A stretch of 64,000 nt of DNA from Acidihalobacter ferrooxydans. GTDB taxonomy: Bacteria; Pseudomonadota; Gammaproteobacteria; DSM-5130; Acidihalobacteraceae. Position 1 is the stretch's first letter. Every line of letters starts with the position of its first letter. The notes below the pieces were generated by a model that was given only the letters and a program-made list of their open reading frames with translations, ran no database searches and was not told where the DNA came from. Position numbers and translations under genes: made by a program. The stretch lies in assembly GCF_001975725.1 (NCBI RefSeq), contig NZ_CP019434.1, forward strand, positions 868,001 to 932,000, in the 5' to 3' direction. Shown here one piece after another: positions 1 through 64,000 of the stretch.

Positions 1-1
1 G

Positions 2-274
2 CACGAAGAACTGGAGAAGCGAACTCACCTGCGGGTGTATTTTGCCGACCCGCATAGCCCCTGGCAGCGACCGACCAATGAAAATACCCATGGCCTGCTG
101 CGCCAGTACTTCCCGAAGGGTACGGACTTGTCGCTCTACTCTCAGCAGTACTTGACCAAGGTGGCAGAGGAACTCAATAATCGACCCAGAAAAACTCTGG
201 GATTTCGCACGCCTGCCGAAGTGATGGCAGAGAAAATCAGCGCGTTAAACCGCAGTGTTGCGCTTCAAAATTGA
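2..274 (+). CDS. IS30-family transposase, C-terminal part (5' end outside window)
   Basis: The open frame enters from the left edge (frame starting at base 2) and ends with TGA at 272-274, giving about 90 residues. It shows the C-terminal catalytic signature of IS30 DDE transposases: YFADPHSPWQR, then TNENTHGLLRQYFPKGTDLS, where the Glu of NEN is part of the DDE triad, followed by LNNRPRKTLGF. IS30 transposases bind the terminal inverted repeats and catalyse copy-out/paste-in transposition. The bases after the stop (about 245-275, TTGCGCTTCAAAATTGAAAC) look like the right end of the element. Whether the copy is intact cannot be judged because the N-terminal part lies outside. Confidence 0.85.
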   Translation, partial: HEELEKRTHLRVYFADPHSPWQRPTNENTHGLLRQYFPKGTDLSLYSQQYLTKVAEELNNRPRKTLGFRTPAEVMAEKISALNRSVALQN

Positions 275-312
275 AACCGCCTATTAAATATAAAAACGAT
301 GATTGATCATAG

Positions 313-804
<492 letters not shown>

Positions 805-819
805 TCGCTCGGCGCGTAG

Positions 820-2313
820 CTACAGACTCGGCGGCAGAAATTGCAGTGAACTTGGCAACGGCTGTTTTAGTGACTGGCCGTCCCGGTGTTTCTTCAGCCA
901 CATGAGAATGTCGTAATAGCTGCGGATGTTTTGCACGTAGGTGACAGCCTCACGCCCGCGTGCGTAGCCATTCCTTGTCAGGCTGTACCATTTACGCTGG
1001 GTCAGCAACGGGAGTATGTCCTTGATCGCGGTCCAGCTATTCTGATTTTTGCCCAGTTTTCTGGCGATCGCCATCGCGTCGAGTATGTGCCCGAAACCGA
1101 CGTTGTACGAGGCCAGAGCGAACCACATACGATCCGGTTCCTTCACGCTCTGAGGGATCCAGCCCAGCACTTCGTCCAGATAGGCTGCCCCGCCCATCAC
1201 GCTTTCTTCCGGGTCCACAAGGTTCTTGACGCCAAGATGCGCGGCGGTGGGAGGGGTCAGCATCATCAGTCCGCGCACGCCGGTCGGCGATACCGCATTC
1301 GGATTCCAATGCGATTCCTGATAGCTCTGGGCGGCCAGCAGGCGCCAGTTGATGTGATATTTTTTCCCGGCCGCCTTGAATAGGGGAATCCATTTCGGTA
1401 GACGCGTCTCGACATATTTCATGAAAGTAAAGGTACCGACGTAGTCGTAATTACGCACATGCCCGTAATAACGCTCCGTGATCCTGTGCAGCGTCCCGTC
1501 CTTCTTGATCTTGGCAAAAAATTTTACTGTCGCATCGTAGAGGCTGTTATCTCCATTTTTTCGCATCGCCCAGGCCAGTTTCTGTGGCTTACCGAGGTTG
1601 AAGGCGGCAACAAGCTGCGGATAGTACCGGCGGTTGAGCATAAAGTCGTTCGAGTCGTCGATGGTGTAATCGATCTGGCCCTTGTAGACGCGGTAGAGCA
1701 GTTCTTCGGCGCTCGTGTTCAGCGAGGTTCGCCAGCTCAGGCCGGGGTACTTTTTTTTCAGTGCCTGAAGGCGTGCGGAGAAACTGCTGTTTGCCAGCAC
1801 CGTGATGGTTTTTCCGATCAGATCCTTGACGCTTCGTGGCCGGCGGCGGCCAGAAAGGTATATAACCTGTTGCGTAATCGTCTGATAAGTCGGTCCGAAT
1901 CTCACAGCCTGCTCGCGCTGCGGGGTTTTGGCGATGCCTGCGGCGGCCAGTTCCACACGACCATATTCCACCATTGACAAGATGTTGCTCCCGTTGTGCG
2001 GGAACACCCATCGGACCTTCACGCCAAGATACCGGGCGAACGCCTCGACCAGATCGTACTCAAAACCCGTCGGTCCGCTCGGGCCCTGGTAATACGTGGT
2101 GGGGCCGTTGCGCGTGGCAACGACAAGCGTGCCGGATGCCTTGATCCGGGCCAGTTCGCTTGGCGGGGTGTTGGAAAAAACATACGCCAGCGCGACCATC
2201 ACGATCAGCAGAAAAACTAAAACCTCGATTCTGCGGATGAGCCGACGCTGTAGTAGCCGCTGATTGCGTCGGTTGACCGAGGGCTTCGGTGGTGGCGGAT
2301 TATCGTTCGTCAT
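820..2313 (-). CDS. mltF: Membrane-bound lytic murein transglycosylase F
   Basis: MltF cleaves the MurNAc-GlcNAc bond of peptidoglycan, forming 1,6-anhydro ends, at the cell envelope. The 497-residue protein has a basic cytoplasmic tail and one hydrophobic segment (about residues 30-46), an SBP_bac_3-type periplasmic-binding domain (about 55-285) and a C-terminal SLT lysozyme-like domain. The catalytic glutamate is Glu333 in the SYQESHWNP motif, followed by TGVRGLMML. This two-domain order is the MltF hallmark and separates it from MltC or Slt. The N-terminus is more basic and proline-rich (NPPPPKP) than usual and looks like an uncleaved anchor rather than a signal peptide. Confidence 0.93.
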   Translation of the reverse strand: MTNDNPPPPKPSVNRRNQRLLQRRLIRRIEVLVFLLIVMVALAYVFSNTPPSELARIKASGTLVVATRNGPTTYYQGPSGPTGFEYDLVEAFARYLGVKVRWVFPHNGSNILSMVEYGRVELAAAGIAKTPQREQAVRFGPTYQTITQQVIYLSGRRRPRSVKDLIGKTITVLANSSFSARLQALKKKYPGLSWRTSLNTSAEELLYRVYKGQIDYTIDDSNDFMLNRRYYPQLVAAFNLGKPQKLAWAMRKNGDNSLYDATVKFFAKIKKDGTLHRITERYYGHVRNYDYVGTFTFMKYVETRLPKWIPLFKAAGKKYHINWRLLAAQSYQESHWNPNAVSPTGVRGLMMLTPPTAAHLGVKNLVDPEESVMGGAAYLDEVLGWIPQSVKEPDRMWFALASYNVGFGHILDAMAIARKLGKNQNSWTAIKDILPLLTQRKWYSLTRNGYARGREAVTYVQNIRSYYDILMWLKKHRDGQSLKQPLPSSLQFLPPSL

Positions 2314-2325
2314 TATGCAAGGTAT

Positions 2326-2495
2326 TTTAAACCTAGATAATCCAATAGGAGAGGCGACCTGGCTTGATCATTGAATTTAAACATAAATTTTCTTCGCTTG
2401 GACATAGCGCAACGATGCCGTTCGCTGAAAAAATTCCTTGTGAATCCATATCTCTGCTCAATCATCGCCACGCCTACTGGAATATCCGGTTTAAA
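2326..2495. repeat. DR1 dispersed repeat, copy A (170 bp, terminal inverted repeats)
   Basis: The ends are imperfect inverted repeats: left TTTAAACCTAGATAATCCAA and, read on the other strand, right TTTAAACCGGATATTCCAGT. The interior (about 2388-2475: TTTTCTTCGCTTGGACAT, GCGCAACGATGCCG, then a GTGAATCC and CTCTGC core) recurs at 6943-7050, 35885-36044 and 51313-51492. It sits between the mltF start and tRNA-Ser, so it separates two promoters. No coding capacity is seen. It looks like a MITE-like or REP-like element. Confidence 0.7.
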
Positions 2496-2538
2496 CCTTT
2501 CTTAATGGCGTGCCGGCTTGCTACACTACGCGCCCTCT

Positions 2539-2631
2539 GGAGAGGTACCGAAGCGGTCACAACGGCACCGACTCGAAATCGGTTGGGGGCTTTACCGCCC
2601 CACGTGGGTTCGAATCCCACCCTCTCCGCCA
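2539..2631 (+). tRNA. tRNA-Ser (anticodon CGA)
   Basis: A 93-nt tRNA with encoded CCA. The acceptor stem GGAGAGG (2539-2545) pairs with CCTCTCC (2621-2627), followed by discriminator G and CCA. The anticodon CGA is at 2574-2576 and reads UCG. The long class II variable arm (GGTTGGGGGCTTTACCGCCC region) is diagnostic for serine. The T-loop GTTCGAATC is intact. The nearest possible -10 is TACACT at 2522-2527. An AT-rich stretch follows the 3' end, but no integrase gene or duplicated 3' end is visible. Confidence 0.97.
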
Positions 2632-3090
2632 TTCCTGATGCGAGTGCCTTTGTATATAAATAAAAATAAATAAAACAGTAATTTATGTGTTTTCGATTTC
2701 TTTTGCCAATGCCAGATTCGGCAAGCCCTTGCATGTGAGAGCATCCATCGTCCGAGCTGTGATCGACGCGTTTGATATGCCATTTCGCATTGCGGACCTG
2801 AGTCTGTATTCCTGACGCGAAGTGCGGGTGTGCAACAGGGGATTTATCACCCGCGCCGGGGAGTCTGCGATTCAGTCTGTCTGCTACTGCGGCCAGCATG
2901 AAAGAGTATTTTGCGCTGGATACCTTTGCGGCGCGTGAGGCTTTTCATGCGCACCTGGCAATGTTTGCCAGCGAAGGCGCGCTGGAACTGGCAGGTTATC
3001 TGGGCTGAACTTGAATCCCAAACCCGAAGCAGGGCGAATACAGCAAAGAGCGCAGGATGATGCGCCTCGGGTAGAAGAGGTGCTGCAGGT
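2632..3090. other. Gap without a recognisable gene
   Basis: The first 60 bases are AT-rich (TATATAAATAAAAATAAATAAA at 2653-2674), unlike the surroundings, and may contain the tRNA-Ser terminator. The rest has ordinary composition. One 36-codon reading frame (2898-3008) is listed separately. Antisense frames here are shadows of the tRNA. No RNA gene was recognised. Confidence 0.4.
2898..3008 (+). CDS. Possible 36-residue ORF, unrecognised
   Basis: ATG 2898 to TGA 3006-3008 encodes a short acidic/aromatic peptide beginning MKEYFALDTFAAREAFHAHL. I do not recognise the sequence, and there is no clear ribosome-binding site upstream. It reads like a helix of a folded protein rather than random translation, so it may be a remnant of a larger gene truncated at its 3' side. 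It could equally be chance. Confidence 0.15.
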   Translation: MKEYFALDTFAAREAFHAHLAMFASEGALELAGYLG

Positions 3091-3122
3091 TTGCGTCAAA
3101 AGTTGTACAAAACATATACAAT
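3091..3122 (+). promoter_or_regulatory. Putative MerR-type promoter/operator of the DUF1475 gene
   Basis: A -35-like TTGCGT (3091-3096) and a -10-like TATACA (3115-3120) are 18 bp apart. The spacer carries a dyad, TTGTA (3103-3107) and TACAA (3117-3121), 9 bp apart. Long-spacer promoters with the operator in the spacer are typical of MerR-family control. The central TACAAAACATA recurs in the dyad at 16840-16866. The function is inferred. Confidence 0.45.
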
Positions 3123-3202
3123 CATTTTTAAGAGCATATTCCGATGCCGGGAATATGACATCAAGAGATCCGTTTCATGCGTTTGCACAGGAGAATCGCT
3201 CT

Positions 3203-3538
3203 ATGCCTAAAGCCCGTTTGATCGCCGTTTTCCTGGTTATTCTGACGATCATCATTGCGGTGACCTCCTGGGCGACGAGTCATATGCCGTTCTGGAAGAC
3301 GCCAGAGTCGGTGGTGCTGCATCCGTGGTTTATCGCTACGCTGACGGATACGTATCTTGCGTTCTTTACTTTCTGGTTGTGGGTGGCCTACAAGGAAAAC
3401 TCCGTTCTGGCGCGCGTGGCCTGGCTGGTGTTGATTTTCGCGCTCGGGAATATGGCCATGGCTGCGTATGTGCTGATTCAGTTGGTTCGGCTGCCGCGCG
3501 GTGCGACGATCGAAACCCTGCTTCTGCGCCGCCAGTGA
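3203..3538 (+). CDS. DUF1475 family small membrane protein
   Basis: A 111-residue protein with a predicted N-terminal membrane helix (LIAVFLVILTIIIAVTSWA), a middle segment (WFIATLTDTYLAFFTFWLWVAY) and a third helix (VLARVAWLVLIFALGNMAMAAYVLIQL). The pattern, including PxSVVLHPWFIATLxDxYxxF, matches what I know of DUF1475, a family without an assigned reaction. ATG 3203 was chosen because CAGGAG lies at 3188-3193; the frame is open further upstream but without a better site. The stop overlaps a GTG start of the next gene (GTGA), so the two are probably translationally coupled. The dyad at 3103-3121 and its twin upstream of the FAD/DUF1365/Cfa operon suggest shared control. Confidence 0.75.
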   Translation: MPKARLIAVFLVILTIIIAVTSWATSHMPFWKTPESVVLHPWFIATLTDTYLAFFTFWLWVAYKENSVLARVAWLVLIFALGNMAMAAYVLIQLVRLPRGATIETLLLRRQ

Positions 3539-4077
3539 CCTGTCCGCCGCCAGCGCCACCCGAGACGCCACCGTCGCCGCGCGAGGGTTTCTGGCGTCGG
3601 CGCGTAGGGTCGGTCATCGTTGCGCAGCTCAGCCAGGGGGTGACGCCGGACAGGATCGCTTTCACGCTGGCGCTGGCCGTGGCGTTGGCGACCTTTCCCA
3701 TTCTTGGTTCGACGACGCTGCTGTGCGCGGCGGCAGGGTTTGCGCTGCGGCTCAATCAGCCGATTATCCAGCTTGCCAACTGGCTGTTTTATCCCTTGCA
3801 GTTGCTGCTGCTGATTCCGTTCTACCGGATGGGCGAATGGATTTTCGGCACGCCGCATCTTGCACTTTCGATTCCTCAGATGGTGGAGCGCTTCAATGCC
3901 GGGCCGCTCCGTTTCATAGCCGATTTCGGGGTCATTGCGCTGGGCGGTATCGGCGCCTGGTGTCTGACCGCGCCGGTGGTCGTGGCGGTGCTGTACGTTA
4001 TGTTGAGGCCGGTTTTGCGAGCGGTGGCCGTTCGTGTGTCGCGTGCGCGTGAGAGCGCCGCGACGCAGCGGCACTGA
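3535..4077 (+). CDS. DUF2062 domain-containing membrane protein
   Basis: With GTG 3535, which overlaps the stop of the preceding gene, the product is 180 residues. A short proline-rich start (PPPAPPETPPSP) precedes a DUF2062 region: GVTPDRIAFTLALAVALATF, then PILGSTTLLCAAAGFALRLN and NWLFYPLQLLLLIPFYRMGE. This is a small helical membrane domain of unknown function, often annotated near glycosyltransferase or lipid genes. A last hydrophobic segment (about residues 140-163) ends in a basic tail. The frame stays open upstream, but a longer start would run through the DUF1475 gene. The 188 bp to the next gene contain nothing I can name. Confidence 0.75.
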   Translation: MTCPPPAPPETPPSPREGFWRRRVGSVIVAQLSQGVTPDRIAFTLALAVALATFPILGSTTLLCAAAGFALRLNQPIIQLANWLFYPLQLLLLIPFYRMGEWIFGTPHLALSIPQMVERFNAGPLRFIADFGVIALGGIGAWCLTAPVVVAVLYVMLRPVLRAVAVRVSRARESAATQRH

Positions 4078-4265
4078 GTCGCAGCAGGCGGGGGCGTTGT
4101 GGTTTTTTCTGGTCGGTCGTCGGACGCAGGGCCATGTCGGGATCGTATGGCAGGGTGCGCGCCGGCGTCAGGGTCAAGGGCGGTGTCGACCGTTCGTCGC
4201 TTCTGCGGCGAGCGGCATGTCGGTCGGCTGTGCCGTGGTGGAGCTGCGTGCCGGGCGCGCCAGCA

Positions 4266-4808
4266 TCATTCTACCGTGCGTACTTTTTCCACGCGTTCGA
4301 TGATGACGCTCTGCTGTTTTCTGTCGATCCGATAATACGGAATCGCAAGGTTGCGGGGTGCGGGCTGGAATTTCTGCACGCGACCGGCTGCATCGTACTG
4401 CGAGCCGCAGCAGGGGCAGGCAAAGCCGCAGCTGCTCGGGCAACCGCCAAACGCGATCGGGCAGCCGTCGAAGGTGCAATGATTGACCATAACCAGGAAT
4501 TCGGGATCTCGCGAGCGCCAGGGATTTTTCGCGTAGGCCGGTTGTTGCGAGTGCTGTGAATCCGGGTCGGCGAGGTTGGCGGTCTGCTGCTTCAGAGCGC
4601 TGATCATGCCTGCATCGCGGCGCAGCAGCAGGATGGGGTAGCCGTCCACATGGATGGTGCGGGTTTTGCCCGTGTCCAGATGGTTCAGCGAAAGTGCATC
4701 GGATTTCGGGGTGGCTGCGAGCACGCGTCCCGCGCTGCCGGCAACGGCCGCGCCGATTGCGAGACGCAGTACGTTGCGTCGCGCCAGAGAGGTGCGTTTA
4801 TCAGTCAT
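4266..4808 (-). CDS. Tat-exported Rieske-like protein lacking both His ligands
   Basis: A 180-residue protein with a twin-arginine signal (LARRNVLRLAIGAAVAG, residues 8-24). The second half follows the Rieske fold of ubiquinol-cytochrome c reductase: EFLVMVNHCTFDGCP, then FACPCCGSQYDAAGRV and QPAPRNLAIPYYR. A normal [2Fe-2S] Rieske centre uses Cys-x-His...Cys-x-x-His. Here position 113 is Phe and position 134 is Cys, while Cys111, Cys116, Cys131 and Cys133 are kept, with extra Cys123 and Cys127. The cluster, if any, must be ligated differently. The gene lies 67 bp downstream of the ferritin-like gene on the same strand, probably in one transcript. No cytochrome b or c1 gene is nearby, so it is unlikely to be a bc1 subunit. 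Confidence 0.75.
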   Translation of the reverse strand: MTDKRTSLARRNVLRLAIGAAVAGSAGRVLAATPKSDALSLNHLDTGKTRTIHVDGYPILLLRRDAGMISALKQQTANLADPDSQHSQQPAYAKNPWRSRDPEFLVMVNHCTFDGCPIAFGGCPSSCGFACPCCGSQYDAAGRVQKFQPAPRNLAIPYYRIDRKQQSVIIERVEKVRTVE

Positions 4809-4875
4809 GGGAAGTCGATCCTGGTCGGAGAGAGACCGGCGCTCGGTGCGCCGGTCCGTGGAATGCCGATCCGCC

Positions 4876-5496
4876 TCAGATGAAGGCTACCGGCACGGGG
4901 TTCAGACCGAGCGCGCCGCGCAGCACGGCCCAGTGCATGGCCTCGTCGCCCTCGATACTGGCGGCGGCATGGGCCAGATCGGGCATGGTGAACTTCGGTA
5001 CCGTGCTCAGGTACGCCTTGGCCGCGCCTTCTTCCAGGCCGGCGGCATAGTGGAGCACGTCCGCCTGACTGTGCAGATTGCCGGCCGGAATGCCGTAGGC
5101 GGCGGCGAGTTTGCCGATGGGCGCGCTGAGCGGAGCTTTTTGCGCGACCGGCGTTGCGTTCAGTTCGGTGACGAGTTTTTTCAGCGCCGCGGCATGCTGC
5201 TTGTGCTGGCCCTGGAACTGGAGGGCCAGATCCAGCACCTTTTTGTCCTTGATCAGACCGCTTTCGGCGCCGACCTGATAGGCGGCGATGGCTTGATATT
5301 CGAGACCCAGTGCGACATTGAGCAGGGCCGCATTCTTGTTCTCGCTCATGCCGGTGGCCGCCATGCTGCCGCTGGCATTGGCGTTGGTGCAGCCGGCCAG
5401 AATGCCGGCAGCGGCGGCGCCGACTGACAGCACGGCGGTCGTGCGCAGAAAATTGCGGCGCGGCAGTTCGATTAAACGATCGTTTTCGGTGCTCAT
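4876..5496 (-). CDS. Tat-dependent ferritin-like domain lipoprotein
   Basis: A 206-residue protein. The N-terminus has a Tat motif (PRRNFLRTT) and hydrophobic core ending in lipobox LAGC, with Cys36 as predicted lipidated residue, so it should be folded in the cytoplasm and anchored outside it. The rest is a helical ferritin-like domain: NVALGLEYQAIAAYQ (Glu66), QFQGQHKQHAAAL (His98, His101) and a late DEAMHWAVLRGAL carrying Glu and His, which together could bind two metals. Ferritin-like proteins of this type occur in bacterial stress loci, but the substrate is unknown. It is divergent from an ECF sigma gene and followed by the Rieske-like gene, with GGGAGAAG just before the ATG. Confidence 0.8.
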   Translation of the reverse strand: MSTENDRLIELPRRNFLRTTAVLSVGAAAAGILAGCTNANASGSMAATGMSENKNAALLNVALGLEYQAIAAYQVGAESGLIKDKKVLDLALQFQGQHKQHAAALKKLVTELNATPVAQKAPLSAPIGKLAAAYGIPAGNLHSQADVLHYAAGLEEGAAKAYLSTVPKFTMPDLAHAAASIEGDEAMHWAVLRGALGLNPVPVAFI

Positions 5497-5527
5497 GGTA
5501 ATCTTCTCCCTTTGGAGTGGTTAATAG

Positions 5528-5547
5528 CGAGAGTTGCATGGCTCTCG
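5528..5547. promoter_or_regulatory. Inverted repeat in the divergent promoter region
   Basis: CGAGAG (5528-5533) and CTCTCG (5542-5547) are perfect inverted arms around an 8-bp centre, within the 78 bp between the ferritin-like gene and the ECF sigma gene. It may be an operator for either gene or a leader hairpin. I could not place convincing -35/-10 elements. Confidence 0.35.
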
Positions 5548-5574
5548 TAGGGCTGATTCGCAGGAGATCGCTGG

Positions 5575-6180
5575 ATGGATGCAGGGCAGGACACCGTGGC
5601 CGAAGCTGGCGTGGCCGCGCGCAATGCGGCGCTGGCCGATCTGCTCGCGCGCGTGGCGCTGCGGGATCGCAAGGCCTTCGAGACGCTCTATCGGGAAACG
5701 GCGCGGCATCTTTTGGGCGTTGTGCTGCGAATAGTCGATGAGAGAGCTGCTGCTGAAGATGTGTTGCAGGAGCTTTTCGTCGAGGTCTGGAGCAAGGCCG
5801 ACCGTTATCGGGTTGATCTTGCTGCGCCGATGACCTGGCTGCGCATGCTGGCGCAACGGCGCGCGATCGATCATCGCCGTCGGCGCACGGCGGCCGGCGC
5901 GCACCGGGTGGACGACGACACCGATCCTGACAGCCTGCAAGGCATGTCCGGATCGCCCGAATCGCTGAGTGAAGATGGGCTGTGGAACCGGCATTTGAAT
6001 GAATGCCTGGAAGAACTGCCCGAGGCGCAACGCGAAGTCGTGGTGCTGATTTATGTGCATGGCTGGACGCAGCAGGAATTGGTCGAACGGCAGGGCAGTC
6101 CGCTCGGGACGGTGAAAAGTTGGGCGCGTAGAGGGCTTCAGGCCCTGCGCGCCTGTGTAGAACGCATCTCGGATAGGTGA
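5575..6180 (+). CDS. ECF-type RNA polymerase sigma factor
   Basis: A 201-residue sigma-70 family protein of the extracytoplasmic function class. Region 2 spans FETLYRETARHLLGVVLRIV and AAEDVLQELFVEVWSKADRY, followed by PMTWLRMLAQRRAIDHRRRR (core binding, -10 recognition). Region 4 has LPEAQREVVVLIYVHGWTQQ and the recognition helix GTVKSWARRGLQALR. ATG 5575 has CAGGAG at 5561-5566. The next gene, 7 bp downstream, encodes a RskA-type anti-sigma factor, the usual partner. The divergent Tat-exported ferritin-like/Rieske-like pair is the most obvious candidate target, which is inference. Confidence 0.92.
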   Translation: MDAGQDTVAEAGVAARNAALADLLARVALRDRKAFETLYRETARHLLGVVLRIVDERAAAEDVLQELFVEVWSKADRYRVDLAAPMTWLRMLAQRRAIDHRRRRTAAGAHRVDDDTDPDSLQGMSGSPESLSEDGLWNRHLNECLEELPEAQREVVVLIYVHGWTQQELVERQGSPLGTVKSWARRGLQALRACVERISDR

Positions 6181-6187
6181 CAGGAAC

Positions 6188-6865
6188 GTGGATTGGAGCA
6201 ACGAACGCAGACGGGATGCACTGGCGGCCGATTACGTGCTCGGACTGCTGCAGGGGCGTGCGCTGGCGCGCTTCGAGCGGCGCATGCAAGAGGATACGGA
6301 TTTGCAGCGCCGCGTCTGGGCATTGCGCGAGCGTCTGGACCCCTTGCTGCAGGGCGAGCCACGCGAGCCTTCGGCTGCGGTCTGGCAGCGTATCGAGCAG
6401 GAACTCGGCTGGGCACCGAAGCGGCGTCCGTGGGCCTGGTTCGAGCGGTTATCGCTGGCCGCGGCCGTGTTCGCGCTGGTCGCGGCCATCGGTCTGGGCG
6501 TGTATGTGCAGACACGGCCCTCAACGCCACCGAGCGGGCGCATGCTGGCTGTGCTGCACAACACCGACAAGCGTCAGGTGTTGCGCGTGAATCTGGCCGC
6601 GGACGGGCGCGGCGTGACGGTGGTCGCGCTGCACCCGCTGACTGTACCGAAAGGGCGCAGTCTGGAACTGTGGGCCTTGCCCAAGAAAGGCGCGCCGATT
6701 GCCGTGGGTCTGCTGAATCCGAAGCCAGGGCAGATCCAGCACTACCCGTTGCATGCCGCCGTGGCAGAACTTGGCGGCTTTGCGGTCAGCGTGGAGCCGC
6801 CGGGCGGTTCACCCAAGCCGGTGCCGACCGGCCCGATCGTCTATCAGGGGGTGGCGATCAGCTGA
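6188..6865 (+). CDS. RskA-type anti-sigma factor
   Basis: A 225-residue protein with the anti-sigma domain in the first 90 residues (DALAADYVLGLLQGRALARF, then ERRMQEDTDLQRRVWALRER). A single membrane helix follows (LSLAAAVFALVAAIGLGVYV, about residues 97-116). The C-terminal RskA domain lies outside (MLAVLHNTDKRQVLRV, GRSLELWALPKKGAPIAVG, GGFAVSVEPPGGS). It should hold the preceding ECF sigma factor at the membrane until an envelope signal releases it. The start is GTG 6188, 7 bp after the sigma stop, with ACAGGAAC just upstream. No zinc-binding HxxxCxxC motif is seen, as is common in this subfamily. Confidence 0.9.
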   Translation: MDWSNERRRDALAADYVLGLLQGRALARFERRMQEDTDLQRRVWALRERLDPLLQGEPREPSAAVWQRIEQELGWAPKRRPWAWFERLSLAAAVFALVAAIGLGVYVQTRPSTPPSGRMLAVLHNTDKRQVLRVNLAADGRGVTVVALHPLTVPKGRSLELWALPKKGAPIAVGLLNPKPGQIQHYPLHAAVAELGGFAVSVEPPGGSPKPVPTGPIVYQGVAIS

Positions 6866-6942
6866 ACGACGGGTGCGCATTTTGCCCTGGCGGGCAGCGG
6901 CGGGAAGGGCGCCGCTGCACGCCAAGGCGTTAATCTCAGCGG

Positions 6943-7050
6943 CTTCTTCGCTCGGGCATCGCGCAACGATGCCGCTTGCTGAAGAAAATTTTCCTGTGAA
7001 TCCAACTCTTTGCACAATCATCACCGCGCCTAATGGATTGTCCGGCTGAA
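6943..7050. repeat. DR1 dispersed repeat, copy B (left end missing)
   Basis: This 108-bp stretch matches the right two-thirds of DR1: TTCTTCGCTCGGGCATCGCG, GCAACGATGCCGCTTGCTGA, CTGTGAATCCAACTCTTTGC and the terminal GCGCCTAATGGATTGTCCGG. The left inverted end seen in copies A and D is absent. It lies 77 bp after the anti-sigma stop. Confidence 0.65.
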
Positions 7051-7401
7051 TCAAGAGACCCGCGAGACCGGCGGGAATTTGCGAAACATAGGGATTGCTC
7101 CCCCGAGGGACTATCCGGATTAAACGATAAAAGATATATGCATTTATTATTGTCGATGGATCGCATGGTTAATATCGATTATTACTTATCGTTGGAAGCT
7201 GATAATTTTCCCCCGCATTCATGAAACAGCAGTCGTACGAACGCATCCCGTATATGCGTCGATGCTGCAACTATAGACAGGAGCCTGGGCGGGGGTGGCG
7301 CGGACTGCCGTCGGGAATCGGGCTCTGATACAAAGGCTGTTGCCGCACATGTGGCATCGCGCGCAGAGCGTGTGATGCCTTAAAGAGGAGCCTGTCGGAC
7401 A
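7051..7401. promoter_or_regulatory. AT-rich leader of the dab operon
   Basis: Bases 7051-7092 (AGAGACCCGCGAGACCGGCG region) resemble the right part of DR2 (47395-47440). Then 7121-7215 is strikingly AT-rich and holds an 8-bp inverted pair, AACGATAA (7123-7130) and TTATCGTT (7186-7193), about 55 bp apart. This is a reasonable place for an activator site such as a LysR-type regulator. The 180 bp before dabB include the palindrome CACATGTG, and the ribosome-binding site AAGAGGAG is at 7383-7390. No ORF is convincing. Confidence 0.4.
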
Positions 7402-9069
7402 ATGAAGACTCTGCTTTTATTGCTGCCCTGCATACCCATTGCATCCGCCATTCTCGTGCGGTTGCTGCCCGCACGCCAGGCGGCTCTGGCCGGTCGGATC
7501 AGCGTCGGGGCAATCGTCCTGACCGCCCTGGTGGCGCTCGTGCTGCTGATTGGCATGGTCAGCGGTCAACCGGCTGCCGCGCTCGGCGGGCCGGATCATG
7601 CGCTGTTGTTGCTCGATCCGCTGAGTACGCTGATGGCGCTGGTGATTTCCGCGATCAGCCTGGTGGTGCATGTGTACTCGCTGCGCTACATGGCGGAGGA
7701 ACCGCGCTACGCGCACTTCTTCGCGCTGCTCGATCTGATGACCGCATCGCTGCTGCTCATGGTCAGCGCAGGCAACCTGATCCTGCTGCTCGTGGTCTGG
7801 CACATGATCGGGGTTCTGCTCTATTTTCTGTTGGGCTTCGAAACGCGCAGCCGCAGCGCTCAGCGCTATGCGCTGTGGACTCTGCTCACCTATCGCTTCG
7901 GCGATATTCCCATGGTGCTCGCGGCCGTGCTGCTCTACCACGCCTACGGCACGTTTTCGCTGCCGCTGATGTTCGAGCGGCTCGCTGCCGATCCCTCGCT
8001 GTCGGTGTTCGGCCTGCCGGTGGTACTGACGGCGGGCGCGCTGATCGCGCTGTCGGCCTTTGCCCGCTCGGCGCAGTTCATGCTGCATACCTGGTTGCCG
8101 TACACCATGGAAGGCCCGACTCCTGTTTCGGCGCTGATGCACGCAGGCATCGTCAACGCCGGCGCATTCATCATCAACCGCTTCGCGCCGCTGTATATCC
8201 ATGCCGGCCCGGTACTGCACTGGGTCTTCATCGTCGGGCTGGTGACGGCGCTGATCGGCTCGATGCTGATGCTGATTCAGAACGACATCAAGAAATCGCT
8301 CGGCTATTCCACCATGGGCCAGATGGGGTTCATGATCATGGAATGCGGCGTCGGTGCGTTCTCGCTGGCGATTTTTCACCTGATCGCCCACGGTCTGTTC
8401 AAGGGCACGCTGTTTCTCAGCGCCGGCGGCGTGATCGGCGATGCGCGCCATAGCGACAAGGTGCCCAAGAGCGGCGTCTACACCTTCGTCGTCGAGCGCC
8501 AGGCCAGCGCCAGCAAGCCGTCCTGGTTCGCCATGGCCGTGCTCACCGTGGCGGTGCCTGCGGTCATGCTGCTGCTGACCCACTGGCTGATCGCCAGCGA
8601 CATTTTCCAGGAACAGGGCGCCGTCGTGCTGCTGTTCTTCGGCTGGATCACCGGCGCGCAACTGCTCTACACGATCCACCGCATGGAAACGACCGATCCG
8701 TGGCGCATGGTCACGCTGGCAGTGTTCTCGCTGCTGATCATTGTGGTCGGGTACTCGCTGATGAGCTATGCCTTCGGGGTGTTCCTCTATCCCGAGGAAT
8801 CGATGCGCCAGGCAATCTACGCCGCAGCCGGCATCAGCCGCCCGTGGTTCTACGCCCTGATCGCGCTGATGACTCTGGTTATTCTCGGTGGCTGGCTGTT
8901 TGTCTACCGCTCGGATCGCGATGACGACGCGCTGCGCACCAGCCCACTGTGGATCAGGGTCTATACCCACTTGTCGCGCGAACTGTATGTCTCCGATCTT
9001 TACTCGCTGTTCGGTCGCGGGCTGCTGCGCGGCTCCGCGCAACTCAATCGCTGGCTGAGGTGGCTGTGA
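7402..9069 (+). CDS. dabB: DabB-type NuoL-like proton-conducting membrane subunit
   Basis: A 555-residue polytopic protein of the proton-conducting transporter family (NuoL/MrpA-like). It shows LLLDPLSTLMALVISAISLV, HVYSLRYMAEEPRYAHFFAL, LPYTMEGPTPVSALMHAGIV and NDIKKSLGYSTMGQMGFMIM, including the conserved Glu and Lys of the ion channel. In DAB systems DabB is thought to couple ion flow to DabA, driving energy-dependent accumulation of bicarbonate. No other complex I genes surround it, and its partner dabA lies one gene downstream, which supports DabB rather than a respiratory subunit. ATG 7402 has AAGAGGAG upstream. The stop overlaps the next start (ATGA). Confidence 0.88.
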   Translation: MKTLLLLLPCIPIASAILVRLLPARQAALAGRISVGAIVLTALVALVLLIGMVSGQPAAALGGPDHALLLLDPLSTLMALVISAISLVVHVYSLRYMAEEPRYAHFFALLDLMTASLLLMVSAGNLILLLVVWHMIGVLLYFLLGFETRSRSAQRYALWTLLTYRFGDIPMVLAAVLLYHAYGTFSLPLMFERLAADPSLSVFGLPVVLTAGALIALSAFARSAQFMLHTWLPYTMEGPTPVSALMHAGIVNAGAFIINRFAPLYIHAGPVLHWVFIVGLVTALIGSMLMLIQNDIKKSLGYSTMGQMGFMIMECGVGAFSLAIFHLIAHGLFKGTLFLSAGGVIGDARHSDKVPKSGVYTFVVERQASASKPSWFAMAVLTVAVPAVMLLLTHWLIASDIFQEQGAVVLLFFGWITGAQLLYTIHRMETTDPWRMVTLAVFSLLIIVVGYSLMSYAFGVFLYPEESMRQAIYAAAGISRPWFYALIALMTLVILGGWLFVYRSDRDDDALRTSPLWIRVYTHLSRELYVSDLYSLFGRGLLRGSAQLNRWLRWL

Positions 9070-9818
9070 TGAGCGATGCCCTGCGTTTATTTGCCGCGAT
9101 CTGGTTTCTGCCGCTGTTTCCGTTCAGCGGGGTGTTCGTCTATCTCGCCGGTCGCAAACTGCGCTCCGCCGCTGCGCGTGGCGCCGTGTTTATCGTCTGG
9201 CCGTTGCTCGGCGTGAGCCTGGTTGGCGCCTATGTGCCGCCCTGGCTGCATGCCTGGGCGCTGTTCAGCGCGCTGCTGTACGCGGTTCGCCTGTTGGCCA
9301 TGCGCGACCTGCGCCTGTGGAGCGCCTATCTCGGCGCTTCTGCCTTCGCGCTGCTGTGGCTGCCACTGCCGGAACACGCCCCCGGCTGGTTGGCCGCGCT
9401 GGGGCTGGGCATTCCGCTGGCTCTGCTGGCCCAGCTCGCAGCGGTGCTCGAAGAGCGCTTCGGCGCGGCCTACTGCGGCCTGTATGGCGGGCTCTATCTC
9501 AAACAGCCGCGGCTGGCCGGCGCGCTCACGTTGCTCACGCTGTCCGCCGTCGCATCGCCGATCTTCCCCGGCTTTTTCGTGTTGACCGGCGTCGCCCTGC
9601 ACGCCGGCTTCGCCTACGCCATCGGTGCGTTGATCGTCTGGCTGCTGTGGACGTGGGCTGCGGTGCTGCTGCTGCAAGGCTTCATGCTGGGCAAGCCGCA
9701 GACCGCCCCGGTGCCGAGCGATCTCAGCGGCGCCGAACTCGCCGCGCTTGGCGTGCCGGCCGCCGTTTTCGTCGGCGCCGGACTGTTTTTCGTCACCACC
9801 CTGCTGTCAGGAGGCTGA
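9069..9818 (+). CDS. Accessory membrane protein between dabB and dabA
   Basis: A 249-residue hydrophobic protein with about seven membrane segments (for example LFAAIWFLPLFPFSGVFVYL, GAVFIVWPLLGVSLVGAYV, LTLLTLSAVASPIFPGFFVL). The motif SPIFPGFFVLTG resembles the loop of NuoM/NuoN-type subunits, so it may be a shortened antiporter-like subunit, but I cannot assign a family. It overlaps dabB (ATGA) and is separated from dabA by 1 bp, so all are co-translated. Its position suggests an extra membrane part of the DAB complex, beyond the two-protein DabA/DabB unit known to suffice in some bacteria. Confidence 0.7.
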   Translation: MSDALRLFAAIWFLPLFPFSGVFVYLAGRKLRSAAARGAVFIVWPLLGVSLVGAYVPPWLHAWALFSALLYAVRLLAMRDLRLWSAYLGASAFALLWLPLPEHAPGWLAALGLGIPLALLAQLAAVLEERFGAAYCGLYGGLYLKQPRLAGALTLLTLSAVASPIFPGFFVLTGVALHAGFAYAIGALIVWLLWTWAAVLLLQGFMLGKPQTAPVPSDLSGAELAALGVPAAVFVGAGLFFVTTLLSGG

Positions 9819-9819
9819 C

Positions 9820-12800
9820 ATGACTCTGCCGCTTTCCCAGGCGCTCAAGGTCCGCGCGATGGTTTACGTCGCCGGCGAGGCCATCCCCAATTTCTGGCCG
9901 ATGCGCAGCTTCATCCACCACAATCCGCTGCACGGGCTCGAACACCTGCCGTTCGCGGAGGGTGTCGCGCGCGGTAACGAGCTGTTCCACGCGCGCGGTT
10001 TTCTCAGCCGTGCGCAATACCAGCGCTATCTCGCCACCGGCGCCATCGCCATGGATGCGCTGACCCGCCAGGTGGCGCAGTTCTGCGCCGGACGCACAGC
10101 GCCCGAGGGCGTGGATCTGCCGGCGCTGCTGACCCACTTGCTGACCCGCATCGAGACGCCCGCCGTGCTCGACAATCGCCTGGTCAGCGCTGCGGATATC
10201 GCGCACCGTCTGCTTGGCAACAAGCTCGAAGCTCAGCCGGCGGATACCGCCACCTTGCGCTGCCTGCTGCATGAGGCCATCGACGACACCCGTCCGGTGC
10301 ACGAGGCGGTCGACGCGCTCTACGCCACCGATATCGGCGATACGCTCAACGATCTGCTGGTCAAGAGCTGCCTCGATTTCTTCGATGAGGAGCAGTCCGC
10401 CTGGGGCATGCCGGGGCGTGAGCTCGGCCTGTACCGGTCCTGGCGCCAGCTGGCCCTGCACAACTTGCGCTTCAAGCTGCGCGGGCTGCACATCGAACGC
10501 ATTATCGCGCGCGCCGAAGCGCCGGAAACCATGATCGTGCGCATCATGGAAGAACTGCAGGTTCCCGAGCATGCCTGGGTCGGCTACTTCACCCGCGAAC
10601 TCACCCGCCTGCACGGCTGGGCCGGTTTCATCCGCTGGCGCTCGCGCACCAAGCACTATCATTGGCAGCAACAACATCCGGCCGATCTGGTCGATCTGCT
10701 CGCGCTGCGCCTTTCGCTCAGCCTGGCGCTGCTGCAGGACTACGCCAAGCACCTGCCGGGCCGGGACCTCAGGCTCGACGCAGAGCACCTGCGGACCTTT
10801 ATCGACGGCCAGACCGAGCGCGCCTTCCTGCAGCACGAACTGCACGGCGGGCACATCCTGCCGGAGTTTGCGCTGGAGGTGGACGAAACCCTGGCCGGCG
10901 GCAGCGCGGCGCAGATCGCCGCCCTGTGCGGGCGCTACACCGCGGCACTGCATGACCATGAACTCAGCCGGCAGATTCAGCGCCTGTACGCGCTGGCGCG
11001 CGGCGTCGGGCTGGATCTGCGTGCCCTGCCTGCCGCGCAGTTGACCGCGCTGATCGAACTGATCGGCGAATTCGAACGCGACGAAGGCATGCTCTGGCTG
11101 CGGGCCATGGAAGCCAGCGCGATGCACAAGCTGCTGCCGATGCTCGACATACAGCCGCCTGCGCCGGTCGGCAAGCGGCCTTTCGCCCAGGCGCTGTTCT
11201 GCATTGACACACGCTCCGAACCGATTCGCCGCCAGCTCGAATCCATCGGCGACTACCAGACCTACGGCATCGCCGGATTCTTCGGCGTGCCGATGAGCTT
11301 CGTCGAACTCGGCAAGGGCAGCGAAGCGCATCTGTGCCCCGCGGTGGTCACGCCGAAGAACCTGACGCTCGAAATGAGCATCGACCAGATCGCCATGGAC
11401 CATGCGCTCGGCGCGCTCGAACACGCGCTGCATGAACTCAAGGCATCGGTTGTCGCGCCCTTCGCCACGGTCGAAGCCATTGGCCTGATTTTCGGCTTCG
11501 ACATGTTCGGCAAGACGCTCGCGCCAACGCAGTACAACCGCTGGCGCCGACACCTCGAACACACCAAGCCCGCCACCCGGTTGCTGCTCGACAAGCTCAC
11601 CCGCGAGCAGGCCGATTCCATCGTGCGCGCCGTGCAGCGCGCGCTGATCGTCGTCGCCCTCAAGCAGGAATTTCATCTCACCGATGAAGTGCTGCTCGAC
11701 AACGCGATCCGCGAACTGCGCGAAGCCGCGCTGCAAAACCAGCCGCTGCGCCCCGAGCTGGCCAGCCAGCTCGGCGTGACCGCCGAGCGGCTCACGGCGC
11801 TCTTGCAGCGTCTGCGCACGCATTACCGCATCAATCAGGACGAAGTGACCCGCCAGATGGAACAGCTCTCGCGCCTGGGTTTTTCCTTGCGCGAGCAGAC
11901 CGTTTTCGTCGCCACCGCGCTCAGTTCGATCGGCCTGACCGACAACTTCTCGCGGTTCGTCCTGCTGATCGGCCATGGCAGCACCTCGCAGAACAACCCC
12001 TACGAATCCGCGCTGGACTGCGGCGCCTGTGGCGGCAACAACGGCCTGACCAATTCCCGCGCGCTGGCGTACATGGCCAACAAGGCCGAGGTTCGCGCGC
12101 AGTTGCGCGAGCAGGGCATCGACATCCCCAACGACACCTGGTTCGTGCCCGCCATGCACAACACCACCACGGACGAAATCGTCCTGCACGAGGTGGAACT
12201 GCTGCCCGCCCAGCACCTGCTCTATGTCGACCGCCTGCGCAAGGGCCTGCGCGCTGCCTCGCGGCTGTGCGCGCAGGAGCGCGCGCCCACCCTGAGCGCA
12301 CTGTCGGTCCGTCCCTCGGCCGACGCCGCCGAGCGGCTGGCGCAGCGCAACGCGCTCGACTGGTCGCAAGTGCGCCCGGAATGGGGTCTGGCACGCAACG
12401 CCTATTTCATCATCGGCAGGCGCGAACTCTCGCAGCACGCCATGCTGGAAGGGCGCTCGTTCCTGCATTCCTACGATTGGCGGATCGATCCGAAACGGCG
12501 CCTGCTGGAAAACATCCTCACCGGTCCGCTGGTCGTGGCCGAATGGATCAACATGGAGCACTATTTTTCCGCCGTCGACAACGAACACTATGGCAGCGGC
12601 AGCAAGGCCTATCACAACGTCGCCGGCCGTTTTGGCGTGATGAGCGGCAACATCGGCGATCTGCGCACCGGCCTGCCGGCACAGACCGTGCTCAAGGACG
12701 GTCGCCCGTACCACGAGCCGCTGCGCCTCATCAACCTCATCGAAGCGCCTTTCGAGCATGCGCTGGCCGCGCTCAACGCCGTCGCCTCGGTCAAGGGGCT

Positions 12801-12933
12801 GGTCTACAACGGCTGGGTGCGCCTGATGATCCTCGACCCCGAAACCGGCATCGTCCACATCTTTGACGACGCGCGGCAGGAATGGACGCAGCAGACCGCC
12901 GCCGCCCCCCAACAGGAGAGTATCGCGTCATGA
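9820..12933 (+). CDS. dabA: DabA-type inorganic carbon transporter subunit (DUF2309)
   Basis: A 1037-residue DUF2309 protein. DabA has a beta-carbonic-anhydrase-like zinc site and is proposed to hydrate CO2 vectorially when complexed with DabB. The ligand motifs are visible: Cys461-Ile-Asp463 in LFCIDTRSEPIRRQ, His719 in LLIGHGSTSQNNPYES, and Cys734 in ALDCGACGGNNG. The N-terminus (FWPMRSFIHHNPLHGLEHLP) is also typical. At over 1000 residues it belongs to the longer DabA form. ATG 9820 was chosen because GGAGG lies at 9810-9814; the frame is open further upstream. The stop overlaps the PII-like gene (ATGA). Confidence 0.92.
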   Translation: MTLPLSQALKVRAMVYVAGEAIPNFWPMRSFIHHNPLHGLEHLPFAEGVARGNELFHARGFLSRAQYQRYLATGAIAMDALTRQVAQFCAGRTAPEGVDLPALLTHLLTRIETPAVLDNRLVSAADIAHRLLGNKLEAQPADTATLRCLLHEAIDDTRPVHEAVDALYATDIGDTLNDLLVKSCLDFFDEEQSAWGMPGRELGLYRSWRQLALHNLRFKLRGLHIERIIARAEAPETMIVRIMEELQVPEHAWVGYFTRELTRLHGWAGFIRWRSRTKHYHWQQQHPADLVDLLALRLSLSLALLQDYAKHLPGRDLRLDAEHLRTFIDGQTERAFLQHELHGGHILPEFALEVDETLAGGSAAQIAALCGRYTAALHDHELSRQIQRLYALARGVGLDLRALPAAQLTALIELIGEFERDEGMLWLRAMEASAMHKLLPMLDIQPPAPVGKRPFAQALFCIDTRSEPIRRQLESIGDYQTYGIAGFFGVPMSFVELGKGSEAHLCPAVVTPKNLTLEMSIDQIAMDHALGALEHALHELKASVVAPFATVEAIGLIFGFDMFGKTLAPTQYNRWRRHLEHTKPATRLLLDKLTREQADSIVRAVQRALIVVALKQEFHLTDEVLLDNAIRELREAALQNQPLRPELASQLGVTAERLTALLQRLRTHYRINQDEVTRQMEQLSRLGFSLREQTVFVATALSSIGLTDNFSRFVLLIGHGSTSQNNPYESALDCGACGGNNGLTNSRALAYMANKAEVRAQLREQGIDIPNDTWFVPAMHNTTTDEIVLHEVELLPAQHLLYVDRLRKGLRAASRLCAQERAPTLSALSVRPSADAAERLAQRNALDWSQVRPEWGLARNAYFIIGRRELSQHAMLEGRSFLHSYDWRIDPKRRLLENILTGPLVVAEWINMEHYFSAVDNEHYGSGSKAYHNVAGRFGVMSGNIGDLRTGLPAQTVLKDGRPYHEPLRLINLIEAPFEHALAALNAVASVKGLVYNGWVRLMILDPETGIVHIFDDARQEWTQQTAAAPQQESIAS

Positions 12934-13250
12934 AAAACCTGAATCTCAGCCCGCTCAAAAAGCTGGAAATCATCCTCGAAGGCGAACATCAGGAATTTGC
13001 CACCGATCTGCTCGACCGCGCCGGCGTCAAGGGCTACACCATCGTCAACCAGCTCTCCGGCAAGGGCAGTCACGGCTTCTGGGAAGGCCACGTGATGTTC
13101 AACGAGGACGACGTGCTGATCATGATCATCAGCGCCGTGCCCGAAGCACTGGTCGAACCGATCATCGAAGGGTTCACGCCGTTTTTCGACGAACACACCG
13201 GCGTGATCTTTATCTCCGATATTCAGGTGGCGCGCGCGGTCAAGTTTTGA
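12930..13250 (+). CDS. PII-like signalling protein of the dab operon
   Basis: A 106-residue protein with a PII-type ferredoxin-like fold pattern: LKKLEIILEGEHQEFATDLL, then GVKGYTIVNQLSGKG, SHGFWEGHVMF and a C-terminal VARAVKF. PII-like proteins are trimers that bind nucleotides. Those encoded next to carbon-uptake genes (CPII, SbtB) sense bicarbonate or adenine nucleotides and gate transport. The start ATG 12930 overlaps the dabA stop. It is shorter than GlnB/GlnK (112 residues), and the uridylylation motif of GlnB is not evident, so nitrogen signalling is unlikely. Confidence 0.82.
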   Translation: MKNLNLSPLKKLEIILEGEHQEFATDLLDRAGVKGYTIVNQLSGKGSHGFWEGHVMFNEDDVLIMIISAVPEALVEPIIEGFTPFFDEHTGVIFISDIQVARAVKF

Positions 13251-13294
13251 GCCGCTGGGCGGGGATTGTGTGTCCGCGCACACGCAAGGTGCCC

Positions 13295-13403
13295 GTAGGG
13301 GCGTGCGAGCAGGCGCGGGATTCGGTTTTTGCCACCGGTATGGGCGTGCCCCCCCCCCCGCGAGTTCGCCCGCGTCCGGGCGGGCACAGGGGCCTGCCCC
13401 TAC
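13295..13403. repeat. GC-rich palindromic intergenic repeat with an 11-C tract
   Basis: The ends are inverted: GTAGGGGC (13295-13302) and GCCCCTAC (13396-13403). Internal GGGCGGGCACAGGGGCCTG folds back as well. An uninterrupted run of 11 C lies at 13349-13359. It sits between two convergent operons and may serve as a bidirectional terminator. GTAGGGGC-bounded palindromes of this look occur in many GC-rich bacterial genomes. Confidence 0.55.
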
Positions 13404-13416
13404 ATCTGTCACCTTC

Positions 13417-14619
13417 TCAGGCATGCGTCAGCACGGCCTGCACGACGTCGATCCGCGCGGTGACGAAACCGGCGTGGCAATACGCCAGGTAGTACTGCCA
13501 CAGGCGCAGGAAGCGTTGGTCGTAGCCCAGCGCGTTCAGGCTGTCCTGTTGCAGGGCGACTTTGCGTGACCACTCGACGAGGGTGCGGGCGTAGTCACCG
13601 CCGAAGGCGTCCGCGAATCGTGTGTTGAGACCCGCGGCGGTCGTCGCCGCGGCGAACACTTGCTTCGACGGCAGCATGCCGCCCGGAAAGACGTAGCGCT
13701 GGATGAAGTCGGTGCCGGACCGGTAGTGCTCGAAGTAGTCGTGATCGATGGTGATGACCTGTAGCGAGGCGCGGCCGCCGGGGCGCAGCACGCGCGCAAC
13801 GGTGTCGAAATAACCCGGCCAGTATGCCTCGCCGACGGCTTCGAACATTTCGATTGACACGACATGATCGTATTGCCCATCGAGGTCGCGGTAGTCGAGC
13901 AGCTTGAGTTCGATGAGGTGATCGAGCCCGGCTTCGCGCACGCGGCGGGTGGCGTGTTCGAGCTGCGCGGGGGAGAGCGTGATGCCGGTCACGCGCAGGC
14001 CGCGCTGCGCCGCTTCGAGGGCGAGGCCGCCCCAGCCGCAGCCGATTTCGAGGATGTGTTCGCCGGGCCGGGCGTCGAGCGCGTCGAGATGCTGGCGGTA
14101 TTTGCGCCGCTGGGCGTGGGCGAGGTCTTCGCCGGGGTGTGCGTAGCGGGCGCTGGAGTAGCTCCAGGTTTCGTCCAGCCAGAGGCCGTAGAAGTCGTTG
14201 CCGAGATCGTAATGGGCCTGGATGTTGCGCCGGCTGCCGCGGCGGCTGTTACGCCGCGCCTGGTGGCGCAGGCGTTGCAGCGGACCGAGCAGCCCGCCGG
14301 AGGCGGAGCTGAGCGCGGATTCGTTGCGCGCGAGGAGTTCGAGCAGCGCGAACAGGTTGTCGGTGTGCCAGTCTCCGGCGAAATAGCCTTCGGCGAATCC
14401 GATGTCGTTTTTGGCGGCGAAGCGGGCGATCAGCGCGACCGGATTTTGGATGTGCAGATTGGCGCGCGGGCCGGGTTCGGCGCCGCGGATCGATTCGCGC
14501 GCACCGTTGGCGAAAGTGAGCTCCAGGCTGCCGCAACGCAGCCGGCGCAGCTTGTGCGCCAGCAGACTGGCGGCTGGCTGGAGCAGGGGGCGGGGGCGGG
14601 TGAGCACCTGTTCGTTCAT
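13417..14619 (-). CDS. Cyclopropane-fatty-acid synthase-type SAM methyltransferase
   Basis: A 400-residue Cfa-family protein. The SAM site is EHILEIGCGWGGLALEAAQR; the substrate side includes NIQAHYDLGNDFYGLWLDE, VVSIEMFEAVGEAYWPGYF, QVITIDHDYFEHYRSGTDFI and the C-terminal YYLAYCHAGFVTARIDV. Classical Cfa adds a methylene bridge to unsaturated acyl chains of membrane phospholipids. Relatives encoded beside a FAD oxidoreductase and DUF1365 can instead methylate acyl chains on the way to other modified (for example furan) fatty acids. The ATG at 14619 overlaps the DUF1365 stop (ATGA). It is the last gene of a three-gene operon. Confidence 0.9.
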   Translation of the reverse strand: MNEQVLTRPRPLLQPAASLLAHKLRRLRCGSLELTFANGARESIRGAEPGPRANLHIQNPVALIARFAAKNDIGFAEGYFAGDWHTDNLFALLELLARNESALSSASGGLLGPLQRLRHQARRNSRRGSRRNIQAHYDLGNDFYGLWLDETWSYSSARYAHPGEDLAHAQRRKYRQHLDALDARPGEHILEIGCGWGGLALEAAQRGLRVTGITLSPAQLEHATRRVREAGLDHLIELKLLDYRDLDGQYDHVVSIEMFEAVGEAYWPGYFDTVARVLRPGGRASLQVITIDHDYFEHYRSGTDFIQRYVFPGGMLPSKQVFAAATTAAGLNTRFADAFGGDYARTLVEWSRKVALQQDSLNALGYDQRFLRLWQYYLAYCHAGFVTARIDVVQAVLTHA

Positions 14620-15383
14620 CGGCTGATGTCCTCGACGGATGGCGGTGGTTTGTGAAACAGCGGGGCGCGGCGCAGCCACAGCTTGAGCGCCTGCCAGTGA
14701 ATCAGGGTGATGACCTTGAAGCTGGCGAGCGGGAAGCGCGCCAGCGCGGCGAGCAGAGCGCGGTCGGTGAGCGCTGTGCCTTGCCCGGTCTGGGTGGCGA
14801 CCAGCAGGAGCGCGTCGTCCTGGTATTCGCGGATGGCGACGCCGAGCGTGTCGCCGGGCTCGGCCAGATGAAAGTGGTATTGCGCGCGCATGCCGATGAA
14901 GGGCGAGACGTGGAATAGCTTCTCGGCCTGCTTGCGCAGCGGCCACGCGAGGGGCTGGCCGGCGTCATGAAGCAGGTAGTGATGGCATTCGCCGAAGGTG
15001 TTGCTGACTTCGGCGATCACCGCGCGCAGGCTGCCGTCGCGGTGTCGGCAGTACCACAGGCTGAGCGGGTTGAAGCCGTAGCCCCACAGGCGCGGCAAGG
15101 CGAGCAGCAACACCTGGCCGCCGTCCAGATCGATTCCCGCCTCGCCGAGCAGTGAATCGATCCAGGGGCGCAGCGCGCTGCCGTCGCGCGGGCCGTGGTC
15201 GCGGTCGTGGAAGGCGAGCGGGGCGCGCCGGTTATGCCGCAGCAGGCGCGAGCGGGCGCAGGCTTCGTCGATGCGGTCGATGTCCAGCAGCAGGGTGAAC
15301 AGGCGGTATTCGAAGCGGTAGCCGAAGCGGTCGTGACGCTGGTGCATCACGGTGCTGCGGTACAAGCGGCCGGGCGTGTCCAT
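14616..15383 (-). CDS. DUF1365 domain-containing protein
   Basis: A 255-residue DUF1365 protein. Recognisable parts are LYRSTVMHQRHDRFGYRFEY, LLALPRLWGYGFNPLSLWYC, VIAEVSNTFGECHHYLL and KLFHVSPFIGMRAQYHFHL. The family has no established reaction but is almost always placed between a FAD-dependent amine-oxidase-like protein and a Cfa-type methyltransferase, as here, which implies a step or a carrier role in fatty-acid modification. Start ATG 15383 overlaps the stop of the upstream gene (TGATG), and its own stop overlaps the cfa start, so the three products are probably made in fixed ratio. Confidence 0.88.
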   Translation of the reverse strand: MDTPGRLYRSTVMHQRHDRFGYRFEYRLFTLLLDIDRIDEACARSRLLRHNRRAPLAFHDRDHGPRDGSALRPWIDSLLGEAGIDLDGGQVLLLALPRLWGYGFNPLSLWYCRHRDGSLRAVIAEVSNTFGECHHYLLHDAGQPLAWPLRKQAEKLFHVSPFIGMRAQYHFHLAEPGDTLGVAIREYQDDALLLVATQTGQGTALTDRALLAALARFPLASFKVITLIHWQALKLWLRRAPLFHKPPPSVEDISR

Positions 15384-16711
15384 CAGCCGGCATCCAGAAC
15401 CAGTTTGCCGGGCGCGGTGCCGGCGCGCGGCGCTTCGAGGTCGAGCCATTCGGGCAGGGCGCCGAGCCGGCGCGCGATGCTAACCGCGCTGGCCAGACCG
15501 TCTTCGTGAAAGCCGTAGCCGGTCCAGGCGCCGGCCAGCCACAGTCCACGCATGCCCTGGAGGTCGGGCAGGCGGCGCTGGGCGTTCATGGCGGCGGTGT
15601 CGAACACCGGGTGGGTGTAGTTCATGTGCCGCGCCACCCGATCCTCGCGCGGCGCGTGCGGCGGATTCAGGCTGACGAACCAGGGCTGTGCGCCGGGCAG
15701 GCCCTGGAGGCGGTTGAGCCAGTAGGTCACGGCCACGTCGCGCGTGCCGTCGCTCTGGTCGTGCGCGAGATAGTTCCACGAGGACCACACCGCGCGCCGC
15801 TGCGGCATCAGCGAGGGATCGCTGTGCAGCCAGGTGTCGTTCGGCTGGTAGCGGAAAGCGCCGAGCAGGTCCATCAGCGGCGCTGGCGCGTCCTGGAGCA
15901 GGGCGCGCGTTTCGTCGGCATGGCTGGCGAGCACGACTTGATCGAAGTCCTCGCCGCCGGAGTCCGTGCGCACTTGCCAGCCGTTGCCGTGCGCGGCGAT
16001 GCGGTGCACGGGTTCGCCCAGGCGCAGTTGCAGCGGCGCCGCGGCGATCAGGCGATTGACGTACTGCCGGCTGCCGCCGATCACGGTGCGCCAGCGCGGG
16101 CGGTCGAACAGGTCGATCAGGCCGTGGTTACGGAAGAAGCGGCACAGGCTCAGCGCCGGAAAGTCGCGCATGGTCGCCGTGGGGCAAGACCAGATCGCGG
16201 CGGCCATCGGCAGCAGGTAATCGTTGGCCAGCGCGTCGCTCAGGCCTTCGCGGGCGAGGAAATCCCCCAGGCGCAACGCCGGATCGGCATCGGTATCGTG
16301 CAGCAGGCGGTAAGCCGCGCGGTTGAAGCGCACGATGTCACGCAGCAGACGCCAGTGGCGGCGCGAGAACAGGTTGCGACGCTGCGCGAACACGGTGTTG
16401 AGGTTGTCGCCGGCCCACTCGTAGCTGCCCTGGCCGATGGATACCGAGAATGACATGTCGCTGGGGCGCGTGGCGATGTCGAAGTGCGCGAACAACCGCG
16501 TGAGCAGAGGATAGTTGCGCTCGTTGTACACCATGAAACCCGTGTCCATGGCGACACAGGATTCGCCCGAGCCGGCATCGATGGTGTTGGCATGTCCGCC
16601 GAGGCGCGTATCGCGTTCATACAGCGTCACGGCGTAGCGCTGCGAGAGCATCCAGGCCGTGGCGAGCCCGGCGACGCCGGAGCCGACGACTGCGATACGT
16701 GATGTGCCCAT
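15383..16711 (-). CDS. FAD-dependent oxidoreductase (COG2907, amine-oxidase fold)
   Basis: A 442-residue flavoprotein. The dinucleotide-binding motif is near the N-terminus (IAVVGSGVAGLATAWML), followed by YERDTRLGGHANTIDAG and the C-terminal FAD motif GLWLAGAWTGYGFHEDGLAS. The family is annotated as predicted NAD/FAD-binding protein and is the usual first gene of the FAD-DUF1365-Cfa cluster, where a desaturation or hydride-transfer step on acyl chains is proposed. ATG 16711 has GGAAG directly upstream; an upstream extension is possible but poorly supported. A 9-bp-arm dyad lies 129 bp upstream (16840-16866), the probable control point of the operon. Confidence 0.87.
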   Translation of the reverse strand: MGTSRIAVVGSGVAGLATAWMLSQRYAVTLYERDTRLGGHANTIDAGSGESCVAMDTGFMVYNERNYPLLTRLFAHFDIATRPSDMSFSVSIGQGSYEWAGDNLNTVFAQRRNLFSRRHWRLLRDIVRFNRAAYRLLHDTDADPALRLGDFLAREGLSDALANDYLLPMAAAIWSCPTATMRDFPALSLCRFFRNHGLIDLFDRPRWRTVIGGSRQYVNRLIAAAPLQLRLGEPVHRIAAHGNGWQVRTDSGGEDFDQVVLASHADETRALLQDAPAPLMDLLGAFRYQPNDTWLHSDPSLMPQRRAVWSSWNYLAHDQSDGTRDVAVTYWLNRLQGLPGAQPWFVSLNPPHAPREDRVARHMNYTHPVFDTAAMNAQRRLPDLQGMRGLWLAGAWTGYGFHEDGLASAVSIARRLGALPEWLDLEAPRAGTAPGKLVLDAG

Positions 16712-16839
16712 TGTTCTTCCTCCCCATGTTTCTGCGCGGTTGCCAGAGCGGCGCGAATGCCAGATAGGCGAATTCGATCTCATGCATGGATTCGCGGCGC
16801 GGCCGAATTTGGATGCGACGGCACGGGGATTTTAGCTTG

Positions 16840-16866
16840 AACTTATACAAAACATACGTATAAGTT
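16840..16866. promoter_or_regulatory. Perfect 9-bp dyad, putative operator
   Basis: AACTTATAC (16840-16848) and GTATAAGTT (16858-16866) are perfect inverted arms around AAAACATAC. The left side TACAAAACATA is identical to the operator-like site at 3106-3116. A further GTAC/ATAA follows at 16867-16873. It lies in the gap between the FAD oxidoreductase start and the exonuclease gene. The dyad and spacing suit a dimeric MerR-type regulator. Confidence 0.5.
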
Positions 16867-17076
16867 GTACATAACCTGGATTCATGCGCCTGAAAACTCA
16901 GCCGACACCAGAGTGGACAGGTGCACAGCCATCTGTAAGGCCGTGCGATGCCTGTGTGCAGAGAGGGATTTACAGATGCTAGATGATCGCTTGCGATGAC
17001 GGCATGAGGCGTTTCATGTCTGATGGAGTATCCGGGTTAAAATGAACCTTGCGACGCACTCATCAGGCAGGTCGAC

Positions 17077-17856
17077 ATGAATGTAATGGTCTTCGATATT
17101 GAAACGGTCCCGGACGTGGCGTCCGGTCGCCGCCTTTACGACCTCGGCGAACTGTCCGATGCCGACACCGCGCAGGCCATGTTCCAGTTGCGCATGGCCA
17201 AGACCGGCGGCGATTTTCTGCCGCATCATCTGCAACGCATCGTCGCCATCTCGATTGTGTTCCGGTCGCGGGAGAGCGTGCGGGTCTGGTCGCTGGGCGA
17301 GGAGACGGCCGATGAGGCCGAACTGATTACGCGGTTCTTCGACGGGGTGGGGCGCTACACGCCGACGCTGGTCTCGTGGAACGGCAGCGGCTTCGACCTG
17401 CCGGTGCTGCATTACCGCGCACTGCTGCACGGCATCGCCGCACCGCGATACTGGGAGATTGGCGATGATGACCGCGAGTTTCGTTACAGCAATTACATCA
17501 GCCGCTTTCACTGGCGGCACATCGATCTGATGGACGTACTCGCCGGCTACCAGCCACGCGCCAGCGCCCCGCTGGACGAAGTCGCCACCATGCTCGGCCT
17601 GCCGGGCAAAATGGGCATGAGCGGTGCCAGGGTGTGGGATGCGTTTCAGGGCGGTGATCTGAGCGGCATCCGCAACTATTGCGAAACCGATGTGCTCAAT
17701 ACCTACCTCGTGTACCTGCGCTTCGAGCACCTGCGCGGCCATCTCGACGCGACCGGCTATGCCGACGAACAGGCCCGTCTGCGTGCGCTCCTTGGTGAGG
17801 CTGAGGCGCCGCATCTGCGTGAATTTATCGACGCCTGGAACGCTCATGGCGCGTAG
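17077..17856 (+). CDS. PolB-like 3'-5' exonuclease (COG3298)
   Basis: A 259-residue DEDD-superfamily nuclease. Motif I is VMVFDIETVPD (Asp and Glu metal ligands), motif II LVSWNGSGFDLPVLHYRALL, and the third region RNYCETDVLNTYLVYLRF supplies the last Asp. Exonucleases of this family are related to the proofreading domain of family B polymerases; the cellular substrate is not established. ATG 17077 follows a GGCAGG site. The 3' end overlaps rlmD by 11 bp. Upstream, 17018-17043 (TCTGATGGAGTATCCGGGTT) matches the right end of DR1. Confidence 0.85.
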   Translation: MNVMVFDIETVPDVASGRRLYDLGELSDADTAQAMFQLRMAKTGGDFLPHHLQRIVAISIVFRSRESVRVWSLGEETADEAELITRFFDGVGRYTPTLVSWNGSGFDLPVLHYRALLHGIAAPRYWEIGDDDREFRYSNYISRFHWRHIDLMDVLAGYQPRASAPLDEVATMLGLPGKMGMSGARVWDAFQGGDLSGIRNYCETDVLNTYLVYLRFEHLRGHLDATGYADEQARLRALLGEAEAPHLREFIDAWNAHGA

Positions 17857-19177
17857 ACACCGCCAGCGCCGCGGCCCGCCGCGCGCCCCTGCCGAACTGT
17901 ATATCGAAGCCCTGGCCCAGGACGGGCGCGGCGTCGCCCATTGCGACGGCAAGGCCGTGTTCGTCGCGGGCGGATTGCCGGGCGAACGGGTGCGGGCGAC
18001 CTTCGTCCGCGCCCACCGCGGGTACGACGAGGCCGAGGTCGAGGCAGTGCTGGAGGCTGCGCCGGAGCGGGTCGAACCGCGCTGCCCGCACTTCGGCGTG
18101 TGTGGCGGCTGCTGCCTGCAACATCTGGACCCTGCCGCGCAAATCGAAGCCAGGCAGCGCACCCTGCTGGATGCGTTGCAGCGAATCGGCGGCGTACAGC
18201 CCGCGCGCGTGCTCGAACCCCTCACCGCGCCGGTTTGGGGCTACCGCCGCAAAGCGCGCCTCGGTGTGCGGTACGTTCTCAAGAAAGGGCGGGTGTTGAT
18301 CGGCTTTCGCGAGCGCCAGGGGCGTCTGCTTGCCGACCTCTCCCGCTGCGAGGTGCTGGTGCCGGAGGTGGGCGAGCGCCTTGGCGAGTTGGCCGCACTG
18401 ATCGAGAGACTCAGCGTGCGGGAACAGATTCCGCAAATCGAAGTCATGGCCGGCGACGAAGCAGTCTGCCTCGTGTTCCGCCATCTGACACCACTGAGCG
18501 ACGCGGATCGTGCGCAACTTACCGCCTTCGCGCAGACGAGCGAACTGTATGTGGCCTTACAGCCGGGCGGGCCGAACACCATCGCGCCGCTCTGGCCGGC
18601 CGAGCAGCCGCTGTACTACGCGCAGCCCGAGTTCGGCACACGAGTGGATTTTCGCCCCGGCGACTTCATCCAGGTCAACGCACCGATCAACCGGCAGATG
18701 GTCGTGCGCGCGCTCGAATTGCTTGACGTGCAGCCCGGCGACGCCGTGCTGGAACTGTTTGCCGGGCTGGGCAACTTCACGCTGCCATTGCTCGCGCGCG
18801 GCGCGCATGTGACCGCCATCGAGGGCGACCCGGCGATGACCCGGCGCGCTGCGCACAACGTTGCCGCCAACGGTTTCGAAGCTGCCGAACACTACGCCGC
18901 CGATCTCATGGCGCCCGATCCCGAGGCGGTCTGGCTGCGCCGCGACTATGCAAAACTGCTGCTCGATCCACCGCGCTCCGGCGCGAAAGAAATGCTGGCG
19001 CATATCGGACGGCTGGCGCCCGAACGCATCGTCTACGTCTCCTGCGATCCGGCCACGCTGGCGCGCGATACGGGCGAACTGGTTAAAACCTACGGCTACC
19101 GCCTGGAGGCGGCCGGCGTAATGGACATGTTTGCACACACCGCGCACGTCGAATCCATTGCGCTGTTCGTGCGCTGA
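17846..19177 (+). CDS. rlmD: 23S rRNA (uracil(1939)-C(5))-methyltransferase RlmD
   Basis: A 443-residue RumA-family enzyme that methylates U1939 of 23S rRNA using SAM. It has an N-terminal TRAM-like RNA-binding segment (AELYIEALAQDGRGVAHCDG), the [4Fe-4S] cysteines Cys80, Cys86 and Cys89 in CPHFGVCGGCCLQHL, a SAM motif VLELFAGLGNFTLPLLARG, and the catalytic region LLLDPPRSGAKEML with RIVYVSCDPATLARD carrying the nucleophilic Cys. The fourth cluster Cys is probably in LADLSRCEVLVPE. ATG 17846 lies inside the end of the exonuclease gene (different frame), so the two are probably coupled. Confidence 0.93.
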   Translation: MARRHRQRRGPPRAPAELYIEALAQDGRGVAHCDGKAVFVAGGLPGERVRATFVRAHRGYDEAEVEAVLEAAPERVEPRCPHFGVCGGCCLQHLDPAAQIEARQRTLLDALQRIGGVQPARVLEPLTAPVWGYRRKARLGVRYVLKKGRVLIGFRERQGRLLADLSRCEVLVPEVGERLGELAALIERLSVREQIPQIEVMAGDEAVCLVFRHLTPLSDADRAQLTAFAQTSELYVALQPGGPNTIAPLWPAEQPLYYAQPEFGTRVDFRPGDFIQVNAPINRQMVVRALELLDVQPGDAVLELFAGLGNFTLPLLARGAHVTAIEGDPAMTRRAAHNVAANGFEAAEHYAADLMAPDPEAVWLRRDYAKLLLDPPRSGAKEMLAHIGRLAPERIVYVSCDPATLARDTGELVKTYGYRLEAAGVMDMFAHTAHVESIALFVR

Positions 19178-19291
19178 AACTGCAGTGGAATGCGGCATAC
19201 CGCCCGCCGGAAGCCTTGGCGGAGTGCAAAAAACCGGCCTTATCCAATACCCGCCTGCTTGCCAAGGCAATCTGAAAAAGCATCAAGAGAT

Positions 19292-20149
19292 CTAGCGATC
19301 CTGCATCTTCTCGAAACGCTTGATCGCCCGACTGACAGTCGAATAATGGACATCAAACGCATCGGCAATCTCCTTCATTGAGTAGTCGCCCGTTGCGTAA
19401 GCAAGAGCGATGGCCTGTCGGGAATCTTCGATGTTCCGAACATACCAATGCAACGGTTTCGATGCGGCTCTTCTTTGCAATCTGGGAACTTCCTTGAGAT
19501 CGCCCCTCTCAGCGTTTTTCAGTTCGGCACTCAAACTTGAGATAAAAGCGTCGCTGCCAAGAAACACCTGCTGTTTCACTTCACCCCACAGAGGGGGTAA
19601 ACCCACCCCGGCCCGCACGAAATCCTTGTACTTGGCAATAGCCCTCTTACGCTGCCAGGAAAAACAAGCCAGAAGCCAATCCGTTTCCAGCCATTTCGGC
19701 GCCTCTGCCTGGCCAATCATGGCGAGATAACTGCTCCAGGGCCATTCGCCTGCATCATAGACCATGCCGGCCCTTACAGAGTTCAACACAACATAGCGCG
19801 AAAGCTCCAGCAGGTAGCTGTCCTTTTCGACCACAATCGCCTTGTACCGTCCTTGGAAAACATGCCCTACCTGCCCGTGCCTGTGGTTGCTTTTTTGGGT
19901 ATAGACACCGTTGAGCTGTCTCATGCCCAGAGACAAATTGCCTTCGATGGTTTCAATCAATATGTGATAATGATTGTCCATCAGACACCAGGCATGGCAT
20001 CGCCAGTTGAAGCGGGAGCATACCTGGGCAAATATCTCCAGCCAGGTCGTTCGGTCCCGGTCATCATGGAAAATGTTCTCCCGACGATCACCACGTGAAG
20101 TTACATGGTAAAGAGCGCCGGCATATTCGATCCTGAGTGGTCTAGCCAT
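19292..20149 (-). CDS. REP-associated tyrosine transposase (RAYT, Y1_Tnp) with C-terminal HTH
   Basis: A 285-residue IS200-like HUH enzyme. It begins MARPLRIEYAGALYHVTSRG, as most RAYTs do. The metal-binding His60-Tyr-His62 is in LMDNHYHILIE, and the candidate catalytic Tyr119 is in RYVVLNSVRAG. The last 60 residues (QAIALAYATGDYSMKEIADA, then YSTVSRAIKRFEKM) form a helix-turn-helix. RAYTs cleave and rejoin single-stranded REP hairpins and are usually single-copy domesticated enzymes. The gene's first 16 bases lie inside a 62-bp REP-like unit repeated directly upstream, so the start codon itself belongs to the repeat. The frame is complete, so it may be active. Confidence 0.88.
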   Translation of the reverse strand: MARPLRIEYAGALYHVTSRGDRRENIFHDDRDRTTWLEIFAQVCSRFNWRCHAWCLMDNHYHILIETIEGNLSLGMRQLNGVYTQKSNHRHGQVGHVFQGRYKAIVVEKDSYLLELSRYVVLNSVRAGMVYDAGEWPWSSYLAMIGQAEAPKWLETDWLLACFSWQRKRAIAKYKDFVRAGVGLPPLWGEVKQQVFLGSDAFISSLSAELKNAERGDLKEVPRLQRRAASKPLHWYVRNIEDSRQAIALAYATGDYSMKEIADAFDVHYSTVSRAIKRFEKMQDR

Positions 20150-20270
20150 TTCGCGACGCTAACAATTTGTTTGCTTGATTGCAAGACCTGACCCCGTTCT
20201 CCGTTCGCTGAGTGGTCTAGCCATTTCGCGACGCTAACAATTAGTTTGCTGGATTGCAAGACCTGACCCC
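20134..20270. repeat. Two tandem REP-like units at the RAYT 5' end
   Basis: The units are 20134-20195 and 20209-20270, each 62 bp, with only two differences. Each runs from TGAGTGGTCTAGCCAT through TCGCGACGCTAACAATT to GATTGCAAGACCTGACCCC. Unit 1 contains the RAYT start codon; unit 2 repeats the same first five codons. Related copies are at 22203-22284, 23274-23334, 33173-33195 and 34671-34693. The region 20271-20477 contains nothing else I recognise. Confidence 0.75.
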
Positions 20271-20477
20271 CATCTTCGTTTTGAGTGTTCGAGAAACCTG
20301 TTGCCGAGTCAATGACCTATAGATGCGCTACGGTCTGGGACTGACGCTGACGGCAGAATGCGACCCCAAGCTGCCAGTTGATTGTATGTGGCACGCGGTC
20401 GGTTCCAGGCCCAACATTGGCCGGTTCAACGCCTGAAGCCAGCAGCGCGCGTCAACGCGTCGGACTGAGTTGAATTG

Positions 20478-21734
20478 TTAAGCGCCAACATTTTTTTCTT
20501 CTGCAGCAGCATATGCCGCAACTGCCTTAATAGCCTGGATGCTTGCATTATCAGCACAAGATATACTTAGGCATGACTTAATTGTGGGGGCGTCTTTGAA
20601 TAATTTATACATAAGCGCATGCACAAAGGACTGTGTTGCAGCCCGAATGCCAGAAAAATCCAGAACCACAAGGTCCTCCCTAATTAGCGCTGGAATTATT
20701 TTGTCGTCGCGTATTTTCGCAGCTTCCTCAACATCCTCATCAAATTCTTTTACCTGAATCACATGCAAACCATTTATCACCGGAGTTTCATCTAGAAAAT
20801 CCACCAGAAACTCTTTATCGCTCTTCCTGGCCTCTGCTGCAATATCCCTGCATGTCTGAAGTAAAGAATCAAATTCACCTATTGAGTCTTTTCGTAATTG
20901 CAGAACTGCAAATGTTCCCCGCCAGCCACCTCTTTCAGCGGAAACATATTTTTTACCCATGGAACCGTCTTTATTTCCCCATACATCTACCAGTGAACTG
21001 CCTGATGCCAAAAAGAAACCGCCATATGCTCTAGATGCAATTTCCTTAACAAAAAACAAACCCAAGCCCGCATTGTCTTTCATGTTTCCATAATTACCAG
21101 ACGCGAAGGTGCCAGATACATGAGGAAGCAATGCGAATCTTAGCGCTTTTTCATCACGATTTATCTCTGGATATGCCTCATGCAGACTATGTCTTAAGCC
21201 GCAACCAATATCCGCAATGGTTATTTCAACGATTCCTTTTGTTGGGTAGAAGACTGCTGAGGCGAATCCACCAATTCTAGACTTCGAGTGTTGAACCACA
21301 TTCCGTAATAATTCGGTTAGCGAATACTTCAGGGCATCCGCCAACTCTGAATCATCCAAATCTAGCAATTCTGCTGTTTTATCAATAAATGGCTTTATTT
21401 CTTTGCTTGTTGTTATTTTTGTTAACGGAACATAATTCCTGCGAATTGGAATTTCGCAGTCGTAACCAAGAGCGGATGGAAGTCCTATGTTTTCAATAAA
21501 CTTCCCAGTAGGAGAAGATGGATCATAGTCAATATGGACATCCACGTCCCGCACTTCGTGCAGCCACGCGCCATATGCAGCTATGAGGGTTGTTGCCCAT
21601 GGGCTCAAATGCAGACCCTGTTCTATCACAATTTCTACTGGGCCAGATGGGTTGTCGTTCCAATTCCGGCCTTTGAAAAAATTTAATAACTGCCTGTCGC
21701 CAAGAATGCCCTGAAATGTAATTTGTGTAGTCAC
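20478..21734 (-). CDS. STAS-like / GHKL ATPase / STAS-like (DUF4325) protein
   Basis: With GTG 21734 (GGGACAG just upstream) the product is 418 residues; a TTG at 21791 would add 19. The first 80 residues (VEIVIEQGLHLSPWATTLIA) look STAS-like. A GHKL ATPase follows: N box LTELLRNVVQHS, G1 ITIADIGCGLRHSL and G2 MKDNAGLGLFFVKEIASRAY, resembling anti-sigma kinases. The last 110 residues (DLVVLDFSGIRAATQSFVHA) resemble the STAS-like DUF4325 domain. The combination suggests a self-contained phospho-switch, but no target is visible. The gene is clearly more AT-rich than its neighbours and lies between a RAYT and a broken transposase, which indicates transfer. I cannot name a defined function. Confidence 0.7.
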   Translation of the reverse strand: MTTQITFQGILGDRQLLNFFKGRNWNDNPSGPVEIVIEQGLHLSPWATTLIAAYGAWLHEVRDVDVHIDYDPSSPTGKFIENIGLPSALGYDCEIPIRRNYVPLTKITTSKEIKPFIDKTAELLDLDDSELADALKYSLTELLRNVVQHSKSRIGGFASAVFYPTKGIVEITIADIGCGLRHSLHEAYPEINRDEKALRFALLPHVSGTFASGNYGNMKDNAGLGLFFVKEIASRAYGGFFLASGSSLVDVWGNKDGSMGKKYVSAERGGWRGTFAVLQLRKDSIGEFDSLLQTCRDIAAEARKSDKEFLVDFLDETPVINGLHVIQVKEFDEDVEEAAKIRDDKIIPALIREDLVVLDFSGIRAATQSFVHALMYKLFKDAPTIKSCLSISCADNASIQAIKAVAAYAAAEEKNVGA

Positions 21735-21826
21735 TGCTGTCCCATAAACGAGGCATGGAAAAGGCCTGAAAACCGACTTGTTTTGATACAATGAAATCGT
21801 GAAAAGCCATTATAAAACAAGAAGGA

Positions 21827-22234
21827 GTGCAGGCCTTGAGTCATCATAATACCGTGTTTTCCCAGTTACTCAAATGGATTCCGAGACATGAATTCGAGAC
21901 CTTGGCAAATCAGCACCATATGGGCTGCAAGCTACGCAAAATGACCCGTTGGTCACAGTTCGTTGCCATGGCGCTTGCCCAGTTGTCCGGGCGTTCCAGT
22001 CTGCGTGATATCGTCAGCAGCCTCGGTGCGCAGACCGCCAAGCTATACCATCTGGGCGCGACCACCGTGAGCCGGTCGTCGCTGGCCAGGGTCAACGAAA
22101 AACAACCCGGTTCCCTGTATGAGGCCTTGTTCGCCAAGCTGCTTCCCCGATGCCAGGGACTTGCACCCCGCCATGGCTTCCGCTTCAAGCGGAAAATGGG
22201 GACGGGTCTTGCAATCAAGCACGATTCTGAGTAG
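21827..22234 (+). pseudogene. IS4-family transposase, N-terminal fragment (DUF4372)
   Basis: The reading frame begins at GTG 21827 behind GAAGGA and encodes the DUF4372 N-terminus of IS4-type transposases (SHHNTVFSQLLKWIPRHEFE, then MTRWSQFVAMALAQLSGRSS and LYEALFAKLLPRCQGLAPRH). Similarity ends after GFRFK at about 22190. The following codons run into a REP-like sequence and stop at 22234. The catalytic DDE domain is missing, so the element is dead. The original left end of the IS lies upstream of 21827 and also forms the upstream region of the divergent GHKL gene. Confidence 0.82.
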
Positions 22235-22284
22235 TCCGTCCATCTCACGACGCTATCAAGCACCTTGCTTTATTACAAGACGCC
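22203..22284. repeat. REP-like inverted pair at the broken transposase end
   Basis: CGGGTCTTGCAATCAAGCA (22203-22221) and, inverted, TTGCTTTATTACAAGACG (22265-22282) can form a hairpin. The unit 22228-22284 aligns with the 62-bp units upstream of the RAYT (TGAGTAGTCCGTCCATCTCA, then CGACGCTATCAAG). The transposase frame breaks exactly here. Confidence 0.6.
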
Positions 22285-22379
22285 GTCCCATATTTGTGGC
22301 TGTTTGCAGAACACCAGACAATTCATTGGCTATTCGTTAGAACCCATTACCAGTCCGTCAGAAATTCTGCAATCACGTT

Positions 22380-23183
22380 TCACAAGACTCCAAACAGTAT
22401 CAGCAAAACCCCTCCGAGCGCGAAGCGATAGATCACGAAAGGCCACATCGACAAGCGCGCGATCCACTTCAGAAAGAAATGGATGCAGACGAACGCGCTG
22501 ATCGCCGAGACCACCGCGCCGCCGATCAATGTCGGCCAGTGCACCGGATCCGGGCTCGCGATCAGGCCTTTGATTTCCAACGCACCGGCCAGCACGATGA
22601 CTGGTATCGACAGCAGGAAGGAAAACCGCGCAGCCGCCTCGCGCGTCAGCCCCAGGGCCAGTGCGGCTGTCATCGTCGCGCCGGAGCGCGAGGTGCCCGG
22701 AATCAGCGCCAGCGCCTGCGCCACGCCGATGAACAGCACACCGAACACGCCCAGGCTGTGCTCGCTGCGCACGCGCCGCCCCTGCCAGTCCGCCAGCCCC
22801 AGCAGCACGCCGAAGCCGATGGTCGCCCAGGCGATCACCAGCGGGCTGCGCAGCGCGGTTTCCACCCAGTCCTTGAGCAGCAGACCCGCCAGCCCGACGG
22901 GGATCGTGCCGAGCAGCACATACCACGCCAACCGTCCTTCCGGGCCGGTGCCGCGCCCGCGCACCGAGGCGAGCCATTCGACGCTCATCCGTGCCAGTTC
23001 GGTGCGGAAATACAACACCACGGCCGTCAGCGTGCCGAGGTGCACCGCCACGTCGAAGGCCAGTCCCTGGTCCGGCCAACCGAGCAGACGCGGCACCAGG
23101 ATCAGATGTGCGGAACTGGAGACCGGCAGGAACTCGGTCAGACCCTGCAGAACGGCCAGCGTGATCAGATGACTCAGCAACAT
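22380..23183 (-). CDS. uppP: Undecaprenyl-diphosphatase UppP (BacA)
   Basis: A 267-residue polytopic membrane enzyme that dephosphorylates undecaprenyl pyrophosphate to recycle the lipid carrier of peptidoglycan and polysaccharide synthesis. Both signature loops are present: LQGLTEFLPVSSSAHLILVP near the N-terminus (catalytic Glu and Ser) and LALIPGTSRSGATMTAALAL later (Arg). About eight hydrophobic helices follow the family pattern and the length is normal. The gene stands alone, with REP-like direct repeats about 95 bp beyond each end (22219-22284 and 23274-23334). Confidence 0.94.
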   Translation of the reverse strand: MLLSHLITLAVLQGLTEFLPVSSSAHLILVPRLLGWPDQGLAFDVAVHLGTLTAVVLYFRTELARMSVEWLASVRGRGTGPEGRLAWYVLLGTIPVGLAGLLLKDWVETALRSPLVIAWATIGFGVLLGLADWQGRRVRSEHSLGVFGVLFIGVAQALALIPGTSRSGATMTAALALGLTREAAARFSFLLSIPVIVLAGALEIKGLIASPDPVHWPTLIGGAVVSAISAFVCIHFFLKWIARLSMWPFVIYRFALGGVLLILFGVL

Positions 23184-23273
23184 GCGTACATTCCCCCCGG
23201 ATAAGCCGCATTAACAGGTCTGTTGTCGCCGCTCAGGCGAGCGCACATAAAATGCATCAGGTCATGAGATTTC

Positions 23274-23334
23274 GCACGATTCTGAATAATCTGACCCTTT
23301 CGCGACGCTAACAATCGACCTGCTTGATTGCAAG
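23274..23334. repeat. REP-like unit upstream of uppP
   Basis: GCACGATTCTGA (23274-23285) is identical to 22219-22230, and TTTCGCGACGCTAACAATC through TGCTTGATTGCAAG matches the RAYT-associated unit. Together with 22219-22284 it forms a direct repeat of about 60 bp flanking uppP. Confidence 0.6.
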
Positions 23335-23402
23335 ATTCCTTTTGCGCATTGCACTATGAGCGGGCGAAGCTACAAGACTGTGAATTCATCGATCGGGCAG
23401 GG

Positions 23403-23429
23403 GCGCATCGCCTGATGGATGATCCGGGT
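23403..23429. repeat. DR1 right-end remnant
   Basis: GCATCGCCTGATGGATGATC followed by CGGG matches the right end of DR1 (compare 7025-7045 and 17018-17040). The next bases, TTTGTGAAGCATCCGGG, resemble the end of DR2 (47430-47446). Only the end is present. Confidence 0.4.
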
Positions 23430-23491
23430 TTGTGAAGCATCCGGGTTTCTTCCAGGCCGCGCGACCGGGCCCTGATTTCTGGAGCGCAACG

Positions 23492-25390
23492 ATGGCGAAC
23501 AATGAAGCGGAGGCGGCGCAAGCCGGCGGTTCCAGACGGTTGGCGGGTCTGAGCCTGGCGGCGCTGGGTATCGTGTACGGCGATATCGGCACCAGCCCGC
23601 TGTACGCACTGCGTCAGTGTTTTCTCGGCGCGGGCAGGCTGCCCGTGAATCCGACCACGGTGCTGGGCGTGCTGTCGCTGGTGTTCTGGGCGCTGGTGGT
23701 GGTCATTTCCTTCAAATATCTCACTATCGTGATGCGTGCGGACAATCGCGGCGAAGGCGGCATTCTTGCGCTGCTTGCGCTGCTCGATCCGCATGGCAGG
23801 GCGTCGCGGCGCCCGCTGCCCTGGCTGCTGCTGCTTGCGGTGTTTGGCGCGGCGCTGCTCTATGGCGACGGCATGATCACTCCGGCGATTTCGGTGTTGA
23901 GCGCAATGGAAGGCTTGCAGGTGGCCGGGCCAACGATGAAGGACTTCGTGCTGCCGCTGACGGTGGGTGTGCTGATCGCGCTGTTCATGCTGCAAAGCCG
24001 CGGCAGCGGACGCATCGGCCGCTGGTTCGGCCCGGTCATGGTAGGGTGGTTCGTGGTGTTGGCGGTGCTCGGCGTGCGCGGCATTCTGGCCGAGCCAGAT
24101 GTGTTGCGCGCGGTCGATCCGGGGTATGCGGTTGGCCTGTTCATGGCCGATCCGTGGATGAGTTTTCTGCTGCTCGGCGGGGTGTTTCTGGTCGTGACCG
24201 GCGGCGAAACGCTGTATGCGGACATGGGCCACTTCGGCCGCAATCCGATCCGGCTGGCCTGGTTCGGACTGGTGCTGCCCGGTTTGCTGCTGAACTATTT
24301 CGGTCAGGGCGCGGTGATTCTGGCGCATCCCGCGCTGGTTCATCATCCGTTTTACGCCTTGCTGCCCGCGTGGGGCGTGTATCCGATGGTGGTCTTTGCC
24401 ACCGTGGTGACGGTGATTGCCTCGCAGGCGGTGATTTCCGGTGCATTCTCGCTGACGCGGCAGGCGATACAGATGGGGCAGAGCCCGCCGCTGAGCGTGG
24501 TGCAGACTTCATCGGAGGCCATCGGGCAGATTTACCTGCCGGTGGTGAACTGGGTGCTGTTGATCGGCACGGTGACGCTGGTGCTGGGCTTTCGTACGTC
24601 GTCCAATCTGGCGGCGGCATACGGGATCGCGATCAGTGCGACGATGGTCATCACCACGTTGTTGATCGTGCGTGTGATGCGCCGCCGCTGGCGCTGGCCG
24701 CTGGCGGCGGTGGTGGCTTTTGGCGCGGTGATTCTGCCGATCGATCTGATCTTTCTGGGCGCCAACCTGTTCAAGATCGTCAGCGGCGGCTGGGTGCCGC
24801 TGGTGATCGCGGCGGTCATCACTGTTCTGATGACCAGTTGGCGGCGCGGTCAGCAGCTTGTGCATGCACAGCGTGCGGAGGTCGATATGCCCATCGAGGC
24901 ATTCCTGCAGGGTCTGACCTACGAGCCGCCTGTGCGGGTGCGTGGCACGGCTGTGTTCCTCACTGCGCCGGGCGCGCATGCATCGACCGGACTGCTGCAT
25001 CACCTGAAACTCAATCAGGTGTTGCACGAGCGCGTGTTGCTGCTCACCGTGCACACCGAGGACGTGCCCTCTGTGCCTGCCAGCGAGCGGTTGCAGGTGG
25101 ACGAACTGGGGCAGGGTTTCTACCGCGTGCAGGTCGCCTACGGGTTCATGCAGAGCCCGAATCTGGCGGTGGCGATGAAACTGCTGGAAAGCCTGGGTAC
25201 GGTGCCGGAACTGGAAGACGAGACGACGACCTTTTACGCCGACCGTACGCATTTGCAGGTCGGCCCCGGACTGAGACGCTGGCGCTTGCGTCTGTACCGT
25301 TTCATGTCGCACAACGCGCTGGGCTCGGTGGATTACTACCGTCTGCCGCCGGGGCGTTCGGTCGAGTTGGGGATTCAGGTCGAGGTCTGA
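23492..25390 (+). CDS. kup: Kup-type low-affinity potassium transporter
   Basis: A 632-residue KUP/HAK family K+:H+ symporter of the inner membrane. It starts with the conserved LAALGIVYGDIGTSPLYALR and continues with about 12 membrane helices, including IVMRADNRGEGGILALLAL, GDGMITPAISVLSAMEGLQ and TGGETLYADMGHFGRNPIRL. The cytoplasmic C-terminal part begins near residue 460. ATG 23492 was chosen over an upstream in-frame ATG at 23432 because GGAG lies at 23481-23484 and homology begins soon after. K+ uptake by Kup is favoured at low pH and high osmolarity in other bacteria. Confidence 0.93.
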   Translation: MANNEAEAAQAGGSRRLAGLSLAALGIVYGDIGTSPLYALRQCFLGAGRLPVNPTTVLGVLSLVFWALVVVISFKYLTIVMRADNRGEGGILALLALLDPHGRASRRPLPWLLLLAVFGAALLYGDGMITPAISVLSAMEGLQVAGPTMKDFVLPLTVGVLIALFMLQSRGSGRIGRWFGPVMVGWFVVLAVLGVRGILAEPDVLRAVDPGYAVGLFMADPWMSFLLLGGVFLVVTGGETLYADMGHFGRNPIRLAWFGLVLPGLLLNYFGQGAVILAHPALVHHPFYALLPAWGVYPMVVFATVVTVIASQAVISGAFSLTRQAIQMGQSPPLSVVQTSSEAIGQIYLPVVNWVLLIGTVTLVLGFRTSSNLAAAYGIAISATMVITTLLIVRVMRRRWRWPLAAVVAFGAVILPIDLIFLGANLFKIVSGGWVPLVIAAVITVLMTSWRRGQQLVHAQRAEVDMPIEAFLQGLTYEPPVRVRGTAVFLTAPGAHASTGLLHHLKLNQVLHERVLLLTVHTEDVPSVPASERLQVDELGQGFYRVQVAYGFMQSPNLAVAMKLLESLGTVPELEDETTTFYADRTHLQVGPGLRRWRLRLYRFMSHNALGSVDYYRLPPGRSVELGIQVEV

Positions 25391-25446
25391 ATCGCGCTCA
25401 CCCGCACCGCCATTTCGTTCATCCAGTCAGCCAGCCAGTCACCCAG

Positions 25447-26280
25447 TCACCCGTTGTCAGGCTCGACAAACAGGTCGGTTGCCAGCGCCGCGCCGGGTTG
25501 GACGGCATAGGCGTCCAGCGCGGTGATGCCGGCTTCGGCCAGCGCGTCCTCGTCGATGAAATGTCGCCCGGTGCAGGTTCGCGCCGCACGGGTAAGGATG
25601 GCGTGCGCGGCGTCGGCGACGATCGCCGGCTTGCGGCACTGCTCCGGGCGCACGGCGCCGCCGAGCATGGCGAGCGCGGCAGTGGCGATGACCGTGCGTG
25701 GCCAGAGTGTGTTCACGGCGATGCCCGCATCACGCAATTCCTCGGCCATGCCCAGCGCGCACAGGCTCATGCCGTACTTGCTGAGAGTGTAGGCGACATG
25801 CGGGCCGAACCACTTGGGGTTCAGGTCGGGCGGCGGCGAGAGGGTGAGAATGTGTGGGTTGTCCGCGCGGCGCAGCCAGGGCAGGCAGGCCTGGGAACAG
25901 ACGAAGGTGCCGCGCATGTTGACGTCGAACATCAGGTCGAGTCGCTTGATCGGGGTGTTGGGCGTGTCGGCCAGCCAGATCGCGCTGGCGTTGTTGACCA
26001 GAATGTCGATGCCGCCGAACGTTTCGGCCGTCTTTGCCGCGGCCTGCGCCACGGCTTCGGCATCGCGGATGTCGACGGCCAGCGCCAGTGCATGGCCGCC
26101 GGCACGCTCGACCTCGGCGGCCACGCTGTGAATCGTGCCGGGCAGGTTGGGGTGCGGAGTCTGCGTTTTCGCCACGATGGCGATGTTGGCGCCGTCGCGC
26201 GCGGCGCGCAGCGCGATGGCCGCGCCGATGCCGCGGCTGGCGCCGGTGATGAAGAGGGTTTTGCCCGCGAGTGAGGTCAT
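25447..26280 (-). CDS. SDR family NAD(P)-dependent oxidoreductase (HSDL2-like)
   Basis: A 277-residue short-chain dehydrogenase. The cofactor motif is LFITGASRGIGAAIALRAAR, then DILVNNASAIWL, the structural HILTLSPPPDLNP with the active-site Ser, and catalytic Tyr/Lys in HVAYTLSKYGMSLCALG. NTLWPRTVIATAALAML and GRHFIDEDALAEAGI are typical of the HSDL2-like branch, whose substrates are poorly defined. The gene is monocistronic and converges on kup, 56 bp away. The gap has short direct repeats (CCAGTCA, 25424-25450). Confidence 0.9.
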   Translation of the reverse strand: MTSLAGKTLFITGASRGIGAAIALRAARDGANIAIVAKTQTPHPNLPGTIHSVAAEVERAGGHALALAVDIRDAEAVAQAAAKTAETFGGIDILVNNASAIWLADTPNTPIKRLDLMFDVNMRGTFVCSQACLPWLRRADNPHILTLSPPPDLNPKWFGPHVAYTLSKYGMSLCALGMAEELRDAGIAVNTLWPRTVIATAALAMLGGAVRPEQCRKPAIVADAAHAILTRAARTCTGRHFIDEDALAEAGITALDAYAVQPGAALATDLFVEPDNG

Positions 26281-26400
26281 GGTGAGGTCCGTGTGGCGAA
26301 TCTGTCGTGGTGTTCATAGCATAGTCCGCCCGCGAGCGCCTGCCGGAATCAGGCGGACGGGGGGCGTGCTATCGCGCCCGATCATGACGGCGGGTATGCC

Positions 26401-26439
26401 AGTAAATCTGCCTAGTAAATCCGCCCAGTAAATCCGCGC
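26401..26439. repeat. Three tandem 13-bp repeats
   Basis: AGTAAATCTGCCT, AGTAAATCCGCCC and AGTAAATCCGCGC follow one another without gaps. They lie in the 281-bp gap between the SDR gene and sixA, which contains no gene I recognise. Confidence 0.6.
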
Positions 26440-26561
26440 ATGGTGGCGGCAGGGGCAAGGGCGGTGTGTCGATGGCGAGTTGTTCCGACCGGCAGACCTC
26501 TTTTCTGACGCTTGCCGGGGCGATGGTTACGCAACACCGGGCGGTATCGAAGCAGAGTCGA

Positions 26562-27056
26562 TCAGCCGTGGTCTTTCGGGCGGATGAAGGCGATGCGCGT
26601 GCCCTGGCCATAAGCGATGTCGCGCCAGTGCTCGATGGGCAGGTCGAGGATGTAGGCGCTGGCCGTCGGCAGGTTATCCAGCGTGTCGCCGGTCAGGGCG
26701 TTGGCCAGTTCCGTCAGGCCCGGATTGTGGCCGACCAGCAGAAGATGGTTGGCGGTGTCGGGCTGTTCGCGCAATACGGTGAGCAGGCGTTCGCGCGTCG
26801 CTGCATAGATGCGCGGTTCCCAGGCGACGGCGTCGAGCGGGAAGCCCAGCGCCTGGGCGACGGCTTCGACGGTTGCGCGGGCGCGGACCGCGGGGCTGCT
26901 CAGGAGCCGATCCGGGGGCGTCGCGCGCGCGGCCAGCCGGTGGCCCATGAGCGGCGCGTCGTGGCGGCCGCGGGCGTTCAACGGGCGCTCGAAATCGTCC
27001 AGATCCGGATGATTCCAGCTGGATTTGGCATGGCGCAGCAGGGTGAGGGTTTTCAT
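26562..27056 (-). CDS. sixA: Histidine phosphatase family protein SixA-like
   Basis: A 164-residue minimal histidine phosphatase. The catalytic RHG-type motif is TLLRHAKSSWNHPDLDDFER (Arg and His near the N-terminus), followed by LLSSPAVRARATVEAVAQAL and the second catalytic His in LLLVGHNPGLTELANAL. SixA removes phosphoryl groups from phosphohistidine proteins such as HPt or PTS components. The length matches SixA and is too short for phosphoglycerate mutase. The start at 27056 is right after the host-attachment gene on the same strand (44 bp gap), so they may be co-transcribed. Confidence 0.88.
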   Translation of the reverse strand: MKTLTLLRHAKSSWNHPDLDDFERPLNARGRHDAPLMGHRLAARATPPDRLLSSPAVRARATVEAVAQALGFPLDAVAWEPRIYAATRERLLTVLREQPDTANHLLLVGHNPGLTELANALTGDTLDNLPTASAYILDLPIEHWRDIAYGQGTRIAFIRPKDHG

Positions 27057-27100
27057 GCGGGCTGGCCGACGCCCGCGTGGCGGGCGTCGGCGTGGTTGGT

Positions 27101-27544
27101 TCAGAGGAAGTCGGGCAGGTGCCGGCGCAGGCTGCGCGGGTCGAGGGTCGTCAGGTCCTTGGCGGTTTCGCTGGAGACTTTGCCGCGCAGGCTGGCACTC
27201 ATGTATTCGCGCAGTCGGCCCAGAAAGGCCGGTGATGCGGCAATGTGCAGCCGTGTGCAACCGCCGTTACTCTGGGCGTTGGCGTTGAGGCGCTCGCAGA
27301 TCAGGCGGGCAAAACGTTTGGCTTCCTCGGTTTTGGGATCGACTCTGGGTTCCATTGAATGACGCGCCAGCCCCGATCCGTCGTGCGCACGCCCGGCGCG
27401 GTCGGTGTTGATATCGCTGCCCTTGCGCCGTGCGTCGCCGTCTACCCAGGTTTCCTGCTCAATGAGCGTGCCGTTGCGGCTGGATGAAGAGAACAGACGT
27501 GCGCGTCCGGCGTTGGCTGCCAGAACCCAGATCGTATGGACCAT
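27101..27544 (-). CDS. Host attachment protein family (RtfA-like)
   Basis: A 147-residue soluble protein: TIWVLAANAGRARLFSSSSR at the N-terminus, DINTDRAGRAHDGSGLARHS in the middle and LHIAASPAFLGRLREYMSAS near the end. It matches the family annotated as protein required for attachment to host cells, which structurally resembles the eRF1 Rossmann-like domain (baeRF); the attachment role is not established in free-living species. It is upstream of sixA on the same strand and downstream of nothing obvious. The 150 bp before it toward the DUF929 gene hold no other feature. Confidence 0.82.
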   Translation of the reverse strand: MVHTIWVLAANAGRARLFSSSSRNGTLIEQETWVDGDARRKGSDINTDRAGRAHDGSGLARHSMEPRVDPKTEEAKRFARLICERLNANAQSNGGCTRLHIAASPAFLGRLREYMSASLRGKVSSETAKDLTTLDPRSLRRHLPDFL

Positions 27545-27694
27545 GATCGTTACCTCTCAAAGATGATTGATCGGATGAACGCGGATGTTGCGGTCCGCGT
27601 CCACCCGAGTGTAAACCATCCGGAGCTTAAGGGAATCACTTGAGTGGGCATACGTCGATGGATGACCGTTTCGCAAGTTTTGTCGCAGCGGGCC

Positions 27695-28480
27695 TCAGCG
27701 TGGCGGCAGCAGCGCGGCAGCCGCCACGATGCCCGGCGCCTTGCACACGGATTGGGGTTTGCCGCCGGTGGATTGGCAGATGGCGGCAGTGATCAGGTTG
27801 GCTTGCGGCAGCACGGCTCGCGCGAGCTTGCTCTTGGGATCGGCGAGTTCCGTGGCCAGTTGCGTCCAGTCTTTCGTGCCAAAGTCTTTCGGCGTGATCG
27901 GCGAGCCGAGCAGCAGCCAATGGCCGCCGATGTAGAGGAAGGGAATGCCGCCGGCCTGGCTGGTGTAGGGCGGTGCGTCGTATTTCTTGAACAGTTTCGC
28001 AGCCTGGCCGGTCAGCGGTTCCAGGGGCTTGCCGTCGCGGGTGGCGGTTTCGACGGCCTGAAAGTGGATGTAAGCGCTCTTGTAATGGGCTTTGACGAAG
28101 TTGAACGTGGTGGTGTCCGGGTATACGTCAGTGGAACTGGAGCGCATCGTGTGCAGGCCGTCAAGCGTGCCGAAGTGGAGCAGGGAGATGATCAGCGGCC
28201 AGCGCAGGGCGGCGCAGAACGGGCAGAAGTCGGCGCCGACGTAGAGCACGCCGGGTTTGCTGCCGGGGCCGGCATTGGCGCCCTTGATGGCCTGTAGCGA
28301 GGTGAATAGCGGCGCCTGGCCGAGTTGCAGGCTGGCTTTGCTCGCCGCTTCCAGTTTTTGCATGACGGTGGACGAAACCGGCTGATTGATCTGGGTGTCG
28401 GCCTGAGAGCAGGCGGTCAGCAGACCGAGCGCGAGCGCGCCGGCGGTCGTGGTCAGAATGCGGATGAGGCGTTTGTACAT
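27695..28480 (-). CDS. DUF929 thioredoxin-like lipoprotein
   Basis: A 261-residue protein with a lipoprotein signal (ALALGLLTAC, lipidated Cys24). The next part is a thioredoxin-like domain with GADFCPFCAALRWPLIISLL, where Cys86-Pro-Phe-Cys89 is the redox pair. Further DUF929 features are DVYPDTTTFNFVKAHYKSAY, KKYDAPPY and GGIPFLYIGGHWLLLGSP. Two late cysteines (AAICQSTGGKPQSVCKAPG) resemble a substrate-binding tail. DUF929 is best known from Sulfolobales and other acidophiles, so lateral origin is possible. It probably acts on disulfides in the periplasm. ATG 28480 was chosen for the signal peptide and the AGGACC-like site upstream. Confidence 0.8.
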   Translation of the reverse strand: MYKRLIRILTTTAGALALGLLTACSQADTQINQPVSSTVMQKLEAASKASLQLGQAPLFTSLQAIKGANAGPGSKPGVLYVGADFCPFCAALRWPLIISLLHFGTLDGLHTMRSSSTDVYPDTTTFNFVKAHYKSAYIHFQAVETATRDGKPLEPLTGQAAKLFKKYDAPPYTSQAGGIPFLYIGGHWLLLGSPITPKDFGTKDWTQLATELADPKSKLARAVLPQANLITAAICQSTGGKPQSVCKAPGIVAAAALLPPR

Positions 28481-28663
28481 GTGAGGTCCTTGGCGTGTGG
28501 GCATATTTGGCTGAAAGCCGGTCAGCAAGGCTGTTGTTGTCTGCTCATGCGGTGCGGCAGGGCGTCAAAATCGGGCTCTTGTGCTCATTGGCACTCCGTA
28601 AACTGCATTTCTTCACCCGACAATCCTTCTCTCGCACTCGCCTGAGCGACAACAATAGCTTTG

Positions 28664-29908
28664 CTAGAACAGGTCGGCAAAGGGTACGACATCGACGGTG
28701 CTGCCGGCCGCGACCGGCCCGGCTTCACGCGGCAGGCGGATGAAACAGTCCGCCTGACTCATCGAACTTAGCACATGCGATCCCTGGAGTCCGGTGGAGG
28801 AGACACTCAGGCTGCCATCGGGTTCGGTGTGCAGTATGCCGCGCTGGAAGTCGGTTCGCCCCGGTGTTTTCTTCAGCGCGTCGCGTGTCGTTGCATGCAG
28901 GCGGCGGTAGGGCCGGACGCTCTCGCCGCGCAGCCGGCGCAGGCAGGGGGCCGCAAACAGCGCGAAGGTGGCCATGACCGATACCGGATTGCCGGGCAGG
29001 CCGAAGAACAGCGCTGCGCCGATGCGGCCGAAATTAAGCGGTCGTCCGGGTTTGATGGCGATTTTCCAGAACTCGGCTTCGCCCAGGTCGCGCAAGGCGT
29101 GCGCCACGTAGTCGGCCGCGCCGACCGAGGCGCCGCCGGTCGTGATGATCACATCGGCCTGTGCGGAGGCGTCATCGAGCGCGGCGTACACGGCGTCGCG
29201 CCGGTCTGGGATGCGGCCCAGATCCACGCTGTCCACGCCGATGCGTTGCAGGAGTGCGTGCAGGATGTAGCGATTGCTGTCGTAGATGTCGCCTTCGCCG
29301 AGCGTCTCGCCGATGCCGCGCAGTTCGTCGCCGGTGGAGAAGAAGGCGACGCGGGGCAAGCGCAGCACGTCCACCTCGCCCAGGCCGAGCGAGGCGAGCA
29401 GGCCGAGGTCGGCGGCCGTCAGGAGGCGGCCGGGTTCCAGTACGCTCTGGCCGCGACGCAGATCCTCGCCGGGGTGGCGGATGTTGGCGCCTTGCTTGAG
29501 TGTGCGTTGCAGATGCAGGGCGTTGCCGTCGACGGTGGTCAGTTCCTGTTGCACGACGGTGTCCGCCCCGGCCGGCACGACGGCGCCGGTCATGATCTGT
29601 ACGCACTCGCCGGCGCGCACCGGGGCGTCGAACGGATGGCCGGCGAAGGAGCGGCCGACGATACGCAGTGGCGTGTCCGGGCTCTGGTCGCTGGCGCGCA
29701 GGGCGTAACCGTCCATCGCCGAGTTGCGGTGCGGCGGCACATCGAAGGGGGCGGCGATGGGCGCTGCGAGCACGCGTCCGAGTGCAGCGGTCAGGGGGCA
29801 GCGTTCGCTGCCGGCGACCGGCGTGCTGGCGGTGAGTACGCGCTCGCGGGCCTGTTCTTCGGTGAGCACGAGGGCGTCGAAATCGGTATCGCAGGTGTCG
29901 GTTTGCAT
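28664..29908 (-). CDS. moeA: Molybdopterin molybdotransferase MoeA
   Basis: A 414-residue enzyme that inserts molybdate into adenylylated molybdopterin, the last step of molybdenum cofactor synthesis. Features: VPPHRNSAMDGYALRASDQ, GECVQIMTGAVVPAGADTVV, RVAFFSTGDELRGIGETL, the MPT-binding VIITTGGASVGAADYVAHAL and ALFFGLPGNPVSVMATFALF. The length is normal. It follows mobB by 15 bp on the same strand, so the two form a molybdenum cofactor operon. No molybdoenzyme is encoded in this window. Confidence 0.94.
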   Translation of the reverse strand: MQTDTCDTDFDALVLTEEQARERVLTASTPVAGSERCPLTAALGRVLAAPIAAPFDVPPHRNSAMDGYALRASDQSPDTPLRIVGRSFAGHPFDAPVRAGECVQIMTGAVVPAGADTVVQQELTTVDGNALHLQRTLKQGANIRHPGEDLRRGQSVLEPGRLLTAADLGLLASLGLGEVDVLRLPRVAFFSTGDELRGIGETLGEGDIYDSNRYILHALLQRIGVDSVDLGRIPDRRDAVYAALDDASAQADVIITTGGASVGAADYVAHALRDLGEAEFWKIAIKPGRPLNFGRIGAALFFGLPGNPVSVMATFALFAAPCLRRLRGESVRPYRRLHATTRDALKKTPGRTDFQRGILHTEPDGSLSVSSTGLQGSHVLSSMSQADCFIRLPREAGPVAAGSTVDVVPFADLF

Positions 29909-29923
29909 GGTGGTCTCGTGGTG

Positions 29924-30451
29924 TCAGCGTGGCGTGTGCGCGCGCTGGAAAGCGATGATGAAGTCGGCGACGGCTGCCGGGTCGTCGATGTCGAGCTGCG
30001 TCAGCGAGGTGGGCAGCGGCGTGTCGCTGACCACGGCGATGATGTCCGGGTCATCCGGGTATAACAGCGGCTTGCCGACGCTGGGACGGTGAATTTCCAG
30101 CTTGGGCATGCGTTCGCCCTTGAAGCCTTCGACCAGCACGAGATCGGCGCGCGTCGCATCGAGGTGCGACAGCAGGTCGCGTAGCGCGGGGTCGTTGTCG
30201 CGTTCGTCTTCGACCGTCAGCGCCCAGCGCCGGCGCGAGGCGATCAGCACCTGCTCGGCACCGGCCTTGCGCAGTGCGTAACTGTCTTTGCCGGGGTGGT
30301 CGATGTCGAACATGTGGTGGGCGTGTTTGAGCAGCGCGCAGCGCAGGCCGCGTTCGCGCAGCAGCGGAATCACGCGGGTCAGCAGCGTGGTCTTGCCGGC
30401 GCCGCTCCAGGCGGCGAAGCCGAGTACCGGGATGGGAAAGTCCTGGATCAT
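29924..30451 (-). CDS. mobB: Molybdopterin-guanine dinucleotide biosynthesis protein MobB
   Basis: A 175-residue P-loop GTPase that assists MobA in making the guanine dinucleotide form of molybdenum cofactor. Walker A is LGFAAWSGAGKTTLLTRVIP; LKHAHHMFDIDHPGKDSYAL and LVLVEGFKGERMPKLEIHR are family signatures. ATG 30451 places the P-loop close to the N-terminus, as usual; an upstream ATG (30490) would add 13 residues. It lies directly upstream of moeA and is divergent from nfeD. Confidence 0.92.
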   Translation of the reverse strand: MIQDFPIPVLGFAAWSGAGKTTLLTRVIPLLRERGLRCALLKHAHHMFDIDHPGKDSYALRKAGAEQVLIASRRRWALTVEDERDNDPALRDLLSHLDATRADLVLVEGFKGERMPKLEIHRPSVGKPLLYPDDPDIIAVVSDTPLPTSLTQLDIDDPAAVADFIIAFQRAHTPR

Positions 30452-30578
30452 GGGGCAGTCGTGGTCGTGAGGAAAGGCATGTTCGCGCATTCGTCATGTC
30501 CGGGGCAATACGACGCCGAGTCGAAGGGTATACAATCGGTCATGAGAGCGTGCCCACGCGGGCACATCAGGGGGCGAC

Positions 30579-31376
30579 ATGAAACGGATGCTATGGCTTT
30601 TGTTGCTCTGCTGCGCAGTGCTGCCGGGTGCGGCGATGGCGTTCGCACCGGGCGCGGGCGGCGCAGCGGTGGCCGGCTATACCGAGCAAGTGCCGTATAC
30701 CATCGAGGTTCAGGCAGCGACACCGGGCGGAAATTCGTCTGCCCATGCGGCTGCCACGCAGACTGCGCCGGACTGGAACAGCCGGTTGCTGTCAGTGATC
30801 GCCAATCCGAATGTGGCGTATATCCTGCTGCTGATCGGCATTTACGGACTGATCTTTGAAATCGCCAGCCCCGGCTTCATCCTGCCGGGCTTGACCGGGG
30901 GCGTCAGCCTGCTGCTGGGTATCTATGCGCTCCAGGTCATGTCGATCGATTACGTCGGGCTCGCGCTGATGGGCCTGGGCGTGGCGCTCATGGTGGCCGA
31001 GGTGTTCGTGCCGGTTTTCGCGCTGATGGGCATCGGCGGCGTGATCGCGTTCACCGTAGGGTCCGTGATGCTCTTCGACCGCGCGGGCATGTACGTGTCG
31101 CTGCCGCTGATCGGCGGCGCGGCGGCGGTGAGCGGCAGCTTTCTCCTGTGGATGATTTTGCGGCTGCTGCGGTTGCGGCGCCGGCGCCCGATGAGCGGCG
31201 CCGAGGAACTGCTTGGCAGTATCGGCGTGGTGATCGCGCCTTCGGGCGATCATGTATTGATCCGTTTGCACGGCGAGCGCTGGACGGCGATAGCCGCCGG
31301 GCCGTTGGCCGTCGGGCAGAAAGTGCGTGTGATTGCCGTGGATGGGCTTAGACTGACGGTCGAACCAGAGGAGTAA
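30579..31376 (+). CDS. nfeD: NfeD family protein, lacking the protease domain
   Basis: A 265-residue protein. A signal peptide (LWLLLLCCAVLPGAAMAF) is followed by 45 low-complexity residues, then the membrane region of NfeD (AYILLLIGIYGLIFEIASPG onward, about four helices) and a C-terminal OB-fold (GSIGVVIAPSGDHVLIRLHG, KVRVIAVDGLRLTVEP). Long NfeD proteins carry a ClpP-like serine protease between signal peptide and membrane part; here it is absent while both flanks remain. NfeD pairs with SPFH/slipin proteins, and the slipin gene follows after 3 bp, so they act together in membrane microdomain organisation or quality control. Confidence 0.88.
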   Translation: MKRMLWLLLLCCAVLPGAAMAFAPGAGGAAVAGYTEQVPYTIEVQAATPGGNSSAHAAATQTAPDWNSRLLSVIANPNVAYILLLIGIYGLIFEIASPGFILPGLTGGVSLLLGIYALQVMSIDYVGLALMGLGVALMVAEVFVPVFALMGIGGVIAFTVGSVMLFDRAGMYVSLPLIGGAAAVSGSFLLWMILRLLRLRRRRPMSGAEELLGSIGVVIAPSGDHVLIRLHGERWTAIAAGPLAVGQKVRVIAVDGLRLTVEPEE

Positions 31377-31379
31377 ATA

Positions 31380-32153
31380 ATGATGATAGATGTCTATTGG
31401 GTGATTCCGCTTGTAATTGTGTTGGGTCTGCTGTTCGTCTCGATCAAGATGATCCCTGAGTACGAACGCGGCGTGGTGTTCTTTCTCGGGCGGTATCAGG
31501 CAGTCAAGGGGCCGGGGCTGATGATTGTGGTGCCGTTTATTCAGCAGGTCGTCAAGGTGGATCTGCGCGTCATTACCATGGATGTGCCGAGCCAGGATGT
31601 GATCTCGCGCGACAACGTGACCGTGCGGGTCAATGCCATCGTGTTCTTTCGCGTCGTCGAGCCGGAGCGCGCCATCATCCAGGTCGAGAACTATTACATG
31701 GCGACCAGTCAGCTGGCCCAGACCACGCTGCGCTCGGTGTTGGGCCGCCACGAGCTGGACGAAATGCTCGCCGAACGCGACAAGCTGAACAACGATATTC
31801 AGGAAATTCTCGACGAACAGACCGGTTCGTGGGGCATCAAGGTCGCCAACGTGGAGATCAAACAGGTCGAACTCGACGAGAGCATGGTGCGCGCCATTTC
31901 CCGTCAGGCCGAAGCCGAGCGTGAACGCCGCGCCAAGGTGATCAACGCCGAAGGCGAGTTGCAGGCCTCGCAGACGCTGCTGGATGCCGCCAAGGTGATG
32001 GCGCAGAACCCGCAGGCCCTGCAATTGCGCTATCTGCAAACGGTCAGAGACATGTCTTCGGCCAACTCATCGACGATCCTGTTCCCGCTACCGATCGAGC
32101 TGTTCAAAACGTTCATGAAACCGGATCAGCCTGCCGACGGCAAGGATGCCTGA
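31380..32153 (+). CDS. Slipin family SPFH/Band 7 protein
   Basis: A 257-residue stomatin-like protein with one N-terminal membrane hairpin ([20 protein letters not shown]) and a Band 7 domain: [60 protein letters not shown] and the coiled-coil [19 protein letters not shown]. Slipins oligomerise at the membrane and partner NfeD, encoded 3 bp upstream. The stop overlaps the xerD start by 8 bp, an unusual link that may only reflect compactness. Two starts, ATG 31380 and 31383, are possible. Confidence 0.92.
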
Positions 32154-33054
32154 AACGGGCTCTGCCATCGAAGACCCACTCGTCGAGCGCTTTCTCGACG
32201 CGCTCTGGGCCGAGCGCGGCCTGTCCGACAACACCCTGGCGGCTTACCGCGCCGATTTGGCCGGTTTCGCCCATGCACTGGCCGAGCGGGGCGGTTCGCT
32301 GCTGGATGCCGGCAAGGCAGATGTTCAGACCTATCTGGCGCAGCGGCTGGCGGGCGGCAGTCCGCGTTCTGCGGCGCGGCTGTTGTCCTCGCTGCGGCGG
32401 TTCTACCGCCAGCAGTTACGCGAGGGGCGCATCGCGCAGGACCCGACCGCGCTGATCGAGGCCCCGCGCATGGGGCGGCCGCTGCCCGACGCGTTGAGCG
32501 AGGCGGATGTAGAGGCGCTGCTGGCCGCGCCGGATACCGGCTCACCCGCAGGGCTGCGCGACCGGGCCATGCTTGAACTGCTGTACGCGACCGGTCTGCG
32601 CGTGTCTGAGCTGGTGGGTCTGGCCGATGGCCAACTCAACCTGCGCCACGGCGTGGTGCGCGTGTTCGGCAAGGGATCGAAGGAACGGCTGGTTCCGCTG
32701 GGCGACGAAGCGGCGCGCTGGATCGAGCGCTATCTGGTGACGGCGCGGGCGGCTCTGCTCAAAGGCCATCCGTCGAACGCGGCAGTGTTCGTCACGCGCC
32801 GCGGCGGGCCGATGACGCGCCAGGCGTTCTGGTATCTGATCAAGCGCCATGCGCGCATCGCCGGCATCGAAAAGCCCTTGTCGCCACATACCCTGCGCCA
32901 CGCGTTTGCCACGCATCTGCTCAATCATGGCGCCGATCTGCGCGTCGTGCAGATGTTGCTGGGCCACAGCGACCTGTCCACCACGCAGATCTATACCCAC
33001 GTAGCCACCGCGCGATTGCAGGCCCTCCACGCAGCGCACCATCCGCGCGGCTGA
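32146..33054 (+). CDS. xerD: Site-specific tyrosine recombinase XerD
   Basis: A 302-residue tyrosine recombinase that, with XerC, resolves chromosome dimers at dif during division. The N-terminal SAM-like domain has [20 protein letters not shown]. All catalytic residues are visible: Arg152 (ATGLRVSEL), Lys176 ([13 protein letters not shown]), His248 and Arg251 ([20 protein letters not shown]), His274 ([10 protein letters not shown]) and Tyr283 ([11 protein letters not shown]). The sequence is closer to XerD than to XerC or phage integrases, and no integration signature surrounds it. It starts at ATG 32146 within the end of the slipin gene. Confidence 0.93.
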
Positions 33055-33172
33055 GGCCGGATGTTTCATGAATGAATGCTGATATCGTGCGGATATGGGC
33101 TTCACATGAGAAGTTCGGCAGAAGAGGCATATCGGTGCACGTACACGGTTCTGCGCGACAAAACATCAGCAA

Positions 33173-34693
33173 CATGCATGATTGCAAGACCTGAACATCC
33201 CTCTCGGATTTTCAAGAACTATTCGCCTCTCAGCTCATAGTCCCGGTCGTCATGAAGCATGCGCCAGATGACCCGCACCAGATGCCGTCCTAGTGCACGA
33301 ACGGCCTGATTGTGCCGCTTGCCTTGAGCACGCTTGCGATCATAGTAGACCCTCGATTCGGGAACACAGGCCATATGTCTGACGATGCACGTCATCAGCG
33401 CGGCCTGACATCGGCTGTTGACGCATTTGGGCCGCTTGCTGCGTTGCTGCAATCCCGAGCTGTGCTCGAGCGGCGCCATGCCCAGGTACAACGCCAGACT
33501 GGCCTCCGTTTCGAACCGACGCAGCGATCCGATCTCGCCCGACAACTCGGCCGTACCGGTGACCCCGAAGCCGGGCAGCGTGCGCAGACGGCCCGTCATC
33601 GGACACGTGCAAGCCGCCGCTTCGATGCGGGCATCGAGCGCCTTGATTTGCTCGTTCAGAGCAAGGATTGCCGCCGCGTCAGCGACGATGTCGGTATCGG
33701 CCAGGTCGATGGTGCTGCCGAACGTCGCCGTCTTTTGCCACGCCTGGATACGGGGGCATGTCTTGGCGCCGATGCCACGGATCGAGGCGATCGTCTTTGC
33801 GTGCAACCGCGGTAACGCCGTCAGCCGGTCGCGACAGGTCAGCAGCCGAAGAAACTAAAGGTTCTCCACCGCTTTGGTCAACGCCAACAGATCCGGACAT
33901 ACCGCCGACAGATCCACCCGCAGCCGCGTCAGGCGCGTGGCGCGGTCGGCCACATGCTGGCGACGTCGGCGCGTCAGGTATTTCAGTTCTCGTTGCGTTG
34001 CGGTGGAGGACGTCACTTCCTGCAACACATCGCGGCCCAGTGGGCGTTGCCCGTCAAAGGCAAACAACTCGAGCATGCGCCGGGTATCGATGGCATCACT
34101 CTTGGCCGGCGCAGGAAAGATTTCCTTGTAGCGTGCCAGCTTGAGATTGTTGACGTTGTACAAACGCCAGCCCCGTGCAAGCACCTGCTGGTCCAGCGGT
34201 CGCGCCCAGCCGTTGTACCCTTCCATGGCCACGCGAACATCCGTGGTCGCGTACTGATCGATGCGTGCAAAGAACTGCTCGAATCCTGTGCTGCCATGGC
34301 CGATCTGAAACTCATCAAGCAGCCGCCCACTGCCATCTCCGATGGCCACTTGGTGGAACCGGCTACCCACGTCCACCGCCACCCGAACCGTGTTTATCAT
34401 CTGAGCCTCCAAAAGCCAAAACGCCAGGAATCACCCGGCGTCTTGTCTATCTGGGAAGCCACGGCCCGAAAGCTGGCATCATCCACGGCAGACGTTCCGG
34501 ATGATGCAGTGGTGACGAGGGCGGCATTTCAGAGTCGAGCATCCGGTGAAAGATGCGAACCCCATGAGCCACACCCTCGTCACCGAAGCGAGTCTACTCT
34601 TCGATTACAGCCTCGTCAGCTGCATAATTCGATGATAGACCCCATTTTTCGGGGTATCCAATTAAACGGGGTCTGGTCTTGCAATCATTCATG
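33173..34693 (-). mobile_element. IS110-family element with inverted REP-like flanks
   Basis: The transposase (33219-34412) is enclosed by near-identical inverted sequences: CATGCATGATTGCAAGACCT (33173-33192) and, on the other strand, CATGAATGATTGCAAGACCA (34674-34693). They contain the GATTGCAAGACC core of the REP units seen near the RAYT. IS110-type elements normally lack terminal inverted repeats and often target REP-like sequences, so these may be the two halves of the target rather than IS ends. The 258 bp between transposase start and the right flank are noncoding, including AGACCCC/GGGGTCT (34637-34674), as expected for the IS110 noncoding end. Confidence 0.6.
33219..34412 (-). pseudogene. 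IS110-family transposase interrupted by an amber codon
   Basis: The two parts, 33855-34412 and 33219-33854, are in the same frame and separated only by TAG at 33855-33857. Read through, the protein would be 397 positions, a normal IS110 length. The N-terminal RuvC-like DEDD domain has VRVAVDVGSRFHQVAIG, VAMEGYNGW and KSDAIDTRRMLE. The C-terminal Transposase_20 domain has LRTLPGFGVTGTAELSGEIG and LALYLGMAPLEHSSG. A single nonsense change is the simplest explanation, so the copy is probably inactive unless the amber codon is suppressed. Confidence 0.85.
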
Positions 34694-34795
34694 TTTTCAA
34701 GGCCAGCCCCCTTGTTTTTCCTTGTCGTTTTCGCTTCGAGCATGCTGTACCGGCGCGTTGCCGGTACGGCGCGGCAATGTCTGCAATGGGGTTGC

Positions 34796-35656
34796 TCAAT
34801 GCAGCAGGTTGAACATCTGCCGCCGGTAGGGGGTGACGCGGTCGTCGTTGCCGAGCAGTTCGAACGCGGCGAGCAGACCGCGGCGGCCGGCGTCGTCATT
34901 GTATTTGCGGCTCTTGCGCATGATCTGCAGCAGCGCGTCCATGCCGGCCTCGTAGTGGCCTTCCAGAATCCAGCGGGCGGCGAGCAATTCGAGTGCTTCG
35001 AGGTCGTCCGGCGCGGTGTCGAGGCGGGCTTTCAGCGCGTCTGCGTCGGGCGCGTTCGCGACCAGACGCGCGAAGTGTACGCTCGCGAGCAGGCGTTTGA
35101 TGTCGGCGTCCTCGATGCGGTTGGCAGGCAGGCCGCGCAGCACTTGTTCGGCCTCGTCGGCCTTGCCCGAGGCGAGTAGCACCTGCGCCAGATCGGGCGC
35201 GATTTTGTCGTTGCCCGGATCGTCTTCGAGCGCTTGCCTGAGCAGGGCCTCGGCTTTTGCCGCATCGCCGGCGCGCCAGGTTGCCAGCGCGGTTTCGCGC
35301 ACGGCGTCGGATTCGCGCGGAATATGACGGTCGAGCAGGGCGCGGATCTGCGATTCGGGCTGCACGCCCATGAATTCGTCGACTACGGCGCCGTTGCGGA
35401 ACAGTTTGACCGTCGGCAGGCTGCGAATGCCGTACTGCGCGGCGAGCGCCTGTTCGGCGTCGCTGTTGACTTTGGCGACGATGAGTTTGCCGCCGTAGTC
35501 CTCGGCCAGTTTGTGCAGTACGGGGGCGAGCATACGGCACGGGCCGCACCAGTCGGCCCAGAAATCGACCAGCACGGGTACGTCCTGCGAGCGGGCGAGC
35601 ACGCGCTCGGCGAAATCGGCCTGAGTGACATCGTAGAGATAGGGGGAATCGCTCAT
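34796..35656 (-). CDS. cnoX: CnoX/YbbN-type thioredoxin with TPR region
   Basis: A 286-residue protein. Residues 1-110 are a thioredoxin domain with the complete redox motif WADWCGPC (Cys37, Cys40) and SLPTVKLFRNGAVVDEFMGV. The remaining part is a helical tetratricopeptide-like region (AKAEALLRQALEDDPGNDKI, LDTAPDDLEALELLAARWIL). This matches CnoX (YbbN), a chaperedoxin that protects proteins from hypochlorite stress and hands them to GroEL or DnaK. In E. coli the motif lost one Cys, whereas this copy keeps both and may also reduce disulfides. It is monocistronic next to the IS110 element. Confidence 0.9.
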   Translation of the reverse strand: MSDSPYLYDVTQADFAERVLARSQDVPVLVDFWADWCGPCRMLAPVLHKLAEDYGGKLIVAKVNSDAEQALAAQYGIRSLPTVKLFRNGAVVDEFMGVQPESQIRALLDRHIPRESDAVRETALATWRAGDAAKAEALLRQALEDDPGNDKIAPDLAQVLLASGKADEAEQVLRGLPANRIEDADIKRLLASVHFARLVANAPDADALKARLDTAPDDLEALELLAARWILEGHYEAGMDALLQIMRKSRKYNDDAGRRGLLAAFELLGNDDRVTPYRRQMFNLLH

Positions 35657-35733
35657 CTGAACTGTCCTTGAAAATGTGTCGTGGAACCGTAAACAGGGTT
35701 TTCACTATGCGGGCGGCCCCAAGCGGCTTCAAC

Positions 35734-35775
35734 CCGGATAGTTTATCGGGAGAGGCTCCTTGCCTGATGGAGCAG
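35734..35775. repeat. DR1 left-end remnant
   Basis: CCCGGATAGTTTATCGGGAG followed by AGGCTCCTTGCCTGATGGAG matches the left end of DR1 copies C and D (CCTTGCCTGA). The gap 35657-35884 otherwise holds only the promoter region of cnoX. Confidence 0.4.
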
Positions 35776-35884
35776 TGTTGATCGAGCAGTGTCGATTGAA
35801 CAGGATCGGGCCGATCTCAGCCCGATCTCAGGTCATGCCGCCCGGGCTCTGGCATAATCGCAGCCTGTGCATGCCGGCACTCAG

Positions 35885-36044
35885 AACCCGGATAAGCCCT
35901 TAGGCGAGGCGCTCTTGCTTGAGCTTTGAATCCACGGAGTGTTTCTTCGCTCAGGCAGAGCGCATCGATGCCGCTTACTCAGAATTTTCCCCGTGAATCC
36001 AGATCTCTGCGCAATGATCACCTCGTCTGATGGAGCAGCCGGAC
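35885..36044. repeat. DR1 dispersed repeat, copy C
   Basis: It runs from AACCCGGATAAGCCCTTAGG through GCGCTCTTGCTTGAGCTTTG, TTTCTTCGCTCAGGCAGAGC and CCCGTGAATCCAGATCTCTG to TGATGGAGCAGCCGGA. It is aligned over its whole length with copies A and D. Its last 31 bases overlap the start of the DUF455 gene. Confidence 0.65.
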
Positions 36045-36877
36045 TCACGAAATCCGGCGCGAGCCTGTTCGATGCGGCTCTGGCGGCATTGCAGCTTTGC
36101 GATCCGGCGGAAAAGGTGGGTGCTGTCGCGCGGTTGCGGCGTGCCTGGCTGGCCGGCGAGGTGTCGTTGCGCGAGTCGGCGCCGCCGATATCGTTGCCGA
36201 CTCCGGGGCGCCCCGCGCGACCGCCGCTCGTGCCTCCGCGCGAGGTGCCGCGTCGCGGGCTGGGCACGCCGGAAGGCCGCGCCGCGTTGGTGCATGCGGT
36301 GGCGCATATCGAGTTCAACGCGATCAATCTGGCGCTGGACGCGGTCTACCGTTTCCGCGATCTGCCGCGTGATTATTACGACGACTGGCTGCGGGTGGCG
36401 GATGAAGAGGCCCGACACTTTTCGATGCTCGCCGCGCGGCTGACGAGCCTCGGACGGGCTTACGGCGATCTGCCGGCGCACAATGGTTTGTGGGAGATGG
36501 CGGTGAAGACCGCTGACGACTGGCTGCTGCGCATGGCATTGGTGCCGCGCGTGCTGGAGGCGCGCGGCCTTGACGTGACGCCGGGTATGATCGAGCGCCT
36601 GCGACGCGTTGGCGACGTGGAGACGGTGGCCGCGCTGGAGGTCATTCTGCGCGAGGAGGTCGGGCATGTGGCGGTCGGCTCGCGCTGGTACGCGCAGGCC
36701 TGCGCGCAGCGCGGCCTGGAGCCGGAAGCGACGTTCCGGGCGCTGATCCGGGAGTATGCGCCGGGGCAGGTCATGGGTATGCTGCACCGCGAGGCGCGGC
36801 TGGCCGCCGGTTTCAGCGCGGCGGAACTGGATGCGCTGGAGGCGCTGGCCGATGCGCGTCGCGCCGCTGATGAATAG
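36014..36877 (+). CDS. DUF455 family ferritin-like protein
   Basis: A 287-residue protein of DUF455, a ferritin-like all-helical family with no established function. Metal-binding type motifs are visible: LVHAVAHIEFNAINLALDAV (Glu, His), WLRVADEEARHFSMLAARL (Glu-Glu-x-x-His) and EVILREEVGHVAVGSRWY (Glu...His). A loop PLVPPREVPRRGLGTPEGRA precedes them. The only plausible start, ATG 36014, lies inside DR1 copy C, so the first ten codons are repeat-derived; homology starts near residue 17 (SLFDAALAAL). It is followed by parE after 27 bp. Confidence 0.85.
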   Translation: MITSSDGAAGLTKSGASLFDAALAALQLCDPAEKVGAVARLRRAWLAGEVSLRESAPPISLPTPGRPARPPLVPPREVPRRGLGTPEGRAALVHAVAHIEFNAINLALDAVYRFRDLPRDYYDDWLRVADEEARHFSMLAARLTSLGRAYGDLPAHNGLWEMAVKTADDWLLRMALVPRVLEARGLDVTPGMIERLRRVGDVETVAALEVILREEVGHVAVGSRWYAQACAQRGLEPEATFRALIREYAPGQVMGMLHREARLAAGFSAAELDALEALADARRAADE

Positions 36878-36904
36878 ACGAACATGATGAGGAATCACGC
36901 AGGG

Positions 36905-38791
36905 ATGAGCACGGCCTACAATTCAGCCGACATCGAGGTACTGAGCGGGCTCGATCCGGTGCGCAAGCGCCCGGGCATGTATACCGACACCGTGCGGCCG
37001 AACCATTTGGCGCAGGAAGTCGTGGACAACAGCGTGGACGAGGCCATCGCCGGACACGCCACGCGCATCGATGTCATCGTACATGCCGACGGCTCGCTGG
37101 AAGTGGCCGACGATGGTCGCGGCATGCCGGTCGATGTGCATCCTGAGCAGGGGCGACCCGGCGTTGAGGTGATCCTGTCCACGCTGCACGCGGGGGGCAA
37201 GTTTTCGGATAGAAGCTACCAGTTTTCCGGCGGCCTACACGGCGTTGGCGTGTCGGTGGTCAACGCGCTGTCCAGACATCTGGATGTGTGGGTCCGGCGC
37301 AACGGGCACGAGTACCACATGGCCTTCGCCGACGGCGAGAAGGTGTCCGATCTCGAAGTGATCGGCGACGTTGCCCGGCGGCGCACGGGCACCACGCTGC
37401 GCTTCTGGCCGGATGCGCAGTATTTCGACTCGGTGAAGTTCAGTATGTCGCGGCTCAGGCATGTGTTGCGCGCCAAGGCGGTGCTCTGCCCCGGTTTGGA
37501 GGTGACGCTGCTCGACGAGGCGAGCGGCGAGCGTGCACAGTGGTGCTATCAGGACGGCCTGTGCGATTACCTGCTGGAGGCTCTCGGCGAGGCCGAACGC
37601 CTGCCTGACGCCCCTTTCCTCGGGCGCAAAACCGGCGCGCGCGAGGCGGTGGATTGGGCGCTGGCGTGGCTGCCGGAGGGCGGCGAGGGCGTGACCGAAA
37701 GTTATGTGAATCTGATTCCTACCGCGCAGGGCGGCACGCACGTTAACGGTCTGCGCACCGGCTTGACCGAGGCGGTGCGCGAGTTCTGTGAGTTCCGCAA
37801 CCTGCTGCCGCGCGGCGTCAAGCTGGCGCCGGAAGATGTGTGGGAACGGGTCAGCTATGTGCTCTCGCTCAAGCTGGGCGATCCGCAGTTCTCGGGGCAG
37901 ACCAAAGAGCGGCTGTCCTCGCGCGAGGCGGCGGCCTTCGTCTCCGGCGTCGCCAAGGACGCGTTCAGTCTGTGGCTCAACCAGCATGTCGCCGAAGGCG
38001 AGCGGATCGCCGAGCTGGCAGTCAGCGCGGCCAGCCGCCGTCTGCGTGCGGGCAAGCAGGTGGTGCGCAAAAAAGTCACGAGCGGGCCCGCATTGCCGGG
38101 CAAGCTGGCCGATTGCGCCTCGCAGGATCTGGCGCGCACTGAACTGTTTCTGGTCGAGGGCGACTCGGCGGGCGGTTCGGCCAAGCAGGCGCGCGACCGC
38201 GAGTTCCAGGCGATCCTGCCGCTGCGCGGCAAGATTCTGAACACCTGGGAGGTCGATCCCACGCAGGTGCTCGGCTCGCAGGAAGTGCACGACATCGCCG
38301 TCGCGCTGGGCGTCGAGCCGGGCACCGGCAAGCTCGGCGGTCTGCGCTATGGCAAGGTGTGCATCCTGGCCGATGCCGATTCCGACGGCGCGCACATCGC
38401 CACGCTGCTGTGCGCGCTGTTCGTGCGCCACTTCCGTCCGCTGGTGGCGCAGGGGCATGTGTTCGTCGCGATGCCGCCGCTGTATCGCATCGATATCGGC
38501 AAGGAAGTGCATTACGCGCTCGACGAGGGCGAGCGCGAGGGCGTGCTCGACCGTCTGCGCGCCGAGGGCAAGCGCGGCAAGATCGCGGTGACCCGCTTCA
38601 AGGGGCTGGGCGAGATGAACCCGCTGCAACTGCGCGAGACCACCATGGCGCCGGATACGCGCCGGCTCGTGCAGCTCACGCTCGACGATGTCGAGGAGAC
38701 CGATGGCCTGCTCGATATGCTGCTGGGTAAACGCCGCGCTTCGGACCGCCGCGAGTGGCTGGAGCGCAAGGGTAATCTCGCGGAGGTCTGA
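36905..38791 (+). CDS. parE: DNA topoisomerase IV subunit B
   Basis: A 628-residue ParE, the ATPase half of topoisomerase IV that decatenates daughter chromosomes. GHKL motifs are AQEVVDNSVDEAIAGHATRI and ADDGRGMPVDVHPEQGRPGV, with GGKFSDRSYQFSGGLHGVGV. The TOPRIM domain has LFLVEGDSAGGSAKQARDRE, ILPLRGKILN and DADSDGAHIATLL. The short loop after DRSYQ and the overall length separate it from GyrB. ATG 36905 is preceded by GATGAGG at 36886-36892; an upstream ATG (36884) would add seven residues. It heads the parE-HAD-parC run. Confidence 0.93.
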   Translation: MSTAYNSADIEVLSGLDPVRKRPGMYTDTVRPNHLAQEVVDNSVDEAIAGHATRIDVIVHADGSLEVADDGRGMPVDVHPEQGRPGVEVILSTLHAGGKFSDRSYQFSGGLHGVGVSVVNALSRHLDVWVRRNGHEYHMAFADGEKVSDLEVIGDVARRRTGTTLRFWPDAQYFDSVKFSMSRLRHVLRAKAVLCPGLEVTLLDEASGERAQWCYQDGLCDYLLEALGEAERLPDAPFLGRKTGAREAVDWALAWLPEGGEGVTESYVNLIPTAQGGTHVNGLRTGLTEAVREFCEFRNLLPRGVKLAPEDVWERVSYVLSLKLGDPQFSGQTKERLSSREAAAFVSGVAKDAFSLWLNQHVAEGERIAELAVSAASRRLRAGKQVVRKKVTSGPALPGKLADCASQDLARTELFLVEGDSAGGSAKQARDREFQAILPLRGKILNTWEVDPTQVLGSQEVHDIAVALGVEPGTGKLGGLRYGKVCILADADSDGAHIATLLCALFVRHFRPLVAQGHVFVAMPPLYRIDIGKEVHYALDEGEREGVLDRLRAEGKRGKIAVTRFKGLGEMNPLQLRETTMAPDTRRLVQLTLDDVEETDGLLDMLLGKRRASDRREWLERKGNLAEV

Positions 38792-38796
38792 CCGCC

Positions 38797-39729
38797 ATGT
38801 CCGTATCGCCGTTCACGCAGAATATCATCGCGATGGTCTGGGATTTCGACAAGACCCTGATCCCCGGCTATATGCAGGCGCCGTTGTTTCGCCGTTACGG
38901 TGTGGACGGCAACGCCTTTTGGGCCGAGGTCAACGCGCTGGAGGCGCAGTACCGGGCGCGTGGCTGCGAACAGGTCGCGGGCGAGATGGCTTATCTCAAC
39001 CATGTGCTGACCTATGTGCGCCGGGGTGTCTTCAAGGGGCTGAGCAACGCAGTGCTGGAAGCGCTCGGCGCAGAGTTGACGTTCTATCCGGGCCTGCCCG
39101 AGTTTTTCGCCGAATTGCGCACGCTGGTCGAAAGCACTCCGGATTTCGTCCGGCATGGCATTACGCTCGAACATTACGTGGTGAGCACCGGCTTCACCCG
39201 CACGATCCGCGGTAGTGCGATTGCCGGCGAGTTGACCGGCGTGTGGGGGTGTGAGTTCGTCGAGGATATGGATCACGAGGGCGATGAGATCGCGCAGATC
39301 GGCTATGTGCTGGACAATACGACCAAGACGCGCGCGGTGTTCGAGATCAACAAGGGCGTGAACAAGTATCCGGGGGAGATCACGGTGAATGCGAACATTG
39401 CCGAGTCCGAGCGGCGCATTCCGTTCCGTAACATCGTCTACATCGCCGACGGGCCTTCCGACGTGCCGGTGTTCTCGGTGGTCAAACGCAGCGGTGGGCG
39501 CACTTATGGCGTCTATAACCCCGCGCACAAGGAAGAGTTCCGCCAGATCAATACGCTACAGCAGCAGGGGCGGGTGCAGTCCATCGGCCCGGCCGACTAC
39601 CGGCCCGGCACGCAGACGCATATGTGGCTTAGCGAGGCGGTCAGCGACATCGCCGCGGCGATCGTCCGCGAACGCGAGAGCGCTCTCGGCGCCCGGGTCG
39701 GGCAGGCGCCGCGCCACATCAACGATTAA
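38797..39729 (+). CDS. HAD family hydrolase encoded between parE and parC
   Basis: A 310-residue haloacid dehalogenase-like phosphatase. Motif I is MVWDFDKTLIPG with the nucleophilic Asp and second Asp; EHYVVSTGFTRTIRGSAIAG supplies motif II Ser/Thr, and IVYIADGPSDVPVFSVVKR motif IV Asp. The cap region is helical. Relatives are annotated as phosphoserine phosphatase-like with unknown substrate. GGAGGT at the end of parE serves as its ribosome-binding site, the gap is 5 bp, and parC follows after 15 bp, so it is co-expressed with topoisomerase IV. Confidence 0.85.
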   Translation: MSVSPFTQNIIAMVWDFDKTLIPGYMQAPLFRRYGVDGNAFWAEVNALEAQYRARGCEQVAGEMAYLNHVLTYVRRGVFKGLSNAVLEALGAELTFYPGLPEFFAELRTLVESTPDFVRHGITLEHYVVSTGFTRTIRGSAIAGELTGVWGCEFVEDMDHEGDEIAQIGYVLDNTTKTRAVFEINKGVNKYPGEITVNANIAESERRIPFRNIVYIADGPSDVPVFSVVKRSGGRTYGVYNPAHKEEFRQINTLQQQGRVQSIGPADYRPGTQTHMWLSEAVSDIAAAIVRERESALGARVGQAPRHIND

Positions 39730-39744
39730 GGCAAGACATAACCT

Positions 39745-41985
39745 ATGGCCTACGCAAACCACGAAGGCGTCGAGCGCCAGCCGCTCTCGACGTTCACCGA
39801 AAAGGCGTATCTGGACTATTCCATGTACGTCATCCTCGACCGTGCGCTGCCGCATGTCGGCGACGGGCTCAAGCCGGTGCAGCGGCGCATCGTCTACGCG
39901 ATGTCGGAACTGGGTCTGGCGGCGACGGCCAAGTACAAGAAGTCCGCGCGCACCGTCGGCGACGTGCTCGGCAAGTTCCACCCGCACGGCGACACGGCCT
40001 GTTACGAGGCCATGGTACTGATGGCGCAGCCGTTCTCCTACCGCTATCCGCTGGTCGACGGGCAGGGCAACTGGGGCTCGCAGGACGATCCCAAGAGCTT
40101 CGCCGCAATGCGCTACACCGAGTCGCGGCTGGCGCCCTACGCGCAGACTCTGCTGGCCGAACTGGGGCAGGGCACGGTGGACTGGCAGCCGAATTTCGAT
40201 GGCACGCTGGACGAACCCGTCGTGCTGCCGGCGCGGTTGCCGAACGTACTGCTCAACGGCGGCACCGGCATCGCCGTCGGCATGGCAACCGACATTCCGC
40301 CGCATAATCTGCGTGAGGTGGCCGCGGCCTGCGTGCGGCTGCTGGACGAGCCGGATGCGTCGCTGGAAGCGCTTTGCGAGCACATCCAGGGGCCGGATTT
40401 CCCGACCGACGCCGAGATCATCACGCCGCGTGAGGACTTGCTCGCGATGTACCGCAGCGGCAACGGTTCACTGCGCCAGCGCGCGCGCTGGCGGCGCGAG
40501 AACGGCGACCTCATCATCGAGGCGCTTCCGTATCAGGTGTCCGGCGCCAAGGTGCTGGAGCAGATTGCCGGTCAGATGCAGGCCAAGAAACTGCCGCTGG
40601 TCGAGGACCTGCGCGACGAGACCGACCACGAACACCCCACGCGGCTGGTGATCACACCGCGCTCGGCGCGGGTGGACGTCGAGGCGCTGATGGCGCACCT
40701 GTTCGCCACCACCGACCTGGAACGCAGTTACCGCGTTAACCTCAACATGATCGGTCTGGACGGGAGGCCGCAGGTCAAGGACCTGCGGAGTCTGCTGGTC
40801 GAATGGCTGAGTTTTCGCACCGAAACCGTACGCCGCCGCCTGCAATGGCGGCTGGACAAGGTCAACCGGCGCCTGCACCTGCTCGACGGTCTGCTGATCG
40901 CGTTCCTCAATCTCGACGAGGTGATTCGCATCATCCGCAGCGAGGATCAGCCCAGGCCGGTGCTGATGGCGCGCTTCGCGCTGAGCGAGGAGCAGGCCGA
41001 TTACATCCTCGACACGCGGTTGCGCCAGTTGGCGCGGCTGGAGGAGATGAAAATCCGCGCCGAGCAAGCCGAGTTGGAGAAGGAAAAGACCGAACTGGAG
41101 CAGACGCTCGGGTCCAGGGGGCGGCTCAAGCGTCTCATCAAGCGTGAAATTCAGGCCGACGCCGAAACCTACGGCGACCCGCGCCGCTCGCCGATCGTTG
41201 CGCGCACCGCCGCGCGGGCCCTGGACGAGACCGCCATGCTGCCGTCCGAGCCGGTCACTGTCGTGTTGTCGAAAATGGGCTGGGTGCGCGCCGCCAAGGG
41301 TCATGACGTGGATGCGGCGAACCTGCAGTACAAGAGTGGCGATGCGTTTCATGCCGCGATCGAGGGGCGCAGCAACCAGACCGTGGCTTTCCTTGACTCG
41401 ACCGGGCGCTGCTACAGCCTTGCGGTACACGGCCTGCCGTCCGCGCGGGGCCAGGGCGAACCTCTGACCGGCCGCTTCACGCCGCCGTCCGGGGCGCACT
41501 TCGTCGGTATGGCATTGGGGGCCGACGAAGACCGCTTTCTGCTGAGTACCGACCACGGGTACGGCTTCGTCTGCCGTTTCGCCGATCTGGTCTCGCGCAA
41601 CAAGGCCGGGAAGGCCGTGCTCAGCGTTCCGCAGGGTGCTGGTGTTCTGGCGCCGGTCGCAGTGCCGAAGGGCGAAGCGCGTCTGGTCGCGGTGAGCACG
41701 GCCGGCCACATGCTGGTCCTGCCGCTGGTGGATGTGCCCGAAATGTCCAGAGGCAAGGGCAATAAACTGATCGGCATTCCGTCCGGAAAACTCAAGTCCG
41801 GTGAGGAATCGATGGCCGCCATTGCGCTGGTCGATGCCGGGCAATCGGTCATACTGCATTCCGGGCAGCGTCATATGGTGCTCAAACCGAGTGTGCTGGA
41901 TGAATACGCGGGCGAACGGGGGCGGCGAGGTCGCATGCTGCCACGTGGTTTCCAGCGTGTAGACGCGCTCCAGCCGCAGCGCTGA
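39745..41985 (+). CDS. parC: DNA topoisomerase IV subunit A
   Basis: A 746-residue ParC, the DNA-cleaving subunit. The winged-helix part has [20 protein letters not shown] and [16 protein letters not shown]; the active-site Tyr124 is in [13 protein letters not shown]. The coiled-coil region includes [20 protein letters not shown]. The C-terminal beta-pinwheel is shorter than in GyrA and lacks a GyrA box. In the quinolone-binding helix ([14 protein letters not shown]) Thr84 stands where E. coli ParC has Ser80, with Glu88 kept. It is the third gene of the parE-HAD-parC run. Confidence 0.94.
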
Positions 41986-42088
41986 CGCGAATCCGAGCCG
42001 CCATGTAAGTGCGTGTAAAAAGCCTTGTAATTCGCGGCCAGAACCGCATCATTTGACGCTGAATCAATCTCTTGAGGCGCTACGAACT

Positions 42089-42985
42089 ATGAAACGAATT
42101 TTGTTATTCCTGGGGACCAATATCGCGATAATGGTCGTGCTCAGCGTTGTGCTGAGCGTGATCATGGCGGTGACCGGTATTCACGGCATCCAGACCCAGA
42201 ACGGGTCGATCAACTTCGCGGGCTTGCTGTTGCTGGCGGCCGTGTTCGGCTTTGGTGGTTCGTTCATTTCGCTGTTGATGTCCAAGTGGATGGCGAAGAT
42301 GAGCATGGGCGTGCAGGTGATCGACCAGCCACGCTCGCAGAGTGAGGCCTGGCTCATGGAAACCGTGCAGCGCCTGTCGCGGCAGGCTGGCCTGCCGATG
42401 CCGGAAGTGGGTGTTTTCGACAGCCCGCAGATGAACGCCTTCGCCACCGGCGCGACCAAGAAAAGTTCTCTGGTCGCGGTGAGTACGGGTTTGCTGCATG
42501 GCATGAGTCGCGATGAAGTCGAGGCGGTGCTGGCGCATGAAATCAGCCACGTCGCCAATGGCGACATGGTGACCTTGACCTTGATTCAGGGCGTCATCAA
42601 CACCTTCGTGATTTTCATTGCGCGCATCGTCGGTCATATCGTTGATCGCGTGGTGCTCAAGCGTGAGGGCAGTGGTTATGGCATCGGTTACTACGTGACG
42701 GTGTTCGTGACGGAAATTTTCCTGGCAATTCTGGCCTCGGTGATCGTGATGTGGTTTTCGCGCAAGCGGGAATTCCGTGCCGACGCCGGCAGTGCCAATC
42801 TGGTCGGTCGGGGCAAGATGATTGCCGCGCTGCGCCGCTTGCAGGCTGAATACGAACCGGAGGACATGCCGGGTCAGCTGGCTGCGTTCGGCATCAATGG
42901 GGGCAAGGGCAGTGGCTTGCGGAGGTTGTTCATGAGTCACCCGCCCCTGGAAGAGCGCATTGCCGCACTGGAAGCCATGCGCTGA
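42089..42985 (+). CDS. htpX: Membrane-bound zinc protease HtpX
   Basis: A 298-residue M48 metalloprotease of the inner membrane that degrades misfolded membrane proteins. Two N-terminal helices ([20 protein letters not shown] and [20 protein letters not shown]) precede the zinc motif His150-Glu151-x-x-His154 in [20 protein letters not shown]. Two further helices follow, and [20 protein letters not shown] holds the third ligand Glu. [20 protein letters not shown] is also typical. The ATG at 42089 fits the family start. The 103 bp after parC contain its promoter, and a strong hairpin follows the gene. Confidence 0.94.
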
Positions 42986-43008
42986 GTCGTTTGAACCCCC
43001 ACTGAGCG

Positions 43009-43044
43009 AACGAACGAGGCCGCGATATCGCGGCCTCGTTCGTT
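43009..43044. terminator. Perfect 18-bp-arm hairpin, bidirectional terminator
   Basis: AACGAACGAGGCCGCGAT (43009-43026) is exactly inverted at 43027-43044. It lies between the convergent htpX and FimX-like genes. A short T-containing stretch follows on the htpX side (GTTGTT). It should stop transcription from both sides. Confidence 0.75.
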
Positions 43045-43094
43045 GTTGCCTGCTACGTGTATCTTCGCCTTCGCGCTGACAGCGGCGAGTACAC

Positions 43095-45185
43095 TCAACT
43101 CAGTGCCGAAAAATCGTAATCCATCCGTTCGGTTGGTGGCTGCAGGAAATTGCCTTGCACGTAATTTACCCCCATGCCCCATAGAATCGACATGCTGTTG
43201 GGATCCTCAACGTGTTGGGCAATGACGAGGCGCCCTTCGGCATGCGCCTGCGCCGTGATGGTTTTTATGCTTTCCTGATTTTCGGTGTTATTCGGTAGGT
43301 CGACCATGTAGGCGGCATCCAGCTTGAGAAAATCCGCCGGCACCTGTTTGAGCAACTGGAAGGGATTGGCGCCGATGCCGAAGTCTTCAAGCGCAAGGCG
43401 GCTATGCAGTTGATGAATGCCTTTGAGAAATTCACGCGTCTGGCGAAGGTGGTTGACGGCAATACCGGTCTTGATTTCAAAAACCAGCCGGTCGCCGAGA
43501 ATATGGACCTCTTTCATTTTCCCGACAAGCCAGGGCAATGTGTCTGGATCCTGGAGCAGACTCGCGCTTAATTTGATGAACAGGGTGGGCGATCCGCGAT
43601 CGTCCATTGCGGTTTCTGCAAGTTTTTGCAAGGCATTGTGAATGATCCAGCGGTCAAGCATTTTCGCCATGTCGGTGCGTTCCGCGCTGGGCATGAATTC
43701 CTTCGCGGGTACCGCGTTATCTTTTTCGTCAAGCAGATGAATGTAAACGTCGTATTGGTTGGCGGAGTCGCCATGCAGACTGACGATGGGCTGGAAAAGC
43801 AGGCGTAAACGCCCCTCTTTGATGCCGCTACGCAAGCGGTCTGTCCATATCCCATCGATTTGTTTCTGACTCATTTCACCCTCGCGCGGGCGGTAGATCT
43901 GCGCGCGTGCGCCGCCTGCCTCGGCCGCCTGGGTGAACGCGCGTTCGGCCCGTTCAAGCAGTTCGTTCGGGCCGGGGGCATTTTCGTCGATGATGGCGGC
44001 GCCTATAGTGACTGTGGTGGAAATCGAACGATTGTCCAACTCATAGATGTGATTGCTGGCGGTATCGAGCAAGTGATCCATCAGCTTGTGCAAGGATTTC
44101 GGTTCCCAAGTGTGGCTGAGTACCATGAAGCGGTTGCCTTCGAAACGGCATGCAATGTCGCCTTCGGGGAGATTTTCATCGAGCAGTTTGCCGAATTCCG
44201 CAAGAATGAGGTCGCTGCCCGAAATGCCGAAAGCTTCCTTCAGTTCTCCGAAACGGTCCAATACGATGCTGAGCAACGATCGATTTCCCGCGCCCTTCGC
44301 AGCTTTGGCGTTAGCCTCACTGAGTTGATCCATAAAAAATTTACGGTTGTAGAGGCCGGTCATCAGATCGCGCTGACTCAGGTAATTGATCTGCTTTTCG
44401 AGTTCTTTGGAATCGCCTTGCTGCCGGATGACGATTTGCGTGCAGGCTTCGCCATCGATCGAGGCCGGAGAGAACGCGAGTTCGCCATCGAACCGTTCGC
44501 CGCTCAGTGTGACCAGGTGAACCTGGAGGCTCTCCCCTGCCTGGTTCTCATGGCCGTAGTGGCGCAGAAAGGTTTTCAATTTCCCCTGATCGTCATGGGT
44601 GACCAGGTCCATGATCGGCACGCCTTCAATCTCTTCACTGTCACTAAAACCGAACATGTCGAGATAGGACGGATTGGCGAAGATATGCATTCCGTCGGTG
44701 ACGTAGGCAATAGCATCCTTGGAGCTGGCCAACAGAGTCTGACAGCGCTTCTCGGCTTCGCGTAAGGTAGCTTGTGCGTGTTTAAGCTGTCGCCATGTGA
44801 ACTGGGTGTTCGCGGTGCGGGCGATGGCATGCTTGAAATGGCAATGATTGTCGCGCTTGATGACATCATCGGCTCCGGCATCCAGATACCCGCACAGATC
44901 CTCAGGGGGGTGATCGAGCAGGACAAGCACCGGCACATGGCGCCCCGCCTGCTCGATATGAGCCATTAATGTGCCCAGGTCGAAATCGAGTTGTTCCAGG
45001 GCGGCGATGATGACGTCAGGACTGCTCTGCTTGAGCTGTTCATCGAGTTCCTGATCTGATTGGGCCATGGTGGGGCGAACGGCAAAGCCTGCGCTCTTGA
45101 TCGAGCTGATCAATTCCTCGGCCTGATTGAGGTTGGGCACGAGCATGAGGGGTCTGAGAAGCTTGTCTACCATGGCTGGGTCCAT
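43095..45185 (-). CDS. FimX-like protein: receiver-like, PAS, degenerate GGDEF and EAL domains
   Basis: A 696-residue protein. Residues 10-125 resemble a receiver domain (SPDVIIAALEQLDFDLGTLM, YLDAGADDVIKRD) without a clear phospho-acceptor. A PAS domain follows (about 140-250; YVTDGMHIFANPSYLDMFGF), then a GGDEF domain whose active site is degenerate (CRFEGNRFMVLSH) and an EAL domain where the EAL motif is replaced (RLLFQPIVSLHG, YDVYIHL). Both activities should be lost, as in FimX, which binds c-di-GMP through its EAL domain to control type IV pilus assembly. The upstream gene, 38 bp away, encodes a PilZ-like protein, supporting a c-di-GMP relay. Confidence 0.85.
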   Translation of the reverse strand: MDPAMVDKLLRPLMLVPNLNQAEELISSIKSAGFAVRPTMAQSDQELDEQLKQSSPDVIIAALEQLDFDLGTLMAHIEQAGRHVPVLVLLDHPPEDLCGYLDAGADDVIKRDNHCHFKHAIARTANTQFTWRQLKHAQATLREAEKRCQTLLASSKDAIAYVTDGMHIFANPSYLDMFGFSDSEEIEGVPIMDLVTHDDQGKLKTFLRHYGHENQAGESLQVHLVTLSGERFDGELAFSPASIDGEACTQIVIRQQGDSKELEKQINYLSQRDLMTGLYNRKFFMDQLSEANAKAAKGAGNRSLLSIVLDRFGELKEAFGISGSDLILAEFGKLLDENLPEGDIACRFEGNRFMVLSHTWEPKSLHKLMDHLLDTASNHIYELDNRSISTTVTIGAAIIDENAPGPNELLERAERAFTQAAEAGGARAQIYRPREGEMSQKQIDGIWTDRLRSGIKEGRLRLLFQPIVSLHGDSANQYDVYIHLLDEKDNAVPAKEFMPSAERTDMAKMLDRWIIHNALQKLAETAMDDRGSPTLFIKLSASLLQDPDTLPWLVGKMKEVHILGDRLVFEIKTGIAVNHLRQTREFLKGIHQLHSRLALEDFGIGANPFQLLKQVPADFLKLDAAYMVDLPNNTENQESIKTITAQAHAEGRLVIAQHVEDPNSMSILWGMGVNYVQGNFLQPPTERMDYDFSALS

Positions 45186-45223
45186 CGATGTCCGGGTATG
45201 GGATGAATGTGTTCAGGCACGGA

Positions 45224-47026
45224 TTAGATGTCGCGCCAAATGGAATCGTCCAGTTCTACGTCTACTTTTTCGGTTTTTTGGGGCGGATCGGCATCCACTT
45301 CGGATCCGCCGCAGAGAAATTGCGTGAACGAATGCGAATGTTCCATCTGTTCCAGCAAGCAGACGTCGCTGACCCTTTCTCCTGCATGTACGGTGACTTT
45401 TTGGCCGGTGTGCAGTTGGCCGGAAGGCACGATCAGCGAGTTGGGATGTCGCGCAGCGTCGGATCCTGGCAGGATCAGGGTGTCGATCAGTTCGCTTTGA
45501 CCTTGAGGGTCTGATTCGCAGCGCAGACTGGCGCAGATGCATTGCGACGCGAGCAGGTCTACACCGACAATAAGCCCGCTTTCGGCAACGTCGTGCATCC
45601 AGCGGATTATGCCGAGACGCCAGACCGAGTGGTGTTCTTCGAGTTCGCGCAAGGCGATGATTTCGCCGACTTGCGCGCGTACCGCCTGTTCTCCTGTCCA
45701 GCGGATACCGAAACCACCGGGGCTGGCGCTGACCAGAGTCCATGTGCTCCAGCTGTCCGGAATCGAGTCTTCGTCGACTGTGTCATGTGCCGGCCCGCGT
45801 TCGATGTCGCGCGCATCCCATTTCGACTCGTTGGACATCAGGCCCCAGATGTCTTCCTGGGTGGCGTTGGGGTCGTAGTAGCCCTGTTGCGCTCCGTCAT
45901 TGCGCAGGGTGTCGTGAATCGTTTGCAGGTTGTAGAGGCTCGAAGTCGAAACTTCCAGATCGGGTGTGGCGAGGCGGGCGATCGATGAGGAAAGTGCCGG
46001 GTCGTCTTCGATGGCCCGATGGATCGGGTCGAAGCCGATGGCGACATGGATCATCCCCTCACTTGCGGTGCGCGCGAACCGCCGTTTTCCGGTGCTGGTC
46101 AGGTTCTTGTAAACGCGCCGAAGTTGATCGGCGGTGAGCGTGCGTGAATGTCTGGAGTCGTCAGCGTGATGCTGCATGTCGGCGCGCATATGAGCGAGTA
46201 ATGCGTCGAGATTGAAGCACCGGATGCTTTGCATGGCTGGAATTTCGCTCTGCATCAGATAGGCAGGGGCGCGGTCCAGTTCGAGATTGGCGATGTACGT
46301 GCCCTCGCGGGAATCCGGTTCAGGTGTCTGGCTGATCGTCACGAGATCGACGAGCGGCGCGTAATAGTCGTTCAGGCGTATGCACTCGTTTTTCCTGAGC
46401 GCGTTTGGCATGCTCAGCGCACACAACGCGATCCGTTTGTAACTCTGCGCTGGCGTTGTTGATGGCGCTGTGTGGTCTTCGCAGCCAGGTACGGGATGAT
46501 CAATGACTCCATGCTCTTCAGCAAAGCCATAAACGAGATGGATGTCGTGCCAGAGCCCCGCCGGTTCCGGTTCATACAACTGGACAGAGCGGAGAAAAAT
46601 TTCGCCCATGAAGTGTAGTGCGCGCTGTGTTGCCAGCGCCGTGAGGGCGGTGTCCGTGCTCTGGGCTTTGGCGATGTCGCGCATCGCATGTTCATAACCG
46701 GTGGCGATTTCTTTCTGCAGCGTGAGCATGAGCCGCAGAATCTTGCGACCCTTGCGCGGGAGCGGCAGCGAACGGGCAACGAATTGTTTTTGTAGGTGCG
46801 CGAGGATGATCAAGGCCGGTTCGATCATCGTTTCCATGTTCTCGATACGTTGCCGGGGCGGCATGTCGAGGCGATTGAGTTCCAAGAGGCTGTTGTAAAA
46901 GCGCCGTGATGTCTCCCCCATATTGACGAGCGGCAGTTCCTTGACCCAGTGGCGCAGGGCACGCGGGTTGGTGGGAACCGCGCCGTCTCCAAGCGTACTT
47001 TTATGATTGAGCGATGGCCAAAGCAT
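45224..47026 (-). CDS. PilZ-like domain protein paired with the FimX-like protein
   Basis: A 600-residue protein starting at ATG 47026 (MLWPSLNHKSTLGDGAV); the frame is open for a further 99 codons, but these run into a MITE and are unlikely to be used. The first 400 residues are helical and of no family I can name (LVNMGETSRRFYNSLLELNR, ILAHLQKQFVARSLPLPRKG). The C-terminal 170 residues form a PilZ-like beta-barrel (TLVSASPGGFGIRWTGEQAV, LGIIRWMHDVAESGLIVGVD), with a variant DxSxxG motif and no obvious RxxxR. Co-transcription with the degenerate GGDEF-EAL gene points to c-di-GMP control of pili or surface behaviour. Confidence 0.7.
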   Translation of the reverse strand: MLWPSLNHKSTLGDGAVPTNPRALRHWVKELPLVNMGETSRRFYNSLLELNRLDMPPRQRIENMETMIEPALIILAHLQKQFVARSLPLPRKGRKILRLMLTLQKEIATGYEHAMRDIAKAQSTDTALTALATQRALHFMGEIFLRSVQLYEPEPAGLWHDIHLVYGFAEEHGVIDHPVPGCEDHTAPSTTPAQSYKRIALCALSMPNALRKNECIRLNDYYAPLVDLVTISQTPEPDSREGTYIANLELDRAPAYLMQSEIPAMQSIRCFNLDALLAHMRADMQHHADDSRHSRTLTADQLRRVYKNLTSTGKRRFARTASEGMIHVAIGFDPIHRAIEDDPALSSSIARLATPDLEVSTSSLYNLQTIHDTLRNDGAQQGYYDPNATQEDIWGLMSNESKWDARDIERGPAHDTVDEDSIPDSWSTWTLVSASPGGFGIRWTGEQAVRAQVGEIIALRELEEHHSVWRLGIIRWMHDVAESGLIVGVDLLASQCICASLRCESDPQGQSELIDTLILPGSDAARHPNSLIVPSGQLHTGQKVTVHAGERVSDVCLLEQMEHSHSFTQFLCGGSEVDADPPQKTEKVDVELDDSIWRDI

Positions 47027-47141
47027 GGTGGTTCTGCCCTGCGGATGGATAAGAGTGATTGATTCGTATTGAGTTGAGTGTAACGCCAACCTTTGCACAA
47101 TGGTGATTAAATCGCGATATGTTATCCCGGATGCTTCATAA

Positions 47142-47309
47142 TCAGGAGTCTGTTGGACTTGGAGGATCGTTGCGAGGCGAGTGGGGAATGGAGGCCAGTT
47201 TCTCGCTCTTTTGAGGGCGAGTGGTTCTATTCGACGAAAAAGAGCGGGGGAAATGGACGCATTATTCCATCGCCGCAGTCGATTCTTTCCAAGTCCGACA
47301 GGCTCCTGG
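47142..47309. mobile_element. 168-bp MITE with 22-bp terminal inverted repeats
   Basis: The left end TCAGGAGTCTGTTGGACTTG (47142-) and, read on the other strand, the right end CCAGGAGCCTGTCGGACTTG (to 47309) match at 19 of 22 positions. There is no transposase, and the interior is noncoding. The same end sequence TCCGACAGGCTCCTGG occurs alone at 57785-57800, and GGAGCCTGTCGGAC forms the dabB leader at 7387-7400, so the family is dispersed. It lies 116 bp upstream of the PilZ-like start. Confidence 0.65.
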
Positions 47310-47337
47310 TGCTGATATCGCACCGGATGGTGTTTTC

Positions 47338-47450
47338 ACAAGGGGATTTCAGAAGGAGCGGCGTATCGGCGATGACGGCCGACTAAGGAATATTCCTTGT
47401 TAAATCAAGAGGCCCGCGAGATCGGCGGGAACTTGTGAAGCATTCGGCTT
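47338..47450. repeat. DR2 dispersed repeat at the epmB 3' end
   Basis: It includes GGCGATGACGGCCGACTAAG, GGAATATTCC and CCCGCGAGATCGGCGGG and ends TTGTGAAGCATTCGGC. It is repeated in the second duplication copy (47622-47734), on the opposite strand at 52466-52572 and partly at 7051-7092. The CCCGC...GCGGG hairpin lies just past the epmB stop and may terminate transcription. Confidence 0.6.
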
Positions 47451-47610
47451 ATGGCTCTTCGTGCGAAAAAACGGGCGTTTTGGACGGTTTGCCCGCTTGT
47501 TCACGCACCAGCTTCGGTACCAGGTAGCCCGGCAGGCGTGCGCGCAGCGATTGCATGATGCGCAGTGCGGTTGCGTCGTCGACGTGAAAGTGCGCTGCGC
47601 CGGCTACCGG
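47449..47610 (-). pseudogene. Duplicated 3' fragment of epmB
   Basis: Identical to the last 162 bases (54 codons including stop) of epmB, created by the 284-bp tandem duplication. It has no start and no upstream coding sequence and should not be expressed as a protein. Confidence 0.88.
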
Positions 47611-47732
47611 ATGGTGTTTTCACAAGGGGATTTCAGAAGGAGCGGCGTATCGGCGATGACGGCCGACTAAGGAATATTCCTTGTTAAATCAAGAGGCCCG
47701 CGAGATCGGCGGGAACTTGTGAAGCATTCGGC

Positions 47733-48758
47733 TTATGGCTCTTCGTGCGAAAAAACGGGCGTTTTGGACGGTTTGCCCGCTTGTTCACGCACCAGCTTCG
47801 GTACCAGGTAGCCCGGCAGGCGTGCGCGCAGCGATTGCATGATGCGCAGTGCGGTTGCGTCGTCGACGTGAAAGTGCGCTGCGCCGGCTACCGGGTCGAG
47901 CAGATGCAGATAGTAGGGCAGTACACGGCACTCGAAGAGCCGCTGGCTGAGATCGTCCAGGGCTGATGACGAGTCGTTGACGCCCTTTAACAGCACACTT
48001 TGGTTGAGTAGATGGGCGCCTGCGGCATGCAGGCGCGATAGCGCTTGCGCGACGTTCGCGTCGAGTTCGTTGGCGTGATTGGCGTGGATGACGCAGATGA
48101 TGCGCAGGCGACTGCCGCGTATCCAATCCAGCAGTGTCGAGTCGATGCGTTCCGGGAGTACGACGGGCAGGCGGGTATGCAGGCGCAGGCGACGCAGGTG
48201 CGGTATGTCAGCGAGCGCGCGGACCAGGGCGCCGAGCTTGGCGTCATCGAGGACGAGCGGATCGCCGCCGCTGAGAATGAGTTCTTCGACTTCCGGGTGC
48301 GCGCGCAGGTAGCTCAGCGCGTCCTGCCAATGCCCGCCTGACGGGTTGGATTCCGCATAGGGGAAATGGCGGCGGAAGCAGTAGCGACAGTGAATGGCGC
48401 AGGCGCCGGTACTGACCAGCAGGACGCGCCCATGGTATTTGTGCAGCACGCCTGGCGCCACTTCGGCGGACAGGTCGCCCACCGGGTCGGCCACGTAACC
48501 GGGGATGTCGAGAAGTTCGCGCGCCTGCGGCAGAACCTGCAGCAGAAGCGGATCATGCGGATCGCCGGGGCGCATGCGTGCGACGTAGCCGCGCGGCACC
48601 AGCATTCGAAAACCGGTGTCCGCAGGGGGATGCGCGCCGACCGCGTGCGCATCGAGCCCCAACAGCGCGAGCAGTTCGGCCGGTTCACGCAGGGCTTCCC
48701 GCAGGGCGATGCGCCATGCGGGTGTGGTGTTCAGTGGCAGGGCGCTTACAGGTATCAT
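47733..48758 (-). CDS. epmB: EF-P beta-lysylation protein EpmB
   Basis: A 341-residue radical SAM enzyme that converts lysine to (R)-beta-lysine for modification of elongation factor P. The [4Fe-4S] motif is Cys120-x3-Cys124-x2-Cys127 in STGACAIHCRYCFRRHFPYA. The lysine 2,3-aminomutase pattern continues with ELILSGGDPLVLDDAKLGAL, RLRLHTRLPVVLPERI and HLLNQSVLLKGVND. It is shorter than catabolic KamA, as expected for EpmB, and is divergent from efp, its pathway partner. The last 54 codons are within the 284-bp duplication but remain intact. Confidence 0.94.
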   Translation of the reverse strand: MIPVSALPLNTTPAWRIALREALREPAELLALLGLDAHAVGAHPPADTGFRMLVPRGYVARMRPGDPHDPLLLQVLPQARELLDIPGYVADPVGDLSAEVAPGVLHKYHGRVLLVSTGACAIHCRYCFRRHFPYAESNPSGGHWQDALSYLRAHPEVEELILSGGDPLVLDDAKLGALVRALADIPHLRRLRLHTRLPVVLPERIDSTLLDWIRGSRLRIICVIHANHANELDANVAQALSRLHAAGAHLLNQSVLLKGVNDSSSALDDLSQRLFECRVLPYYLHLLDPVAGAAHFHVDDATALRIMQSLRARLPGYLVPKLVREQAGKPSKTPVFSHEEP

Positions 48759-48867
48759 AGGCGGCTTATTTTAACGGGCATCCCGGACAGCCGTCACGCG
48801 TGCCCCCATCCGGTGTGTGACAGCACGATGCGGCGGATCATTCGATTCGCCGCCGCGAGAGGACATT

Positions 48868-49434
48868 ATGGCAACGTATAGTACCAGCGAATTCAAGAAC
48901 GGACTGAAGATCATGCTTGACGGTGATCCGTACAACATTGTCGAGAATGAGTTTGTCAAACCCGGCAAGGGCCAGGCTTTCAATCGCGTGAAAATACGCA
49001 ATCTCAAGAGTGGGCGGGTCATCGACAAGACGTTCAAGTCCGGTGAAAGCGTGGAAGCGGCCGATGTGGTTGACGTCGATATGCAGTATCTCTACACCGA
49101 TGGCGAGTTCTGGCATTTCATGGTGCCGGACACGTTCGAGCAGTACGCCGCGGGCGAGGCCGCGCTGGCCGATGCCAAGCCATGGCTCAAGGAACAGGAT
49201 GTGTGCATTGTTACGCTCTGGAACGGTCAGCCGCTCAGCGTGACGCCGCCAAACTTCGTCGAACTCAAGATCGTCGAGACCGACCCGGGCATTCGCGGCG
49301 ACACGGCCACTGGCGGCACCAAGCCGGCAACCCTGGAAACCGGGGCGGTGGTCAAGGTGCCGCTGTTCATCGAGGAAGGTGAGGTGCTCAAGGTCGATAC
49401 GCGCACTGGCGAATACGTCTCGCGCGTCAAGTGA
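48868..49434 (+). CDS. efp: Elongation factor P
   Basis: A 188-residue translation factor that relieves ribosome stalling at polyproline stretches. The KOW-like domain has [20 protein letters not shown] and the modification site Lys34 in [20 protein letters not shown]. Two OB-fold domains follow, ending GEYVSRVK. Lys34 together with the neighbouring epmA and epmB genes means beta-lysylation rather than rhamnosylation (Arg32 type). ATG 48868 has GAGAGGA at 48856-48862. Its stop overlaps the epmA GTG start (GTGA). Confidence 0.96.
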
Positions 49435-50393
49435 ACGACTGGCAACCGGCGGCCTCGCGCGAGGCCCTGCGCCAGAGAGCCCGTATGCTGGCCGGCATAC
49501 GGGCTTTTTTCGCGCAGGCGAACGTGCTCGAAGTGGCCACGCCGATGTTGTCGCATGCCGCGACGACCGATGTGCAGATCGACAGCTTCACTGTTACATC
49601 CGGGGCGCAGCCCCGTTATTTGCACACTTCGCCCGAGTTTCCGATGAAGCGGTTGCTGGCGGCGGGCAGCGGCGATATCTATCAGATCTGCCAGGTTTTC
49701 CGGGTAGACGAAGCGGGCCGTTTGCACAATCCAGAATTCAGTCTGCTCGAATGGTACCGCGTCGGCTGGGACACCGGGCAGTTGATCGAAGAGGTCGTGA
49801 GCCTGATTCAGACCGCTGCGGATGCGCTGGGGAGGAGGGCGCCGATACATGTGCGCCGGATGAGTTATGCGCAGGCCTTTCACGAGGCTTTGGCGCTCGA
49901 TGCGCATGCCGCCACGGTGCAGCAGCTGTGCGCTGCCGGCGAGCACTTTGGGCTGGGCGTCGTAGGCAGGCTCGACCGTGATGGCTGGCTCGATGTGTTG
50001 CTCAGCGAATGCGTGGCGGCCGGATTTCCTGCCGACAGCCTGACGGTGATCGATGCGTACCCCGCCAGCCAGGCGGCGCTGGCGCGTATCCGCCCCGGTA
50101 CGCCGCCGGTTGCCGAGCGGTTTGAAGTGTTCGTGGGGCCGGTCGAACTCGCCAACGGCTTTCACGAGTTGGCGGACGCCCACGAGCAGGCGGCGCGCTT
50201 CACTCGGGATAATCGCCGCCGCGGCGAACTGGGGCGCGCGCAAATGCCGGCTGACGAGCGTCTGCTTGCCGCGCTCGCAGCCGGTTTCCCGGATTGCGCG
50301 GGCGTTGCGCTGGGCCTTGACCGTCTGCTGATGTGGCTGGGCGGCTGGGAGCGGATCGATCAGGTGCTGGCGTTTCCCTGGGCGCGGGCCTGA
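49431..50393 (+). CDS. epmA: EF-P--(R)-beta-lysine ligase EpmA
   Basis: A 320-residue class II lysyl-tRNA synthetase catalytic domain lacking the anticodon-binding part. Motif 2 appears as [20 protein letters not shown] with [20 protein letters not shown] and EFSLLEWYR; motif 3 is near the end in [17 protein letters not shown]. EpmA activates beta-lysine with ATP and attaches it to Lys34 of EF-P. GTG 49431 overlaps the efp stop, which couples enzyme to substrate synthesis. Its last 34 bases overlap the end of the convergent psd gene. Confidence 0.95.
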
Positions 50394-51244
50394 GTGCCGA
50401 TGCGCTGGCCCATGCGCAGCGGTGAGCCCGCCGCTAGGCCTGCATCCCAGCTCATCGCACCGGGTCCGAAGATCAGAATCACGGTCGAACCCATGTTGAA
50501 GCGACCCAGTTCGCTACCACGCGCGAGGCGCACGGCGCCTTCGGCGTCCGCATGGGGCGGGTAGTCGGTTTCGCGCGCGACCTTGCCCGGTGGCGGTGTG
50601 ATCAGGCCGGCCCAGACGGTTTCGATGGCCGCGACGTTGATCGCGCCGACCAGCACTGCGGCCATTGGCCCGAGCGCGGTGTCGAAGTGCGCGATGACGC
50701 GTTCATTGCGTGCGAACAGGCGTGGAATGGTCGCCACGGTGTGCGGCGCCACGCTGAACAGGCGGCCGGGCACGTACGTCATGCGGGTCAAGATGCCGTC
50801 GAGCGGCATGTGGATGCGGTGGTAGTCGCGCGGCGAGAGATACAGCGTGGCGAAACAGCCGTTGCGATACGGCGCCGCCTGATGTTCGCCGCCGAGTAAT
50901 TCGACCAGCGAATAGTCACGGCCCTTGGCCTGGAATACGCGGGTGTCGTCGACTGTGCCGATTGCGCTGACCGTCCCGTCCACAGGGCAGGCAATGGTGT
51001 CCGGTTGCTGCGCGAGCGGACGTGCGCCATCGCGTAACGCACGGGTAAAGAAGGCGTTGAAGGTCGGATAGGCGGTCGGATCGGGATTTTTCGCCTCATT
51101 CAGATCGACGCCGTAGCGGGCGCTGAACCAGCGGATGACAGCTGGCACCAGCGGCGATCGAAGACGCGTGGCACGGAAGATCAGGCGCGAAACTGCATGC
51201 TGTGGCAGGACGTAAAGCGGCCAGGACTTCAGATAGGCGAGCAT
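50360..51244 (-). CDS. psd: Phosphatidylserine decarboxylase
   Basis: A 294-residue proenzyme that makes phosphatidylethanolamine at the inner membrane. The self-cleavage motif that yields the pyruvoyl group is Gly-Ser-Thr in LGRFNMGSTVILIFGPGAM near the C-terminus. Other features are YPTFNAFFTRALRDGARPL, ACPVDGTVSAIG and YLSPRDYHRIHMPLDGILTR with the catalytic His. ATG 51244 was chosen because MLAYLKSWPLYVLPQHAVSR matches the family start. It overlaps epmA tail to tail by 34 bp, without room for a terminator. Confidence 0.94.
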   Translation of the reverse strand: MLAYLKSWPLYVLPQHAVSRLIFRATRLRSPLVPAVIRWFSARYGVDLNEAKNPDPTAYPTFNAFFTRALRDGARPLAQQPDTIACPVDGTVSAIGTVDDTRVFQAKGRDYSLVELLGGEHQAAPYRNGCFATLYLSPRDYHRIHMPLDGILTRMTYVPGRLFSVAPHTVATIPRLFARNERVIAHFDTALGPMAAVLVGAINVAAIETVWAGLITPPPGKVARETDYPPHADAEGAVRLARGSELGRFNMGSTVILIFGPGAMSWDAGLAAGSPLRMGQRIGTQARAQGNAST

Positions 51245-51312
51245 TGGCGAGTGTGTCCGGTGGGAGCGATCCGCGCGGGCCAGCGCCGGCACCGCAAAAC
51301 GGACGGTATTAT

Positions 51313-51492
51313 CCCAGATAATCCATCAGGAGTGGTGCCCTTGCCTGACCTATGAATATACTTAAAAATTTTCTTCGTTCGGGCATGTGCAGCGGCATGT
51401 AAAACGATGCTGCTCGCTGAAGAATATTCCCTGTGCATCCAAATCTCTGCACAATCACCGCCCTCGACGAATGGATGGATTATCTAGAATGA
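51313..51492. repeat. DR1 dispersed repeat, copy D (about 180 bp)
   Basis: The left end CCCAGATAATCCATCAGGAG and the right end, read on the other strand as TCTAGATAATCCATCCATTC, share AGATAATCCATC. The interior has TTTTCTTCGTTCGGGCATGT, ACGATGCTGCTCGCTGAAGA and CTGTGCATCCAAATCTCTGC, parallel to copies A-C. It lies between the divergent psd and prmB genes. Confidence 0.68.
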
Positions 51493-51550
51493 TTTCACCG
51501 CAACTTCCGCTAACCTACTGCGCCTGGCGACGCGGATACGAGGCAGGCCG

Positions 51551-52465
51551 ATGATGGCGATGGATACACAGGAACTGCGCACCTTGCGCGATTTGATGCG
51601 CTGGGGCGCAAGCCGCTTTGCGGCGGCAGGGCTCGGTTTCGGGCACGGTCTGACGGGCGCGCTGGACGAGGCGGTCTATCTGGCGCTGCACGCTGTGAAC
51701 CTGCCGCCGGATACGGATGCGTCGTGGTTCGATGCGAGGGTGACGCAGGACGAGCGCGCGGCGATCCTGCACCTTTTCGGCCGGCGCATCGACGAGCGTA
51801 TACCGGCAGCCTATCTCACGCACGAGGCCTGGTTTGCCGGGCTTTCGTTCTATGTCGACGAGCGCGTTCTGGTGCCGCGTTCACCCATCGCCGAACTCAT
51901 CGAGCAGGGCTTCGAACCCTGGCTTGTGCCCGATGCGGTGACACGTGTGCTTGATATTGGCACGGGCAGTGGCTGCATCGGTATCGCCTGCGCCTATGCC
52001 TTTGCGCAAGCACAAGTCGATCTGGTCGATGTGTCGCCGGATGCGTTGGCTGTGGCGCAAATCAATATCGCCCGCCACGACTTGCATGGGCGCGTGCGGA
52101 CCGTCGAGTCAAATCTGTTTGCAGGGGTAGCCGGGGAACGTTATGACCTGATCGTCAGCAATCCGCCCTATGTGGATCGCGAGGACATGACCGATCTGGC
52201 CGAGGAATACAGACATGAGCCGGAACTGGGACTGGCGGCCGGCGAAGAGGGGCTGGATATCGTGCTTCCGATGTTGCGCGAGGCAGCCGATCACCTTAAT
52301 CCCGGGGGGCTGCTGGTGGTCGAGGTGGGCAATAGCGCAGGGGCACTGGGCGAGCGTCTTCCGGCGTGTCCCTTGACCTGGCTGGAGTTCGCGCGCGGCG
52401 GGCTCGGAGTATTCGCGATCACTCGCGAACAGTTGCTGGATAGGAAATGCGCTTGGCCCGGATAG
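51551..52465 (+). CDS. prmB: 50S ribosomal protein L3 glutamine methyltransferase PrmB
   Basis: A 304-residue SAM-dependent N5-glutamine methyltransferase that modifies L3 during ribosome assembly. The SAM site is VTRVLDIGTGSGCIGIACAY, and the amide-binding NPPY motif is in LIVSNPPYVDREDMTDLAEE. The N-terminal helical domain (ELRTLRDLMRWGASRFAAAG) and LTHEAWFAGLSFYVDERVLV with VPRSPIAELIEQ are typical of PrmB rather than PrmC. Starts ATG 51551, 51554 or 51560 are all possible. A DR2 element begins right after the stop. Confidence 0.92.
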   Translation: MMAMDTQELRTLRDLMRWGASRFAAAGLGFGHGLTGALDEAVYLALHAVNLPPDTDASWFDARVTQDERAAILHLFGRRIDERIPAAYLTHEAWFAGLSFYVDERVLVPRSPIAELIEQGFEPWLVPDAVTRVLDIGTGSGCIGIACAYAFAQAQVDLVDVSPDALAVAQINIARHDLHGRVRTVESNLFAGVAGERYDLIVSNPPYVDREDMTDLAEEYRHEPELGLAAGEEGLDIVLPMLREAADHLNPGGLLVVEVGNSAGALGERLPACPLTWLEFARGGLGVFAITREQLLDRKCAWPG

Positions 52466-52572
52466 TGTGCAACCTTCCCGCGTTCTCGCGGGTCTCGTGA
52501 TCCCACGCAGAAATTTCCACGTTCGGCCGTCATCACCGAGACGCCGTTTCTGCGTGAATCCCTTTGCGCAGC
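52466..52572 (-). repeat. DR2 dispersed repeat, second locus
   Basis: Read on the minus strand it aligns with 47338-47450: GGGATTCACGCAG, GGCGTCTCGGTGATGACGGC, CGAACGTGG and CCCGCGAGAACGCGGG. On the plus strand the hairpin CCCGCGTTCTCGCGGG (52487-52502) lies directly after the prmB stop, as in epmB. It probably works as a terminator. Confidence 0.58.
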
Positions 52573-52795
52573 CAATATCCGCTGCGCTATCTGCGCACAT
52601 TGGGGCGTCTCGAAAAACGTCACGCGCAAGTTCGAGCGCAAGGCGGCGCACAGTGGCGTGAGCTGCGCGCGAGGGTGGCTTTTCCGGATCGGTTTCACAC
52701 CGGGCTGCCACGGGCCGTGCAACGCCAATGGCCCCAGCGCGGGAGCGCGAAGCATGCGCATCGCAGGGTCGCCGGGTGAATCACGTACATGCTGA
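52573..52795. other. Gap without a recognisable gene
   Basis: Short open frames on both strands show no family signature, Shine-Dalgarno site or conserved look. The composition is ordinary. Together with the DR2 element this makes a 330-bp space between prmB and a hairpin. Confidence 0.4.
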
Positions 52796-52827
52796 GCCGG
52801 TTGCATGCGTATTCGCATGCAACCGGC
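52796..52827 (-). terminator. 14-bp-arm hairpin after the parvulin lipoprotein gene
   Basis: GCCGGTTGCATGCG (52796-52809) is perfectly inverted at 52814-52827 around TATT. It lies 8 bp beyond the stop of the minus-strand gene. No long T tract follows, so efficiency is uncertain. Confidence 0.6.
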
Positions 52828-52835
52828 CGTGCGGA

Positions 52836-53747
52836 CTAGTTATGACTGGGCGCCACAGCGCTCGTATGGCCACTGGTGCTGGTGGCGGATGCGGTCGGTG
52901 CCGTCTTCGGCAGATCGATGGTGATCTTGGCCTTGGACTGCAATGATTGCACATATTTTTCAATGGCTTGCTGCGTCAACAACGTCTGAATGCGCGACTT
53001 GACCTGCGCGAACGGCGGGGGAGTGACCTTGCGGGTGTTCTGGAGCAGGATGACATGCCAGCCAAAACGGGTATGCACAGGCGTTTTGGTGTATTCGCCC
53101 TTTTTCAGTTTTTCCACCGCCGCGGCGAACGGTGGCACCATCGTTTGCGCTGTGAACCAACCCAGTTCGCCCCCCTTGGATGCGGATGGAGCGGTCGAAT
53201 ATTTTTTCGCCAGAGTGGCGAAGTTGGCGCCCTTGTTCAGGTCGGCAATGATTTTTTCAGCCTCGGCTTTGGTCTTGACGAGAATATGCGCCGCCTTGTA
53301 TTCCTCCTGGCCGGACTGTGCGGTCAGTTGGTCGTATTCCTGCTTCAGCTCAGCATCAGAATATTTTTTCGCGCCGAATTTCTGCTGCAGCAAGGCTTCG
53401 ATCAGGGTGTTGGCGCGTTGCTGTTCGATCTTGGCGTGGATGCTGGGCTGTTTGTTGATACCTGCCGCGATGGCGGCCTGCTCCAGCAGGCGCATGTCGA
53501 CGAGTTCCTGTAAGAGAGCTTTTTCGCTGAGTTTGACGTTCGGTAACTGAGCCGCACGTACGGTGCGGTAAGCGTTCAGGTCGGCCTGAGTGATCGCCTT
53601 GCCGTTGACGGTGGCGACGGTCGGGGAGCTGGCCGCAGGTGTGCTCGGCGTGCTGCTTTTGCTGCTGTCGGTTTTGGTCTGGCAGCCGCCGAGCAGGCCG
53701 AGGCTGAGCACCAGCGCCAGACTTGCGTAGGTCATGCGTTTGTTCAT
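52836..53747 (-). CDS. Parvulin-type peptidyl-prolyl isomerase lipoprotein
   Basis: A 303-residue secreted foldase. The lipoprotein signal ends LGLLGGC (lipidated Cys22), followed by a Ser/Thr/Ala linker. A SurA-N-like helical region (VATVNGKAITQADLNAYRTV, LLQELVDMRLLEQAAIAAGI) leads into the rotamase domain (EEYKAAHILVKTKAEAEKII, YSTAPSASKGGELGWFTAQT, PVHTRFGWHVILLQ). The tail is again low complexity. It resembles PrsA or the EpsD-type isomerases that fold exported proteins. The linker length and double low-complexity ends are slightly unusual. It is transcribed alone. Confidence 0.88.
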   Translation of the reverse strand: MNKRMTYASLALVLSLGLLGGCQTKTDSSKSSTPSTPAASSPTVATVNGKAITQADLNAYRTVRAAQLPNVKLSEKALLQELVDMRLLEQAAIAAGINKQPSIHAKIEQQRANTLIEALLQQKFGAKKYSDAELKQEYDQLTAQSGQEEYKAAHILVKTKAEAEKIIADLNKGANFATLAKKYSTAPSASKGGELGWFTAQTMVPPFAAAVEKLKKGEYTKTPVHTRFGWHVILLQNTRKVTPPPFAQVKSRIQTLLTQQAIEKYVQSLQSKAKITIDLPKTAPTASATSTSGHTSAVAPSHN

Positions 53748-53831
53748 TTGTGTCGCCCTCTGGGGTTGCGTAGCGGCCGCGCCGCCGCGCGCATAAAAAG
53801 CGCTTAGCCTACCTTTACCGATGCATGCAGG

Positions 53832-54272
53832 CTAGCCGTTTTGCAAAGGTTTACGCATTTCCTGGTGGGCGATGCCGGCTTCCATGAACGGTTCGCTGGT
53901 CACCGAAAATCCGGCGCGGCGGTAGAAGTCGAGCGCCTGGATCTGTGCGTTGAGGATGGCCTCGGCGTACCCGCGCCGGGCGGCGGCTTCAACCAGCACA
54001 TCGAGCAGTGCGCGCCCGACGCGGTGGCCCCGCCAGGCGGCGAGCACGGCGAGACGACCGATGTGCCCGTCCGGGAGCAAGCGCCCGGCGCCGATCGGGT
54101 GGCCATCGTTATCTTCGGCCAGGGCATGTAGCGCGTCGCTATCGTGTTCGTCGAGTTCCAGTTCCGGCGGTACACCCTGCTCGTCGACGAAGACGGTCTG
54201 GCGTACATGGGTGAGTTGCGTGGCATGGTCTTGCCAGGCAACCAGTCTGACGCTGAAGAGCGCGGTGTTCAT
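53832..54272 (-). CDS. GNAT family N-acetyltransferase
   Basis: A 146-residue acyltransferase of the GNAT fold. HVRQTVFVDEQGVPPELELD at the N-terminus, then acetyl-CoA motif A in IGRLAVLAAWRGHRVGRALL, and ILNAQIQALDFYRRAGFSVT with FMEAGIAHQEMRKPL at the end are typical of the ElaA-like group, whose substrates are unknown. The ATG overlaps the roxA stop, so it is the third member of purB-roxA-GNAT. A role linked to ribosome modification is conceivable but not shown. Confidence 0.85.
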   Translation of the reverse strand: MNTALFSVRLVAWQDHATQLTHVRQTVFVDEQGVPPELELDEHDSDALHALAEDNDGHPIGAGRLLPDGHIGRLAVLAAWRGHRVGRALLDVLVEAAARRGYAEAILNAQIQALDFYRRAGFSVTSEPFMEAGIAHQEMRKPLQNG

Positions 54273-55473
54273 GCATCTATTCCGGTGTTGATGGTGTCGG
54301 TGTCGGGGATGTGGGCTTCGAGGATGCCACGTTGCAGCAGCCAGAGCAGCAGCGCGGTGGCAGGCTCATCGAGCCTGTTCAGTATCTGCCCGGCGCGATA
54401 GTCGCGCTCGCGGCACAGGTATTCGATCAATGGCCGGTTGCAGGCCGGCAGAGTGCGCATCTCGCCGTCAGCGAAGCATCGCACGGTGTCGGTTTCCGCA
54501 AACCAGGCCAGACGGGCGGCCGGGTTGCGATGCAGGGCTGCGCCAGCGCGCAGATGCGCCAGGAGATCGTCGGCCTGCCAGTCGGGCGGTTCGGGATACA
54601 AGCTGGCGAGGTCGGCGCGCGGTTCGGTGACGTAGCCGGCGAACCAGCGCTCCAGCGCGGCGTCGTCGACCGTTAATGCGTTGCGCAGCAGGGCGACGGC
54701 GCGCGCGCGGGCGGTCGCGTCGATTTCACCGGGGTTGGTCTGGGGCATCAGGCCGGGGTCGGCGTAGCGCAGCGCCGGGTCGAGGCGCGCGACGGCATCG
54801 TCCAGCCAGGCGCCGAGTAGCTCTTGCTGGCTGGGTGCGCGGAAGCCGATCGATGCGGTCATGCAGTCGTCGAGCGCAACGCCGTGGTGGGCGATGTGTG
54901 GTGGCAGGTAGAGCATGTCGCCGGGCTCGAGTACCCACGTCTGCTCGGGCGTGAAGTCACGCAGGATGTGCAACGCGGTGTCGGGCAGTCGATTGTCCGC
55001 AGCGACGGGGCGGGTGTCGATCTGCCAGCGGCGGTGGCCCTGCAGTTGCAGCAGGAACACGTCGTAAGCATCGGTGTGCGGGCCGACCGAGCCTTGTGGT
55101 GGCGCATAGCTGATCATGAGGTCGTCGATGCGCCAGTCGGGAATGAAGCGAAACGGGTCGATCAGGGTGCCGAGTTCGGGAACAAATTTTTCCAGATCGG
55201 TGACCAGCAGGCTCCAGTGCGTCTCGGGCAGCTTGGCGAAATCGTCTTCAGTGAACGGCCCGTAGCGCACTGCCCAGGGCGTCGTGCCGTGTTCGATCAC
55301 CAGGCGCGAGGGGATGGCGTCTTCGAGTGCGAGTCCGGCGAGTTCGTCCGGTTCGAGTGGGCTGGTCAGCCCCGGCATGGCCTGGCGTATCAGGAGCGGT
55401 TTGCGCTGCCAGTAGTCGCGCAGAAACTCGGCGGGGGTGAGTCCGCCGAGCAGGGAATATGCATTCGGCGGCA

Positions 55474-55474
<1 letters not shown>
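54269..55474 (-). CDS. roxA: Ribosomal protein L16 arginine hydroxylase (RoxA/YcfD)
   Basis: A 401-residue JmjC-type 2-oxoglutarate/Fe(II) oxygenase that hydroxylates Arg81 of L16 in E. coli. The cupin core has the metal ligands His133 and Asp135 in GPHTDAYDVFLLQLQGHRRW and a later His in MLYLPPHIAHHGVALDDCMT. The N-terminus (GGLTPAEFLRDYWQRKPLLI) and the C-terminal winged-helix region with REDYR-like RDYRAGQILNRL complete the family layout. Length is normal. Start and stop overlap purB and the GNAT gene respectively. Confidence 0.9.
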
Positions 55475-56880
<1,406 letters not shown>

Positions 56881-56973
56881 TTATACCTGCCGATACCGAA
56901 GGCTGCGAAATGCAACGCGGATGCTAAGACCGGAGGTTTCATTTATTTCTGGTGGGGCGCAATGCGTTGGTCA

Positions 56974-57003
56974 TTGACGTACCGACGCAGGCTTGGTTAA
57001 GAT
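56974..57003 (+). promoter_or_regulatory. Putative promoter of the tRNA cluster
   Basis: TTGACG (56974-56979) and TAAGAT (56998-57003) are 18 bp apart, about 85 bp upstream of tRNA-Pro. Two near-identical 16-bp units (GTTAATGATGCCGGAT and GTTAGTGATGCCGGAA) follow at 57032-57066. Confidence 0.45.
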
Positions 57004-57087
57004 TCGCCTCCGGTGCGGTGCCGCCCATGTGTTAATGATGCCGGATCCGCGTTAGTGATGCCGGAATGGCTGCTGCAGGTAGACATT

Positions 57088-57164
57088 CGGGGTATAGCGC
57101 AGTCTGGTAGCGCGCCTGCTTTGGGAGCAGGATGTCGGGGGTTCGAATCCCTCTACCCCGACCA
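57088..57164 (+). tRNA. tRNA-Pro (anticodon TGG)
   Basis: A 77-nt tRNA with encoded CCA. CGGGGTA pairs with TACCCCG; anticodon TGG at 57122-57124; T-loop GTTCGAATC. The C1-G72 start is typical of proline tRNAs. Confidence 0.97.
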
Positions 57165-57188
57165 AACACTCCCGATAGGAAGTTCGTT

Positions 57189-57264
57189 GCGCCCGTAGCT
57201 CAGTGGATAGAGCATTCGCCTTCTAAGCGAACGGTCGCAGGTTCGAGTCCTGCCGGGCGCGCCA
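57189..57264 (+). tRNA. tRNA-Arg (anticodon TCT)
   Basis: A 76-nt tRNA with encoded CCA. Acceptor GCGCCCG (57189-57195) pairs with CGGGCGC (57254-57260); anticodon TCT at 57222-57224, reading AGA; T-loop GTTCGAGTC. Confidence 0.97.
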
Positions 57265-57294
57265 ATCAGTTCGATTTGGTTGCAAAAGGTTTAT

Positions 57295-57371
57295 GGTGGG
57301 CGTAGCTCAGTTGGTAGAGCCCTGGATTGTGATTCCAGTCGTCGTGGGTTCGAGTCCCATCGTCCACCCCA
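57295..57371 (+). tRNA. tRNA-His (anticodon GTG)
   Basis: A 77-nt tRNA including the extra G-1 at 57295 opposite C73, diagnostic for histidine, and encoded CCA. Acceptor GTGGGCG pairs with CGTCCAC; anticodon GTG at 57329-57331. Confidence 0.97.
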
Positions 57372-57384
57372 TACAAAAAATTAT

Positions 57385-57460
<76 letters not shown>

Positions 57461-57465
57461 ATTAA

Positions 57466-57511
57466 CCGTACAAACCGAGGCCCGCCTATGAGCGGGCCTC
57501 GGTTTGTACGG
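57466..57511. terminator. Perfect 20-bp-arm hairpin inside the tRNA cluster
   Basis: CCGTACAAACCGAGGCCCGC (57466-57485) is exactly inverted at 57492-57511 around CTATGA. It starts 5 bp after tRNA-Lys and should end the Pro-Arg-His-Lys transcript. tRNA-Leu follows 41 bp later and would need its own promoter or readthrough. Confidence 0.75.
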
Positions 57512-57552
57512 TGCGTGCGGCATGGTAAAGTCAGCGCCTCGTACATGAATCA

Positions 57553-57638
<86 letters not shown>

Positions 57639-57846
57639 TGTCGACCGAAAGCTGACGGAATTTTCAGAATCACGGGCACGGGTGGTTGGGAAAGTTCCGA
57701 GTGTTTTCCAAAGCTTTCCCCGAATTCTTCATTCAATTCAAGCAATAACCATTCTCCTGTCCCCGCGGTATTTTCTTGCTATATCCGACAGGCTCCTGGC
57801 TCGAAGATCGGTAAGAAGGGCAAACATCTCGCCTGATTCGTGGGGC

Positions 57847-58464
57847 TTATTCCATCTTGCGGCGATGCCAGCGGCGCCAGCCCAGATAGATCAGGCCTGC
57901 AGCTACGGCGATGGCCGCAGCGATCAGGAAGTCGCGACCGAAGGCGCTCATGATGGCGCCCAGATGATCGCCGAGGTAGAACGCGGCGGTGGCCCAGAAT
58001 CCGACCCATAGACCCGCGCCAATTACGTTGTATATGAAAAATTTGAGCGGGGCCATGCCGGAGGAGCCCGCCACCAGCCCGTTGAGCTGGCGTGCGCCCT
58101 CGAAAAACCGCGCCACGATGACGACTTCGGCGCCGAACCGGGCGTAGAAGCGCTCAACTTTGTCGAGTCGCTCGTGGGTGAGTCCGAGCCTGCCGCCCAG
58201 GCGCAGCAACAGGCGTCGACCGCCGAAATGGCCGACGTAGAAGGCCGCGTTGTCGCCGAGCACGGCCGCCGTCCAGCCCACCAGAATGACCTGAAACAGA
58301 GTGAAATCTCCCTTCGAGGCCAGCAGGGAGGCGGCGATAAGCAGGGTTTCGCCGGGCGCTGGCACGCCGAAGGTTTCGAGAAAGAGCCCAATGAATAACG
58401 CCCATAGGCCGTAGTCATGCAGAAACGGTGCAGCGTGTTGCAGCAGAGCATGCAGAGAGGTCAT
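57847..58464 (-). CDS. DedA family membrane protein
   Basis: A 205-residue SNARE-associated/VTT-domain protein. Signature parts are YGLWALFIGLFLETFGVPAP, GETLLIAASLLASKGDFTLF, AAVLGDNAAFYVGHFGGRRL and FYARFGAEVVIVARFFEGAR with GLVAGSSGMAPLKFFIYNVI. DedA proteins are proposed lipid-carrier flippases or proton-dependent transporters of the inner membrane; UppP, in this window, serves the same carrier cycle. The last helix ends in basic YLGWRRWHRRKME. It is monocistronic. The upstream gap 58465-58698 is AT-rich near 58590-58625 and holds no gene. Confidence 0.92.
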   Translation of the reverse strand: MTSLHALLQHAAPFLHDYGLWALFIGLFLETFGVPAPGETLLIAASLLASKGDFTLFQVILVGWTAAVLGDNAAFYVGHFGGRRLLLRLGGRLGLTHERLDKVERFYARFGAEVVIVARFFEGARQLNGLVAGSSGMAPLKFFIYNVIGAGLWVGFWATAAFYLGDHLGAIMSAFGRDFLIAAAIAVAAGLIYLGWRRWHRRKME

Positions 58465-58698
58465 GACGGATAGGTGGCTCGGATTGAGACGATTGACCTC
58501 AATATTGCATCAAGCCGGCTATTGGTCGAGCCGTGAGCGGAGGACATACGCGTGCTTCCTGTGCTGTATGGACGAGAGGTTCGAGGTGTCTCTGAATAAA
58601 AAATACTTTTTGTACAGATAGTTGAATGGTTTTCTTGCCGTTTGGCGGGGTCGTGATTTCACTGCATCGCCGTACTTTCTATGACGGGATGGTCATGT

Positions 58699-60093
58699 TC
58701 ATCTGATCCGGTTCAGACCGTACAGCGCCGCCACGCGATAGGCCTCGGCCATGGTCGGGTAGTTGAAGGTCGTTTCGGAAAAGTAGTTGATGCTGTTCGC
58801 TGTGCCGGGCTGCGCCATGATGGCCTGGCCGATATGGACGATTTCCGAAGCCTGTTCGCCGAAGCAATGAATGCCGAGCAGTTGCCGGGTCTCGCGGTGA
58901 AAGAGCAGTTTCAGGATGCCGACTTTGTGTCCGTCGATCTGCGCGCGCGCCAGATTCTTGAACTCGGCGCGTCCGACTTCGTAGGGGACGTGCTGCGCAG
59001 TCAGTTCGCTTTCGGTTCGCCCGAGAGAACTGATCTCCGGGCTGGTATAGATGCCGGTCGGCACCTCCTCGATCAGTTTCCAGCCGGCTTCGCCCTTGCT
59101 GATGATCTGGCCGACGAAGCGCCCCTGATCGTAACTGGCGCTGGCCAGGGCGGGCGGGCCGACCACGTCGCCCACGGCGAAGATGTTGGGCACTGCGGTC
59201 TGGAAACGGTCGTTGACCGGAATCTGGCCGCGCGCGTCGGCGCTGAGTCCGCACGCCTCCAGCGCCAGCGTTTCGGTGTTGCCGCTGCGCCCGTTGGCCC
59301 ACAGCAGTAGATCGGAGCGCACCTCCTTGCCGGACTTGAGGCGCAGCACCACGCCGCTGTCTTCCTCGACGACTGCGTCCAGGGCCTCGTTGTGCAGAAT
59401 CACCACGCCCTGGTCGCGCAGGTGATAGCTCAGCGCGTCGGTGATTTCATCGTCGAGGAACGACAGCAGCCGGTCGCGCGTGTTGACCAGATTCACCTTC
59501 ATGTCGAGATTGGCGAAGATCGAAGCGTACTCGCAGCCGATCACGCCGGCGCCGAAAATGGTCACGCGCCGAGGCGTGCGATCCAGTTCGAGCACCGTAT
59601 CGCTGTCGACGATCATGGGATGATCGAAGTTCACGCCGGGTGGTCGATAGGGGCGGGAGCCCGTGGCGATCACGATGTTGTCCGCGTGCAGACGCGAGAC
59701 CTTGCCGTGATCGTCGGTGATGCTCAGCGTGTGGGCGTCCTCGAACCGGGCGCTGCCGTGGTACAGCGCGACATGGTTGCGCAGGTAGTAGCGATGGCGC
59801 ATGTCGACCTGCTGGGCGATGGCCTGTTCGGTGCTGCGCAACAGCTTCGGCCACGTCGCTTCGATGGCGCTGGCGGTCTGTGCGAACAGCGGATGGCGCC
59901 GGTAGTCGGCCAGCAGTTGCACCGAGTGGCGCAAGGCCTTGCTTGGAATCGTGCCCTTGTGGGTACAGTTGCCACCCACCTGAGCCTGCATCTCGATCAT
60001 GGCGACACGCTTGCCCTGCTTGCACAGTTTCATCGCCGCGCCCTCGCCAGCGGGGCCGCTGCCGATCACTGCCACATCGTAGCTTGCTGTCAT
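58699..60093 (-). CDS. sthA: Soluble pyridine nucleotide transhydrogenase
   Basis: A 464-residue flavoprotein (Si-specific transhydrogenase) that passes hydride between NADPH and NAD+. The FAD motif is [20 protein letters not shown]. The redox-disulfide region reads [19 protein letters not shown], in which the second Cys of related lipoamide dehydrogenases is Thr, as in known SthA. The NAD motif is [20 protein letters not shown], and [20 protein letters not shown] the second FAD contact. The length is as expected. It sits alone, divergent from nothing and followed by a 234-bp gap. Confidence 0.93.
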
Positions 60094-60267
60094 GTCGTTC
60101 CCTGTCCGTCAGGATAGTTCTGAAGGCAGCGATGGGTGTTGCACCAGACCTCAATGCCATCAGGATGGCCCGTATGATGACACAGTATTTCACGGGCACG
60201 CCTGAGCGCACGGGAAACGCACTGCGGGCCGTTCTTGCGGCCCGCAGTGCGGCGCGCTGTCAACTGG

Positions 60268-62922
60268 TCACAGCTCCCGCAAAGTCGCTACCGGCACCCG
60301 GCTCATGCGCCGTGTGGCGAGCCACAGTGCGGCGACGGAGGCGGCGACCACGCCCGCCAGCAGCAGGCTCAGATAGCCCCACGGCAGGCTCAGGGTTTGC
60401 GGCGGCGGATCGAACACGCCGGTCAACAGCTTGACCAGCATCCATGCGACCGCCAGCCCGGCCGCCGTGCCCAGCACCACGCCGCCGACCAGCACGATCA
60501 GCCCCTCGCTCCAGATGAAGGCCGCCAGTTGCCGTGGCCGCGCGCCCAGCGCATCGAGGGTGGCGAAGACCTTGCGACGTTCGAACAGGCCGAGCGCCAG
60601 CAGCAGGCCCGAGGCGGCGGCCGCGGTCAGCAGGGCGTAGAACAGCTCCAGCCGGGTCAGGCCGCGCAGGTCCAGCGCGGTCAGGCTGGAGCCGATGATG
60701 TGCGCGACCTGGCCGAGATCCTTGACCTGCACACCCGCCACGCCGGCCAACAGCCGACGCGCCTCGGCGGCCACCTGCGCCGGCGGCGCCGCGGTCTTGA
60801 TCAGCGCGTATTCGGCCCCGGAATTATGGGTGGTCTTGGCGATATAGGCAGCATTGGCGACCAGGAAAGAGTCGCGCGGCGCGGTGGGAAACTCGCGCAC
60901 GATGCCGATGAACTTGAACGGAATCGTGTGGTACTGATGCGTGCGCGCATCGAGCAGACGCAGACGCAGCGTGTCCCCCAGGGCGAGCTGGTAGTTGTTG
61001 ACGGTTTCCTGCGACACCAGCACGCCGTTCGGCGTGGCGCGCAGGCGGGCCAGCGTCTGCGCGGCGGTGCTGCCGGGGAAATAGGCGTCGGACAGCGAAG
61101 TCGCCCGCAGCAGGCGGTTCGCCTGAATGCCGTACATGTCCTGCAGATCGGCGCCGACATAGGCATAGCGGTGCTGCATGGGCACTGCCGCCTGCACGCC
61201 GGGCAGCGCCGCCAACGCGCCGAGGTGGGCGCCGGCCGGCGCCGCGCCGGTGCCGAACACGGTGACGTCGGCGCCGTTGGTGAGTTGCGCGTCGACCCGT
61301 GCCTGCCCGTTGTAGGTGGTGTTGAACACTGCCGTCGATACCGCGAAGGCCACGGCCAGCGCGAGCAGCGCGACGCCCACCGCCAGCCGCCGCGACTGGC
61401 GCGCCAGCGTGGCCAGGATGGCCGGCGCGAGCGCCCCGCCGAGCGGGCGCAGCGCGGCGTGCAGCAGGCGGTTGCGGCGGCTGAGCGACAGCCGCGCCAG
61501 CCGCAGGCTGAGCAGGATGCTACCCGCCCAGAACAGTGCCGGCGCGATGAAGGCCTTGTAGTCGATGGCGGTGGCGGCGACGCCTTCGGGCGCCAGCACC
61601 AGTTGATAGCCGCCGCTGGCCGACTGCCACAGGAACAGCCCGCTGGCGACGAGCAGCAGCAGGTCGGGGTAATAGCGCTCCCAGGCGAAAGCGCCGCGCC
61701 GACCGATGCCGCGTCCGGCTTCGGCGACGCTGCTTTGGCGCGCCTGCGCCCAGGCCGGCACCCAGATGGCGAGCAAGGCCAGGATGAGCGCCAGAACGAG
61801 CGCGCCGCCGAGCGCCAGCGCCAGGGCCGCGCCCTGCGGCAGGGCGCCGATGAAGCCGCGCGCGAAGAGGGCGGCAAAGGCCACGCCGAGCACGGCGCCG
61901 GCGACGCCGGTGACGAGCGCCTCGCTGGCGGCCAGCGCGAGCAACTGGCGGGTCGAGGCGCCGCGCACCCGCAGCAGCGCCTGTTCGGTGCGCCGCCGGG
62001 CGGCGTGGGTGGAGGTCACGCCGAGAGTCAGCGCGGTGGCCAGCAGGATGCCGGGCACGCCGAGAAACAGGAACAATACCTGTGCATACGCCGCGTCGGC
62101 GCGCACCGCGTTGAGCCGCGTGCCCAGATTGTCGGCCACCAGCGCCTTGCCGGCCACGCGCGCTTCGAGGTTGTGCGCGGCGCCGCTGATGGCCGTGTAC
62201 GCCTTGAGCGGATCGGCCGGCAGACGGCTCAGATCGACCTTCACATGATATTGCAGCCAGGCGGCGTCCGGGCGCTGTTTGGCCTGCGCGTCGAACAGCG
62301 CATGCCACTGCGCGGCGGGCAGGATCAGCACGTTGTCCGGCGGCGCCTGCGGTTTGGCGCCCTTGGGCAAGCCCACGCCCTGAAACAGCGCGTCGCGGTC
62401 GGGCAGCGTGACGACGCCGCCGATGCGCACCTTGACCGGCGGCAGGCCGACGCGCTGGACGGTGATCGTGTCGCCCGGCTTGACGTGCAGGTTGGCCGCC
62501 GTCTGCTGGGCCACCACGGCGCCGGTCAGCGAGCCGGTGAGCAGGTGGACTTCCTGCGGGAAGGCGTGGCGATAACCCGCGTCGAAGGCGATCGCCTTGC
62601 CCGGGCCGGTGGTCTGGGTGGTACCGCCGGTGGTGGCGACGAAGCCGGCCGTGTTGGCGTAATACACCGCGTGCAGGGCTGTCACCGCGACCGCCTTGCG
62701 GATGTTGGCGGCGACCTGCGCCGGCTGCGCCGCGGGCAGCAGTTGCACCTGCCAGTCGATAGGCACGGCCTGGGCCGCGCGCACGGTCATGCGCGCGGCA
62801 CTGTGGCCGATGAACGCCGCCAGCGAGGCATACAGGGCGACCGCCAGCGCGATGCCGGCGGCGGTGCCCCAGATGCGCAGCGGCGATTTGAACAACAGAC
62901 TTCTGATCCAGAGCAGATTCAT
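60268..62922 (-). CDS. ABC transporter permease, FtsX-like
   Basis: An 884-residue MacB/FtsX-type permease with two FtsX domains. An N-terminal helix (IWGTAAGIALAVALYASLAA) is followed by a periplasmic domain, then a block of helices (VLFLFLGVPGILLATALTLG, AGAVLGVAFAALFARGFIGA), a second helix pair with a large periplasmic region, and C-terminal helices (LFYALLTAAAASGLLLALGL, LLAGVVAASVAALWLATRRM). Such permeases transmit ATP-driven motion outward, exporting lipoproteins or peptides or activating hydrolases, rather than importing solutes. The start ATG 62922 overlaps the stop of the upstream ATPase gene (ATGA). Confidence 0.85.
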   Translation of the reverse strand: MNLLWIRSLLFKSPLRIWGTAAGIALAVALYASLAAFIGHSAARMTVRAAQAVPIDWQVQLLPAAQPAQVAANIRKAVAVTALHAVYYANTAGFVATTGGTTQTTGPGKAIAFDAGYRHAFPQEVHLLTGSLTGAVVAQQTAANLHVKPGDTITVQRVGLPPVKVRIGGVVTLPDRDALFQGVGLPKGAKPQAPPDNVLILPAAQWHALFDAQAKQRPDAAWLQYHVKVDLSRLPADPLKAYTAISGAAHNLEARVAGKALVADNLGTRLNAVRADAAYAQVLFLFLGVPGILLATALTLGVTSTHAARRRTEQALLRVRGASTRQLLALAASEALVTGVAGAVLGVAFAALFARGFIGALPQGAALALALGGALVLALILALLAIWVPAWAQARQSSVAEAGRGIGRRGAFAWERYYPDLLLLVASGLFLWQSASGGYQLVLAPEGVAATAIDYKAFIAPALFWAGSILLSLRLARLSLSRRNRLLHAALRPLGGALAPAILATLARQSRRLAVGVALLALAVAFAVSTAVFNTTYNGQARVDAQLTNGADVTVFGTGAAPAGAHLGALAALPGVQAAVPMQHRYAYVGADLQDMYGIQANRLLRATSLSDAYFPGSTAAQTLARLRATPNGVLVSQETVNNYQLALGDTLRLRLLDARTHQYHTIPFKFIGIVREFPTAPRDSFLVANAAYIAKTTHNSGAEYALIKTAAPPAQVAAEARRLLAGVAGVQVKDLGQVAHIIGSSLTALDLRGLTRLELFYALLTAAAASGLLLALGLFERRKVFATLDALGARPRQLAAFIWSEGLIVLVGGVVLGTAAGLAVAWMLVKLLTGVFDPPPQTLSLPWGYLSLLLAGVVAASVAALWLATRRMSRVPVATLREL

Positions 62923-63638
62923 GGCGCTTCCTGAGCGGGTGTGGTTGCGGAGAGGGCTTCGTTCGCGCCGTGCAGACGGCCCTGCGCGAGCCGCCACTGG
63001 CGCGGCAGACGCGCGGCGATGTCGGCGTCGTGCGTGGCCACCAGCAGCGCGATGTCGGCGGCGTCAGCCTCCGTCAGCAGGGTGTCGAGAAAATGTTGCG
63101 CGGTGGCATGATCGAGCTGGCCGGTCGGTTCGTCGGCCAGGATCAGCCGCGGCCGCGCCATCAGGGCGCGGACCATGGCCACGCGATGCGCCTGTCCGCC
63201 GGAGAGTTCCTCCGGCAGCTTGTGCGCCAGCGCGTCGAGGCCGAAGGCCGCCAGCCGGCGCAGCCCCTCGTCGCGCAGCGCGTCGAAAGGCGGCGGGTGG
63301 TCTTCGAGCTGGCGCGGCAGGCACACGTTCTCCAGCACGTCCAGCGCCGGCAGCAGGCTGGCGAACTGGAACACCTGCGCCACGCCGCGCGGGCGCGGGC
63401 CGTTCTCGCCCGGCCAGGTGTCCAGCGCCGGCCATTCGATGTGTCCGCCGCTGGGCCGGTCGAGGCCGGCGAGCAGGTTGAGCAGGGTGGACTTGCCGCT
63501 GCCCGAAGGCCCGGTCAGGGCGATGCGCGCGCCGGGGGCGATCAGGGCGTCGATCCCTTCGAGCACGCGCCGCTCGCCGCCGTCGGGTTGTTTGAAGACG
63601 CGCGTGAGGCCGCGCGCGATGAGCAAGGGTTCATACAT
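62919..63638 (-). CDS. ABC transporter ATP-binding protein (LolD/MacB type)
   Basis: A 239-residue ATPase. Walker A is [20 protein letters not shown], signature [20 protein letters not shown], Walker [13 protein letters not shown] and H-loop [14 protein letters not shown]. It is the LolD-like type that pairs with FtsX-fold permeases, and it overlaps the permease start by 4 bp. Upstream lies a second ATPase gene whose end overlaps its start by 8 bp. The tail after the H-loop is longer than usual. Confidence 0.92.
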
Positions 63639-64000
63639 CGGTGAGTCCTCCGTCGCGCAGACGCACGATGCGGTCGGCGCGTCGCGCCAGCTCGGCGCTG
63701 TGCGTGGCGACCAGCACGGCGCGCCCCGCCGCGCAGTGCGCGGCCAGCGTGTCGAGCAGCCGGTCTTCGGTGTCGCGATCCACTTCCGCGGTCGGCTCGT
63801 CGGCGATCAACACCGCCGGATCGGCGGCCAGCGCCACCGCCAGCGCGGCGCGCGCGGTTTCGCCGCCGGACAGCGAGGCCGGGTAATCGTCGCCACGATG
63901 CGCCAGCGCTACGCGCTCCAGCAGCGCATCGATCGGCGCGCTCGCCGCGCCGCCACGCACGCCGGCCAGGCGACGCTGGAGCGCGATGTTCTGGCGCACG
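63631..64000 (-). CDS. Second ABC ATP-binding protein, C-terminal part (5' end outside window)
   Basis: About 122 residues are visible and the frame continues through the right edge. It begins just after the Q-loop ([16 protein letters not shown]), followed by signature [20 protein letters not shown], Walker [15 protein letters not shown] and H-loop [20 protein letters not shown]. It is complete at the C-terminus. Two ATPase genes before one FtsX-like permease suggest either a heterodimeric ATPase or a second permease further right. Confidence 0.88.

Follow-up and report, generated by a model that had tools for sequence, protein, structure and literature searches.

A Rieske-fold protein of Acidihalobacter ferrooxydans with both cluster histidines replaced: a candidate three-cysteine site for a single metal ion

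In a stretch of 64,000 nucleotides from Acidihalobacter ferrooxydans (positions 868,001 to 932,000 of contig NZ_CP019434.1; here called the window), the gene at 4266-4808 on the reverse strand encodes a Tat-exported Rieske-fold protein of 180 amino acids, starting with ATG, in which both histidine ligands of the Rieske cluster are replaced. The loss of both histidines is real. Our preferred reading, which we hold tentatively on the basis of sequence and of analogy with other metal sites, is that the altered loops form a natural site for one metal ion, built from three cysteines and possibly an aspartate.

The replacements can be read directly from the DNA and from the alignment with other Rieske proteins. 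Codons 111-116 (4461-4478, reverse strand) are TGC ACC TTC GAC GGC TGC and encode the first loop as C111-T-F113-D114-G-C116, where Rieske proteins have C-T-H-L-G-C. Codons 131-136 (4401-4418, reverse strand) are TGC CCC TGC TGC GGC TCG and encode the second loop as C131-P-C133-C134-G-S136 in place of C-P-C-H-G-S. The four Rieske cysteines (C111, C116, C131 and C133) are kept and three are gained, C134 and the pair in C123-P-S-S-C127 (4428-4442, reverse strand); all seven cysteines of the protein lie within residues 111-134. The signal region (residues 1-31, RRNVL...VLA; 4716-4808, reverse strand; cleavage site putative) carries the Tat motif R-R-N-V-L, whose first arginine, R11, is invariant in an alignment with 40 relatives (A1). 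An initial annotation of this DNA had listed both altered loops, the kept and the gained cysteines and the Tat signal, and all of them are present. It had also named a sequencing error at both codons as a possible explanation. This was rejected: TTC (F113) and TGC (C134) are each at least two bases away from either histidine codon, so single-base errors cannot account for either replacement, and the published assembly of strain DSM 14175 was sequenced to a depth of about 355x with PacBio and about 13x with Illumina (PMC5477407).

Sequence and model both make the assignment to the bc1-family Rieske fold secure. It scores 100 bits against TIGR01416, the NCBIfam model of the bc1 Rieske subunit (cutoff 97.4), and 36.8 bits versus 20.3 for Pfam Rieske. 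The core of the predicted structure has a pLDDT of about 97; its best structural match is Thermochromatium tepidum PetA (7yr9_A, Z 22.4, rmsd 1.6), and the P. aeruginosa structure 8smr_C gives a Z of 21.8. Ten columns are invariant across the 40 relatives in A1, including C111, C116, C131, C133, G135 and D139, among them the loop-bracing pair C116/C133, for which a disulfide bond is predicted. The ligand set C-x-H ... C-x-x-H is absent, F113 and C134 standing at the histidine positions. With two of the four defining ligands missing, a Rieske [2Fe-2S] centre is unlikely. The gene is not accompanied by cytochrome b or c1 genes; its neighbours encode a ferritin-like protein, a sigma factor and an anti-sigma factor. 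The appropriate name is Rieske-fold protein with an altered site; the name Rieske iron-sulfur protein should not be used.

Judged by its sequence, the protein belongs to the soluble Rieske group of the genus as an old and divergent member and is no fresh mutant. The same genome encodes a soluble Tat Rieske protein of the canonical type (L002, CTHAGC/CPCHGS) and, elsewhere, the bc1 PetA (L003, CTHLCC/CPCHGS), followed by an ORF of 429 amino acids, apparently cytochrome b; two more soluble Tat Rieske proteins (L033 and L034) are encoded by a congener. The 4266-4808 protein is 44-48% identical to L002, L033 and L034 over nearly its full length, while these are 65-67% identical to each other. In the tree, it lies with the soluble clade on one side of a well-supported branch (98/97) and the PetA proteins lie on the other, though two long-branch rows also fall on the soluble side, a placement that we do not trust. 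With histidine-bearing kin at this distance, the change is neither a recent mutation nor a sequencing slip. The initial annotation had named close homologs with the usual histidines as a refutation that would expose the gene as a mutated pseudogene. This genome and its congener do have such homologs, but at this level of identity they show the origin of the protein, not that it is a pseudogene. Two further observations concern these relatives. In the first loop of L003 (1216-1911; C1:965392-965757 region), CTHLCC, an extra cysteine replaces the glycine of CTHxGC. The canonical soluble genes of L033 (906-3728) and L002 (1468-2769) are located directly before a response regulator gene, which in L033 is followed by a histidine kinase gene.

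The variant is known from one genome only. No close copy with the same motifs was found in the genome-contig scan, among 56 relatives or among 369 genomes of the class, where the motifs were read in the best loci. Among the matches listed in the plasmid search there were canonical-type petA relatives alone, all below 60% identity; the phage families contained no close homolog with these motifs, and the open-library literature yielded nothing relevant on natural histidine-less Rieske proteins. When the genomes of 84,980 species were scanned at the DNA level for CPCC-G-[S/T]-x-[F/Y]-D, 17 loci were returned, about nine of which encode Rieske-like CPCC proteins. The other eight are unrelated to Rieske proteins and include, as named by eye, three ParA/Mrp-like ATPases and one phosphoribosyltransferase-like ORF.

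The combination of C-[TP]-[FY]-D with CPCC is common to the 4266-4808 protein and three distant proteins, L065, L078 and L164, the last of which came from a search among Fibrobacterota relatives. Each of the four has an RR or lipoprotein export signal (read by eye). The starred tree branches require at least two origins of the motif; a single clade of the 4266-4808 protein with L065 and L078 was not trusted, since the branches are very long and the three are split in a second tree. All 96 distinct Rieske motifs collected here that have the usual second histidine also have the usual first one, which indicates that the double loss is more than chance. Asp at position 114 occurs in 4/10 proteins with C134 and in 0/96 canonical motifs (Fisher 4e-5), and Asp or Glu in 7/10 versus 1/96 His/His motifs; this background is small and consists mostly of bc1 proteins with Leu at 114, and the count was made after the pattern had caught the eye. 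Against the 15 canonical motifs without Leu at 114 alone, the values are 0.017 (Asp) and 0.002 (Asp or Glu). The enrichment of Asp114 in C134 proteins is therefore suggestive but no proof. Six C134 loci have His, Arg, Lys or Asn at 113, two of them with Gly at 114. A second CPCC group, in Alphaproteobacteria (L068, L072, L074, L076, L080, L070), has these residues (His, Arg, Lys or Asn) in place of the first histidine ligand or at its position, and no petBC genes in the neighbourhoods examined. The CTYDGC/CPCC protein of Fibrobacterota (L065, 4865-6885) is encoded directly 3' of a methionine sulfoxide reductase in which MsrA and MsrB are fused and which has a signal-like N-terminus.

In our preferred reading, the Rieske [2Fe-2S] cluster would no longer be held by the site. 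The loops would be braced by the canonical disulfide C116-C133 and by a new hairpin disulfide C123-C127, and C111, C131 and C134 would, probably together with Asp114 in the fourth ligand position, hold a single tetrahedral Fe or Zn in the manner of rubredoxin or a zinc ribbon. In the model, the first cluster loop is followed by a hairpin of strands 119-121 and 128-130; C123 and C127, located at its tip, most likely form a disulfide. Loading of the centre would take place in the cytoplasm, before Tat exports the folded protein. C111-x-x-D114 and C131-P-x-C134 have rubredoxin/zinc-ribbon spacing, a feature that was absent from the initial annotation. It is a resemblance only: where rubredoxin has two C-x-x-C knuckles, this protein has C-x-x-D plus C-x-x-C.

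Published structures and variants are consistent with such a site. C111/D114 and C131/C134 align with C42/45 and C61/64 of the Sulfolobus Rieske-type protein ARF, the positions of the triple mutant H44I/K45C/H64C, which according to the account of Iwasaki 2005 given in PMC2946596 has one iron in a mononuclear Fe(Cys)4 centre. Zn-loaded TtPetA (7yr9), the best structural match, carries one Zn on two cysteine ligands and two chlorides, and the chlorides touch the backbone at the equivalents of residues 114 and 134 (PMC10492824). The frequency of Asp114, the recurrence of the C-[TP]-[FY]-D/CPCC motif and the preservation of the rest of the fold, with its invariant columns and well-predicted core, point in the same direction. 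Against a mononuclear site it can be said that Asp binds metal more weakly than Cys does, and we know of no natural Cys3Asp site in a Rieske fold. The six C134 loci that have His, Arg, Lys or Asn at 113 are at odds with such a site, Leu at 114 dominates the background with which Asp114 was compared, and the protein occurs in one genome only. The host, strain V8 (DSM 14175), is an iron- and sulfur-oxidising halotolerant acidophile (PMC5477407), with its pH listed as 1.8 (1-3) (PMC9062700), conditions under which thiolates readily give up Zn or Fe.

The periplasm of such an acidophile favours disulfides over thiolate-metal bonds. A serious rival, if somewhat less probable than the mononuclear site, is that the protein is a metal-free Rieske scaffold. 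It would have the disulfide C116-C133 that all bc1 Rieske proteins share, C111-C131 formed after the loss of the cluster, C123-C127 as a clamp of the hairpin, and C134 free or swapping in; it would act as a binding or structural partner and would have inherited its Tat signal. Bacteroidota lipoproteins that lack both histidines (e. g. CTYQPNQAC/DVCCGS, CSSYQPAKQC/DPCSGS and CPNQPLSSC/VCACDD) indicate that the fold survives without its cluster ligands. Yet the number of cysteines is odd, the Tat signal is kept, and random loss of the histidines would not predict the pairing of Cys134 with Asp114 that is repeated in L065, L078 and L164. The initial annotation had seen here an altered centre or a disulfide-bearing scaffold and not simple decay; this fits the evidence, but the sequence does not separate the centre from the scaffold.

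The three cysteines C111, C131 and C134, with Asp114 or an outside ligand, could also hold a low-potential [2Fe-2S] cluster. In ARF, the H64C exchange by itself gives a low-potential Cys3His [2Fe-2S] cluster, and a [2Fe-2S] cluster was also assembled by a rubredoxin with three cysteines (variant C42A); however, in the present protein the first histidine is gone too, and in ARF H44C/H64C cluster assembly largely failed (PMC2946596), which makes this reading rather unlikely. That the gene is a decaying, functionless copy of a soluble Rieske gene is improbable. The genome does hold a canonical soluble copy and the bc1 PetA, and the variant is absent from the relatives searched, but the frame is open, the GC content by codon position (0.63/0.50/0.70) is coding-like, all fold motifs are kept, the identity to the soluble kin (44-48%) is below that among the kin themselves (65-67%), and the loop changes match independent cases. 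An all-cysteine [2Fe-2S] centre, also considered in the initial annotation, would need C123 or C127 to supply the fourth ligand. The number of cysteines would suffice, but such a centre is very improbable, since these two lie at the hairpin tip of the model, apparently away from the cluster loops, and occur in no other CPCC Rieske relative.

The gene neighbourhood offers a possible partner. Upstream, 67 bp before the Rieske-fold gene, lies the gene of a Tat-exported ferritin-like protein (Ferritin_2; 4876-5496, reverse strand). Residues E, HxxH, E and ExxH are conserved in an alignment of 14 such sequences, so the ferritin-like protein probably binds metal. In this Tat family, HxxH takes the place of the ExxH that is usual in ferritin-like diiron proteins, in 14 of 14 aligned sequences. 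A divergent intergenic region (5497-5574), probably a shared promoter region, separates the ferritin-like gene from the genes of an ECF-type sigma factor (5575-6180, forward strand; Sigma70_r2 and r4 matches) and an RskA-type anti-sigma factor (6188-6865, forward strand; RskA_C match). The same sigma/anti-sigma/ferritin-like cassette is present in another acidophile, on the 22-kb plasmid p2 of Acidithiobacillus sp. AMEEHan (L130, 3478-5411).

In 12 of 20 related loci a small c-type cytochrome gene directly follows the ferritin-like homolog, at a spacing of -16 to +23 bases; here the Rieske-fold gene takes that place, which supports a mononuclear site in a partner protein. The cytochrome-pair loci (L131, L133-L138, L140-L142, L146 and L149) likely encode a periplasmic redox pair. 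However, in the five most similar ferritin-like loci, which have sigma and RskA genes (L130, L139, L143, L144 and L145), no downstream cytochrome was found. This weakens a simple replacement of an operon cytochrome c by the Rieske-fold gene, and the case for an electron-carrier role from gene context is therefore modest. With a mononuclear site, the Rieske-fold protein may be a small periplasmic partner (redox or metal) for the ferritin-like protein, and the neighbouring sigma/anti-sigma pair may control its gene. The most far-reaching version, a speculation to which we give little weight, would be a Cys3Asp Fe (or Zn) protein that acts as rubredoxin-like electron donor of the periplasmic ferritin-like protein at about pH 2, i. 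e. a two-protein counterpart of rubrerythrin that evolved from a respiratory Rieske protein and is mirrored independently in other phyla.

If one metal is bound, nature would have made the same conversion from a Rieske to a rubredoxin-like centre as was engineered in ARF, and the control that loop residues exert over which centre a fold accepts would become directly testable. If the protein is metal-free, it would be a clear example of an iron-sulfur protein of respiration whose fold has been put to new use as a scaffold. In both cases, the protein passes the NCBIfam cutoff, and an automatic label of iron-sulfur subunit would be misleading.

With PetA, the bc1 Rieske subunit, the protein shares the fold (Z about 22), 36-38% identity, the four loop cysteines, Ser136, Tyr138, the Pro loop (PAPxNLxIP) and the Tat motif. 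It differs in that it lacks both histidine ligands, carries Asp at the quinone-side tip where PetA has Leu, has a short link after the signal and is encoded outside a petABC operon. The signatures LVMVNxCT and FDAAGRV/YDAAGRV are shared with the soluble Tat Rieske proteins L002, L033 and L034, which in contrast keep CTHxGC and CPCHGS and have other gene neighbours. Bacteroidota hold a broad and apparently uncharacterised set of Rieske-like lipoproteins (L091-L120) that have lost the histidine ligands in several ways. Those without both histidines (L092-L119) are comparable in their Rieske-like sequence, but they are lipoproteins with other loop lengths and residues, and CPCC occurs in L073 alone. 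Rubredoxins have the motif spacing C-x-x-C-G ... C-P-x-C-G, which the present loops resemble as C-x-x-[C/D]-G ... C-P-x-C-G, in another fold and with one Cys exchanged for Asp. As far as the secondary account describes it, the ARF triple mutant is similar in having a hydrophobic residue at the first histidine, a ligand-capable residue next to it (+1) and Cys at the second histidine, whereas the 4266-4808 protein is natural and exported, has Asp and not Cys at +1, and its metal site is a predicted one.
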